Assembly: GCA_944388995.1 (NCBI GenBank)
Contig: CALXKN010000016.1
Location: 1 to 42,802 of the forward strand
Length of the DNA stretch: 42,802 nt
Source of the DNA: an uncultured Spirochaetota bacterium
Lineage (GTDB): Bacteria > Spirochaetota > Spirochaetia > JAFGXN01
Reading direction: 5' to 3'
The position numbers and the translations under genes were made by a program. This document shows positions 1-42,802 of the stretch, piece after piece. The notes under the pieces are model-generated. The model did no database searches. It saw only the letters and a list, made by a program, of their open reading frames with translations, and was not told the DNA's origin. Position 1 is the first letter of the stretch. Each line of letters opens with the position of its first letter.

Positions 1-76
1 TCTCCTTCCCATTCGACTTGCATGCTTAAAACGCGCCGCCAGCGTTCGTTCTGAGCCAGGATCAAACTCTCCATTA
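1..76 (-). rRNA. rrs: 16S ribosomal RNA, 5' end only (partial)
   Basis: Read on the minus strand, this is the conserved start of bacterial 16S rRNA: AGAGTTTGATCCTGGCTCAG at about 51-70, followed by the helix region that ends in the GCATGCAAGTCGA motif. The AACGAACGCTGGCGGCGCG wording after the first motif is typical of spirochaetes. Only about 75 bases are present because the window starts inside the gene. The exact mature 5' end (about 73-78) cannot be fixed by eye. Multicopy rRNA operons commonly break assemblies, which may be why the contig begins here. Confidence 0.95.
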
Positions 77-83
77 TGATATA

Positions 84-103
84 TTAACAGCCGAAGCTGT
101 CAA
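84..103 (-). other. UUCG-loop hairpin in the 16S leader
   Basis: On the minus strand an 8-bp stem (TTGACAGC / GCTGTTAA, one G-T pair) closes a TTCG tetraloop immediately upstream of the 16S 5' end. Such very stable hairpins are expected in the processed rRNA leader, so a role in rRNA folding or processing is inferred. TTGACA within the left arm resembles a -35 box, but no convincing -10 box lies at the right distance. Confidence 0.6.
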
Positions 104-151
104 TATCATGGTTTGTTTGAATCACTAACTTTATTTTCAAAGAAATAAACA

Positions 152-180
152 GTTATAATTCATTAATTATAACCCGCCAA
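152..180 (-). promoter_or_regulatory. Probable rRNA operon promoter
   Basis: On the minus strand, -35 TTGGCG (175-180) and -10 TATAAC (152-157) are separated by exactly 17 bp, which predicts a start near 145 and a leader of about 70 nt before 16S. A perfect 9-bp inverted repeat (152-160 / 165-173) covers the -10 box and part of the spacer and could be an operator or a fortuitous AT palindrome. Bases 181-324 are AT-rich, with no gene or clear terminator visible. Confidence 0.6.
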
Positions 181-324
181 ACTTACAATCCCTTCTCTTT
201 AAATTTTTAAGAACAAAGCAAAATATCATGCGTGACATTTGCCTATTTTCGCTTTATTCTATCGCTTCCGCGAAAAAAAATCAACCGCTTTGGAAAATTT
301 TTTTCTTTTTTTTACGTTTTTTAT

Positions 325-981
325 CTATTCTTCCTTGTCATCTGCCGAAGCAGGAAAGAGCGCTTTCACCACTCGAAACGGGAACCCTTTTCGCAGCAGC
401 GACTCTTTCACCTTGTCGGTCGGCTTTCCGCTGCCTGCCGCTTTTTGCACCAACGCGGCGGCAATTTTCTCCTCTGTTTCAACATCGTAAAAGCGGTTTA
501 TCAGCGACCGAATTGTTTCCGAAGCAACGCCTTTTCCTGCCAATTTAGCGGCCATTTCCGTCCGACTTTCTTTTCCGCGGCGAACATGACTTTCAATATA
601 CAGTTGAGCAAAACGTTCGTCGTCCACAACCCTCTTCTCTGTCAATTCAGAGAGAACAGAGCGAACAATTTCCGTTGAGAAACGTTTGTGTTTCAGCTTT
701 TGAGAAAGCTCGAAGACAGAATGTTCTCTTAAAGAAAGAAAATCGAATGCTTTTTGCCGGCAAAGCTGCCGCTGCGACTCGTTTTCTAATCGAACAAGAA
801 GCTCTTCGTCAACATCGATTCCGCATCCTAACCGCGCTTCCCTGTAAAACGCATAAGAAACGTAAAAAAAAGAGCCGTCGGAGAGTTTGATTTTGAATCC
901 GTCCCCCGAGGCTCGATACGAATCGACAGCGTCGATGCGAAGATTAACGTTTTGAGAACTGGAATCTTCTTCTGGCACCAC
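325..981 (-). CDS. recX: RecX family regulatory protein
   Basis: RecX proteins bind RecA filaments and limit recombinase activity in the cytoplasm. The roughly 218-residue product shows the family's repeated three-helix modules: a stretch beginning [20 protein letters not shown], then [20 protein letters not shown], then a last module near [10 protein letters not shown]. The length is normal for the family. The start is uncertain: tandem GTG codons at 981 and 978 are possible, and a TTG at 1005 would lengthen it. All of these lie inside the end of rpsI, so the gene is probably translated by coupling to rpsI in an rplM-rpsI-recX operon. RecX next to ribosomal protein genes is not its usual neighbourhood. 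No intrinsic terminator is obvious after the stop. Confidence 0.85.
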
Positions 982-1339
982 GTTGTCCGTATTTCTTCCG
1001 TTCAACCATTCTCGAATCGCGGGTCAAAAAGCCGTTGGCACCCAAAACAGAGCGGTTGCTTTCATCCGCATCCGCCAATGCCCGGGACAATCCGTGACGA
1101 ATCGCTCCGGCTTGACCGCTGATTCCGCCGCCGTAAACGTTGACCAGAACGTCGTATTTGTTCAGGCAGTTGCAGACGTCAAGCGGGCTTTTGATGGTCT
1201 GCAGAAGAATTTCATCGGGAATGTATTCTTCCGCCTTTTTATTGTTAATGGTAATGTTTCCGTTACCGGCACGCAAATAAACGCGCGCTACAGATGTCTT
1301 CCGCCTTCCTGTTCCGTATCCTAAATTTTCCGTTGTCAC
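944..1339 (-). CDS. rpsI: 30S ribosomal protein S9
   Basis: S9 is a small-subunit protein whose C-terminal tail reaches the P-site tRNA. The 131-residue product matches the family's usual length. It has the N-terminal [12 protein letters not shown] motif, the [19 protein letters not shown] core and the basic tail ending RRRFQFSKR. The start codon is GTG, preceded by AAGGAG at good spacing. The gene follows rplM by 11 bases, the standard L13-S9 pair, and overlaps the start of recX. It is expressed from the rplM promoter. Confidence 0.98.
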
Positions 1340-1350
1340 AGTTTATCTCC

Positions 1351-1776
1351 TTAACCGATAATTTCAGGTTTCTGCGCCGAATGCGGATGCTGAGCGCCCG
1401 CATACACTTTTAAGTTGGTAAACAACTTTCGGCCCAACCGTCCTTTCGGAAGCATTCCTTTAACTGCTTGTTCCATCGGGAAAGTCGGTTTTTTTACCAA
1501 AACATCCCGGTAAACCGCCGTCTTCAATCCGCCCAAAAATCCGCTGTGGCGTCGATAGAGCTTTTTCGTTTCTTTTCCGCCCGTCACAACCGCTTTTTCA
1601 GCATTAATGATAATGACGTAGTCGCCCACTTCCTGATGAGGCGTGTAGCACGGCTTATTCTTTCCTCTTAAAATATCGGCAGCCAAAACGGCCGTTTTTC
1701 CTAAAGTTTTTCCTTCGGCGTCAATCAAAAACCACTTTCGTTCGACTTCCGCAGGTTTTACGAAGATCGTTTTCAT
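1351..1776 (-). CDS. rplM: 50S ribosomal protein L13
   Basis: L13 is an early-assembly large-subunit protein. The 141-residue product begins MKTIFVKPAEVERKWFLIDA and contains the conserved GDYVIIINAEK, the KLYRRHSGFLGGLK region and MLPKGRLGRKLFTNLKVYAG. The reading frame is open further upstream, but ATG 1776 is chosen because the family starts there and a GAGG/AAAGG ribosome-binding site precedes it directly. It is the first gene of rplM-rpsI-recX. A structured leader of about 80 nt lies between the promoter and this start and may mediate feedback by a ribosomal protein. Confidence 0.98.
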   Translation of the reverse strand: MKTIFVKPAEVERKWFLIDAEGKTLGKTAVLAADILRGKNKPCYTPHQEVGDYVIIINAEKAVVTGGKETKKLYRRHSGFLGGLKTAVYRDVLVKKPTFPMEQAVKGMLPKGRLGRKLFTNLKVYAGAQHPHSAQKPEIIG

Positions 1777-1800
1777 CCTTTTCCTCTGTGATTTCAATTT

Positions 1801-1856
1801 CCGAAAGCGCATCAATTTCGGATCACTGAAACTGCTGTAACGGTACAGTTTCAGTG
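1801..1856 (-). promoter_or_regulatory. Structured 5' leader of rplM (candidate autoregulatory element)
   Basis: The predicted mRNA begins almost exactly at a perfect 11-bp hairpin (arms 1846-1856 and 1824-1834, loop of 11). A second hairpin follows (arms 1816-1821 CCGAAA and 1801-1806 TTTCGG). AUCAC beside the ribosome-binding site (1788-1792 on the plus strand) can pair with GUGAU (1822-1826), which would extend hairpin 2 while invading the first arm pair. The two states are therefore partly exclusive. L13 leaders are known in other phyla; equivalence here is inferred. Confidence 0.5.
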
Positions 1857-1862
1857 TCACTC

Positions 1863-1891
1863 AGTATAGAATTTTTTTTAATTTGCGTCAA
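1863..1891 (-). promoter_or_regulatory. Promoter of rplM-rpsI-recX
   Basis: On the minus strand, -35 TTGACG (1886-1891) and -10 TATACT (1863-1868) are separated by a 17-bp A-tract spacer. The predicted start is near 1856, about 80 nt before the rplM ATG. It lies between the BspA-like gene (upstream, same strand) and rplM, so rplM need not depend on the upstream operon. Confidence 0.75.
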
Positions 1892-1929
1892 GCCGTAAAC
1901 AGTCTCTGAAGACGGAAAACTCGAAAAAA

Positions 1930-3669
1930 TTACGGCATTGCCTTGATTTTGTCTGCATACCCGCTCCATTCTCCGGCAGCTTTGTAAGCGTCAACTGAAT
2001 CGGCAGGAACGAGGATTTCCTCGATGGTTTCGGGGAATGTCAAATCGGTTACACCGGACGGCGGATCGACGCTCTTTACCGTCACCGACTTCAATCGCGT
2101 ACAGTCGGAAAAAACGGCTCCATTGACAGCACTAATCGTCGACGGCAAATCGATTGTCTGCAGCGCCGCGCAAAATCCGAACGCTGTATCGTTGATCGTC
2201 GTCACTCCTTCCGAAAGAACCACCGTTTCCAGCGACGTACAAGCAAAAAAGAGAGACATATCCAAAATGCTCATCGACGACGGGATTGTTACGGACGTCA
2301 GCGATGTACAGGCAAGGAAACTCTCTTTTCCGGAAGTCAGAACTCCATTCGGAATATTGATTGTTTCCAACGCCAGGCAGAGCGAAAATGCTCCGTTATC
2401 AAATCCTGTCACCGAAGTGGGAAGTTCGATGGATTTCAAATTTTTGCAATTATAAAAAGCATATGCGGGAATTTTCGTAATTTGGCCGGGAATCTCAATT
2501 TCCGTCAGCGATGTACATCCGTAAAATGCATATTCACCAAGTTCAGCAACGCTTTCGGGAAAAGAAGCAGAAATTAAGCGGGTATTGTTGAAAAAAGCAC
2601 GTTGAGGAACCTCCGTTAGAGGCTGATCAAACACCCACATTCCTTCACCGGAGGCTGCATCAAAAAACGATCGGTCAGCATTATAATTCGTCCATCCCAA
2701 CGAAATCTCTTCCGATGCGCGGTAAATCACCCGCGAAACAACCCACTCGGCGGTCAAAGTCAGCGGACTCTCAACCGGAGTTTCGAAATTCCACCGTTCA
2801 CCGTTATTCATCCAGGCGTAAAAAACTTGACCTTCTTGTTCGGGTTTGGGCTCTGTCGGCGGTTTCGGAGCCTTTTCGCCTTTCAGAATTTCGACTGAAC
2901 GGCTCTCGGATCCGACCAAAAAGGTGACTGTCACCGTTTCTGCCCAAACCGCGTAGAGATCAACGTCGCCGGTGACTGTCCATTCGCTTTTATCCGGAAA
3001 TTCTGCCGTTTCCGCTTCCGGCTGCTGCGACCAACCGAGAAAGCGATAACCGTCACGGACAAACGGATTCGCGTCCAAAATGACAACCGAATTCAGCGGC
3101 GCCGATTGAATTACTGTTATATCGTTTTCCGGCAACGAAGCGTGAAAAACAATACTGCATTCGTCGGGCGCAGCTTCCGTCCAAACAGCATAAAGATCGA
3201 CATCGCTTGTCTCCATGGTAAAAACCGCGCGATCCGCCCAACGAACATCGGTGGAACCGGGAGAGTCGCTCCAACCGAGAAAGCGATAGCCTTCACGAAC
3301 AAACGGATTAGGAATGAGCCTCTCTTCTCCATGTTCGGGAAACTCCTGCCGAAAAACCCGATCATCGCCTTCAAACGAAGAATGAAAAATAACAAAACAG
3401 GTATTTTGCTTCCATTGTGCGTAAAAATCGCGGTTTTGTGTCATCGGAAGAGAAAAATCGACTTTTTCTCCGCCGATAGGCTGAGTAAACCATCCTTGAA
3501 AAACAAACCCGTCACGCTTCGGATCGGTCGGTGTTAAAACAGTTCCGGCATCAACCGTTACAACAGCTGAAAATCCGCTCCCATCCTGAAAGAAAAACCG
3601 TATGCTCACTGTTTCCGTTTGGCAGGCAAACATAAACATCGTCATCAAAGACAAAAGAATCCGTTTCAT
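1930..3669 (-). CDS. BspA-like surface lipoprotein with four InlB-type repeats and leucine-rich repeats
   Basis: The 579-residue protein has a lipoprotein signal with lipobox Cys16 (MFMFAC). Four InlB B/Flg_new-type repeats follow at about residues 20-310, each ending in a GW...YAxW-like pattern (GWFTQ, GWSDS, GWSQQ, AWMNN). About eight BspA-type LRR_5 units follow (AFYGCTSLTEIEIP and similar). Such proteins usually act in surface adhesion; the ligand is unknown. ATG 3669 is chosen over an upstream extension because it gives the signal peptide and has a GGAGGGAG site. Its ATG overlaps the previous gene's stop as TGATG, so the two are probably translationally coupled. It is the last gene of the lolA-rodZ-rimO-uvrD operon. 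A paralogue lies at 41096-42583. Confidence 0.85.
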   Translation of the reverse strand: MKRILLSLMTMFMFACQTETVSIRFFFQDGSGFSAVVTVDAGTVLTPTDPKRDGFVFQGWFTQPIGGEKVDFSLPMTQNRDFYAQWKQNTCFVIFHSSFEGDDRVFRQEFPEHGEERLIPNPFVREGYRFLGWSDSPGSTDVRWADRAVFTMETSDVDLYAVWTEAAPDECSIVFHASLPENDITVIQSAPLNSVVILDANPFVRDGYRFLGWSQQPEAETAEFPDKSEWTVTGDVDLYAVWAETVTVTFLVGSESRSVEILKGEKAPKPPTEPKPEQEGQVFYAWMNNGERWNFETPVESPLTLTAEWVVSRVIYRASEEISLGWTNYNADRSFFDAASGEGMWVFDQPLTEVPQRAFFNNTRLISASFPESVAELGEYAFYGCTSLTEIEIPGQITKIPAYAFYNCKNLKSIELPTSVTGFDNGAFSLCLALETINIPNGVLTSGKESFLACTSLTSVTIPSSMSILDMSLFFACTSLETVVLSEGVTTINDTAFGFCAALQTIDLPSTISAVNGAVFSDCTRLKSVTVKSVDPPSGVTDLTFPETIEEILVPADSVDAYKAAGEWSGYADKIKAMP

Positions 3670-4442
3670 CAATATTCTCCCTCCGAAAGCGTTAAAACTT
3701 CGGTAATTTTTCCCCAATCGCCTTTCGTTGCTGTCAATGGAAGAACGGCCGCCTCGGCCGCAGTCGGCGGCAGCAAAACACCTCTGTTTAACGCCTCCGT
3801 TCTCATTTTGTCATAATCGCTTCCGCTGTACAAAAGGTAAAATCCATTGCGTTTCCAGGCAGGCGCGGCGATTTTTGGTGCTTCGTCTGCGATTTTTTCG
3901 CTTAAAGCAATCCAATCATAGACGGCACGGGTCAGAACGGCCGTTTCAACCGGAGAGAGTGTTTCTCCTGCGGAAAGAGGCGTCCGCGAACAAAGGGCAA
4001 CCGCTCGAGAAAATCCGCCGGCAGGCAGAATGACGAAGAGCGTCTGCGCCTTCGAAGAAACCGGAAGCGTCGGCCGCCACCGCTCAAAACTTCCCGATTC
4101 GCCTCGAACCGGATCGCAAAGAGCCGTTTTTTTGTCAAAGAGGGCGTCCGCCGCCTGCATTGCCGCCGATTCGCCGGAAAAAACGGCAGAATACGGAAAC
4201 GCCGGGAAAAGCGTCCGCAGTGCTTTTTGAAGGCGGCCGCCGTAAACGGAGGGATAATCGCAAAACACTCCCTGCTCCGCCGCGTTCTTCAGCGTCAGAA
4301 CAAGTTTACCGCTTTTGTGTCCGGAAAACGCACGGCCGCCGCCGCGGTACAAATCGAGCAAAATCCGTCCGTCGTAAGTGTACAATTTAAACTCCCGCGC
4401 GCGTTTAACGGCGGGACAGAATTCTTCACCAATCATACTCAT
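3669..4442 (-). CDS. Degenerate class III aminotransferase-like protein, probably non-catalytic
   Basis: The roughly 257-residue product resembles the N-terminal half of class III PLP aminotransferases: an LLDLYRGGGRAFSGH segment (compare the family's G-x-G-x-x-x-GH region), then YGGRLQKAL and SAVFSGESAAMQAADALF, where the family binds PLP phosphate. It is far shorter than the usual 400-450 residues. I see neither the D-x-x-x-x-G loop nor the PLP lysine, so catalysis is unlikely. The C-terminal part (LYSGSDYDKMRTEALNRGV) resembles the small domain. The start is uncertain: ATG 4442, ATG 4436 or TTG 4457, all overlapping the uvrD end. It is sandwiched between uvrD and the BspA-like gene, overlapping both. 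The function is unknown. Confidence 0.6.
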   Translation of the reverse strand: MSMIGEEFCPAVKRAREFKLYTYDGRILLDLYRGGGRAFSGHKSGKLVLTLKNAAEQGVFCDYPSVYGGRLQKALRTLFPAFPYSAVFSGESAAMQAADALFDKKTALCDPVRGESGSFERWRPTLPVSSKAQTLFVILPAGGFSRAVALCSRTPLSAGETLSPVETAVLTRAVYDWIALSEKIADEAPKIAAPAWKRNGFYLLYSGSDYDKMRTEALNRGVLLPPTAAEAAVLPLTATKGDWGKITEVLTLSEGEY

Positions 4443-6480
4443 ATCCGTTTTTCGCAATCAACTCCAGACGGGTGTATTTCGGCAGAATCTGCCGGACAAT
4501 TCCGTCGGCAAACATGATATGCACGACCGTCTGCGATCCGACACACACGCTTCGCAGCACCCGTCCCTGTCCGTATTTTTCATGCTCAACAACGGCTCCC
4601 GCCGGATAAACCGTCCCTTCCTCATCCGTTTTACGGCCGAAAACATCAACCGCTTCCTTATCAAGCTCCGCTAAAAACGGAGACGGCATCTGCCGTTCGG
4701 AACGCCCGAAACGGAACCGGTTTGCGGCCGAAGTGATGTACAGCGCATGGCGGGCGCGGGTCACAGCCACATAAAACAGCCGCCGCTCTTCTTCGATATT
4801 TTCCGTCCGCGTTGACGGCAGAATTCCGTCCTCAACGCCGGTGATAAAAACCCGGTCAAATTCCAACCCCTTCGTATTGTGAATGGTCGCCAAATTCACG
4901 CCGGGACGTTTTTCTTCCATATCAAAGGAAGTATCGAGCGCCAGACTGTCCAAAAAGAACCTTAAACCCTCCCGGCCTTTCCCGTAACGCGCCGACAAAT
5001 CGATCAGCGCCCTGATATTCTCTTCGCGGTCGGAAAAGCCGCCGTCTTCCTTTGCGTACAGATCGGACAGTCCCGATTCTTTGAAGAAAAAAGTAATCGC
5101 TTCGCCGATAGTGAAATCTTCGTCTGAAAGCGCCCGCCCGAAAAGAGCGCAAAAATGCGCCAGCGCGCCGCCTTTTGCGTCGGTTTCGGCCACGGAAGCG
5201 GCAGCCTGAATCAAATCATTTCCGAAGCGGCCGGATTCCCGGACGATTTTCTGCATTTTCTTTTCGCCGACGCCGCGCGCGGGACGGTTGACAATCCGTT
5301 CGAACGCCGCAAAATCGGAGGGATTGAGCAGCAGCCGCAAGAATGCCAGAGCGTCTTTGACTTCCTTCCGTTCAAAGAACCCGGGCGTCCCCAAAGTCGT
5401 GTACGGAATTCCTTTTTGCCGGAACAGCTGTTCAAAGACCGACGCCTGCGCATTGGTACGGTATAAAACGGCGCTGCCTTCCCACTTTCCGTCGCTTAAA
5501 ATTTCGACACAAAACTCCGCTTCAGCCCGTTCATCATCAAAATACCGCAGCTCGCAGATGCCCTCTTCCGATGACGCGGTCCACAGCGTTTTTCCCAACC
5601 TCTGTTTGTTGTGAGAGATGACGGAATCGGCCGCTTTCAGAATTCGTCCCGCAGAGCGGTAATTCTGTTCCAGTCGGATTGTTTCCGTTCCGGGAAAACA
5701 ATCGGCAAACGTCAGAATATTACCGACTTCGGCTCCGCGAAATGCATAAATTGACTGATCCTCATCACCAACCACACAGAGATATGTGTCATCGCCTTTC
5801 ATCGCCTGCAAAAGGCGGAACTGTGCGGTGTTGGAATCCTGGTACTCGTCAACCAAAATAATTTTATAACGATTCTGAATCTTTTTGCGGAGGATTTCGC
5901 TCTGACGAAGGGCGTGCAGCGGGCGGAGGATCAAATCACCGAAGTCGGCACAGTTGATTTCTTTCAGCCGATTTTGATACGCTTCATACAAATCAGGAAA
6001 ACGCGGTTCGTCACAAATCAAAGTGAGATCGTCTGTCGGCTCCAATGCAGCGTCTTTAGCCCGCTGAACGGCATTGTACACAGCACGGCATTCGTCTTTT
6101 TTATATTCGGGAAAGAGGCGGCTCAACAGTGTTACGGCGTCACCGTCATCAATAATGTTGAAGTCCTGCCGCAATCCCGCCGATTCACCGTAACGACGCA
6201 AAAACCGGGCTCCAAACGAGTGGAATGTACAAATTTCGGCATAAGCAGCCGCCGGAGACAGGGCAACGGCGCGCTGCTTCATTTCTCCCGCCGCTTTATT
6301 GGTAAATGTGACAGCCAAAATCGATCGTGGATCGGCTCCCATCTCTTCAATTAAAAACGCAATTTTTGTCGTAATCACGCGGGTTTTTCCCGAACCGGCG
6401 CCCGCCAAAATCAGCAGCGGTGTTCCGTTGTGAATAACGGCTTCCCGCTGACGATCGTTTAAACCCGTCAGACAATCCAC
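4426..6480 (-). CDS. pcrA: UvrD/PcrA-type ATP-dependent DNA helicase
   Basis: A 3'-5' superfamily 1 helicase for repair and replication restart. The 684-residue product has the Q motif (LNDRQREAV), Walker A (AGAGSGKT), motif Ia (VTFTNKAAGEM), Walker B (VDEYQDSN), motif III (GDEDQSIYAFRGA), motif IV (LEQNYRS), motif V (TIHNTKGLEFDRVF) and motif VI (VAVTRARHAL). A C-terminal Tudor-like tail (GAVVEHEKYGQGRVL) is typical of PcrA/UvrD. GTG 6480 is chosen because it begins just before the Q motif and has GGAGG at 6491-6495; the frame stays open farther upstream, but that part lies inside rimO. It overlaps rimO by 13 bases, which suggests coupled translation. Confidence 0.95.
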   Translation of the reverse strand: MDCLTGLNDRQREAVIHNGTPLLILAGAGSGKTRVITTKIAFLIEEMGADPRSILAVTFTNKAAGEMKQRAVALSPAAAYAEICTFHSFGARFLRRYGESAGLRQDFNIIDDGDAVTLLSRLFPEYKKDECRAVYNAVQRAKDAALEPTDDLTLICDEPRFPDLYEAYQNRLKEINCADFGDLILRPLHALRQSEILRKKIQNRYKIILVDEYQDSNTAQFRLLQAMKGDDTYLCVVGDEDQSIYAFRGAEVGNILTFADCFPGTETIRLEQNYRSAGRILKAADSVISHNKQRLGKTLWTASSEEGICELRYFDDERAEAEFCVEILSDGKWEGSAVLYRTNAQASVFEQLFRQKGIPYTTLGTPGFFERKEVKDALAFLRLLLNPSDFAAFERIVNRPARGVGEKKMQKIVRESGRFGNDLIQAAASVAETDAKGGALAHFCALFGRALSDEDFTIGEAITFFFKESGLSDLYAKEDGGFSDREENIRALIDLSARYGKGREGLRFFLDSLALDTSFDMEEKRPGVNLATIHNTKGLEFDRVFITGVEDGILPSTRTENIEEERRLFYVAVTRARHALYITSAANRFRFGRSERQMPSPFLAELDKEAVDVFGRKTDEEGTVYPAGAVVEHEKYGQGRVLRSVCVGSQTVVHIMFADGIVRQILPKYTRLELIAKNGYEYDW

Positions 6481-7826
6481 GGCCGCAGCGCCTCCGCTTC
6501 CAAATCGGGTCCGTTGGCGGCGACAATACGGCAAAGCCACACGTCCCCGGCTTTCGGGTTTCCGCCTTTGACAACCACACATCCGTCGACTTCCGGCGCC
6601 TGAAACCACGTCCGACCGACAGCCAACGGCTCTCCGGCAAACGGCTCTTCAATGAGAACCGCTTCTTCGCGGCCGACAGCCGCTTTCATTTTTTCAGCAG
6701 TAACCGCCGCCTGAATTTTCTCCCATTCGGCTTTCGCCTGAAACGCACGCCGCCGCGCCAAACGGTGACGCAGCGCACCGCGGAACCGGGCAGCCGCCGT
6801 TCCCTCTTCCCTCGAATAAACAAAAAAACCGACCCAATCCAAACGGTTTTCTTTCAGAAACGCTCCGACCTCGGCCGCCCTCTTTTTGGTTTCCCCCGGA
6901 AAGCCGGCCATAAATGTTGAACGAATGACAGCGTTCGGCATTAAAGTACGAATTTTTTTAATCAGCCTGCTGTAAACAGCGGCGTCTCCTTTTCTGCCCA
7001 TCCGGCGCAGAATTTCCACACACGCGTGTTGAAACGGAATATCAAAATACGGCAGCACTTTTTTACAGGAGGCAACAGTCTGCAAAAGCGAATCGGTAAT
7101 GTGATCGGGGTGCAGATAAAGAAGTCGAATTTGAAAGTTTCCGTCGATTGCGTCCAATCGTTTCAGCAATCGTTCCAAGGCAGCCGTACCCGATTCGGTA
7201 TTTCCGTTGCTGCCGAATGCGGTCAAATCCTGCGCCGCTAAATTGATTTCGTACACACCCGACGCGGTCAACGCCCGCACCTCCGCCTCAACCGATTCTT
7301 CACTGCGGCTTTTGATGCGGCCGCGGATAAGAGGAATGGCGCAGAACGAACAGAAATTTTCGCACCCTTCGGCAATTTTAACGTAGACGCTGCGCGGAGT
7401 CGAAAAGAAAAAATTCCTTTCGTAAAAAAGTCTGTCGGGAACGGCGGCTTCGGCTCCCGCCAGTTTCAGCACCGCCTCAGCCGTTTTCCGGATTGAACGG
7501 TTGCCGATAAAAAGGTCAGCCGCTCCGGTTTTTTTCAGTTCGTTTTCATAACGCTGCGCCAGACAGCCGGTCACCGCCAGTTTTTTGCCGGGATAGCGTT
7601 CCCTCAAATCGGTAAAAACAGCGACCGATTCCTTTTTGGCATCATCGATAAAACCGCACGTATTGACAATCAAAATATCCGCCGCGACGGCGTCTGCCGT
7701 ATGCCGCAACCCGTTTTGAGACAATAAGGCAATCAGATTTTCCGAATCGACACTGTTTTTGGCGCAGCCGCACGTTTCAAGATAAAACGAACGCGCCTCA
7801 ATATCTCGGAATGATTCTGAGCTCAT
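6468..7826 (-). CDS. rimO: Ribosomal protein S12 methylthiotransferase RimO
   Basis: A radical-SAM methylthiotransferase that modifies an aspartate of ribosomal protein S12. The 452-residue product has the UPF0004 domain with three cluster cysteines (CGCAKNSVDSE, VNTCGFIDDAKKES, VTGCLAQRY). The radical-SAM motif CxxxCxxC appears as CENFCSFC, followed by IPLIRGRIKSRS. A C-terminal TRAM domain runs from about residue 385. The DSE and GFIDDAK wording fits RimO rather than MiaB. ATG 7826 lies 29 bases inside the end of rodZ and is preceded only by a weak purine stretch, so coupling to rodZ translation is likely. The stop overlaps the helicase start. Confidence 0.93.
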   Translation of the reverse strand: MSSESFRDIEARSFYLETCGCAKNSVDSENLIALLSQNGLRHTADAVAADILIVNTCGFIDDAKKESVAVFTDLRERYPGKKLAVTGCLAQRYENELKKTGAADLFIGNRSIRKTAEAVLKLAGAEAAVPDRLFYERNFFFSTPRSVYVKIAEGCENFCSFCAIPLIRGRIKSRSEESVEAEVRALTASGVYEINLAAQDLTAFGSNGNTESGTAALERLLKRLDAIDGNFQIRLLYLHPDHITDSLLQTVASCKKVLPYFDIPFQHACVEILRRMGRKGDAAVYSRLIKKIRTLMPNAVIRSTFMAGFPGETKKRAAEVGAFLKENRLDWVGFFVYSREEGTAAARFRGALRHRLARRRAFQAKAEWEKIQAAVTAEKMKAAVGREEAVLIEEPFAGEPLAVGRTWFQAPEVDGCVVVKGGNPKAGDVWLCRIVAANGPDLEAEALRPWIV

Positions 7827-8931
7827 AGAGATTTCTTTGATGGTTGAATGCCCATTGCGCTTCGCGGGAAACCACCTGCCCCAGCGTTCCCAACTGAACA
7901 TCCGTTCCGTTGACCTTCACCGACGCCACGCCGGCATTGGAAAGCGAAAGATAAATACGCATATTCCCGTCCAGCCTCAGCCGCTGGTTGGTCCGGAAAA
8001 ACCCTTCGACAAAATCATCCTCAGTGTCCAGTTTATACCGGACGAAACAGCGGTCCCTGAAAACAATATCAATGCTGAACGGATTGGCAACGGATGAAGT
8101 TTCGACGATAATCGGTTCGACGCGGCGGGATTCAGCCGGCTGCAACTGCTCCTCCGGCTGAAAATTAATAAAAGCGGACTGCTGCGGTTCTTCCGCCGGA
8201 CGGTCGGACGGATCTTCGCGGACGGCTTCCCCGACCTCCCGGTCAAAACGGATCAACGCCGACTGCAGGCGGGCGTCAAAACTGCGGACCGTCATTTTCA
8301 CATCGGGAATTCCGTCCAGATCGAAATCAATCTGCGATTCTTCTCCGGGAAGCGCTTCAATTATCCCGGTTTTCTTCTCACTCCCCGATTCATACGCAAT
8401 AACGGTCTTTTCTCCGATTTCACTGACCCGAAGGGCAAACTCACCGTCGCCGACCAGAAAACGCAGTCCGTCGCCGACTTTGATTCTCTGTTCCGTAAAC
8501 TGCGCGTCGAAAAGCGGAAGAACGGCCTCCTCCGTTTCGGTTACCCCGACCGCCGGCTCGCGCATTACAAACCAAACCGCGGCAAAAACAACCGCCGCGA
8601 TCACAAGGACAGCTGCGAATCCGGCTGCCACCGCCTTTCCATTGATGCTGACTTTTTTCCGGACCGCCAGAAGTTTTTCAACGGGAATCGGCTGTTCCTG
8701 AATCAACCGGCTGCGGTAAAGGGAAATCATTTCGTTCGGATTCAGTCCCAGATAAATTGCATAATTGCGGATGAATCCGGTCAGAAAAATCTCGGCAGGG
8801 AACTGACTGTAATCCTCATTCTCCAACGCTTCCAGAGAGGCTTTCTGAATGCACGTCTCTTCCGCCGCCTGTTCGATCGTCACCCTCTTTGCCGCGCGGG
8901 CCTGTTTGAATTTCTCCCCCAAATTTTCCAT
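7798..8931 (-). CDS. rodZ: RodZ-like membrane protein (HTH domain, one TM, C-terminal beta domain)
   Basis: RodZ anchors the MreB cytoskeleton to the elongation machinery. The 377-residue protein has an N-terminal cytoplasmic helix-turn-helix domain (residues 1-90, beginning MENLGEKFKQARAAKRVTI, with the ETCIQKASLEALENEDY core and an NPNEMISLYR end). A basic stretch, one TM helix at about 98-120 (AVAAGFAAVLVIAAVVFAAV), a long acidic periplasmic linker and a DUF4115-like C-terminus (RLDGNMRIYLSLSNAGVASV) follow. A GGGAGGAG site precedes ATG 8931, 19 bases after lolA. Spirochaete RodZ proteins are divergent, so the MreB role is inferred from architecture. Confidence 0.82.
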   Translation of the reverse strand: MENLGEKFKQARAAKRVTIEQAAEETCIQKASLEALENEDYSQFPAEIFLTGFIRNYAIYLGLNPNEMISLYRSRLIQEQPIPVEKLLAVRKKVSINGKAVAAGFAAVLVIAAVVFAAVWFVMREPAVGVTETEEAVLPLFDAQFTEQRIKVGDGLRFLVGDGEFALRVSEIGEKTVIAYESGSEKKTGIIEALPGEESQIDFDLDGIPDVKMTVRSFDARLQSALIRFDREVGEAVREDPSDRPAEEPQQSAFINFQPEEQLQPAESRRVEPIIVETSSVANPFSIDIVFRDRCFVRYKLDTEDDFVEGFFRTNQRLRLDGNMRIYLSLSNAGVASVKVNGTDVQLGTLGQVVSREAQWAFNHQRNLYELRIIPRY

Positions 8932-8950
8932 TTATTTACTCCTCCCTTAT

Positions 8951-9637
8951 TTACTCTTCATTCGGATCAAACAAAAAATTGTTCTGTTTGTACGACGTCG
9001 GAGGCGATGTGTAGTCAAACCGCGTATCCGGAATTCCGGTATTGTACTGATAACCGGAAAACGTGCAGACAATCGAATTTTGCGCCGCATCGATTCCTTC
9101 AAACCTCAAAATATTGAAATTTTGATCGATGTAAAGAATAATTTCCCGGAATCCGGCTTTTGTAAAACGCCAGACCAACCGCAGTCTCAAAACGGGAACG
9201 TCAAGCCCTTCCGCCTGCACAAATTCGGGCGTTTCGTTGTATGAAATTTTATAATTCTTTTTCATAAACGAAAGCCCCTCTTCTCCCGTAACCGCCGCAA
9301 TGGGGTTCCCGTTTCTCTCCAATTTCTGAACAAATGTTACGCCCGTCTGCGGCAGGTAGCAGGTCAGCTCCTTTCCGTCGCTGACAATCACCTGATTGGA
9401 GGGACGGGAAAAATTAATCCTTACCTTATCCGGTTTTTTATAGTACAAAACCCCCGACATGGAAGAGTTTCCGACTTCGTAACGGACGTTGACTTCGTAA
9501 TCCGTCATTCCGTTGTATTTTGCGGCGACACGGTCGAAAACATCCATAGCCGTCTGACTGTTTTGCGCCTGCAGAGATAAAGCGCAGAACATTGATACAA
9601 AAACAAAAAAAGATTTTGAAAAGAAACGGAAACCCAT
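8951..9637 (-). CDS. lolA: LolA-like outer-membrane lipoprotein carrier
   Basis: LolA-family proteins carry lipoproteins across the periplasm to the outer membrane. The 228-residue product has a signal peptide (hydrophobic about 9-22, cleavage near LSLQAQ). The mature part shows the family pattern: VFDRVAAKYNGMTDYEVNV, a YYKKPDKVRINF strand, the SDGKELTCYLPQ segment and a late FREIILYIDQNFNIL strand. This fits the lipoprotein-rich content of the window. ATG 9637 is chosen; ATG 9649 is possible. There is no ribosome-binding site, and the -10 box ends only 7 nt before ATG 9637, so the mRNA may be leaderless. It is the first gene of the operon running down to 1930. Confidence 0.8.
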   Translation of the reverse strand: MGFRFFSKSFFVFVSMFCALSLQAQNSQTAMDVFDRVAAKYNGMTDYEVNVRYEVGNSSMSGVLYYKKPDKVRINFSRPSNQVIVSDGKELTCYLPQTGVTFVQKLERNGNPIAAVTGEEGLSFMKKNYKISYNETPEFVQAEGLDVPVLRLRLVWRFTKAGFREIILYIDQNFNILRFEGIDAAQNSIVCTFSGYQYNTGIPDTRFDYTSPPTSYKQNNFLFDPNEE

Positions 9638-9644
9638 AGTATTT

Positions 9645-9672
9645 ATCATACACAAAGCACGATGAATGTCAA
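9645..9672 (-). promoter_or_regulatory. Promoter of the lolA-rodZ-rimO-uvrD operon
   Basis: On the minus strand, a consensus -35 TTGACA (9667-9672) and -10 TATGAT (9645-9650) are 16 bp apart. The predicted start is at or next to ATG 9637, so the transcript would have almost no leader. Confidence 0.65.
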
Positions 9673-9754
9673 GCCGAATCCGGGATTTCGGTCCGACACA
9701 GACAACACTTTGCTTAAACGAATACGGCAACCGATTCCTTCTTTATCGGGACTC

Positions 9755-9783
9755 TGGACAAAAAACCGCAATCGGTTTACAAT
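9755..9783 (+). promoter_or_regulatory. Promoter of the GNAT gene (leaderless geometry)
   Basis: -35 TGGACA (9755-9760), a 17-bp spacer and -10 TACAAT (9778-9783) end 6 nt before ATG 9790. No Shine-Dalgarno sequence is present between them. Confidence 0.6.
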
Positions 9784-9789
9784 CAGCAT

Positions 9790-10326
9790 ATGAAACAGAA
9801 TTCTTTCCGTCCGCTGCTGAAACCCGTTCAGACCGACGGCGAAATCCGGGCTGTCGCGGAAAAGGCTTCGGAAATTTGGCATGAGCACTTTACGCCAATT
9901 TTGGGAAAGGCGCAGGTTGAGTATATGCTCGGCCGATTCCAGTCGGCACAGGCGGTTTCCGACGCCATTACCCGCGGACATTACCGTTATTTTTTCATTC
10001 TCTCGGAAGAGGGAGAAATCGCCGGTTACTGCGCCGTTCAGCCGCGCGGCGACATTCTTTACCTCAGCAAGCTGTATATTGCCAAACCCTACCGCGGCCG
10101 GAAGCTGGCGAGCGCCGTCATGAAAGCGCTTTGCGAAACAGCTGCCGCCGAAAAGCGCCGCGCCCTCCGGCTCAACTGCAACCGGAACAACGCCGAAACC
10201 TTAAAAATTTACGACCGTCTCGGTTTCCGTATCATTGAAGAGGAAAAAACCTCCATCGGAAACGGATTTTTTACCGACGACTACGTTTTGGAAAAACCGC
10301 TGCCGGCGTCAAAAGTGCTCGGCTGA
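9790..10326 (+). CDS. GNAT family N-acetyltransferase
   Basis: The 178-residue protein has the GNAT fold: strand GEIAGYCAVQPRGDILYLSKLYI, the acetyl-CoA pyrophosphate-binding motif as PYRGRKLASAVM (R/Q-x-x-G-x-G/A form), and the C-terminal NCNRNNAETLKIYDRLGF segment typical of family acetyltransferases. Architecture and length resemble small-molecule or polyamine acetyltransferases, but the acceptor cannot be told from sequence. It is probably monocistronic. It faces the lolA operon divergently and ends one base from the convergent lipoprotein gene, with no terminator visible. Translation probably starts on a leaderless mRNA. Confidence 0.9.
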   Translation: MKQNSFRPLLKPVQTDGEIRAVAEKASEIWHEHFTPILGKAQVEYMLGRFQSAQAVSDAITRGHYRYFFILSEEGEIAGYCAVQPRGDILYLSKLYIAKPYRGRKLASAVMKALCETAAAEKRRALRLNCNRNNAETLKIYDRLGFRIIEEEKTSIGNGFFTDDYVLEKPLPASKVLG

Positions 10327-10327
10327 C

Positions 10328-11155
10328 TCAATACGCCAGCCGGAACCGAACTTCCGGATCGTTTTCCAAATTAAACGAAAGCGTCACGCGCTCGCCGCCT
10401 TTATTGGTATACATTCCGTAAGAGTTCGGCGACGAAAAGGTCATGACGGGATCGCAGGCAAACGAAAACTGGCAGACCGCTCCGTTGCGCGAAATTTCTA
10501 CCGGACGTTGCAGCAGCAGAGAGAGCAACCTTGCCGGCGTCTCGAGCGGATCCATTTCAGAGCCGACTGCGCTGACGGACGTTTCAACGCCGACTCCGCC
10601 TCCGGCAACCGCAATCTGCTTTTCTTCAATCGCTGTAAATTCATCCGTCGGGAAAAGTGTCTGAAAAAGCTCTCCCTCCCGGATTAAATTACCCGCCGCT
10701 CCGGAAGGAACGTGCTCGAATTGAATGCGAGCCGTTCCGGCAGATGTATTAAAACGAAACACCATTGCGGAAAAGTAAAAGGTGTCGGAGATGTTATTTT
10801 GCGTTACGGCTGACCGATCGATAATGCGAACCGCCGATTCGCGCTGTGAAGCGGCAGCCGGAAGAGAGAGTTCCTGTTCCGCCGAAAAAACCGGATCCGG
10901 AACGGATTTCGGTAACGCCGGAGTGACGTTTGCCGACGGGCGGAAATAACGCCGCACCGGCGGCGCTTTTTGCGGAACTTCGGTTTTCCGTATTTCAGCC
11001 TTCGAAATTTCCGACAGAGTTTCCGAGACTTCAGCCGCCGGCTCCGTCAAAGATTGTTCTCCGCCGGAAAGCACAGCCGATGTGTTTTTTGTCACACAGG
11101 AATATCCTGCGACCATCCATGTAAAAACGATAACAGCAAATAAAAACCGTTTCAT
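10328..11155 (-). CDS. Uncharacterised lipoprotein
   Basis: The 275-residue protein has a signal peptide and lipobox-like VAGYSC (Cys20). A low-complexity Glu/Ser/Pro/Ala linker follows to about residue 110, then a C-terminal domain rich in beta-strand patterns (FYFSAMVFRFNTSAGTARIQ, PVMTFSSPNSYGMYTNKGGE, VTLSFNLENDPEVRFRLAY). I recognise no named domain. It is probably exported and membrane-anchored. The -10 box ends 8 nt before ATG. The only purine stretch (AGAAAGAG) abuts the start, too close for normal ribosome binding, so leaderless translation is likely. Confidence 0.75.
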   Translation of the reverse strand: MKRFLFAVIVFTWMVAGYSCVTKNTSAVLSGGEQSLTEPAAEVSETLSEISKAEIRKTEVPQKAPPVRRYFRPSANVTPALPKSVPDPVFSAEQELSLPAAASQRESAVRIIDRSAVTQNNISDTFYFSAMVFRFNTSAGTARIQFEHVPSGAAGNLIREGELFQTLFPTDEFTAIEEKQIAVAGGGVGVETSVSAVGSEMDPLETPARLLSLLLQRPVEISRNGAVCQFSFACDPVMTFSSPNSYGMYTNKGGERVTLSFNLENDPEVRFRLAY

Positions 11156-11163
11156 CTCTTTCT

Positions 11164-11191
11164 ATTATACCTCACCGTTTTAAAAAGACAA
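11164..11191 (-). promoter_or_regulatory. Promoter of the 10328-11155 lipoprotein gene
   Basis: On the minus strand, -35 TTGTCT (11186-11191), a 16-bp spacer and a perfect -10 TATAAT (11164-11169) end 8 nt before the ATG. It lies back-to-back with the pyrH promoter. Confidence 0.65.
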
Positions 11192-11210
11192 GCGGAAAAG
11201 CTTTTTTCTC

Positions 11211-11239
11211 TTGAATGTTTCGGATGATCGCTTTATAAT
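11211..11239 (+). promoter_or_regulatory. Promoter of pyrH (leaderless geometry)
   Basis: -35 TTGAAT (11211-11216), a 17-bp spacer and a perfect -10 TATAAT (11234-11239) end 6 nt before ATG 11246. The intervening TGCCCC is not a ribosome-binding site, so the predicted transcript starts at the A of ATG. Confidence 0.72.
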
Positions 11240-11245
11240 TGCCCC

Positions 11246-11935
11246 ATGGAGACAAAAATTATTTCTTTGGGCGGCTCGATTGTCGCGCCGGATGCGCCCG
11301 ATACCAAAATGATTGCCGAATTTGCAAAAACAATCCGGAAATTCCTGGCCGCTGACGAAAACCGGCGGCTGATTCTGATTGTCGGAGGAGGAGGTCCCGC
11401 GCGGGTTTATCAAAAAGCGTGCCGCGAAATCGTTCCCGGTTTATCCGACGAGGAACAGGATTGGATCGGAATCATGGCGACCCGTCTGAACGCGCAGCTG
11501 ATTAAGGCCGTCTTTGCCGATGAATGCCCGCAACCGGTCGTCTGCGATCCGACAGCCGATTTCGCGTTCGAAGGGCGCATTCTTACGGCAGCCGGATGGA
11601 AACCCGGTTTTTCCACCGATACCGACGCCGTTTATTTGGCCGAGAAGTTTGCGGCCGACACAGTGATTAACCTTTCCAATATCGAAAAAGTTTACACCGA
11701 TGATCCGAAACTCAACCCGGACGCCCGCCCCGTCGACCGCATGAGTTGGAATGAGTTCATCTCCATGATCGGAACGGAGTGGACGCCGGGAAAAAATCTT
11801 CCGTTTGATCCGGTGGCTTCGCAAAAAGCGGCCGCACTCGGCTTGAAGGTAATCTGCGCCGGCGGCCGCAATCCTGAGAATTTACGGAAGATCCTGAACG
11901 GAGAACCGTTTTTCGGAACCGTTATCGGCGAATAA
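11246..11935 (+). CDS. pyrH: UMP kinase, archaeal/spirochaete type
   Basis: Phosphorylates UMP to UDP in pyrimidine synthesis. The 229-residue product is an amino-acid-kinase fold protein: N-terminal KIISLGGSIVAP (phosphate loop), VGGGGPARVYQKA, GFSTDTDAVYLAEKF, and a nucleotide-binding stretch NLSNIEKVYTDDPK. The form with VGGGGPAR and an early D-x-x-M-x-x-FA region fits the archaeal/spirochaete subfamily rather than the usual bacterial PyrH. It is monocistronic. It ends 40 bases from the convergent hydrogenase gene with no convincing terminator between. Confidence 0.9.
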   Translation: METKIISLGGSIVAPDAPDTKMIAEFAKTIRKFLAADENRRLILIVGGGGPARVYQKACREIVPGLSDEEQDWIGIMATRLNAQLIKAVFADECPQPVVCDPTADFAFEGRILTAAGWKPGFSTDTDAVYLAEKFAADTVINLSNIEKVYTDDPKLNPDARPVDRMSWNEFISMIGTEWTPGKNLPFDPVASQKAAALGLKVICAGGRNPENLRKILNGEPFFGTVIGE

Positions 11936-11975
11936 CGGAACGCCGCGCAATTCTCAAAACCATCCGGCGGTGGTG

Positions 11976-13442
11976 TTATTTTTCTTTTTTCGGAATACCG
12001 GGGCCGTCAGCGTATTTTTTGACGGCGTCGATTGCCAATTTGACTTTACCGATGGCGCACGGACCGCCGACGCAGCCTCCTTCGCACGCCATGACTTCCA
12101 AAAAGTTGCCGGGCATTTTTCCTGTCGCATACATTTGCAGCATTTTGACCGCTTTTTTGTCAATTCCGTTGATAAACTGCGCATTAATGTCGGGAATGTC
12201 TTCGCGGCCGGCGTCTTTCATTTCTTTCAGCACGGCGGAACTGACGCCGCACGAAGTGGCGTAACCGCGGCCGGAACTTTTGACGGGACGGGTCATTTCA
12301 TGCGGCTTAACGGATTCAAACTGCAAATCGAAGGCAACAAACATCGCCGCCAGTTCTTCAAAAGTCAAAACAAAATCGGTGTTGACGTCGATTAGAGCCT
12401 CTTTGCGTTTGGCAACGCACGGTCCGATGAAAACCGTCAGCGTTTCGGGGTCTTCCTGCTTCAGCGTTTGAGAGGTGTAGCGCATCGGACTGGGTGTTTC
12501 GGAGACGGCAGCCGACAATCCGGGAACGTGTTTTTTTACGGTTTCCACGTAACTCGGACAGCAGGATGTGGTCATCAATTTGTCGCCGCGTTTCATTCGT
12601 TCAACAAACTCTTCGGCTTCGTTTTCGGAGGTCATATCGGCTCCGAATGCGACTTCTTCCACGCCTGTAAAACCGATTGCTAAAACGGCGCCGGCAATTC
12701 GTTCCAACGGCACGGGAAATTGTCCGACAACCGACGGCGCCAACATAGCAGTGATTTTTTTCTTCTCTTTAATGGCTTTCAGTACATCGATAATTTGTGA
12801 CTTTTCCAAGATGGCGCTGAACGGACAGGCAACCATGCATTTTCCGCAGTAGGTGCATTTGCCGAAGTCGATTTCCTGGACATCGGTTTCATGATTGCGT
12901 TTTATGGCGCCGACGGGACACGCTTCTTCGCACGGAATCGGAACGCGAATGACGGCGTGATAGGGGCACACCTGAGTACAGATTCCGCAGTCGATGCATT
13001 TTGAATAATCGATGACCGATTTTCCGTCGACTACGCTCATTGCTCCGCGCGGACAGTTGAAGACGCACGGCCGGGCAAAACAGCCGCGGCAGGCGTTGGT
13101 TACCAGATAACGGCTGGTAACACAGCTGGTGCAGGCGACGTCCAACACGCTGAGAATTTTTTCGTCAAACGAATCGCGTTTGAGGGCGTCGGCGAGGTAA
13201 GCGCTCAAGGATTTGGACTCGTCGGTTTCGTCTTCAACGCTGATTCCGAGCATTGCCATTAAACGGTATTTTAAAACAGCGCGGTCTTTATAAATACAGC
13301 AGCGGGAAGAGGCTTCTCCTTTCGGGCGAATTTCGATTGGAATTTTGTCGATTTTTTCCGCCAGCGTGTCGTTCATAAAATCTTTGATAATCCGAATGAG
13401 CAGCTCTTTGCGCATTCGGTTGGCGTCGTTTTTATCCTGCAT
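11976..13442 (-). CDS. [FeFe] hydrogenase, group B type
   Basis: Catalyses reversible proton/H2 interconversion, presumably with ferredoxin. The 488-residue product starts with a helical region. A cysteine-rich module follows (CTSC at 104-107, then CRGCFARPCVFNCP), then [4Fe-4S] ferredoxin motifs CIDCGICTQVCP (149-160) and CTYCGKCMVACP (196-207). The H-cluster domain has L1 TTSCCPS (C294, C295), L2 GPCVAKRKEA (C342) and L3 EVMACEGGCVGGP (C453, C457). All cluster ligands and the proton-transfer cysteine are present, so it should be catalytic. The architecture fits group B rather than the bifurcating group A enzymes. ATG 13442 overlaps the ferredoxin gene by 11 bases and has AAAGGA before it. 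It is the last gene of the redox operon. Confidence 0.9.
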   Translation of the reverse strand: MQDKNDANRMRKELLIRIIKDFMNDTLAEKIDKIPIEIRPKGEASSRCCIYKDRAVLKYRLMAMLGISVEDETDESKSLSAYLADALKRDSFDEKILSVLDVACTSCVTSRYLVTNACRGCFARPCVFNCPRGAMSVVDGKSVIDYSKCIDCGICTQVCPYHAVIRVPIPCEEACPVGAIKRNHETDVQEIDFGKCTYCGKCMVACPFSAILEKSQIIDVLKAIKEKKKITAMLAPSVVGQFPVPLERIAGAVLAIGFTGVEEVAFGADMTSENEAEEFVERMKRGDKLMTTSCCPSYVETVKKHVPGLSAAVSETPSPMRYTSQTLKQEDPETLTVFIGPCVAKRKEALIDVNTDFVLTFEELAAMFVAFDLQFESVKPHEMTRPVKSSGRGYATSCGVSSAVLKEMKDAGREDIPDINAQFINGIDKKAVKMLQMYATGKMPGNFLEVMACEGGCVGGPCAIGKVKLAIDAVKKYADGPGIPKKEK

Positions 13443-13701
13443 GAGACGATCCTTTTCTGTGTTCGTAAATTTTTTCAATGATGGATGAAACTGTCGCATT
13501 TGACATCATTTCATCGTCAACTTTAACAAACGGTGCGGCGCCGTATTGATTGTCTTTACAGACGCCCAAACAGTGCGAACCGATAATTTCGACATTTTCT
13601 TTCAAATCGGCGGGCAGAAAGTTCTCCAAATCCTGCAAATCGGCCGCACCCAACAAATAGCACGTCGTTCCGACGCAAATAGTCACCTTTGTTTTCTCCA
13701 T
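13432..13701 (-). CDS. Thioredoxin-like [2Fe-2S] ferredoxin (HydC/NuoE-like)
   Basis: The 89-residue protein is a thioredoxin-fold [2Fe-2S] ferredoxin. The ligand pattern is C9-x4-C14 (VTICVGTTCY) and C44-x3-C48 (SHCLGVC), as in NuoE C-terminal domains. It probably shuttles electrons to or from the hydrogenase encoded next, whose start it overlaps. A GGGGA site precedes ATG 13701, 12 bases after the phosphatase gene. A second such protein occurs at the head of the hydrogenase block (16628-16882). Confidence 0.9.
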   Translation of the reverse strand: MEKTKVTICVGTTCYLLGAADLQDLENFLPADLKENVEIIGSHCLGVCKDNQYGAAPFVKVDDEMMSNATVSSIIEKIYEHRKGSSHAG

Positions 13702-13713
13702 ACGCTTCCCCTT

Positions 13714-14898
13714 TCAAATATAATGAACTGTTACCTTTTTCCGATACTGATTCTCCAAACAGGTTTGTATTCGTTTGATGATGTTGCGGCGCATTTCCAA
13801 ATCAACCGGCAAATTGGGATCTTGATGCGCTTCATTGATTTTTGTTCCGACAATGAATTCAATGACGTCGCTGTCCATCAACAGGTTATAAAAATTCTGA
13901 ATGACCGGCTGCATTTGCGAAAGCGGCGTCTCTTTTTCGAGCGTCACTGCCAATTCGGTCAAAGTCAGAATGCCCTCCGTTACCAAATCAATGCCTTCCA
14001 TCTGGGAAGGAGGCGGCAGTCCGCGGGTGCGGTTTTTCAAATCGGTGCGAATCGGAATACCGAGCTCGCGAGAGACGATTTGTGCCGTCGTTCCGCCGCA
14101 GACAATTTTCTTTCCGTTGAAATTGCGGAACCAATCAACATAGACTGAATCGTTTTCTTCTTTAAACGGCGGTCCGGTCAGCAGCCGCAGCCGCCGCGGA
14201 TGACGAAAATAGATGACGGCGCAAGTAATGTCATCCAACGGTTTGCCGCTTTGATCCATGCAGCACGCCTGTCGAACAACGGAACGCGCCAACGAACGTG
14301 CCGAAATTTCGGGATTATCGGCAATCAGCTCTTGAATGTATTTCAGGCATCCATCGCGCATCCAGCCGAATTTGTGCGGCTTCATCCCCAAACCTGCCTG
14401 CGTAACGCCGTCGGAAAAAAAAATGATACGGTCTTCCAGCTGAACAGGAAACTCCGACAGCAGCAGCTTACGCGACGGCCACTTTTGAGAAAATCGAATT
14501 TTTTTTTCGTGTTTGACTTCTTCGTTGTGTCTCAAATGGATGAATTCGGGATTATCCATTTCAATAACCCGCGCTTTTGTGCCGTTGATCAAATCAACGA
14601 TGGTGAATGTTGCGTAACTGATTTTCCGCACTTCGCATACCGGCAGCGAATCCATAATGATTTCCGAAGATTTGACGACTTCCGTATTGTGGGCGACAAA
14701 TTTCAGCGCCATGGCTGTTGTCATGTTGGAGAGTAGCGCTGCTTTGATTCCGCTTCCCAATCCGTCGGAGAGAACGGAGATGTAACGCTGTTCGCCCGGA
14801 ATGATTTCGGTTTTAAAATCGTCTCCGGCAACCGCTTCACCGCCTTTGATGAGCTGACTGTATTCGACTTCGATGAACGCTTCGTCATTGATCATCAT
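13714..14898 (-). CDS. SpoIIE-type PP2C serine/threonine phosphatase
   Basis: The 394-residue product has the PP2C metal-binding signatures ISVLSDGLGSGIKAA (D45), IIFFSDGVTQAGLG (D162) and DDITCAVIYF (D221/D222) in the order of SpoIIE phosphatases. The region after about residue 230 is not recognised. SpoIIE phosphatases act on phosphoserine regulators such as anti-anti-sigma factors; the substrate here is unknown. It lies directly downstream of and overlaps hydS by 14 bases. Pairing of a PP2C phosphatase with group C hydrogenases is known, which makes it the likely signalling output. ATG 14898 is chosen because AAGGAG sits 10 nt upstream; the frame is open to 14928. Confidence 0.88.
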   Translation of the reverse strand: MMINDEAFIEVEYSQLIKGGEAVAGDDFKTEIIPGEQRYISVLSDGLGSGIKAALLSNMTTAMALKFVAHNTEVVKSSEIIMDSLPVCEVRKISYATFTIVDLINGTKARVIEMDNPEFIHLRHNEEVKHEKKIRFSQKWPSRKLLLSEFPVQLEDRIIFFSDGVTQAGLGMKPHKFGWMRDGCLKYIQELIADNPEISARSLARSVVRQACCMDQSGKPLDDITCAVIYFRHPRRLRLLTGPPFKEENDSVYVDWFRNFNGKKIVCGGTTAQIVSRELGIPIRTDLKNRTRGLPPPSQMEGIDLVTEGILTLTELAVTLEKETPLSQMQPVIQNFYNLLMDSDVIEFIVGTKINEAHQDPNLPVDLEMRRNIIKRIQTCLENQYRKKVTVHYI

Positions 14899-16618
14899 GA
14901 GCGGATAACTCCTTGTGATCGCCTTCAAACCCTTCGGCCACTTCTCTCAGTAAAATTTCGGTTTCAGCCATGTGTTCGCCGAGGTAGTTAGCAATTTTCT
15001 GAACGGTGAATACATTCTGTTCAATGACTTTTCTCGCTTTTTGAGCGATTTGTTCCCGCTGCAGTTCATTTTTGGTCATATCGGTGATAATGGCGCCGAC
15101 TTGTCGGTGCGGATCAACGTTAAAAATACTGATTCGAAAGATTTTATCCTGCACGACGTAATTGTTGCGCAATACCTCTTCTCCCGATCGAAGCGCCGCT
15201 TCGAATAAATCGGAAAACGGTATCAGCCGCCGCAAGTCGGCGTGTTCCAAGCCGGGACTCGCTTCGTATGCCAAACGAGTGCCTTCGTCATCCATCAGTG
15301 AGGCAAACTGTTTGTTGCATTCAACGACTTTCAGGTTTTTGTCAACAATGACGACGGCGGACGGAATGTATTTGATCAGCGCATTGCTTTTGTTTTGCGC
15401 CAATCGCTTCAGATAAGAAACGCACATCTCCTTTTCCGCTTTTCCGGAGGCAACCGCCGCCACGAAATTGCGGCAGGTTTGGTAACCGCAGCCGCCGCAG
15501 TTCAATTCGTCTTCGGGATTGCGTTTTCCGATAGCCTCTAACCCGGCTTTCACCTGTTCCGGCGTCAGATCTGTTTTTTCAATCGGTTCGGGCGTAAACT
15601 GTTTTCGGATTTCCGTCGTATCTTTCCGATTTTCGCTCGATTTCATACAGCCTGGACGGGCGATGCGCAGAATGTCTTCCAATCGGTCTCCGCGGCCGGG
15701 CATTCCCGGACCGTTGACGCAACCTCCTTCGCACGCCAGACATTCGATAAAAAGTTTAACGTCTGTGTTTTGAGGCACACTGCCGGAAAGCAGACGATCC
15801 ATGTTGTTCAATCCGGAAACAGTAAGATAAACGGTTTTTTCGTCATTTTGAAGCGAGCGCACGGTTTCAACCATGCCGCCTTCAAACGCATACAGCCGCC
15901 CTTCTTCCGCGCCGACGGGTTCAAACGCGGCGCCCGCCGCCGCTTCGCCGTTTAAGTCGATGCCCTCTTCTGTCAGCCACCGATTCAGCCGTTTGAATGT
16001 CAGTGCAATTTCCAAATCACTGTTGGTGTCGTCGGCTTCCAGTTTTTTAGCGGCGCACGGTCCGGCAAAAATCACTTTGACATCGGAGCCGTAGTATTCT
16101 TTCAAAAAAACAGCGTGCGCGCCGACGGGAGAAGTCATTTCTGTCAGCAGGGGAGAATATTCGGGAATGTATTTGCGGATGTATTCGACCGCCGCCGGAC
16201 AGGCTGTCGACAGGAAAATGCCGGCGTCTGCCTGTTTCATTTCAGCAGCAACGTGAGCGCTGACAATTTGCGCGCCGAGAGCGGTTTCGCTGACGGCAAA
16301 AAAACCGAGTTTTTTCATCACCGAAACCATTTGCGCTTCCGAGACGTTTTTAAATGCACTCTTCCATGACGGCGCCAACGAAAGAACAAGTTTCTCTCCC
16401 TTTTCCAAAAGATATTTGACGCGGTCGACGTCGGAACGAATTTGTTTAGCGCCCGCCGGACAGACTTTGACGCACCGTCCGCACGCCACACACAGTTCGG
16501 GAATGACGCTGGCACTTCCGTTTTTCAGTTTAATCGCCTTAGCCGGACAGTGACGAATGCATTTATAACAGTCCTGGCATTCATTTTCTTTCGTAAAAAC
16601 AGGATAAAAACCGTTCAT
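14885..16618 (-). CDS. hydS: Sensory [FeFe] hydrogenase (group C, HydS-type) with PAS domain
   Basis: The 577-residue protein has two [4Fe-4S] motifs (CQDCYKCIRHCP 14-25; CVACGRCVKVCP 43-54) and an H-cluster domain with L1 STACPAA (C140), L2 GPCAAKKLEA (C188) and L3 CLACEGGCVNGP (C296, C300). A further CGGCGYQTC cluster region (374-382, plus C399), a PAS domain at about 415-520 and a C-terminal helical tail follow. In L1, Ala139 replaces the cysteine that relays protons in fast hydrogenases; HydS-type sensors typically have this change. It probably detects H2 or redox state and signals to the overlapping SpoIIE phosphatase. No kinase domain is present. Start ATG 16618 has AAGGAGAG. Confidence 0.9.
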   Translation of the reverse strand: MNGFYPVFTKENECQDCYKCIRHCPAKAIKLKNGSASVIPELCVACGRCVKVCPAGAKQIRSDVDRVKYLLEKGEKLVLSLAPSWKSAFKNVSEAQMVSVMKKLGFFAVSETALGAQIVSAHVAAEMKQADAGIFLSTACPAAVEYIRKYIPEYSPLLTEMTSPVGAHAVFLKEYYGSDVKVIFAGPCAAKKLEADDTNSDLEIALTFKRLNRWLTEEGIDLNGEAAAGAAFEPVGAEEGRLYAFEGGMVETVRSLQNDEKTVYLTVSGLNNMDRLLSGSVPQNTDVKLFIECLACEGGCVNGPGMPGRGDRLEDILRIARPGCMKSSENRKDTTEIRKQFTPEPIEKTDLTPEQVKAGLEAIGKRNPEDELNCGGCGYQTCRNFVAAVASGKAEKEMCVSYLKRLAQNKSNALIKYIPSAVVIVDKNLKVVECNKQFASLMDDEGTRLAYEASPGLEHADLRRLIPFSDLFEAALRSGEEVLRNNYVVQDKIFRISIFNVDPHRQVGAIITDMTKNELQREQIAQKARKVIEQNVFTVQKIANYLGEHMAETEILLREVAEGFEGDHKELSAHDDQ

Positions 16619-16627
16619 AAACTCTCC

Positions 16628-16882
16628 TTATTTTTGATTATCAAACAAATCCCGGAGAATTTCAAACATTTTTCCCGGATTGACGCCGGTATGTACGGTC
16701 TCATTGATCATGACAACGGGCCCCTGGCTGCAGCGGTTCGTACAAAGGCAGCAAGAGAGTTCCAAATCCGTTTCATCATGCAGGCCCCGAGCCTCCAAAA
16801 AATCTTCAACCACTTTCAGATTCTCTTCGTTTCCCCGCGAAAAGCAGCTGCTTCCCATACAGATGACGATTTTCGGTTTCAT
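16628..16882 (-). CDS. Thioredoxin-like [2Fe-2S] ferredoxin
   Basis: The 84-residue thioredoxin-fold ferredoxin has ligands C8-x4-C13 (VICMGSSCF) and C47-x3-C51 (CTNRC). Extra cysteines C44 and C45 precede the second pair. It lies 9 bases upstream of hydS, so it is a likely electron partner of the sensory hydrogenase. AGGAGG precedes the ATG. The T-tract of an intrinsic-terminator hairpin lies just upstream of that ribosome-binding site, so this gene begins the block made by read-through from adhE or by an unseen promoter. Confidence 0.9.
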   Translation of the reverse strand: MKPKIVICMGSSCFSRGNEENLKVVEDFLEARGLHDETDLELSCCLCTNRCSQGPVVMINETVHTGVNPGKMFEILRDLFDNQK

Positions 16883-16893
16883 GGCTCCTCCTG

Positions 16894-16920
16894 AAAAGAA
16901 AGGGCGCCGTAAAGGCGCCC
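16894..16920 (-). terminator. Intercistronic terminator/attenuator after adhE
   Basis: On the minus strand a perfect 7-bp GC-only stem (GGGCGCC / GGCGCCC, arms 16914-16920 and 16902-16908) with a 5-nt loop is followed by TTTCTTTT. It lies between the adhE stop and the ribosome-binding site of the next gene. It should end most adhE transcripts while allowing partial read-through into the ferredoxin-hydS block. Confidence 0.75.
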
Positions 16921-16938
16921 GTTTGATTTCCGCAATCG

Positions 16939-19560
16939 TTAAACAGCGTCGCTCTTGCCGAAATAGGCATTGAGGTACATCTGTTTGATTTCACTGATCA
17001 ACGGATAGCGCGGATTGGACGTCGTGCATTGATCATCAAATGCATCTTCGCACATTTTATCCAATTTTGCAAGAAAATCTTTTTCTTCGATTCCGTATTC
17101 TTTGATCGACATCGGCAGATTCAAAGATTTTTTCATGTTATTGAGTGCTTCAATCAGTTTCTCGATTTTATCTGCATTGGATTTGCCTCCTAAGCCCAGA
17201 AAATCGGAGATTCTGACAAAGCGGGAAACCGCCGACGGATATTCATACTGCGGAAAGCTGGCCTGTTTCGTCGGATTGTCGTTTGCATTGAAGCGAATAA
17301 CCTGTTCCAGCAGCAAAGCGTTGGCAACGCCGTGCGGAATGTGGAACGCCGCTCCGAGTTTGTGCGCCATACTGTGACAGACGCCCAAAAACGCGTTGGC
17401 AAACGCCATACCGGCCATAGTCGCCGCATTGTGAACTTTCTCCCGAGCCTTGACGTTGGAAGCTCCTTCCGCGTAAGAAGTCGGCAGATACTTAAACAGC
17501 ACCCGCAGCGCCTCAAACGCCAACGCGTTGGTGTAATCGGTCGACATAACGGAAACAATCGCCTCAATACTGTGGACAATCGCGTCGAAACCGCTGGCAG
17601 CCGTCAATCCTTTCGGCATATTCAGAACCAATTCGGAATCAACAATCGCCATACTCGGTGTCAGAGCGTAATCGGCAATCGCGTACTTCACGCCGGTTTG
17701 ATCTTCGGTAACGATACTGAACGGCGTCACTTCGGAACCGGTTCCGCTGGTCGTCGGAATGGCGACCATCATTGCCTTTTTGCCCATATCGGGGAATCTG
17801 TAAATTCTCTTGCGGATATCCATGAACCGCAGCGCCAGTCCCTCAAACTTGATGTCGGGATTTTCGTAAAGCAGCCACATGATTTTGGCCGCGTCCATCG
17901 GCGAACCGCCGCCCAAACCGATGATGATGTCGGGGTTGAAAGCGTTGATCTGCGCAACGCCTTCGTTGATGGTCGACAGCGTGGGATCCGGTTTGACTTG
18001 GTGGAAAACCTGCGTCTCGATGTGGATTTCTTCCAGAATTTTGATGATGTTGTCAACGTATCCGCTGTTGAACAGGAAGGAGTCGGTGACGATGAACGCT
18101 CGTTTTTTGCCTTCCAAATCTTTGAGCGCAACGGGCAGACAGCCGTATTTAAAGTAAATTTTCGGCGGAACGCGGAACCACAGCATATTTTCCCTCCTCT
18201 CTGCGACGGTTTTGATGTTCAGTAAGTGTTTGACACCGACGTTTTCACTGACTGAGTTTCCTCCCCAGCTTCCGCAGCCCAACGTCAGCGACGGAGGCAG
18301 TTTGAAGTTATAGATGTCTCCGATAGCACCTTGACTGGCCGGCATATTGACCAGCGCGCGGCCTGTTTTCATCGTTGCTCCGAACAAATCGATACGATCG
18401 CGGTTTTGGAGATTCGTGTACAGAACCGATGTATGACCGAAGCCTCCCATTTCTACCATGATACGAGCCTTATCAAGTCCGTCTTTCCAATCTTCGCACT
18501 TAAACATTCCGAGGGTCGGACTCAATTTTTCATGCGCAAACGGTTCGTCTTTGGAAATTTCCGCGGCTTCTCCGATCAAAACTTTGGCGCTTTTGTCGAT
18601 TTTTACGCCCGCCAATTCAGCAATTTTCCATGCAGGCTGTCCGACGATTTTCGGGCTGACGGTACCGCGTTTCGGATCGATGATAATCGGATCTACTTTT
18701 TTCTTCTCTTCGGGGCTCAAAATGTAAGCACCGCGGAGAATGAATTCGTCCCGCACCTTTTGGTAAATATCCTTGTGAACGATAACCGCCTGCTCGGAAG
18801 CACAAACAACGCCGTTATCAAAAGTTTTACTCATTAAAATGGAACTGACCGCCGTTTTAATATCCGCCGTCTCGTCAATGATAACGGGAGTATTTCCCGC
18901 ACCGACGCCGATAGCCGGTTTACCCGAACTGTAAGCGGATTTTACCATTCCGGGACCGCCGGTTGCCAAAATCAAATTGACCAACGGGTGTTTCATCAGG
19001 TAATCGGTCGCTTCCATCGACGGCTCTTCAATCCAACCGATGATGTCTTCAGGGGCGCCGGCTGCAACCGCCGCATCCAAAATGATTTTTGCCGCCTTAA
19101 TGGTCGACGCATTCGCTCGCGGGTGCGGACTGATGATGATTCCGTTGCGGGTTTTCAACGCCAGCAACGTTTTAAAAATCGCCGTCGATGTGGGGTTGGT
19201 CGTCGGAATGATGGCGCAAATCAAACCGATCGGTTCGGCAATTTTTTCAATTCCGAATGCGGTGTCGTGCTCAATAACGCCGCATGTTTTTTCGTCTTTA
19301 TATTGATGAAAAATGTATTCCGAAGCAAAGTGGTTTTTAATAACTTTGTCTTCGACAATACCCATGCCTGTTTCTTCCGCCGCATCTTTTGCCAATTCAA
19401 TTCTCCGCGCATTGGCAGCAATTGCCGCCATCCGGAAAATTTCATCGACCTGGGCCTGCGTGTAAGTGGAAAACTTTTTTTGAGCCGCTTTTGCTTTCTG
19501 AATCACCGTCTCCAGTTTTTGGAGATCGGCTTCGATTTTCGCTTGATCTTTTTCTGCCAT
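16939..19560 (-). CDS. adhE: Bifunctional acetaldehyde-CoA/alcohol dehydrogenase AdhE
   Basis: Converts acetyl-CoA to ethanol in two NADH-using steps. The 873-residue product has an N-terminal CoA-acylating aldehyde dehydrogenase domain (about 1-440) with catalytic Cys253 in FDNGVVCASEQ. A linker follows (GCGSWGGNSVSENVGVKHLL), then a C-terminal iron-dependent alcohol dehydrogenase with GGGSPMDAAK, GFDAIVHSIEAI and the metal-binding CHSMAHKLGAAFHIPHG. The length is normal for AdhE filament-forming enzymes. AAGGAG precedes ATG 19560. It heads the redox locus, has its own promoter, and faces rex, the NADH-sensing repressor that commonly controls adhE. Confidence 0.97.
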   Translation of the reverse strand: MAEKDQAKIEADLQKLETVIQKAKAAQKKFSTYTQAQVDEIFRMAAIAANARRIELAKDAAEETGMGIVEDKVIKNHFASEYIFHQYKDEKTCGVIEHDTAFGIEKIAEPIGLICAIIPTTNPTSTAIFKTLLALKTRNGIIISPHPRANASTIKAAKIILDAAVAAGAPEDIIGWIEEPSMEATDYLMKHPLVNLILATGGPGMVKSAYSSGKPAIGVGAGNTPVIIDETADIKTAVSSILMSKTFDNGVVCASEQAVIVHKDIYQKVRDEFILRGAYILSPEEKKKVDPIIIDPKRGTVSPKIVGQPAWKIAELAGVKIDKSAKVLIGEAAEISKDEPFAHEKLSPTLGMFKCEDWKDGLDKARIMVEMGGFGHTSVLYTNLQNRDRIDLFGATMKTGRALVNMPASQGAIGDIYNFKLPPSLTLGCGSWGGNSVSENVGVKHLLNIKTVAERRENMLWFRVPPKIYFKYGCLPVALKDLEGKKRAFIVTDSFLFNSGYVDNIIKILEEIHIETQVFHQVKPDPTLSTINEGVAQINAFNPDIIIGLGGGSPMDAAKIMWLLYENPDIKFEGLALRFMDIRKRIYRFPDMGKKAMMVAIPTTSGTGSEVTPFSIVTEDQTGVKYAIADYALTPSMAIVDSELVLNMPKGLTAASGFDAIVHSIEAIVSVMSTDYTNALAFEALRVLFKYLPTSYAEGASNVKAREKVHNAATMAGMAFANAFLGVCHSMAHKLGAAFHIPHGVANALLLEQVIRFNANDNPTKQASFPQYEYPSAVSRFVRISDFLGLGGKSNADKIEKLIEALNNMKKSLNLPMSIKEYGIEEKDFLAKLDKMCEDAFDDQCTTSNPRYPLISEIKQMYLNAYFGKSDAV

Positions 19561-19581
19561 GATCTGTATCTCCTTTAATGA

Positions 19582-19671
19582 ATCGATATATTTTTATCGG
19601 TTCGTCTTATTTATATAAAATTTCGAAAAAACAGTCAATATAAAAATAAAATTTTATCGATATTTTTTTAT
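19582..19671. repeat. Direct repeats flanking the adhE promoter (candidate operators)
   Basis: ATCGATATwTTTTTAT occurs at 19582-19597 and 19656-19671, 15 of 16 bases identical. The copies are 74 bp apart, near seven helical turns, one on each side of the adhE -35/-10 boxes. A 12-bp palindrome (ATAAAATTTTAT, 19646-19657) overlaps the second copy. The sequence does not match the usual Rex site (TTGTGA-type half-sites). A looped repressor complex is an inference. Confidence 0.45.
19610..19638 (-). promoter_or_regulatory. Promoter of adhE
   Basis: On the minus strand, -35 TTGACT (19633-19638), a 17-bp spacer and -10 TATAAA (19610-19615). The predicted start near 19603 leaves a leader of about 43 nt with an AAGGAG site. 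Confidence 0.72.
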
Positions 19672-19677
19672 TCTTTC

Positions 19678-19706
19678 TTGTCATTCGTTTCGCATTGTGA
19701 TAAATT
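19678..19706 (+). promoter_or_regulatory. Probable rex promoter (leaderless geometry)
   Basis: -35 TTGTCA (19678-19683), a 17-bp spacer and a weak -10 TAAATT (19701-19706) end 6 nt before GTG 19713. TTGTGATAA at 19695-19703 within it resembles one half of a Rex operator, but the second half is missing, so autoregulation is only possible. Confidence 0.45.
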
Positions 19707-19712
19707 AATGAT

Positions 19713-20351
19713 GTGAAAGAACAACAACGGTCGGGAATTCCATTACCAACCATTAAACGCATTCCGGTTTACGTCTCTGTATTGGAAAAATGGCTGAAAG
19801 AGGGCAAAGAGACCGTTTCTACTACCGATTTCGCAGCTGCCTTAACTCTGAAACCGGTTCAGGTCCGTAAAGATTTGGCCTTTGCCGGCGCGGAAGGCAA
19901 ACCGCGGATCGGTTACCGGACAGAAGAGCTTTTGGAAACCCTTCACCGTTTTGTCGGCTGGAACAACCTTTCGGAAGCGGTTTTGGTCGGCGCCGGCGCA
20001 CTGGGAACCGCTATACTCGGATACAAAGGATTTGATCGATTCGGATTGAAAATCAAAGCGGCGTTTGACATCGACGAATCCAAATGCGGCGCAACGGTTC
20101 ACGATAAACCGGTCTACCCTATCCGCGATTTAAAACAATATGTCAAAAAAAACGGCATCATTATGGGAATTTTAACGGTGTCGGAAAACGGAGCACAACC
20201 GGCCGCCGACGCATTAGTCGAAGCCGGTATTCAAGGAATTTGGAATTTTTCTCCCGCACAAATCGATGTGCCCGACTCGATTTTCGTTCAGCAGGAAGAT
20301 TTGGCTGCCGGGCTTGCCGTTTTGGCCGTCCGCATTAAAGAACGGCAGTAA
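19713..20351 (+). CDS. rex: Redox-sensing transcriptional repressor Rex
   Basis: Rex senses the NADH/NAD+ ratio and represses fermentation genes until NADH is high. The 212-residue product has an N-terminal winged helix (about 1-80; TVSTTDFAAALTLKPVQVRKDLAFAG) and a C-terminal Rossmann domain with the NAD-binding motif VLVGAGALGTAILGY. The family's domain-swapped C-terminal helix ends in VLAVRIKERQ. The normal length and divergent position next to adhE support adhE as a target. The start codon is GTG with no ribosome-binding site, which fits a leaderless mRNA. The stop abuts the stop of the convergent SPFH gene. Confidence 0.95.
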   Translation: MKEQQRSGIPLPTIKRIPVYVSVLEKWLKEGKETVSTTDFAAALTLKPVQVRKDLAFAGAEGKPRIGYRTEELLETLHRFVGWNNLSEAVLVGAGALGTAILGYKGFDRFGLKIKAAFDIDESKCGATVHDKPVYPIRDLKQYVKKNGIIMGILTVSENGAQPAADALVEAGIQGIWNFSPAQIDVPDSIFVQQEDLAAGLAVLAVRIKERQ

Positions 20352-21239
20352 TTACTTAATCAACTCTTTCAGCGATGTTGCCAAGCCGGCCGCACCTTGT
20401 AAATCAGAGGGAATAATCACCTTCGTTGACGGCGATTCTGCCATTTTAACCAGCGCTTCAAACCCTTTCAACGCAATAACGCTTTGATCGGCGGAGGCAT
20501 CTTTGATCATCTCAATACCGGCTGCTTCAGCCTCCTGCAGCGCCCGAATCGCAAACGCCTGTCCTTCGGCAATTTTAATTTCGGTCTGTTTTTTGGCTTC
20601 GGCGCGCAGAATCGCAGCTTCTTTTTCTCCCTCAGCAACCAAAATCGCCGACTGTTTCTCCCCTTCGGCGCGCAGAATCGCTTCCCGTTTTTCCCGTTCG
20701 GCGCGCATTTGCTTTTCCATCGCGTCTTGAATATCCCGCGGCGGCTGAATGTTCTTCACTTCGACGCGGTTGACTTTGATGCCCCACGGATCGGTGGCTT
20801 CGTCCAGAATTTCACGCATTTTCGTGTTGATCAAATCGCGGCTGGTCAGCGTTTCGTCAAGCTCCAGCTGTCCGATCAAATTGCGCAGAGTCGTCGCCGT
20901 CAGGTTTTCGATGGCTCCGATGGGATTGGCGACGCCGTAAGCGTAAAGTTTCGGATCCGTAATCTGAAAATAAATGACTGAATCAATCATCATCGTAACG
21001 TTATCTTTTGTGATAACCGGCTGCGGTGCAAAATCGATCAGATTTTCTTTCAGTGTCACTTTTTTAGCAATCACGTCGATAAACGGAATCACAATATGAA
21101 CTCCGACGTTCATCGTCCGCAGATAAGCGCCGAAACGTTCGACAACGGCAGCTTCCGCTTGCCGAATGACACGGACTCCCGAAATAAAAAGAAGCAATAA
21201 TAAAATTAAGATGACTCCCGCAACAATCGCAAAAACCAT
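20352..21239 (-). CDS. SPFH/Band 7 (stomatin-like) membrane protein
   Basis: The 295-residue protein has an N-terminal membrane helix (residues 2-20) and an SPFH domain from about residue 22 (VIRQAEAAVVERFGAYLRT, IPFIDVIAKKVTL). A long charged coiled-coil follows (about 175-245) with the repeated AEGEK motif of paraslipin/QmcA proteins. Such proteins form oligomeric membrane scaffolds. The upstream gene encodes an NfeD partner, a classic pairing. A GGAGGGAG site precedes ATG 21239. The stop codon directly abuts the rex stop. Confidence 0.93.
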   Translation of the reverse strand: MVFAIVAGVILILLLLLFISGVRVIRQAEAAVVERFGAYLRTMNVGVHIVIPFIDVIAKKVTLKENLIDFAPQPVITKDNVTMMIDSVIYFQITDPKLYAYGVANPIGAIENLTATTLRNLIGQLELDETLTSRDLINTKMREILDEATDPWGIKVNRVEVKNIQPPRDIQDAMEKQMRAEREKREAILRAEGEKQSAILVAEGEKEAAILRAEAKKQTEIKIAEGQAFAIRALQEAEAAGIEMIKDASADQSVIALKGFEALVKMAESPSTKVIIPSDLQGAAGLATSLKELIK

Positions 21240-21278
21240 AAAAAACTCCCTCCGTTATTAGACTGTTTGATTTTAAAA

Positions 21279-21740
21279 TCAGACTTTCTCTACTTTTAAT
21301 TTAACTCCTCGAATTTCGACAACGCGGACGTTGACCCCCGTTTCAATCGGCTCTTCTTCATCGGAAAAAGCGCTCCATTCCTGCCCTGATACTTTAACCA
21401 GACCGCTGCCGCGCGGCGCGATCGTTTTGATGACAACGCCGATTTCACCAATATTTCTGTCAGCGTTTGTCCGAGACGGTTTGCGGATTACTTTTTTCAT
21501 TACCAACGGACGGAAAGAAAAAAGAAAAATGGTTGAAAGCAATAAAAAAATAAGAATTTGAACATACCAAGCAAGCGGCGCCGCCCCCGCGTAATAAAAA
21601 ACCACGTTAACGGCCGCCATCACCAACGCGCCGACAATAAACCAAATCGACAAAAATGCATTGGTCACAACTTCTACGACGACGGCAACAATCAAAACGA
21701 TCATCCAAATCATGATCCATAATCCGACGGATAAGCCCAT
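21279..21740 (-). CDS. NfeD-like membrane protein
   Basis: The 153-residue short-form NfeD has three hydrophobic segments (about 5-28, 33-52 and 58-80). A C-terminal OB-fold domain follows (IGEIGVVIKTIAPRGSGLVKVSGQEWSA is the family signature, in part). It lacks the ClpP-like protease domain of long NfeD. NfeD proteins partner with SPFH proteins, and the SPFH gene follows 39 bases downstream. ATG 21740 is preferred over GTG 21746 because AGAGG lies five bases upstream of it. Confidence 0.9.
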   Translation of the reverse strand: MGLSVGLWIMIWMIVLIVAVVVEVVTNAFLSIWFIVGALVMAAVNVVFYYAGAAPLAWYVQILIFLLLSTIFLFSFRPLVMKKVIRKPSRTNADRNIGEIGVVIKTIAPRGSGLVKVSGQEWSAFSDEEEPIETGVNVRVVEIRGVKLKVEKV

Positions 21741-21825
21741 AACCACCTCTCTCCTCAGTTTATCCTCTCGAAAGGAAAATGCAAGTAAATTTTTTCAATA
21801 AAAACAAATCTTTTGTTTAAAAGCA

Positions 21826-21854
21826 TTTATTCAGCGGCGGAATTTTTTTATAAT
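21826..21854 (+). promoter_or_regulatory. Possible promoter of bioWF
   Basis: A perfect -10 TATAAT (21849-21854) is paired with a poor -35 (TTTATT, 21826-21831) at 17-bp spacing. The predicted start near 21861 leaves a 12-nt leader containing AGGAGA. Confidence 0.4.
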
Positions 21855-21872
21855 ATTGAAACAGGAGAAATT

Positions 21873-23771
21873 ATGGCGATTTTTACCGTAAAAATGCGCG
21901 CATCGCAACAAGGACGCCACACTTCCGGCGCAGAGAAAACCGTTGACGAATCCCGACTGACGAAGACGGTGTCCGCTCTGATTCGAAGAGCAAAAGAACA
22001 CGAACTCGGGCAGCCCGATTTCATAAATCTAAAAATAGAACAACAAAATCCTTCACAAATCGTTTTTTTGCCGGCATTGCCGGTAACCGACCGGAGAGGC
22101 AATTCGATTGAAGAAACATTCCGCATTATGGAAGAAGAACTGGAAAAACTCGGTGTTCCGCAGCCGAAACGGCAAATTGAACGGCTGAAATCCTTGCCGC
22201 CGATGCGCGGCGCCGCGGTTTTCGACATTGCCTGCGGAGAGAGGCTGGATGTCCCGTTTGACCGTGGAATTCGCGTTACGTATATGGATGAAGAAAACGC
22301 CTTTTCCGACGGACTGATGCGGAAAAATCCGTTCCGTGAAGCCCTGGTTCTGTCGACCAAAACAGCCGCTGCCGAGGGAATGGTCGCGGAACTTTGCATT
22401 TCCGATGATCCGAATTATCTGACCGGATATATTGCCTCCGCCCAAAACGGATACATCCGATTGTCTCCAATGAAACAAAAAGGTGACTCCCGCGGCGGCA
22501 GAATTTTTCTGTTCGATTCGCGCAAAGGCCGGTTTGAAGACGCTGTTCGGTTTTTACAGGAGCAGCCGGTTCTTGTCACCGGTATGCCGGAACGCCTGTT
22601 TCCGACCCAAGACGACTGCGCAGACGTCATCCGCACAAATTTGGAAAGTCAAAAAGCCAACGGACTGCATCGCCGCATCACCGTCATCGATTCACCGCAA
22701 AAGAAGAAAATCAGAATCGGAAAGAAAAAACTGCTGCTTTTTTCTTCCAACAACTACTTGGATTGGGCAATGAATTCGACGATGAGATTGAAAACAGCCG
22801 CCGCCGTTTTGAAGTGGGGCTGCGGCAGCGGAGGCAGTCGGCTGACAACGGGAACGCAGCCGCCGCACGCGCGGTTGGAGGCGGCTTTAAGTCGATTTTT
22901 TGAAACGGACGACGCTCTGTTTTTTTCCACAGGATATGCCGCCAATGTCGGAATCTTGTCGGCACTCGGAAAAACCGTTGATGTGATTTTCAGCGATGAA
23001 TCAAACCACGCCAGCATCATCGACGGCTGCCGTTTGGCAAAAGCAGACACCGTCGTTTATCGGCACAATGATCCGGTTGATTTGGAGAGAAAAATCCGCG
23101 GCTGTTCTTTCCGTTCGGGGTTAATTGTCAGCGACGGCGTTTTCAGTATGGGAGGAGATATTGTCCGACTGCCGGAAATTCTGACGCTGGGGAAGAAGTA
23201 CGGGCTGCTGACGATGATCGACGAAGCCCATTCGTTCGGCGTTTTGGGAAAAACCGGACGCGGAACCGCCGAGCATTTCGGGCTGAAGGAAAACGCTGAT
23301 TTAATTATGGGAACGCTCAGCAAAGCAGCGGGCGCCGAAGGCGGTTTCGTCTGCGGCAGCGCATTTTTAATCGACTTTCTGCGAAATAACGCGCGCAGTT
23401 TTATTTTTTCCACTGCGCCGACACCGGCTGATACGGCGGCAGCCGCCGCCGCACTGAAACGCATTCAGCGGCATCCGGAACGAATCCGCCGCCTTCAACG
23501 CAATATGAAACTTTTTGAACAAGCGCTTACCGATTTCGGATTCGATATCAGCGTCAATTCCGCCGTTGTTCCGATTCCTGTCGGAGACGAAGAGACGGCG
23601 CTTCGGGCCTCAAACCGTCTTCGGCAGCTCGGATTCTGGATTCCTGCCATCCGTTATCCGTCGGTTCCACGGGGAAAGGCGATTTTGCGCGCAGCCTTGA
23701 CGGCGTCGCATACGGAAAAAGAACTGCGGGCCGCAGCGAAAGCGCTGGCTTCAGTTCTTATCCGAGAATAA
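21873..23771 (+). CDS. bioWF: BioW-BioF fusion: pimeloyl-CoA synthetase and 8-amino-7-oxononanoate synthase
   Basis: Joins the first two steps of the BioW route of biotin synthesis: pimelate to pimeloyl-CoA, then condensation with alanine. Residues 1-240 match BioW, with VKMRASQQGRHTSGAEKTV, KEHELGQPDFINLKIEQ, the RGAAVFD segment and the TGYIAS region near 190. Residues 250-632 match BioF, an alpha-oxoamine synthase, with FSSNNYLDWA, GSGGSRLTTGT, DESNHASIIDG, IDEAHSFGVLG and PLP-lysine in GTLSKAAGAEGG. ATG 21873 is chosen because AGGAGA precedes it and BioW starts there. No other bio gene is in the window. The 3' end overlaps the convergent ABC ATPase gene by 21 bases. Confidence 0.92.
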   Translation: MAIFTVKMRASQQGRHTSGAEKTVDESRLTKTVSALIRRAKEHELGQPDFINLKIEQQNPSQIVFLPALPVTDRRGNSIEETFRIMEEELEKLGVPQPKRQIERLKSLPPMRGAAVFDIACGERLDVPFDRGIRVTYMDEENAFSDGLMRKNPFREALVLSTKTAAAEGMVAELCISDDPNYLTGYIASAQNGYIRLSPMKQKGDSRGGRIFLFDSRKGRFEDAVRFLQEQPVLVTGMPERLFPTQDDCADVIRTNLESQKANGLHRRITVIDSPQKKKIRIGKKKLLLFSSNNYLDWAMNSTMRLKTAAAVLKWGCGSGGSRLTTGTQPPHARLEAALSRFFETDDALFFSTGYAANVGILSALGKTVDVIFSDESNHASIIDGCRLAKADTVVYRHNDPVDLERKIRGCSFRSGLIVSDGVFSMGGDIVRLPEILTLGKKYGLLTMIDEAHSFGVLGKTGRGTAEHFGLKENADLIMGTLSKAAGAEGGFVCGSAFLIDFLRNNARSFIFSTAPTPADTAAAAAALKRIQRHPERIRRLQRNMKLFEQALTDFGFDISVNSAVVPIPVGDEETALRASNRLRQLGFWIPAIRYPSVPRGKAILRAALTASHTEKELRAAAKALASVLIRE

Positions 23772-24476
23772 AGCGGAACGGAAGGCGGGCGTTTTTTCTT
23801 CAATTTCTCCGCCTTCTCCGCCGCAAAAAATCCAACGGGGATTTTCTTCCGCTGCGTAAATCAAATCGTGAGAAGAAACAATGACAATTTTGCCCCGTTG
23901 TCGGGCACAGTCGGCAAGCAGTCGGAAAAACGACCGTTTTGATTCATAATCGAGAAAAGATGTCGGTTCATCAAGCAGCAACAGCGGCGTTTCCTGAGCC
24001 AACGCGCGGGCGGTCATTACCTTTTGCTTTTCTCCGTCGCTGAGAGAATCAAAAACGCGGTCCTTCAGTGTTAACGCATCTGCCGCTTTCAACGCGGTAT
24101 TTACCGTTTCGACATCTGCCGCCGACAACCGTCCGCAGCGGCCGGTATACGGAGCGCGTCCGAGAGCGGCTGTCTCAAACGCGGTGAACAATCCCATCGA
24201 CGGAAATCCGGTTAAGACGACCGCCGACACAAACGCCGACCGAGCCGGCGAAAAACAGCGGCGATCTTCCCCGTTCCACAGAACTGTTCCGGAAAGCGGG
24301 AGCTGTAGCGCTGCCAAAGTTCTCAACACGGTCGATTTCCCGGCTCCATTGCGACCGTAAAGAACACAAAAATCGCCGCTTTCAAAAATCAGGCGCTCCG
24401 CCGTTAAAACCGATTTATTCGCCCGCCGTTGCCGATAACCAAAAACGCAGTCGACCGCCTCCAATCGATTAATCAT
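23751..24476 (-). CDS. btuD: ABC transporter ATPase, corrinoid uptake (BtuD-like)
   Basis: The 241-residue ATPase powers import through the adjacent permease. It has Walker A (YGRNGAGKST), the Q-loop region, signature LSDGEKQKV, Walker B (LLLLDEPTS) and H-loop SSHD. The order and length fit the FecE/BtuD family. ATG 24476 is chosen: GGGAGG lies upstream and the start overlaps the permease stop by 8 bases. It is the last gene of the cobalamin-riboswitch operon, which makes corrinoid the likely cargo. The family alone could not tell this from iron-siderophore or heme systems. Confidence 0.88.
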   Translation of the reverse strand: MINRLEAVDCVFGYRQRRANKSVLTAERLIFESGDFCVLYGRNGAGKSTVLRTLAALQLPLSGTVLWNGEDRRCFSPARSAFVSAVVLTGFPSMGLFTAFETAALGRAPYTGRCGRLSAADVETVNTALKAADALTLKDRVFDSLSDGEKQKVMTARALAQETPLLLLDEPTSFLDYESKRSFFRLLADCARQRGKIVIVSSHDLIYAAEENPRWIFCGGEGGEIEEKTPAFRSALFSDKN

Positions 24477-25458
24477 AACGACCTCCCGAACGGTCGCCCA
24501 AAAGAGCCACAAAGATAAACGGCAGCCCGAAGAGCGAAAGCACAGGATTTAAAGGCAGCGCTGAGGAAAAAAGCGCGGGAATTTTTGCTGTCAAATCAGC
24601 GGTTAAGGTCAGCAGTGCGCCGGCAACGGCAGCAGTCGGAATCAATTTACGGTAATCATCGATATGAAAGAGATCGATAATCAGCCGCGGCGCCGCGATG
24701 CCGACAAATGCAATCGGACCGCAAAATGCAGTCACAGCCGCCGCCGGCAGCGAAGAAACCGCTACCAATCCGAAACGCAGCCGCTTCACATTAACGCCGC
24801 TCGACGCCGCATAGTCGTCTGAGAGTCGGTAAAGATTCAAATCTTTTGCGATACGAATAGAGTAAATCAAAGTGACGGCACAGACAACCATTAAGAACAG
24901 CGATTGACTCAAATTCGCAGCAGAGAACGATGCAAAACTCCACGAAAAATAATTCTCCCACTCCTGCGGAGAAGAAAAAAATATCATCAGAGAAATCAGT
25001 GCATTGACGCCGTATCCGATCATCAATCCGGCAACGAGCAGCGCCGAATTTGATTTAAGGCGAACCGACAACGCTGAAACTGCCGCCGTCACCGTCAGCG
25101 CGCCGACAAACGCCGCAGCTGTTGTTCCGAACATCAGCACGCCGCCGCCTAAAACGACGGCGCCGTAACGAAAAATCAATGTGACTGCCGCCGCGCCAAA
25201 CGCCGCACCGGAGTGAATTCCCAATACAAACGGATCCGCCATCGGATTACGGAAAAACGACTGTAAAAGAACGCCGGCGATCGCCATTGAAGCTCCGGCG
25301 GCAACCGCCGTCAGCAAACGAGGCAAACGGATTTCCGTTAAAAGCCGACCAAAAAGTTCTTTATCGCCGCCAAACCCGACGGATGATGTTCCTATCCAAA
25401 GATGAAGAGCGGCCGCCATCAAAAGCAGCGGGAGTAAAACCGCAAGCGTTTTTTTCAT
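24469..25458 (-). CDS. btuC: ABC transporter permease, corrinoid uptake (BtuC-like)
   Basis: The 329-residue FecCD-family permease has about ten hydrophobic segments. The family signatures are IRLPRLLTAVAAGASMAIAG, LQSFFRNPMADPFVLGIHSG and, near the C-terminus, CGPIAFVGIAAPRLI. It overlaps the binding-protein gene as ATGA and the ATPase gene by 8 bases, so the three are coupled. Assignment to B12 rests on the operon riboswitch. Confidence 0.9.
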   Translation of the reverse strand: MKKTLAVLLPLLLMAAALHLWIGTSSVGFGGDKELFGRLLTEIRLPRLLTAVAAGASMAIAGVLLQSFFRNPMADPFVLGIHSGAAFGAAAVTLIFRYGAVVLGGGVLMFGTTAAAFVGALTVTAAVSALSVRLKSNSALLVAGLMIGYGVNALISLMIFFSSPQEWENYFSWSFASFSAANLSQSLFLMVVCAVTLIYSIRIAKDLNLYRLSDDYAASSGVNVKRLRFGLVAVSSLPAAAVTAFCGPIAFVGIAAPRLIIDLFHIDDYRKLIPTAAVAGALLTLTADLTAKIPALFSSALPLNPVLSLFGLPFIFVALLGDRSGGRYD

Positions 25459-26561
25459 TTAAGAATCCGATAAAAATATGTCGGTTCGCCGCCGCCGGTC
25501 ATAGCCGCCCAATCTTCCAAAAGCCAATCGGGGCGCAGCGGAGAATAATCGTAAAATCCATTGAAACCGCGTTCATCGGTCAGCCGATCGTTTACAGCAA
25601 CACGCGCCGTTTTCAGCGGAGGAAACCCATCCAGCCGCGAATCTCCCAATGCCGAAAGCGCGGCGTTTTCGAATTCCGCACGGCTCTGAAAACTTCCGGA
25701 GTGAAGAACCCACAGCGATGCGGAAGAAAATCGGGCAAAAACGCCCTCCAAATCGAATAAAACCGTCTCGGCAGCTGTTTCCGGAGCCAAATAAAAACAT
25801 CCGCCTTCCCTTGCTGCAGTCGCCGAAAAACTGCTGCCCGACGGCATTCGCCACTGACCGTTTGCGGGAAGATTGAACATCACTTCGGGACGACGTGAAC
25901 GCAGCGAAATTTTTGCTTTAATATCTTTGTATCGGGATTCGATTTCGCCAAACAAAGCAGCCGCTTCGATGCTTTTTCCGAAAAAAGCAGCCTCCAACTC
26001 CGCCCATTGCGCGCGTCCGAGCGGCGTTGTTTCCCTCCAATCCTCAATCGGGACGGGAACCGCTCCGGCAGAGATGATTTTTTCCGTTTCTTCCCAATCA
26101 CCGCCCGCAGGAGAGAAAAAAACCGCTTCCGGTTTCAATGCTGTCAGTTTTTCGCGATCGAGTTTCATTCCTTCCGCCAATAGTGGAATCTCTTTTCGAG
26201 AAATTCGTTCTCGGAAACTTTTAATTGTCGTATAATCACCGTCAACACCGACAACGGCCTCTTCCGCTCCGACGGCTTCCATCAACGCCAAAACAGTCGT
26301 CGTGCAGACTGCCGTTCGACGCAGCGGAACCGCAACACGAAATTCCCGATCACCCAAAACGGCGCTTCCCTCTTCCCGAGGACAAAACCGATAGCGCCAA
26401 ATCTCTCCGCCCGAAAGAATTTCGGCTAAAACAACTTCGCCGCGTTCGTTTTTTTGCAGCGAAAACAATTCGGCGTGTCCGTAACCGTCGATTTTGGAAA
26501 CCTTTCCGCAGGCGGCGAACAGTAAAATCGTTAAAAAAAGCGAAAACCATCGGTTTTTCAC
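25455..26561 (-). CDS. btuF: ABC transporter substrate-binding lipoprotein (BtuF-like)
   Basis: The 368-residue lipoprotein has lipobox LFAAC (Cys18) and a Peripla_BP_2 fold: RTAVCTTTVLALMEAVGAEEAVVGV, the EIPLLAEGMKLDREKLTALKPE segment and a C-terminal RPDWLLEDWAAM helix typical of class III binding proteins. It would capture corrinoid in the periplasm and deliver it to BtuCD. The start is GTG 26561, overlapping the tonB stop as GTGA with GGAG before it. The ligand is inferred from the riboswitch upstream of the operon. Confidence 0.87.
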   Translation of the reverse strand: MKNRWFSLFLTILLFAACGKVSKIDGYGHAELFSLQKNERGEVVLAEILSGGEIWRYRFCPREEGSAVLGDREFRVAVPLRRTAVCTTTVLALMEAVGAEEAVVGVDGDYTTIKSFRERISRKEIPLLAEGMKLDREKLTALKPEAVFFSPAGGDWEETEKIISAGAVPVPIEDWRETTPLGRAQWAELEAAFFGKSIEAAALFGEIESRYKDIKAKISLRSRRPEVMFNLPANGQWRMPSGSSFSATAAREGGCFYLAPETAAETVLFDLEGVFARFSSASLWVLHSGSFQSRAEFENAALSALGDSRLDGFPPLKTARVAVNDRLTDERGFNGFYDYSPLRPDWLLEDWAAMTGGGEPTYFYRILK

Positions 26562-27184
26562 AAAATTTCTCCTGTTTTAAATACGAATTTCTTTCGAGTG
26601 ACAAAGCCGCCTTCTCTCGGAGGGAAATGCCACCGCTCGACCACCGGCAGTACGGCGCGGCGGAACCATTCATGCGACGATTGTAAAATTTCTGCCGAAA
26701 CGACACAGCCGTCGCTTCCAACCGTCAGCTCTACCGTTACCGTCCCGCCGAGCCCCCGCCGCCGAGCAGCCGCCGGATAAGCCGGCATCGGCAGTTCAAC
26801 GCCTGCCGACGCCTTGACAAAATCGACATTCGGAAGAGCGGAGGGTTCAGCATCTGAATTTTTTTCCGCTGTCGAAGATTCCGCAGGAACAAACTGTTCG
26901 GCTGCTGTTTTTTCCGATTCGGTCGGACGAACGGCTTTTGTATCCGTTTCCGGCAGCCGATCTGCCGTTTCAGTGGGCAGAACGGATTGAACGGACGAAT
27001 CGACATCGGCAGCAAGATTCGGCAATCGAATTTCCGCCGCCAGTCGAATCTCCGCCGTTTCCGGATCAGGCAGGCAGAGCGCCGCCGACAAAGCAGCGCC
27101 GTAAATCGATAAAGCGACGGCAATCGAAAAAATCAGACGGAGCCGATCACTCACCGCCGTTGAGAACGGCTGCGCACGCCGCAT
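26558..27184 (-). CDS. tonB: TonB-like energy transducer
   Basis: The roughly 208-residue protein has an N-terminal TM helix (LRLIFSIAVALSIYGAALSA), a long Glu/Thr/Pro-rich periplasmic spacer and a TonB C-terminal domain (AYPAAARRRGLGGTVTVELTV, ending ERWHFPPREGGFVTRKKFVF). TonB transmits proton-motive force to outer-membrane receptors, so a B12 receptor should exist. No BtuB-like barrel or ExbBD is encoded in the window. The start is uncertain (27220, 27217, 27184 or GTG 27154); all overlap the upstream lipoprotein gene. The spacer has fewer prolines than enterobacterial TonB. Confidence 0.85.
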   Translation of the reverse strand: MRRAQPFSTAVSDRLRLIFSIAVALSIYGAALSAALCLPDPETAEIRLAAEIRLPNLAADVDSSVQSVLPTETADRLPETDTKAVRPTESEKTAAEQFVPAESSTAEKNSDAEPSALPNVDFVKASAGVELPMPAYPAAARRRGLGGTVTVELTVGSDGCVVSAEILQSSHEWFRRAVLPVVERWHFPPREGGFVTRKKFVFKTGEIL

Positions 27185-28232
27185 CAAATCCGGCAGAACC
27201 GACTGTTTTAAACGCATCATAAATCACATTTCCGAACGAATCGAACTGCGCTTCGTATCCGTCGGTTCCTTCCGCACACCCGGGAATATCGATTAAACGC
27301 AAATAACGCACCGCGTTTAAATCAAGTCGACCGTCCTTAACCGCTTCCCGATCCGCCAACTCGTCAAGATCAAAGAGAGTTCCGTATCCGAGAGGTTTTG
27401 CACCCGCCAAACCAAAAACCGAGTCGGCTTCAATCTGTCCGCCGGAAGAGACTGTTTCCGTTCTTTTTGAAACCGAAGAAAACCGCTCAAAATGGCTGCC
27501 GTCACTGCTCACTTCGACAAAAGCCAGTTCCGCAAACACAGAGTTTTCGCCGGCGCTCATTCCGTTTTCAAAGACGGCAAAATCGGGTCCGATACCGTTG
27601 CCGGCGGGCGTTTCCCACTTCAGCGTCAGCGAACCGCCGTTTCCGAGGGAAACGACATCGTAAACCGGATCGGAAACCGCTTCCGACTTGTGCGCAAGCC
27701 AACTGCCGAGCGCCAGCTGCGGATCCATAAACGATGTTAAATCCTTACCTTCAACGTATTTAATGACTTCCGACGCCCAACCGACCGCGGCGGCTGTTTC
27801 TGCATGTACAGTCAGCTGCGACACGCTGCCGAAACTTTCGACCGCAATAAAACGGTACATGGAAACCGCTTCTTCACCGGGACGCCGCACAAAGACCGTG
27901 CACGGACCGGTTTTGTCAACCGAAAACGAATCGGCCGCCCGCCAACGGTTTTCGGCGTCCGCAACCGAAGCGTCGGTCGTTCCCGTGACAACGGCGGCTT
28001 CGGCGGATTCAGACAACCGCACCGTTTTTCCGAGCGGAAGCAGTCGTCCCGTGTAAAGGCAGCGCACCGGAGATGAAAAATCATCCGCGGAGGATGGTTC
28101 CATATTCATGTACGCCTCTTCATATTCCTGCTCCAGATAAACGGCGGGCGCAGGCGGTTGGGGTTCGGGATCGGAAGGACAACCGACAGCCGCCGCTGCC
28201 GCCATACCGACGATGAAAATTTCAAACCGCAT
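27147..28232 (-). CDS. Uncharacterised lipoprotein of the corrinoid operon (DFAVFENG-type)
   Basis: The 361-residue protein has a signal peptide and lipobox-like AVGCP (Cys18), an acidic Tyr/Glu-rich stretch and then a beta-rich body. The body carries DFAVFENGMSAGENSVFAELAFVEVSSDG, quoted here in pieces: DFAVFENG, ELAFVEVSSDG and YLRLIDIPGCAEG. That wording is typical of discoidin/jelly-roll-like surface proteins annotated only as cell surface protein. A role in capturing corrinoid at the surface is inferred from the operon. The start overlaps the previous stop as TGATG (start ATG 28232), so it is translationally coupled. Confidence 0.75.
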   Translation of the reverse strand: MRFEIFIVGMAAAAAVGCPSDPEPQPPAPAVYLEQEYEEAYMNMEPSSADDFSSPVRCLYTGRLLPLGKTVRLSESAEAAVVTGTTDASVADAENRWRAADSFSVDKTGPCTVFVRRPGEEAVSMYRFIAVESFGSVSQLTVHAETAAAVGWASEVIKYVEGKDLTSFMDPQLALGSWLAHKSEAVSDPVYDVVSLGNGGSLTLKWETPAGNGIGPDFAVFENGMSAGENSVFAELAFVEVSSDGSHFERFSSVSKRTETVSSGGQIEADSVFGLAGAKPLGYGTLFDLDELADREAVKDGRLDLNAVRYLRLIDIPGCAEGTDGYEAQFDSFGNVIYDAFKTVGSAGFDAACAAVLNGGE

Positions 28233-28792
28233 CACTGTTTTTCATATCCGACGGAAGCGTAATCAAACCAACCGTTTGCGCAAGTGATTTTCTCTTCGGC
28301 TTCGACCGCATCGGAGAAAAGCGAATTCACGTAAACACTTTCGTCAGTTGATCCGTTTTTGAATCCTTGTGTAAAAATCCACAAATTGTCTTCCCCACGG
28401 GCAAACCGAAAAACATTGTACTCTCCGACTTTACCCGTTCCGTCGCCGTCGCTTTTTGTCAACCGAATGACAAGATACCCGAAAAACGGAAATGCTGCGT
28501 TTTCGGCAATCGAATTTGCCGGACGTTGTTCGCCGCCGTTAAAACTGCCGAACTGTGCTTTTTCAATTTCTGCCTCATAAACGACAGAAAGCGTTTCATT
28601 GGAATTGCCGCTTTCGTAGCGGACGGAAGATTCCGTGATCGTGATTTGCTCCTGCCATGGACCGAAATCAGAAGACGCATCCAAAACATAAACGCCGATT
28701 AACTCTTTTCCCGTTTCTCCGGAAAGCGCTTCGCACGCCGTCAAAATGACTACCGCAAAGACGACGCATGACGAAAAGAAAATTCTTTTCAT
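28232..28792 (-). CDS. Uncharacterised lipoprotein, first gene of the cobalamin-riboswitch operon
   Basis: The 186-residue protein has a signal peptide and lipobox VILTAC (Cys20). The mature part is beta-rich (GVYVLDASSDFGPWQEQITI, FPFFGYLVIRLTKSDGDGTG, NVFRFARGEDNLWIFTQGF). I do not recognise a family. As the gene immediately after the riboswitch it should be the most B12-responsive of the set, which suggests a direct part in corrinoid capture or delivery. ATG 28792 has AAGGAG five bases upstream. Confidence 0.75.
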   Translation of the reverse strand: MKRIFFSSCVVFAVVILTACEALSGETGKELIGVYVLDASSDFGPWQEQITITESSVRYESGNSNETLSVVYEAEIEKAQFGSFNGGEQRPANSIAENAAFPFFGYLVIRLTKSDGDGTGKVGEYNVFRFARGEDNLWIFTQGFKNGSTDESVYVNSLFSDAVEAEEKITCANGWFDYASVGYEKQ

Positions 28793-28834
28793 AAAAACTC
28801 CTTTTCGGGCAAAAGAAAAAAATGCGAACAGCGA

Positions 28835-29002
28835 TTTTTAACTCAAACCCGAAGTTAAAAATAAAGATGCCGTACCAAAGTTTCCCGGCTTACGAGCTTT
28901 TCTGCGAAGCCTTCCCATCCGAAGACAGTGGCAATATTTCGCTTCTTCTCGATCACGGTTGCGGGTCAGCGCGGGATTTTCACCCGACTTCCATTGAAGT
29001 AC
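28835..29002 (-). promoter_or_regulatory. Cobalamin riboswitch with L13-type regulatory hairpin
   Basis: The minus strand carries the class hallmarks in order: a GGTGAAAATCCC box, GCGCTGACCCGCAACCGT, GCCACTG, GGGAAGGC and the B12-box-like AAGCCGGGAAAC. The aptamer spans about 28868-29002. A 9-bp hairpin (arms 28853-28861 / 28835-28843) follows; its loop UCGGGUUUG contains CGGGU, complementary to ACCCG in L5, as in the L5-L13 kissing loop of known cobalamin riboswitches. CCCGAA directly before AAGGAG (28798-28809) can pair with the same UUCGGG, so control of ribosome binding is likely. High B12 should turn the operon off. Confidence 0.93.
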
Positions 29003-29008
29003 TCCGGA

Positions 29009-29037
29009 ATTATAGCTGTTTTCTTCTTGTTTGACAA
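29009..29037 (-). promoter_or_regulatory. Promoter of the corrinoid-uptake operon
   Basis: On the minus strand, -35 TTGTCA (29032-29037), a 17-bp spacer and a perfect -10 TATAAT (29009-29014). The predicted start near 29002 is where the riboswitch aptamer begins. Confidence 0.78.
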
Positions 29038-29080
29038 GCGAATTTTCTTACGGAAAACCCTTCCTTTTCCGTCCGATTCA

Positions 29081-29089
29081 TGACATAAT
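29081..29089 (+). promoter_or_regulatory. Extended -10 promoter of the TPR gene (leaderless geometry)
   Basis: TG-A-CATAAT (29081-29089) is an extended -10 element ending 5 nt before ATG 29095. The -35 region (TTCCTT) is poor, as is common with extended -10 promoters. No ribosome-binding site is present. Confidence 0.45.
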
Positions 29090-29094
29090 GAAGC

Positions 29095-29565
29095 ATGAAC
29101 AATTCCCGGATTTTTCAGAAAAATCATTCGAAAGCCTGTCAGCTGATGGGAAAGAAAAAGTATGTAAAAGCCATCCCGTATCTTCTGACAGCGCTTGAAG
29201 AAATTCCGAATCATCCCGTTGTACTTTCCAACTTGGCAGTCTGTTATTACGAAAGCGGCGATCGGGACGCCGCCGCACGGACGGTCGCAAACGCACGCGA
29301 ACGGGGTGTTCAATCGGCTGAGCTGGATAATGTCAGCGGTCTGCTTGAACTGCGGCGGCAACAGTACACAAAGGCGCTCGAATATTTTTATGAAGCCTCA
29401 AAAAAAGATCCGCGCGTTTCCGTTTATCACAACCACATGGGAGTCGCGCTCTTCAATTTAAAAAAATATCCGCACGCTTACAAAGAATTCAAAACTGCCG
29501 TTAATTTAGATCCGCACAATAAAGAGGCTGCGCGTAATTTACGCGACTGCGAATCGTTTTTATAA
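29095..29565 (+). CDS. Tetratricopeptide-repeat protein
   Basis: The 156-residue protein is made of about four TPR helices pairs: KKYVKAIPYLLTALEEIPNH, VLSNLAVCYYESGDRDAAAR, LLELRRQQYTKALEYFYEAS and GVALFNLKKYPHAYKEFKTA. It has no signal peptide or TM segment, so it is probably a cytoplasmic protein-protein adaptor. Partners are unknown. It lies divergently from the corrinoid operon and ends 4 bases from the convergent outer-membrane-like gene. Confidence 0.88.
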   Translation: MNNSRIFQKNHSKACQLMGKKKYVKAIPYLLTALEEIPNHPVVLSNLAVCYYESGDRDAAARTVANARERGVQSAELDNVSGLLELRRQQYTKALEYFYEASKKDPRVSVYHNHMGVALFNLKKYPHAYKEFKTAVNLDPHNKEAARNLRDCESFL

Positions 29566-29569
29566 CTGT

Positions 29570-30688
29570 TTATTTATCGCTCTTCAGACTCCCTTTGTAT
29601 ACAAGCGCTAACTGCAGTAAATGATCGTATGATTTGCTGTCAAAATTATACGCACCCCAATAAGAAGCCGACAAAGTCCATAAAGCGGAAGCACGGCTTG
29701 TGCGGAGAACCAAAGAACGCAAACTGACTTCGATTCCCGATTTAAAACCGGCTAAACTGACGTTTCTGAAATCATCGACGTTGTGGAAAAAATACGTCGG
29801 ACCGAAAAAGAAATCCATCTTGTCTTTGACGCCGGTCTTAAAGCCAACCGTTTCTTCAATATAGACTTCCGGATTCAGAAGATTTTCGAAATCACTTTTC
29901 GGGGAAATCGAATAATTCGCATAAAAATCATTGTACAAACGGACTTCTCCCTTTCGGCTGACTTCGTATTCGACATAAAAAACACTTTCCGACTCAAGAT
30001 AAGAAAATCCGCGGTCATCGACCGTAAAAAACGGCATGACTTTTTGTTCAATCTCCCACGCCAATCCGGGAGCGCCGCTTCCTTCCAATCCGAGAGAAAA
30101 AGCTGTGCGGTGCTTTGTTGATGAGCTAAGCTCTTCTCCGAACGCAATCGAATAATCGAAACGATATTCGAACCCTAAAATCAAACTCAGATGACTGCCG
30201 AAAAAGATTGCGTGATCTGTTCCGATTCCGGCCCGATAACGGAAAAGCAGGCTTCCGAGCGCATTTTCCGACTCATACTGATTCCGAAGATGAAAATCGA
30301 AATAACCATACACACCGAAGCGGTAATTATTCTTCGGTCTTCCTGAAAAATCGATCTTTACATTATTGCGGTTAAGCATTCGGTCGTTATATAAAAAAAG
30401 CGGATTGAAATCAATTCCCCCGTCAACGAATTTAAAAATACCTTCCAACGAAAACCCCCAAGCCAGCTCCCACGGAAAGGCGATACCGGAAGTCTGTTTC
30501 GGTTCGGTCACAAGAAGCCGTTCATCCGTTGCTGCGGGAATCTCGGTTTCGTCAGCCGTCTGAACGGCTGTCGCAGAAGATATACCTTCGGGTTCATTTA
30601 ACAGGGGCGTCGTCTCCGCGGTTTGAGCAACCGCTGGAAACGAAAGAAAGAGCGATAAAACTAAAAAACCCGTTTTTACATACTCCAT
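29570..30688 (-). CDS. Putative outer-membrane beta-barrel protein
   Basis: The 372-residue protein has a Sec signal peptide (hydrophobic 7-17, cleavage near AVAQTA) and a Glu/Thr-rich linker to about residue 65. A body of alternating aromatic/hydrophobic strands with short polar turns follows (YRFGVYGYFDFHLRNQY, LSLILGFEYRFDYSIAFG, GEVRLYNDFYANYSI). It ends in a strand rich in aliphatics before KGSLKSDK rather than a terminal aromatic. I recognise no named family. ATG 30688 is chosen because AAGGA lies just upstream and it avoids overlap with the hexosaminidase gene 8 bases away; the two form an operon. Confidence 0.7.
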   Translation of the reverse strand: MEYVKTGFLVLSLFLSFPAVAQTAETTPLLNEPEGISSATAVQTADETEIPAATDERLLVTEPKQTSGIAFPWELAWGFSLEGIFKFVDGGIDFNPLFLYNDRMLNRNNVKIDFSGRPKNNYRFGVYGYFDFHLRNQYESENALGSLLFRYRAGIGTDHAIFFGSHLSLILGFEYRFDYSIAFGEELSSSTKHRTAFSLGLEGSGAPGLAWEIEQKVMPFFTVDDRGFSYLESESVFYVEYEVSRKGEVRLYNDFYANYSISPKSDFENLLNPEVYIEETVGFKTGVKDKMDFFFGPTYFFHNVDDFRNVSLAGFKSGIEVSLRSLVLRTSRASALWTLSASYWGAYNFDSKSYDHLLQLALVYKGSLKSDK

Positions 30689-30696
30689 AAAAATCC

Positions 30697-32757
30697 TTAA
30701 CGGCACGTACCGTCAGCATCGATTCGCTTAACGTAAATTTGTACCGTCCCCGGAACCGCCGATTCGCTGACAGTCAGCGTCAACGTCGCATCGCCGCGAA
30801 GCGGTTCATCCATGTGAAAGGTATAAACGCCGGCTTGACTGACGCCGTCGAAAATTTCGCATTCCGAACGTTCTTTAATACGCGTATCGTAATCGGCAGT
30901 CAGCTTGGCCTGCGGAATTTTTGCCGCAACGGATTTTCCGACGGGTATTAAATACACCTGAACGGTCACCGCTCCGTCGGTTCCGGGAAGAAGCGCTTCG
31001 TAATCCCCGATACTGTCTATGGCAATCGAAGCTCTAGATTTCCCTTTCGAAGGAATACAAAAATTAACATCCGCAACCGCCAGCCGTTGCAAATGACGGC
31101 TCAGCCTTTGCGTAAATGACAAATAGTTTTTTCCCTTCTTAGGAGTCCAAACCGCTTCTGCCACGGCCGCCGCCCGCGGATAGGCGGTGTACTCAACCTG
31201 TTCGATGCTTTTGATATATTCCGCCCAGACATTGGCCTGTCCTCCGATGACATATTTTTCGTATTTTCCGGACAAAGCCGTTCCGACCGGATCAAATTGA
31301 TAAACGCGTTTTAACGGGAGCAGACCGCCGATTCCGAGTACATTGTACGGAGCCGCTTCCTGATGATAATCGAGATAAACGTAAGTATTCGGCGTCATAA
31401 CAATGTCGTGCCCCATTTTGGCGGCCCGAATACCGCCGGCTTTACCGCGCCAACTCATCACCGTCGCATTTGGAGAAAGCCCCCCGTCAAGAATTTCATC
31501 CCAACCGATCGGTTTGCGCCCGTTGGCTGTCAGAAACTCGTCCATTTGATGGATAAACCAGCTCTGGGCTCCGTTTTCGTCTCCAAGGTTACGCTCTTTA
31601 ATAAACTGTTGCACTTCCGGAGAGAGCCGCCACTGATCTTTAGCGCATTCATCGCCGCCGATGTGAATGTATTCACTCGGAAAAATCGCCATAACCTCCG
31701 TCAAAACATCCTTTAAGAAAGCAACGGTTTCATCCGACGGCTTGAATACAACAGGAGAAACGCCCCATACCTCGGAAACTTTCACGTCATTTCCGCGGTG
31801 ACACTCTTTGCACCCGAAGATGCAGGAAGAATCGGCTTTACGGGAGATCAGCACATCATCCGGAATGTCCCGGACGCCGAGCCACGGATAGGCAGCAACC
31901 GCGGCCTGTGCGTGTCCCGGAATCTCTATTTCCGGGACAACCGTAATGCCTCTGTCGGCCGCATAACGGACAATCTCCCTTGCCTCTTCCTGAGTGTAAT
32001 ACCCGCCATGCGGCGTTCCGTCAAATTGATGAACGCCGTTTTTCAGCCCGCTGAAAAAATGTCCCTTCAGTGTCTGTGCCCGCCGGCTGCCGACTTCCGT
32101 CAGCAGCGGATACTTTTTGATTTCCAGCCGCCATCCCTGATCGTCGGTCAGATGCCAGTGCAGCGTGTTGAATTTATGCATGGCCATCAAATCAATATAC
32201 CGTTTTACAGCCGAAATCTCCATAAAATGGCGGGTACAATCCATCATCATACCGCGCCAAGCGAAACGGGGCCAATCTTCAATTGAAACGACGGGAACGG
32301 TCCATGTCACACCGGGCTGAATCATTCCGCCGTAAACGGCGGCAGGCAATAATTGTTTCAGTGTCTGGTATCCGTAAAAAAATCCGGATGCTCCGACCGC
32401 CGCAATCCGGATGCCGCTGTCGGTAACGTCCAGCGTGTACGCTTCATCTCCCTTTTGAGTCAGCTTTTCGTCTCCGTAGACAAACCGGATTGCCGATTCG
32501 GCGTTCGGATCATCAGTCAATCCGAGAGTAAATCCGGCAGTCAGACGGAAATCTTCAATTAAGAACTCCGCCGCTTTTTCCGCTTCGGCGACCGCGTAAA
32601 CCTTCATTCCCGGCGTCACCGTAAACTCGCCGTTTCCTTCCGTCACCGATACCGGCTGCGGTATCACCGCCACCCTTTCGGACGCCTTTCCGGGTTTAAC
32701 CGACGTACAGCCGATTAAAAACACAAAACATGACAGCGCAACAAATGTTTTTTTCAT
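30697..32757 (-). CDS. Beta-N-acetylhexosaminidase lipoprotein, GH20
   Basis: Removes terminal N-acetylglucosamine or galactosamine from glycans. The 686-residue protein has lipobox FLIGC (Cys17), an N-terminal GH20b domain (about 30-150) and the catalytic barrel with WRGMMMDCTRHFMEISAVKR, HLTDDQGWRLEIKKYP, PEIEIPGHAQAA, the catalytic Asp-Glu pair in IHIGGDECAKDQW and GWDEILDGGL. A C-terminal beta domain (about 600-686) follows. Surface anchoring suggests scavenging of mucin, chitin or peptidoglycan sugars. ATG 32757 is chosen because AAGG lies 8 bases upstream and the signal peptide starts there; the frame is open far upstream through the divergent tcdA. Confidence 0.95.
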   Translation of the reverse strand: MKKTFVALSCFVFLIGCTSVKPGKASERVAVIPQPVSVTEGNGEFTVTPGMKVYAVAEAEKAAEFLIEDFRLTAGFTLGLTDDPNAESAIRFVYGDEKLTQKGDEAYTLDVTDSGIRIAAVGASGFFYGYQTLKQLLPAAVYGGMIQPGVTWTVPVVSIEDWPRFAWRGMMMDCTRHFMEISAVKRYIDLMAMHKFNTLHWHLTDDQGWRLEIKKYPLLTEVGSRRAQTLKGHFFSGLKNGVHQFDGTPHGGYYTQEEAREIVRYAADRGITVVPEIEIPGHAQAAVAAYPWLGVRDIPDDVLISRKADSSCIFGCKECHRGNDVKVSEVWGVSPVVFKPSDETVAFLKDVLTEVMAIFPSEYIHIGGDECAKDQWRLSPEVQQFIKERNLGDENGAQSWFIHQMDEFLTANGRKPIGWDEILDGGLSPNATVMSWRGKAGGIRAAKMGHDIVMTPNTYVYLDYHQEAAPYNVLGIGGLLPLKRVYQFDPVGTALSGKYEKYVIGGQANVWAEYIKSIEQVEYTAYPRAAAVAEAVWTPKKGKNYLSFTQRLSRHLQRLAVADVNFCIPSKGKSRASIAIDSIGDYEALLPGTDGAVTVQVYLIPVGKSVAAKIPQAKLTADYDTRIKERSECEIFDGVSQAGVYTFHMDEPLRGDATLTLTVSESAVPGTVQIYVKRIDADGTCR

Positions 32758-32784
32758 TGTCATCACCTTAAACCGATTTTCTTC

Positions 32785-32813
32785 AGTATATGCCACTTTT
32801 CCCCGCTTGTAAA
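32785..32813 (-). promoter_or_regulatory. Promoter of the GH20/outer-membrane operon
   Basis: On the minus strand, -35 TTTACA (32808-32813), a 17-bp spacer and -10 TATACT (32785-32790). The -35 box overlaps the -35 box of the divergent tcdA promoter by five bases. Confidence 0.68.
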
Positions 32814-32834
32814 GTTCTTTTTTTGTGCTACAAT
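32807..32834 (+). promoter_or_regulatory. Promoter of tcdA (leaderless geometry)
   Basis: -35 TTGTAA (32807-32812), a 16-bp spacer and -10 TACAAT (32829-32834) end 5 nt before ATG 32840. No Shine-Dalgarno sequence is present. It shares its -35 bases with the divergent GH20 promoter. Confidence 0.65.
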
Positions 32835-32839
32835 GAAGT

Positions 32840-33559
32840 ATGGATGAAAGATACACGCGGACGGCGCTTTTATTGGGAGAAGAGGGAACCGGACGGCTGA
32901 AAACGCTGTGTGTTGCGGTCGTCGGTTTGGGCGCCGTCGGCGGCTTTGCGGCGGAAATGTCGGCGCGGGCGGGCGTCGGAACGCTCCGTCTCATCGATTT
33001 TGACCGCTTTGAGGCGAGCAACCTCAACCGCCAGCTGCTGGCGACAACGCAGACGCTCGGACAGCTGAAAACCGAAGCGGCGGCCGAACGGATCGCCGCA
33101 ATCGCGCCCGGCTGCCGGACGGAAATCCGCACTCTGTTTTTTTCAAAAGAAACCGCGGACGCCGCGCTGACGCCCCGCCCCGATGCGGTGATCGACGCCA
33201 TCGATTCACTGGAAGCGAAAGCCGATTTAATCGAAGAGTGCGCGCGGCGGAACATCCCTGTCTTTTCGTCAATGGGAGCCGCGCTGAAAACCGACGCCGA
33301 CGCTCTGCGCACCGGCGATTTGTTCCGCAGTGAAGTGTGTCCGCTGGCAAAAAAACTGCGGAATCTGTTAAAGCAGCGGGGCGTCAGCGCTCCCGTTTTC
33401 TGCGTTTACTCCGTACAGCCGCCGGCGAAAAACGCTCTCGGAGAGCCGGAAGCAGCCGGCGCCCGCCGCCCGCCGGGAAGTTTGGCAACACTGCCGGCGC
33501 TTTTCGGAATTCGGTTGGCGCATGAGGTCATTATGCGGGCGGCGGAAAACCGCCTTTGA
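32840..33559 (+). CDS. tcdA: tRNA threonylcarbamoyladenosine dehydratase (TcdA/CsdL family)
   Basis: An E1-like ThiF-fold enzyme that cyclises the t6A37 modification of tRNA. The 239-residue product begins with RYTRTALLLGEEGTGRL, then the ATP-binding glycine motif VAVVGLGAVGGFAAEMSARAG. DFDRFEASNLNRQLLA (the E1 NxNRQ motif) and DAIDSLEAKADLIEECA follow, then VFSSMGAALKTDADALRTGD and the family ending VYSVQPP. No catalytic UBL cysteine module is seen, as expected for TcdA rather than MoeB. It is GC-rich relative to neighbours. It is probably monocistronic on a leaderless mRNA. Confidence 0.93.
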   Translation: MDERYTRTALLLGEEGTGRLKTLCVAVVGLGAVGGFAAEMSARAGVGTLRLIDFDRFEASNLNRQLLATTQTLGQLKTEAAAERIAAIAPGCRTEIRTLFFSKETADAALTPRPDAVIDAIDSLEAKADLIEECARRNIPVFSSMGAALKTDADALRTGDLFRSEVCPLAKKLRNLLKQRGVSAPVFCVYSVQPPAKNALGEPEAAGARRPPGSLATLPALFGIRLAHEVIMRAAENRL

Positions 33560-33575
33560 CCGCGGCCGCACGCGT

Positions 33576-34574
33576 TTAAAACTCAATTTCTGCGGCAACT
33601 CCAAAGTGATCGGAAGCGGGAAACCCTTCCTCTTCGTCAAAGCAGAGCCGGCATGATTCGATTTTTTTGAAACCGCGCGCCCACAGATAATCGATTCTTC
33701 GCGGAATCAACTCGTCAATATCGTGATAAGTATCGTAAAGCCGCTGTTTTTTTAATTCCGCTTCTTCGGAGTAGTACCGGGAAATATTGGCATTGCGGAA
33801 CGGATCCCATGTAAAACCGGACCCGGCGCCGGCGGCCGCAAACGCATCGGTAAAACCTGCCGCTTCCATCATCCGCACGGATTCCCAGTCAGGACCCGCA
33901 TTAAAATCACCGCCGATGACTACGGGTCCATCAGCCGGAACGATTTTTTCAATAAATTTCAAAAGCCTTGACGCTTCCTGCCGTTTTAGACGGACGTCTT
34001 CTTCCATTTTTTCCCGCGCCGCCTTGATTTGTTCCAATCCGAAACCGCGGCGGGAAGCGACTGCCGCTAAAGCCGTCGCATCTTTTGCCCCTCCTTTCCA
34101 TTCGGGACATGCCAACCAATGCACGGCGACCGCCGTCAAACGCCTGCCATCGCCGATTTCCAAAACGGCGGCAATTGCCTGTGTCAGATTTCCGAAATGG
34201 AACGACGCATAATCGGAGACAAAACCCTTTCCCGCCAAATGCACCCGACCGGCTGCTTTCATTTTCAGTTCGGGCCGAGCCAAAATAACATCAGCCTCCC
34301 GCAAATTGACGGGGAACCCGATTCGGCCGATTTTAACGCCGGAAACACCGATACGGGCGTAAGCATCTGCCTGCAGTTCCCGACGCAGGCGGTTCAGCTG
34401 CCGCGGCACAGGATTGACTTCGTTTAAAAACATCACGTCGGCGTCTTCTTTTTTTAATCCGGCAATCAGCTTTTCTTCCCGTGCGCGGCGCTCTTCTTTG
34501 GTTTCAAATGTTCCAAGTCTGATTTTTCCGCGATAATTGAAACCCGACCAAACGTTAAGCGCAACAAATTTCAC
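33576..34574 (-). CDS. Endonuclease/exonuclease/phosphatase-fold protein
   Basis: The 332-residue protein has the EEP metal-dependent phosphohydrolase fold: N-terminal LNVWSGFNYRG, the catalytic Glu in DVMFLNEVNPV, AVHWLACPEWKGG, GGDFNAGPD (metal/nucleophile Asp-Asn) and terminal ASDHFGV (Asp-His). Without a signal peptide it should be cytoplasmic. The substrate (nucleic acid, lipid or inositol phosphate) cannot be told. The start is GTG 34574, overlapping the upstream Cys-rich gene as GTGA, so translation is coupled. Confidence 0.87.
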   Translation of the reverse strand: MKFVALNVWSGFNYRGKIRLGTFETKEERRAREEKLIAGLKKEDADVMFLNEVNPVPRQLNRLRRELQADAYARIGVSGVKIGRIGFPVNLREADVILARPELKMKAAGRVHLAGKGFVSDYASFHFGNLTQAIAAVLEIGDGRRLTAVAVHWLACPEWKGGAKDATALAAVASRRGFGLEQIKAAREKMEEDVRLKRQEASRLLKFIEKIVPADGPVVIGGDFNAGPDWESVRMMEAAGFTDAFAAAGAGSGFTWDPFRNANISRYYSEEAELKKQRLYDTYHDIDELIPRRIDYLWARGFKKIESCRLCFDEEEGFPASDHFGVAAEIEF

Positions 34575-34768
34575 TCTTTCAACCCGATTCCTCGGTCCCG
34601 GCAGAGATTTTCTACACTGCGGTCGTAGGTCGCCTCAGCTTCAGGTGAAAAGAAACAGCCGGGTACGCCTTCGTTGCGGTCCCGATGATGAGCTACGCAT
34701 TCACAGCAAATTCCGTGACGGGGACAGTGATAAGTGCAGGGACACGGTCTTCGATTGTTGCACGCCAT
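34571..34768 (-). CDS. Small cysteine-rich protein, DUF6485-like
   Basis: The 65-residue protein has nine cysteines, eight of them in the first 38 residues (CNNRRPCPCTYHC, GICCECVAHHR, GVPGCFF), then the conserved-looking EAEATYDRSVENLC. The pattern matches the small DUF6485 family of anaerobes and suggests metal (Zn or Fe-S) binding. No function is established. AAGGAG precedes ATG 34768. It is co-transcribed and coupled with the EEP-fold gene, hinting at a common job. Confidence 0.82.
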   Translation of the reverse strand: MACNNRRPCPCTYHCPRHGICCECVAHHRDRNEGVPGCFFSPEAEATYDRSVENLCRDRGIGLKE

Positions 34769-34786
34769 AAAAACTCCTTTATTTTC

Positions 34787-34815
34787 AGTGTAAACGGAGA
34801 AAAAGCGAAAGTCAA
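34787..34815 (-). promoter_or_regulatory. Promoter of the DUF6485-EEP operon
   Basis: On the minus strand, -35 TTGACT (34810-34815), a 17-bp spacer and -10 TACACT (34787-34792), with the transcript starting about 12 nt before the AAGGAG-ATG region. Confidence 0.65.
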
Positions 34816-34837
34816 GTTTTGTTTAATTTTCACCGGC

Positions 34838-34866
34838 TTGACAGAAATAAAATCGTTTTATATCAT
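34838..34866 (+). promoter_or_regulatory. Promoter of the metzincin-motif lipoprotein gene
   Basis: A consensus -35 TTGACA (34838-34843), a 17-bp spacer and -10 TATCAT (34861-34866). The predicted start is near 34873, leaving a leader of about 34 nt. Confidence 0.68.
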
Positions 34867-34906
34867 AAAAATGGATTCAATATAAAATAATAATACGGTG
34901 GCAATA

Positions 34907-35734
34907 ATGGATCGTTTGCTTCGTTTACTGATGATTTTTTCTTTATCTGTATTATTTTTTTCATGCGAAGAAAATCCTCCCATTCATACAGACACTGAAA
35001 ACACTGTGCCCGGAGATACAGGAGAAAGCGAAGATGAGGAAACTCCTTCCGATCCGATTGACGAGAAATATCCCAACTGGAAGGTCGGCATTTCCGGATT
35101 CGGATTCAGCCCTCAATCACCAAAAGGAACAACTTTTACTATAAAAGAAAAGAAATTTCTCATTAAATATTTAGCGTTGACGCGCTCTATCCTCAACACT
35201 CAGGAGTTTTTGGACGCATGGGAAAAAAATAAAGACTCTATCGATTGCGCATCGGAAACCGATTCCTATCCAGGTTCTCCGTATTCTATAAGCACAGGAC
35301 AGGAATATAACAAAGACAGACTGCTTGAAACAATTCTAAACGCAGACTTTGATGTCCTTTACCGAAAGCACAATCTTGAAAGCAATATCGCTTCCGCCAA
35401 TGTCGGGAAAAGTCTTTATGTGCGGCAGGGATACGATCCTGATGTGTACGATACCGAATACCTTTGCAATCTTTGGAGCGGCGATTTGACACAAACGCCG
35501 CAGGGATATGTTTCCTATCTGTCGCTGATTTTTCATGAAAATTTGCACAATGCGGGAATGGAGCACCATTCGGGCTACGATGCGGTATCGAAGATTCAAA
35601 TGATTCTGTTTAATGTTTTATATGGAAATCCGAATAATATTGAAGGCCGTTACGCAGAGCAGACAGCGGAAATCGAAAACAGCTATTTGGAAAAATACGC
35701 CCATCTGCTGACCGACGACGAGAACATGCCGTAA
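34907..35734 (+). CDS. Putative zinc metalloprotease lipoprotein (metzincin motif)
   Basis: The 275-residue protein has a signal peptide with lipobox LFFSC (Cys20), an acidic Glu/Asp/Pro linker to about residue 55 and a body of unrecognised family. The body contains HENLHNAGMEH at 210-220, an exact HExxHxxGxxH metzincin zinc-binding motif with a further His directly after. A Met-turn candidate is the Met in SKIQMILFNV. It is probably a surface-anchored protease. The next gene encodes an M16 protease lipoprotein. ATG 34907 is chosen because GGTGG lies five bases upstream; GTG 34898 is possible. The gene is more AT-rich than its neighbours. Confidence 0.72.
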   Translation: MDRLLRLLMIFSLSVLFFSCEENPPIHTDTENTVPGDTGESEDEETPSDPIDEKYPNWKVGISGFGFSPQSPKGTTFTIKEKKFLIKYLALTRSILNTQEFLDAWEKNKDSIDCASETDSYPGSPYSISTGQEYNKDRLLETILNADFDVLYRKHNLESNIASANVGKSLYVRQGYDPDVYDTEYLCNLWSGDLTQTPQGYVSYLSLIFHENLHNAGMEHHSGYDAVSKIQMILFNVLYGNPNNIEGRYAEQTAEIENSYLEKYAHLLTDDENMP

Positions 35735-35830
35735 ACAACCGTAATGCCGAAAATTTTGTCCGACTGCAAACGGCAATTTTTTACACATAGAAATGACTAT
35801 CGATTTAAGTGATAAGAAGGAGTTAATACA

Positions 35831-38641
35831 ATGAAAAAGCTTTTAAAGACGGTATTGCCGTTCATCGCGGTTCTGCTTTTTTCATGCAGCGACAAAGATC
35901 TTCCGATCATCGGCGTCAACGAAGCCGGCGTTGCTTATTACGTCAAGGCCAACGAAACGCCGAAAAACAAGGCGTATTTACAGCTGGCCGTTAAAGCCGG
36001 CAGCTGCGACGAACGGGATGATCAGCGCGGATTGGCGCACTTTTTGGAGCACATGGCGTTTAACGGCACCCGCAGTTATGAAGGAAAGGAGTTGGTCGCC
36101 TTTCTTGAATCGATGGGCGTCGCTTTCGGTCCGGAGCTCAACGCTTACACCTCCTACAACGAAACGGTTTACGAACTTGAGGTTCCGACCGATAAACCGC
36201 ATCTGCTGGATGAAGCCATCAACATTCTTCAGGAATGGGCTTTTCATATCACTCTGGATCAGGAACAAACCGAAAAAGAACGCGGCGTCATCCTTGAAGA
36301 GAAGCGGCTGCGCAATTCCGCTGCTATGCGCGCGCACCGGACAATGACAAACGCTCTGTTTGCCGGTTCGCTGTACGCAGACCGCGATCCTATCGGAACC
36401 GAAGAGTCGATTGCCTCCGCCGACCGCGCGCGGCTGCTCGACTTTTACACAGCCCATTACACGCCGCAAAATATGGCGGTTTTCATTGTCGGCGACATTG
36501 ACGCCGAGGCCGCTGTCGAACGGCTGAAAACCTTTGCGCCGGCTGCCGCTTCCGAACGGACGGACGCAGAAGCGGATTTAACCCCGGGAAAGAGTTGGGC
36601 GGAGTTTGCCGCTTCCAGACAGAAAACGGCGCGTTTGGCCGTTCCCTTCGGTACGGAGCGGCAAATCACCGTTTTCACCGACCCTGAACTGACAGGCGCT
36701 TCGCTGACCGTGTGGCGCAAACGGCCGCCGCAGCTGCTGGTCAACGAACAAAACCGCCGCAACGACCTGATCCGGCAGCTGGGCGCCGGCATTCTCTCGC
36801 AGACGGCAGGCGATCTCATCCTGAGCGGAGAAAGCGAACTGATTTCGTTTACCGCTTACGATTCGCCGTTTGTCCGCACCCTTTCGGTTTTCGGCATGGA
36901 AGCCGCCCTGCCGATCGGCGACATTGAAACGCCGCTCCGTCAACTGATTGCACTGCTGAAAGGTTTCGGCGCCGGGCTCTGTGACGAAGCCAAACTGCAG
37001 CGCGCCAAACAGACCGCTTTAACCAATGCCGACGCTCTCGAAGCGCAAATTCCGACATACGAATCGCTTGCCTACTTAAACTGGTATAAAGACGACTGGC
37101 TCAACGGCCATACAACCGTCTCGGTCGCCGATTACGTCGCAAGCGTCCGCCGCATTGTGCCCACCGTCACCCTTTCCGAAATCAACGAAATGTTTGGCGA
37201 ATGTTTCAACGGCCACGACGCCGTCTATTCCCTCGCCGCGCCGTCGCTTCCGTTTGAGAAAGCCGAAGCCGCCGCCCTCATCGAACGGCTGCTTGCCGAA
37301 ACCGAGCCGTTTATGCCTGCCTCGCCCGATACCGCAGCCGAGTTCTTCCCTTACGAACCGGTTCCCGGCTCAATTACCGGACAACGGCAGGTGAAAGAGG
37401 CCGGCGCCGTCCGCTACACCCTCTCCAACGGCATCACCGTCTGGGCGCGTCCGTCCGACTTCAAAAAGAACGCTGTGGAGATGAAGGCCTTTCAGAACGG
37501 CGGTCTCTCGCTGGCCTCGAAAGCCGAATACGCCTCGGCGCTGCTGTGCGCCGACTGGTTCAGCCGAGGCGGTCTGGGAACGATGAACTCTGCCGAACTG
37601 AAAACGCAGATGGAAACCCGCAACGCCGCCTGCTCCGTCACCATAGACAACCTGACACACGGCTTTGAAGGCTACGCCGCCTCTGATGAACTGGAAACGC
37701 TGTTTCAGTTGATTTACCTTTATTTGATGCAGCCGAACCCCGATGAAGCCTCATTCAATCTCGTCCGTAAAGCTGCCGTTGAAGCCGCCGAACAGCGCGG
37801 CAACGACCCGACAGAGACATTCTTTCGCCGCGTTAACGAACGGCTGCACAACGGAAATTTTCGTTACCTGCCGGTTTCTGCCGACGAACTGCGCCGCACC
37901 GAAGCCGACGACGCTGAAGCGTTTTACCGCCGTCTCTTCTCTGCCTCAGGATTCACCTTTGTTTTCGCCGGCGATTTCGACCCTGCAACGCTCGAACGGT
38001 ACATGGAACGTTACCTCGCCTCCGTTACCTTTAACGCAGAAGCGCTGAACGCCGACCTTTCCGTCTATGAGCCGATCGCCGCCGAAGCCGACAAAGAGAC
38101 CGTTCGCAAAGGCGCCGAACCGAAAGCAATTGTTCAGCTTCTGTTTGCCGGAGAAACACCGTATTCGCCTGCCGCCGCTCTTGAAACCGCCGTCCTCGGC
38201 CGCATCATCGACATGGTCATGCGCGACTCAATCCGAGAAGACTCCTCCGGCGCCTACGCCACTCAAGGCTACGGCGTTCTTTCCCGACAGCCGTTTGAAC
38301 AGTTTCTGGTCGCCGCCGCCTTCTTCTGTGATCCGCAGCGAGCCGAAACGCTCACCGCCCGCGCTGTTTCCGAACTGAACCGCCTCGCTGACAATCCCCG
38401 TTTTTCGGAATACCTGCGCAACAGCCTTGAAATCGAACGAACTTCTCTCGCCTCCGCCGACCGCACCAACAGCCGTTGGATTGAACGGCTCATTCTCCTT
38501 GAACAAGGCGCTCTCACCCCTGCCGACATCGCCGGACGCAGCGCCGCTATCGACGCCGTCACCTCCGAAAAAATCCTCCTCGCCGCTCAAACTTTGATGC
38601 CGTCCGAACGATTGAAGATATACACTCTTCTGCCCGAATAG
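35831..38641 (+). CDS. M16 family zinc metallopeptidase lipoprotein (PqqL-like)
   Basis: The 936-residue protein has lipobox LLFSC (Cys19). The N-terminal M16 catalytic domain has the inverted zinc motif HFLEH (H70, E73, H74) and the third-ligand segment EKERGVILEEKR at about 148-159. An inactive-type M16 half then forms the clam-shell C-terminus (second M16_C region from about 510). The length matches PqqL-type proteases, which degrade imported peptides in the periplasm. AAGGAG precedes ATG 35831. It lies 96 bases after the metzincin gene; a weak 5-bp hairpin with a T-run at about 35744-35785 is the only candidate terminator between them. It is more GC-rich than most genes here. Confidence 0.93.
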   Translation: MKKLLKTVLPFIAVLLFSCSDKDLPIIGVNEAGVAYYVKANETPKNKAYLQLAVKAGSCDERDDQRGLAHFLEHMAFNGTRSYEGKELVAFLESMGVAFGPELNAYTSYNETVYELEVPTDKPHLLDEAINILQEWAFHITLDQEQTEKERGVILEEKRLRNSAAMRAHRTMTNALFAGSLYADRDPIGTEESIASADRARLLDFYTAHYTPQNMAVFIVGDIDAEAAVERLKTFAPAAASERTDAEADLTPGKSWAEFAASRQKTARLAVPFGTERQITVFTDPELTGASLTVWRKRPPQLLVNEQNRRNDLIRQLGAGILSQTAGDLILSGESELISFTAYDSPFVRTLSVFGMEAALPIGDIETPLRQLIALLKGFGAGLCDEAKLQRAKQTALTNADALEAQIPTYESLAYLNWYKDDWLNGHTTVSVADYVASVRRIVPTVTLSEINEMFGECFNGHDAVYSLAAPSLPFEKAEAAALIERLLAETEPFMPASPDTAAEFFPYEPVPGSITGQRQVKEAGAVRYTLSNGITVWARPSDFKKNAVEMKAFQNGGLSLASKAEYASALLCADWFSRGGLGTMNSAELKTQMETRNAACSVTIDNLTHGFEGYAASDELETLFQLIYLYLMQPNPDEASFNLVRKAAVEAAEQRGNDPTETFFRRVNERLHNGNFRYLPVSADELRRTEADDAEAFYRRLFSASGFTFVFAGDFDPATLERYMERYLASVTFNAEALNADLSVYEPIAAEADKETVRKGAEPKAIVQLLFAGETPYSPAAALETAVLGRIIDMVMRDSIREDSSGAYATQGYGVLSRQPFEQFLVAAAFFCDPQRAETLTARAVSELNRLADNPRFSEYLRNSLEIERTSLASADRTNSRWIERLILLEQGALTPADIAGRSAAIDAVTSEKILLAAQTLMPSERLKIYTLLPE

Positions 38642-38962
38642 CTCTTGTTTTGGGCGCGTGCGCGCGCCGCAAGAGCGCGCGCACCGCGTCGACGGCGGGC
38701 ACGGCCTGCCTGCCGGCAGGCAGCCTTGCGGCTCCCGCCGTGCCGCTCGCGCCTTCGTCCGCAACGGATTTTCAAAAGACCGCGGCGGTTTTAGCGAAGG
38801 CGCGAGGGATTGGAGCGGAAATCCGCGGCCGACGGGCGGACGGCGCGGGGCAAAGCGGGCAGCTTTGCCGCGGGTGAAAATCAGGGAGGCCGCGGATTGC
38901 AGCGGAAAGCCCGGCGCCCCGCCTGCGGGGCGCGCGCCCGGAAAAATGAAGGGCCGCAGCGG
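38642..38962. other. GC-rich, hairpin-dense intergenic region
   Basis: This 320-base gap between the M16 gene and the htpG promoter shows no credible gene. It holds a 10-bp hairpin (38658-38667 / 38675-38684) 17 bases after the M16 stop, a structured repeat (38698-38763), an 8-bp hairpin GGCAAAGC/GCTTTGCC (38849-38856 / 38862-38869) and a GC hairpin (38915-38922 / 38925-38932). The first hairpin could end M16 transcription but lacks a T-run. Composition differs sharply from flanking genes. Confidence 0.7.
38698..38763. repeat. Structured GC-rich repeat, copy 1
   Basis: Outer stem GGCACGGC / GCCGTGCC (38698-38705 / 38737-38744) encloses a perfect 18-bp palindrome (38706-38723) and a small CC-TTGC-GG hairpin. 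The 31-base segment 38724-38754 differs from copy 2 (40998-41028) at only two positions. One of those differences is compensated in the opposite arm of the outer stem. Confidence 0.7.
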
Positions 38963-38991
38963 TTGCCGATTGCGTTAAAATTGATTATATT
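38963..38991 (+). promoter_or_regulatory. Promoter of htpG
   Basis: -35 TTGCCG (38963-38968), a 17-bp spacer and -10 TATATT (38986-38991), with AAGGAG following at 38998-39003. No CIRCE (HrcA) inverted repeat is visible, so heat control, if any, is by another route. Confidence 0.6.
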
Positions 38992-39008
38992 GGCTCAAGG
39001 AGAAAATT

Positions 39009-40880
39009 ATGTCGAAAACATTTAAAACGGAAGTTTCGCAGTTATTAAACTTGATTATCCATTCATTGTACTCTCATAAAGAGATTTTTTTACGGGAATT
39101 GATTTCCAACGCGTCTGATGCGATTGACAAACTGAAGTATTTGACGCTGACCGATGAAGCGTATAAAACTCTGTCGTGGGAGCCGAAAATTTCGATTACA
39201 CTCGACGATTCGGCTAAACAGATCATTGTTTCGGATAACGGAATCGGTATGAGTGAAGAGGAGCTGAACGAAAATCTCGGAACGATTGCCCGCAGCGGAA
39301 CCAAAAACTTTTTGGCCAATCTGACCGGCGACAGCCGCAAGGACTCCAATCTCATCGGACAGTTCGGCGTCGGTTTTTATTCGGCATTTATGGTTGCCGA
39401 TAAGATTGAAGTGGTTTCAAAAAAAGCGCTCTCGGATCAGGCTTTCAAATGGTCGAGTGACGGAAAAGAGAAATACGACATTCAGCCGGCTGAAAAAGAG
39501 ACGTTCGGAACCGATATTATTCTTCATTTAAATGATGAAGGAAAAGAATTCTGCTCTCATTGGCGCACTGAGTCGCTTGTGCGGAAATACTCGGATCACA
39601 TCGCTTTTCCGATTTTCCTTAATTATATGGAAAAAAAGTATGAAGGCGAAGGCGACAACCGCAAAGAAATCGATGAGGCGGTGAGCAAACAGGTCAATAC
39701 TGCGTCGGCTCTTTGGAAACGTTCCAAGTCGGAGATTAAACCGGAAGAGTATATTGAATTTTATAAATCGATCGGCGGCGACGGCGAAGAGCCGCTGCTG
39801 TGGCTGCACACGAAAGCCGAAGGAACCACCGAATACACAACCCTGTTTTACATTCCGGCGGTTGCTCCGTTTGATATGTACCGCGCCGATTACAAACCCG
39901 GCGTTAAACTCTACGTCAAGCGGGTCTTTATCACTGACGACGAAAAAGAGTTGATGCCGACTTATCTTCGTTTCCTGCGCGGCATTATCGACTCGGAAGA
40001 TTTGCCGCTCAATGTTTCGCGTGAAATTCTACAGCAGAATCGAATTCTCTCGTCTATCCGCAGCGCTTCAGTCAAAAAGGTGCTGTCGGAAATCCTGGAT
40101 TTAGCCAAAAATGCGCCCGATAAATTTGAAAAACTCATTACTCTTTACAACCGTCCGCTGAAAGAGGGGCTTTACAGCGATTATGCCAACCGCGATACGC
40201 TGATGGAAATTGTTCGATTCAAATCGACCGCCGTCGACGGATGGACTTCTCTCGAGGAGTACATTTCCCGCATGAAAGACGGTCAAAAGGCAATTTACTA
40301 CATCACCGGAACGGCGGAAGCCAATCTGCGCAGCAATCCGTTGGTGCAGGCGTATAAAAACAAGGGCTACGAAGTTCTGATTTGCGACGACGAAATTGAC
40401 GACTTTGTCATGCCGACGCTCGGCGATTACAAAGAAAAACCTTTTAAGTCGGTCAACCGCGACGGCGCAGCCGATGATTTCAAAACCGATGAAGAAAAGG
40501 AATCGGAAAAAAACGCAACCGCATTGACAGAAAAGATCAAAACGATTCTCGGCGACCGCGTTAAAGAAGTTCGTGCTTCTGCGGTGCTGAAAGACGCTCC
40601 TGCCTGTCTTGTTTCCGACGAATATGCGCCGACAGCCTATATGCAGCAGATGATGAAAGCGCTCGGGCAAACCGAAACCCCCGAATTCAAACCGATTCTT
40701 GAAATCAATCCGACTCACCCAATTCTGCTTGCGTTTGAAAACGCCTCCGAAGAATTGCAGAGCGACATAGCCTCTCTGCTGCTTGACCAGGCGATTCTGT
40801 TGGACGGCAACCCGATTCCCGATGCCGCCGCCTTCGTCGAAAAGATGAACCGCGTAACGGCCGCCGCATTGGGAAAATAA
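39009..40880 (+). CDS. htpG: Molecular chaperone HtpG (bacterial Hsp90)
   Basis: An ATP-dependent cytoplasmic chaperone. The 623-residue product has the GHKL ATPase domain at 1-220 (FLRELISNASDAIDKLKYL, VSDNGIGMSEEEL, IGQFGVGFYSAFMVADKI). The middle domain contains DMYRADYKPGVKLYVKRVFI and the catalytic-loop region SEDLPLNVSREILQQN. The C-terminal dimerisation domain is at about 500-623. The length is normal for the family. AAGGAG precedes ATG 39009. It is a single-gene unit with its own promoter and a strong terminator, and is flanked by the two copies of the GC-rich repeat. Confidence 0.98.
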   Translation: MSKTFKTEVSQLLNLIIHSLYSHKEIFLRELISNASDAIDKLKYLTLTDEAYKTLSWEPKISITLDDSAKQIIVSDNGIGMSEEELNENLGTIARSGTKNFLANLTGDSRKDSNLIGQFGVGFYSAFMVADKIEVVSKKALSDQAFKWSSDGKEKYDIQPAEKETFGTDIILHLNDEGKEFCSHWRTESLVRKYSDHIAFPIFLNYMEKKYEGEGDNRKEIDEAVSKQVNTASALWKRSKSEIKPEEYIEFYKSIGGDGEEPLLWLHTKAEGTTEYTTLFYIPAVAPFDMYRADYKPGVKLYVKRVFITDDEKELMPTYLRFLRGIIDSEDLPLNVSREILQQNRILSSIRSASVKKVLSEILDLAKNAPDKFEKLITLYNRPLKEGLYSDYANRDTLMEIVRFKSTAVDGWTSLEEYISRMKDGQKAIYYITGTAEANLRSNPLVQAYKNKGYEVLICDDEIDDFVMPTLGDYKEKPFKSVNRDGAADDFKTDEEKESEKNATALTEKIKTILGDRVKEVRASAVLKDAPACLVSDEYAPTAYMQQMMKALGQTETPEFKPILEINPTHPILLAFENASEELQSDIASLLLDQAILLDGNPIPDAAAFVEKMNRVTAAALGK

Positions 40881-40893
40881 TATTTTTCGTCCG

Positions 40894-40921
40894 AAAAGCA
40901 GGGGGAACCCTGCTTTTTTTT
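40894..40921 (+). terminator. Intrinsic terminator of htpG
   Basis: GCAGGG-GGAA-CCCTGC (40898-40913) is flanked by AAAA on the left and eight T on the right. It is a textbook Rho-independent terminator 14 bases after the stop. Confidence 0.93.
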
Positions 40922-40972
40922 AAGTCAAAAACCGCGGCGGCGAACTGTTTTGATAAAAGGATAAGCATTTCG

Positions 40973-41037
40973 GGCGCGGTCTGCCTTCGGCAGACGGCCT
41001 TGCGGCCCCCGCCGCGCCGCTCGCGCCTCCGCCCGCG
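40973..41037. repeat. Structured GC-rich repeat, copy 2
   Basis: Outer stem GGCGCGG / CCGCGCC (40973-40979 / 41012-41018) encloses a TCTGCC-TTC-GGCAGA hairpin (40980-40994) and a GGCC-TTGC-GGCC hairpin (40996-41007). It has the same order, spacing and 3' flank (GCTCGCGCCT) as copy 1. It lies between the htpG terminator and the terminator of the convergent BspA-like gene. Bases 40922-40972 hold nothing recognisable. Confidence 0.7.
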
Positions 41038-41045
41038 GCCGCCTT

Positions 41046-41079
41046 AAAACAAAACGGCGGCCGTCAAAGGCTGCCGCCG
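41046..41079 (-). terminator. Intrinsic terminator of the second BspA-like gene
   Basis: On the minus strand, a CGGCGGC / GCCGCCG stem (41073-41079 and 41055-41061) with an 11-nt loop is followed by TTTTGTTTT. It lies 17 bases after the stop codon. Confidence 0.8.
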
Positions 41080-41095
41080 CAGTGATATCCGCCGC

Positions 41096-42583
41096 TTAAA
41101 TTATGGGGTTTGAGGCTTTGTGCTCCGTACACTCTGAGGCGTCGACAGAGCATCCCGACTTATCACCCAGCAGTCCGTTGATTCTGGTAAGATCTTTTCC
41201 ATCAGGCAAATTCCGTTCGTAACAAACATAGATACTCGTCAGATCATTTGTCATTGCAAATGCGTCAGACCCGATTTCTGTCAAACTGTTCGGAAGGTGA
41301 ATTGTTTTTAAGCAGGAAACTTTGAAAGCGGCTTCTTCAATCGCCGTCAGCGCCGTACAGTCGGAAAGATCAATAATGAAAGTTTTGCTATTCTCCAGCC
41401 CTACCGCCTCAAAAGCCGATTTTCTGATTGTTTTCAATGATGTGCAGCCGTCAAAATTGATTGACGTCAGCTCCGTGGCCGCAAATGCACCGCTTCCGAC
41501 AGACGTCAGGTTGGCGCAGCCGCCGAAATCAACGGCCGTCAGATTCGAACAGTTGGAGAATGCGTTATCACCGACCGTCTCCAGCGCCGCACAGTCGGAG
41601 AAATCGACGGACGGTAAAAGAGAGCTTGCAAAGGCGTCATGATCGACGGTTTTCAACCCCGTACAGCCGCTCAAATTCACTATCCGTAAGGCGGTTGTTT
41701 CGTAAAACGCCCCGGTGCCGATGGTCTCCAGCGACGCGCAGCCGGAAAAGTCGGCCGACTCAAGCGCCGGACAAAAACCGAAGGCGTATGCGCCGACGGT
41801 GGTCAAATTGACCGCCTCCGAAAAATCCACCCGTTTCAAAGTTTGATTGGCGCTTCCGCTGTCCTGCGAATCGCCTGCCAGACCGTTCGATGTTCCGAAC
41901 GCGTAATCCGACACTTCCGTCACCGGAATTTCCTTTGCGTTTGAGCGGATAAATCCGGCAAAAACGCTGATCGTTTCGACGCCTTCCTTCACCCCGGAAA
42001 GGACGGCGTGATCTTCATAGATAGTATAAACCGCACCGTCTTCCGCCTCAAAATCCGTTCCCGGCTTGACCTCGGCGGCGGTCCATTCACCGGTCAGCCA
42101 CTGCGCATACAACGCCACATTTCCGGTCGAGCCCTTCGGAATCGTTGTGACCCTTTTTGTGCGTTGCGCATCCGAATACCAACCGCCGAAAGTAAAGCCC
42201 TTGCGTTCCAGCGGCGTCAGGATGATTTCCTCCGATTCCACGTTGTATCCGGCAGGATTGGGCGTCACCCCTTCGGGAACCGTTCCGCCGTCGTAAATAT
42301 AGGTGATCAGATAATCGCTTTCCGGCCGCCATTGGGCTTTGTAGACGGTTCCGACGGCAGGAAAGTAAACGGGAACTTCGGGATTCCAGCCGTTGAAAGC
42401 ATACCCTTCCCGAACCGGTTCAAACGGAACGGAAAAAAGCTCGTCAGGAAAACCGAGTCGCAAGACCTTGCTCTCCCCGTCATTGAAAACCCCTCCGTTT
42501 GCGTCAAACGTCAGCGTTACCGATTCTTTGCACGCCGTCAAAGCGGCGGCAAAAACGATCAACAAAATACAGATTTTTTTCAT
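41096..42583 (-). CDS. BspA-like surface lipoprotein with InlB-type and leucine-rich repeats
   Basis: The 495-residue protein has lipobox AALTAC (Cys18) and two or three InlB B/Flg_new-type repeats (about 20-165; FDANGGVFNDGES, EGYAFNGWNPEV, KGFTFGGWYSDAQ). At least eight BspA-type LRR_5 units follow from about 215 (YAFGFCPALESADFSGC, AFSNCSNLTAVDFGGC). The repeats read ...DFSGCxxLxxIGxxAF..., more regular than in the paralogue at 1930-3669. It is likely a surface adhesin. AAGGAG precedes ATG 42583. No clear promoter is seen in the 67 bases before the upstream terminator hairpin; a weak TATAGA lies near 42599. Confidence 0.87.
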   Translation of the reverse strand: MKKICILLIVFAAALTACKESVTLTFDANGGVFNDGESKVLRLGFPDELFSVPFEPVREGYAFNGWNPEVPVYFPAVGTVYKAQWRPESDYLITYIYDGGTVPEGVTPNPAGYNVESEEIILTPLERKGFTFGGWYSDAQRTKRVTTIPKGSTGNVALYAQWLTGEWTAAEVKPGTDFEAEDGAVYTIYEDHAVLSGVKEGVETISVFAGFIRSNAKEIPVTEVSDYAFGTSNGLAGDSQDSGSANQTLKRVDFSEAVNLTTVGAYAFGFCPALESADFSGCASLETIGTGAFYETTALRIVNLSGCTGLKTVDHDAFASSLLPSVDFSDCAALETVGDNAFSNCSNLTAVDFGGCANLTSVGSGAFAATELTSINFDGCTSLKTIRKSAFEAVGLENSKTFIIDLSDCTALTAIEEAAFKVSCLKTIHLPNSLTEIGSDAFAMTNDLTSIYVCYERNLPDGKDLTRINGLLGDKSGCSVDASECTEHKASNPII

Positions 42584-42650
42584 ACCTTTCTCCTTAATTC
42601 TATAAGACGCTTATCAAAACGGCAGAGACTGCCGGATTTTACGAAAACGC

Positions 42651-42687
42651 AAAAAACCGCCGCACGTATAAAACGCGCGACGGTTTT
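42651..42687 (-). terminator. Bidirectional-type terminator hairpin
   Basis: Fully paired 11-bp arms (42656-42666 / 42674-42684, two G-T pairs on the minus strand) with a 7-nt loop are followed by six T on the minus strand and four on the plus strand. It should stop minus-strand transcription arriving from beyond the window and insulate the BspA-like gene. Confidence 0.8.
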
Positions 42688-42708
42688 CTGTAAGAAAGGA
42701 TAGAAATT

Positions 42709-42802
<94 letters not shown>

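Follow-up and report, generated by a model that had tools for sequence, protein, structure and literature searches.

An operon behind a cobalamin riboswitch in an uncultured spirochaete begins with two lipoproteins, one of which carries a divergent BtuH-type domain

Organization of the operon and its leader

The window analysed here, 42,802 nucleotides in length, is one whole contig of a spirochaete genome (1.93 Mb, 98% complete). It contains six tightly packed minus-strand genes with overlapping ends, located downstream of a cobalamin riboswitch. The first gene encodes P1 (28232..28792), a lipoprotein of 186 aa with a predicted beta-barrel fold whose family is absent from Pfam and NCBIfam, and the second encodes P2 (27147..28235), a lipoprotein of 362 aa. 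Signal peptides of the lipobox type were recognized by inspection on both P1 (LTAC) and P2 (AVGC), and the start of P2, which is either GTG at 28235 or ATG at 28232, is coupled to the stop of P1 as TGATG. These genes are followed by TonB (26558..27220; PF03544, E 3.6e-14), of which the true start is probably further in, near 27154-27184, and by genes for a BtuF-like lipoprotein of the periplasmic binding protein type (25455..26561; PF01497, E 3.9e-10), a BtuC-like permease (24469..25458; FecCD, E 2.2e-63) and a BtuD-like ATPase (23751..24512; ABC_tran, E 1.7e-21). For the latter two, the best NCBIfam matches are BtuC and a corrinoid ABC ATPase, respectively, both below cut-off. The gene after BtuD is convergent. 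A sequence-only reading of this DNA had already proposed that TonB and BtuFCD follow the two lipoproteins, which the domain matches bear out; the interval it gave for the locus (28232-29037) runs only from the promoter to the end of P1, with P2 lying beyond it at 28235..27147.

Elsewhere in the window, the 5' end of a 16S rRNA gene (RF00177) was found at the contig edge (1-77, minus strand), so that the contig terminates in a ribosomal operon. Two further lipoproteins (1930-3717 and 41096-42583, both minus strand) have, as judged by eye, the look of surface proteins with InlB-type and leucine-rich repeats.

The aptamer of the riboswitch (28992..28880, minus strand) scores 69 bits with RF00174 (E 4.2e-15), for which the gathering score is 31.5, and is the single match across the 1.93 Mb genome. 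The riboswitch claim of the earlier reading is thus upheld by the covariance search that it had itself suggested. The aptamer covers model positions 47-167 and is shorter than RF00174, but otherwise ordinary, with both the aptamer and the L5-L13 complementarity in common. It is kept in sister genomes, and a sister genome carries P2 with 97% identity. The L13-type hairpin of the expression platform (28861..28835, minus strand) has a stem of 9-11 bp and the loop CGGGTTT, of which CGGGT is complementary to ACCCG of L5, as had been noticed before. A predicted sigma-70-type promoter, TTGTCA-17-TATAAT, with 11/12 consensus bases (29009..29037, minus strand), is the sole promoter-like site in 23300-29100, and a Shine-Dalgarno sequence of P1, AAAGGAG, can be read at 28798..28804 (minus strand). 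Folding of the leader RNA revealed no excess stability (z 0.16), and no single mode of Shine-Dalgarno control emerged from constrained folding. The operon is predicted to be repressed by cobalamin.

A divergent BtuH-type domain in P2

P2 is composed of a disordered linker, a poorly predicted beta region and a C-terminal domain of approximately residues 141-362, over which the AlphaFold model is confident. Taken alone, the P2 sequence has no match in Pfam, and a phmmer search against the PDB yields no BtuH structure and no credible match. When a profile of 32 P2 relatives was compared with all PDB chains, the sole match at E <= 10 was 8blw_B (E 0.0016). This is BtuG1 (BT_1490) of B. theta, which consists of a propeller and a C-terminal BtuH domain (PMC8941943), and the match spans residues 373-477, where the BtuH domain starts. 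The same chain is the only match at E <= 0.001 in a Foldseek search with the P2 model (6.2e-4, probability 1.00), in which the global TM is low (0.32) because model residues 1-140 are unreliable. Profile-profile comparison of P2 with spirochaete BtuH gave a probability of 85% (E 5.7e-6), as against 1% for the control comparison with P1. Furthermore, an intermediate sequence (L137) matches 8blw_B at both domain ends (phmmer, 6.9e-10) and 7biz (3.3e-4), as well as the P2 profile (1e-14) and P2 of the sister genus (BLASTP, 3e-13). P2 and BtuH have the motif GG-x(n)-DF-x(3)-(E/G)N and a C-terminal strand region in common. The homology can be seen only by way of a profile or an intermediate, and is strong only over some 60-100 residues with a weaker C-terminal match, the global HMM alignment of the two being informative only at its two ends. 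The C-terminal domain of P2 is a divergent, shortened BtuH-type domain.

The corrin contacts of BtuH2 include His476, Tyr510 and Trp511, and Asn399 is a contact to the B12 phosphate (PMC8941943). By motif alignment, the position of Asn399 is taken by the invariant N224 of the P2 family and that of Phe401 by M226; Asn399 was counted as chain residue 299 on the 7biz alignment, and the numbering offset of 100 was verified on the remaining named contacts. The set of BtuH2 contact residues (Gln333, Asn399, Phe401, His476, Tyr510, Trp511, Trp577, Leu578) was not found as such in P2, and the segment that holds His476, Tyr510 and Trp511 has no counterpart in the alignment. Since this segment is missing, we assign P2 to the BtuH superfamily and do not call it a BtuH, and binding of B12 is predicted.

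Like BtuH and BtuH2 of Bacteroides thetaiotaomicron (7BIZ; 8BLW), P2 is a lipoprotein with an N-terminal spacer and a C-terminal globular domain that is encoded in a B12-riboswitch operon. Its domain, however, is shorter and lacks the central Trp/Tyr-rich segment, there is no direct pairwise match, and PKD repeats were not detected in the Pfam search. BtuJ/DUF4465 proteins (PF14717) are likewise secreted or lipidated and encoded in B12-riboswitch operons, but assignment of P2 to this group is ruled out by the lack of a PF14717 match in P2 and its 31 relatives. A BtuG-type propeller can be dismissed as well: the Pfam search detected no PF16819 or YncE-like domain in P2 or in P1, neither of which is a propeller.

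Distribution of the P2 family

A scan of GTDB genomes gave at least 512 relatives of P2, and the 80 best, which were retained, come from Planctomycetes, Verrucomicrobia, Bacteroidota, Proteobacteria and other groups. Among 31 of these that were searched as whole genomes, RF00174 is present in 28, and in 26 of the 31 an aptamer is located within the P2 locus; it lies upstream of P2 in the same orientation, anywhere from overlapping to 4.7 kb away. For the latter count contigs were matched by coordinates and seven loci were re-checked directly, and the match in one locus (L059) is just under the gathering score. Aptamers were counted by Rfam searches; a regular-expression scan missed known copies. 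With zero to six aptamers per genome of 2-9 Mb, the expected number of coincidences is, by our own arithmetic, well under one. Aptamers also occur at 11 of 15 further P2 loci. P2 adjoins BtuB and BtuG-type DUF5074 genes at about 20 loci each, and BtuF, BtuC and BtuD are frequent neighbours too; in one case (L087) the order is DUF4465, P2, BtuB and a propeller of the DUF5074 cluster. Pilin-like/DUF1559 genes with N-terminal methylation motifs (clusters c3 and c10) flank P2-type genes in many B12 loci of Verrucomicrobia and Planctomycetes (L016, L019, L034, L035, L048, L065 and others).

Within the Spirochaetota, the wider P2 family occurs in 51 of 393 genomes, and a B12-clan aptamer was found in 11 of 20 short loci, ten of these being upstream on the same strand. 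LIC_13355-like lipoproteins (L134-L151) belong to the P2 superfamily and are often encoded behind B12 riboswitches, some of them beside BtuB.

The lipoprotein family at the head of the operon

P1 yields a confident beta-barrel model (pLDDT 83.9). The best Foldseek matches are calycin-type barrels (CRABP, streptavidin, YxeF), but with E values of 0.13 or worse these are non-significant, and neither a Pfam search with 11 members of the family nor a profile search of the PDB gave a significant match. Judged by the searches of Pfam, NCBIfam and the PDB, P1 is a member of an undescribed family. The description of both lipoproteins as unrecognised, given on first reading, thus holds for P1, which has no significant match, and not for P2, which is recognizable as BtuH-type through its family profile. 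Similarly, the structure comparison that had been recommended gives a match for P2 (8blw_B), and no significant fold match for P1.

Relatives of P1 were detected in 16 of 395 Spirochaetia genomes, approximately 10 of them being strong and five of the weak ones doubtful (G310, G048, G340, G075, G128); none was found among 37 genomes from outside the spirochaetes in which P2 relatives occur. At every strong locus with a usable flank (L095, L114, L115, L116, L117, L118), an RF00174 aptamer is located directly upstream of P1. In L114-L118, P1 is followed by a true BtuH lipoprotein, BtuB, a propeller lipoprotein and TonB, in this order. The BtuH protein of L114 matches 7biz_A at 6.2e-28, and those of the five loci align with each other. 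A gene of the P2 type follows P1 in L095 and likewise in L007, which is from the sister genus. The fact that the slot after P1 is filled by either P2 or BtuH supports the functional equivalence of these two proteins. P1 probably helps the cell to acquire B12, alongside P2. A likeness to the accessory surface proteins of other B12 systems, which the sequence-only reading had suggested for both, is now visible in the BtuH-type domain of P2 and in the position of P1 before true BtuH, BtuB and the propeller. That reading had named a consistent occurrence of homologues away from B12 riboswitches as an argument against its own view; homologues of P1 and P2 were instead found at B12 riboswitches.

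Two irregularities may be mentioned. A P1 relative behind a B12 riboswitch (L120:8144-8604, plus strand; G048) has its signal peptide and body in different frames, due to a frameshift or an assembly error. Two loci carry an extra gene between BtuH and BtuB (L117:8549-9313 and L118:9443-10372, both plus strand) whose product by eye resembles a degenerate binding protein of the BtuF type; Pfam gave no match for the copy in L117.

Corrinoid metabolism and the remainder of the uptake chain

The genome encodes a protein of the MetH type that has domains for B12 binding and for activation. This MetH-like protein of 784 aa (contig 11, L121:616-2970, minus strand) shows pterin, B12 and activation domains; a match to the homocysteine-methyltransferase domain is absent, and this domain may be encoded elsewhere. 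The CbiC step is common to both de novo corrin pathways, and no match to CbiC was found in the genome by a search that recovered 7 of 14 controls. The sole TonB-dependent receptor plug in the genome belongs to a protein of 628 aa (contig 6, L006:8306-10192, minus strand), which among solved structures is nearest to those of BtuB from E. coli. The presence of MetH, the lack of a CbiC match and the single BtuB-like receptor together make it probable that the cell relies on corrinoid from outside.

There is no riboswitch at the locus of the BtuB-like receptor. Whereas BtuB follows P2 in the sister genus, the BtuB-like gene is located outside the riboswitch operon here, and the parts of the uptake chain that were found are all under the switch, save the outer-membrane receptor. 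The propeller lipoprotein of the sister genus, which has the part of BtuG there, has no match in this genome, which makes P1 and P2 the candidate surface proteins.

Proposed function and alternative explanations

We consider it likely that this is a B12-repressed operon for corrinoid uptake, in which P2 serves in BtuH-type capture or hand-over and P1 is an accessory lipoprotein of the same complex. When cobalamin is scarce, the riboswitch would permit synthesis of P1, P2, TonB and BtuFCD. P2 would be anchored in the outer membrane, where its shortened BtuH-type domain could capture corrinoid or aid its hand-over to the BtuB-like receptor, while P1 may be a dedicated accessory lipoprotein in the same capture complex that perhaps also collects corrinoid. 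TonB would energise the receptor, and BtuFCD would move the corrinoid across the inner membrane for use by MetH. In Bacteroides, BtuG forms the lid of BtuB (PMC10404256), and BtuH and BtuJ are extra binders of B12 (PMC8941943, PMC12751083, PMC13398666).

The most serious alternative is that only BtuF and BtuB bind corrinoid, and that P1 and P2 are co-regulated, non-binding scaffold proteins or lipoproteins for vesicle formation or biogenesis that aid BtuB. A precedent may exist in B. theta, where BtuL and BtuK2 are encoded in B12 operons and did not bind cobalamin, even though BtuK2 resembles a B12 binder (PMC12751083). The absence from P2 of the segment with three of the BtuH2 corrin contacts and the lack of a recognised ligand-binding family for P1 would fit this explanation as well. 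On the other hand, no other candidate for a surface B12 binder was found in the genome, in which the propeller is unmatched and P2 is present as a single copy, and the phosphate-contact motif around Asn399 of BtuH2 aligns with the invariant Asn of the P2 family. We regard a non-binding role of both proteins as unlikely.

It is far less probable still that P2 is an adhesin or another host-interaction lipoprotein that is merely co-regulated with B12 uptake. LIC_13355 of Leptospira, a member of the same superfamily by profile, is described as an adhesin and not as a B12 protein; its family (NF033170) is the best NCBIfam match of P2 and matches 25 of 32 relatives, and binding of laminin and plasminogen has been reported for it (PMC11891782). 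However, that binding was reported with refolded insoluble protein (PMC11891782), and the P2 score of 28.8 bits is far under the curated cut-off of 120. Moreover, the wider family is found at B12 operons in Planctomycetes, Verrucomicrobia and Bacteroidota, and the LIC_13355-like relatives in Spirochaetota also occur at B12 riboswitches (11 of 20 wider-family loci), sometimes beside BtuB.

That the operon carries another ligand, such as an iron-siderophore, haem or cobalt, with the riboswitch merely tying it to B12 status, is likewise highly improbable: BtuF, BtuC and BtuD are of the generic FecCD type and below the NCBIfam cut-offs for B12 forms, but their best NCBIfam names are BtuC and corrinoid ATPase, the riboswitch and the BtuH-type domain point to B12, the only TonB-dependent receptor is nearest to BtuB among solved structures, MetH occurs without a CbiC match, and sister operons hold true BtuH and BtuB.

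Returning to corrinoid capture by P1 and P2, a bolder form of the proposal can be put forward tentatively, as a possibility that we would not yet favour: P1 may found a spirochaete-specific family of corrinoid-binding surface proteins unrelated to BtuG, BtuH and BtuJ, with P2 representing a widespread, unannotated minimal B12-binding domain of the BtuH type that occurs in many phyla and includes the LIC_13355 group of Leptospira.

Significance

Surface capture by BtuB, BtuG and BtuH is a known kind of system, and our search of the literature gave no description of the spirochaete form, of the shortened BtuH-type domain or of the P1 family, which are undescribed in the literature searched. Capture of B12 with the help of lipoproteins is known from gut Bacteroides and, more recently, from DUF4465 proteins in other phyla, and the same logic would apply in spirochaetes. 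The P2 family, for which there is no Pfam model, is represented in GTDB genomes by at least 512 stretches and also occurs in Leptospira-like bacteria. Together with the wholly undescribed P1 family, it offers two testable candidate families of B12-binding proteins, and the LIC_13355 'adhesin' group is worth re-examining as possible B12-uptake proteins.
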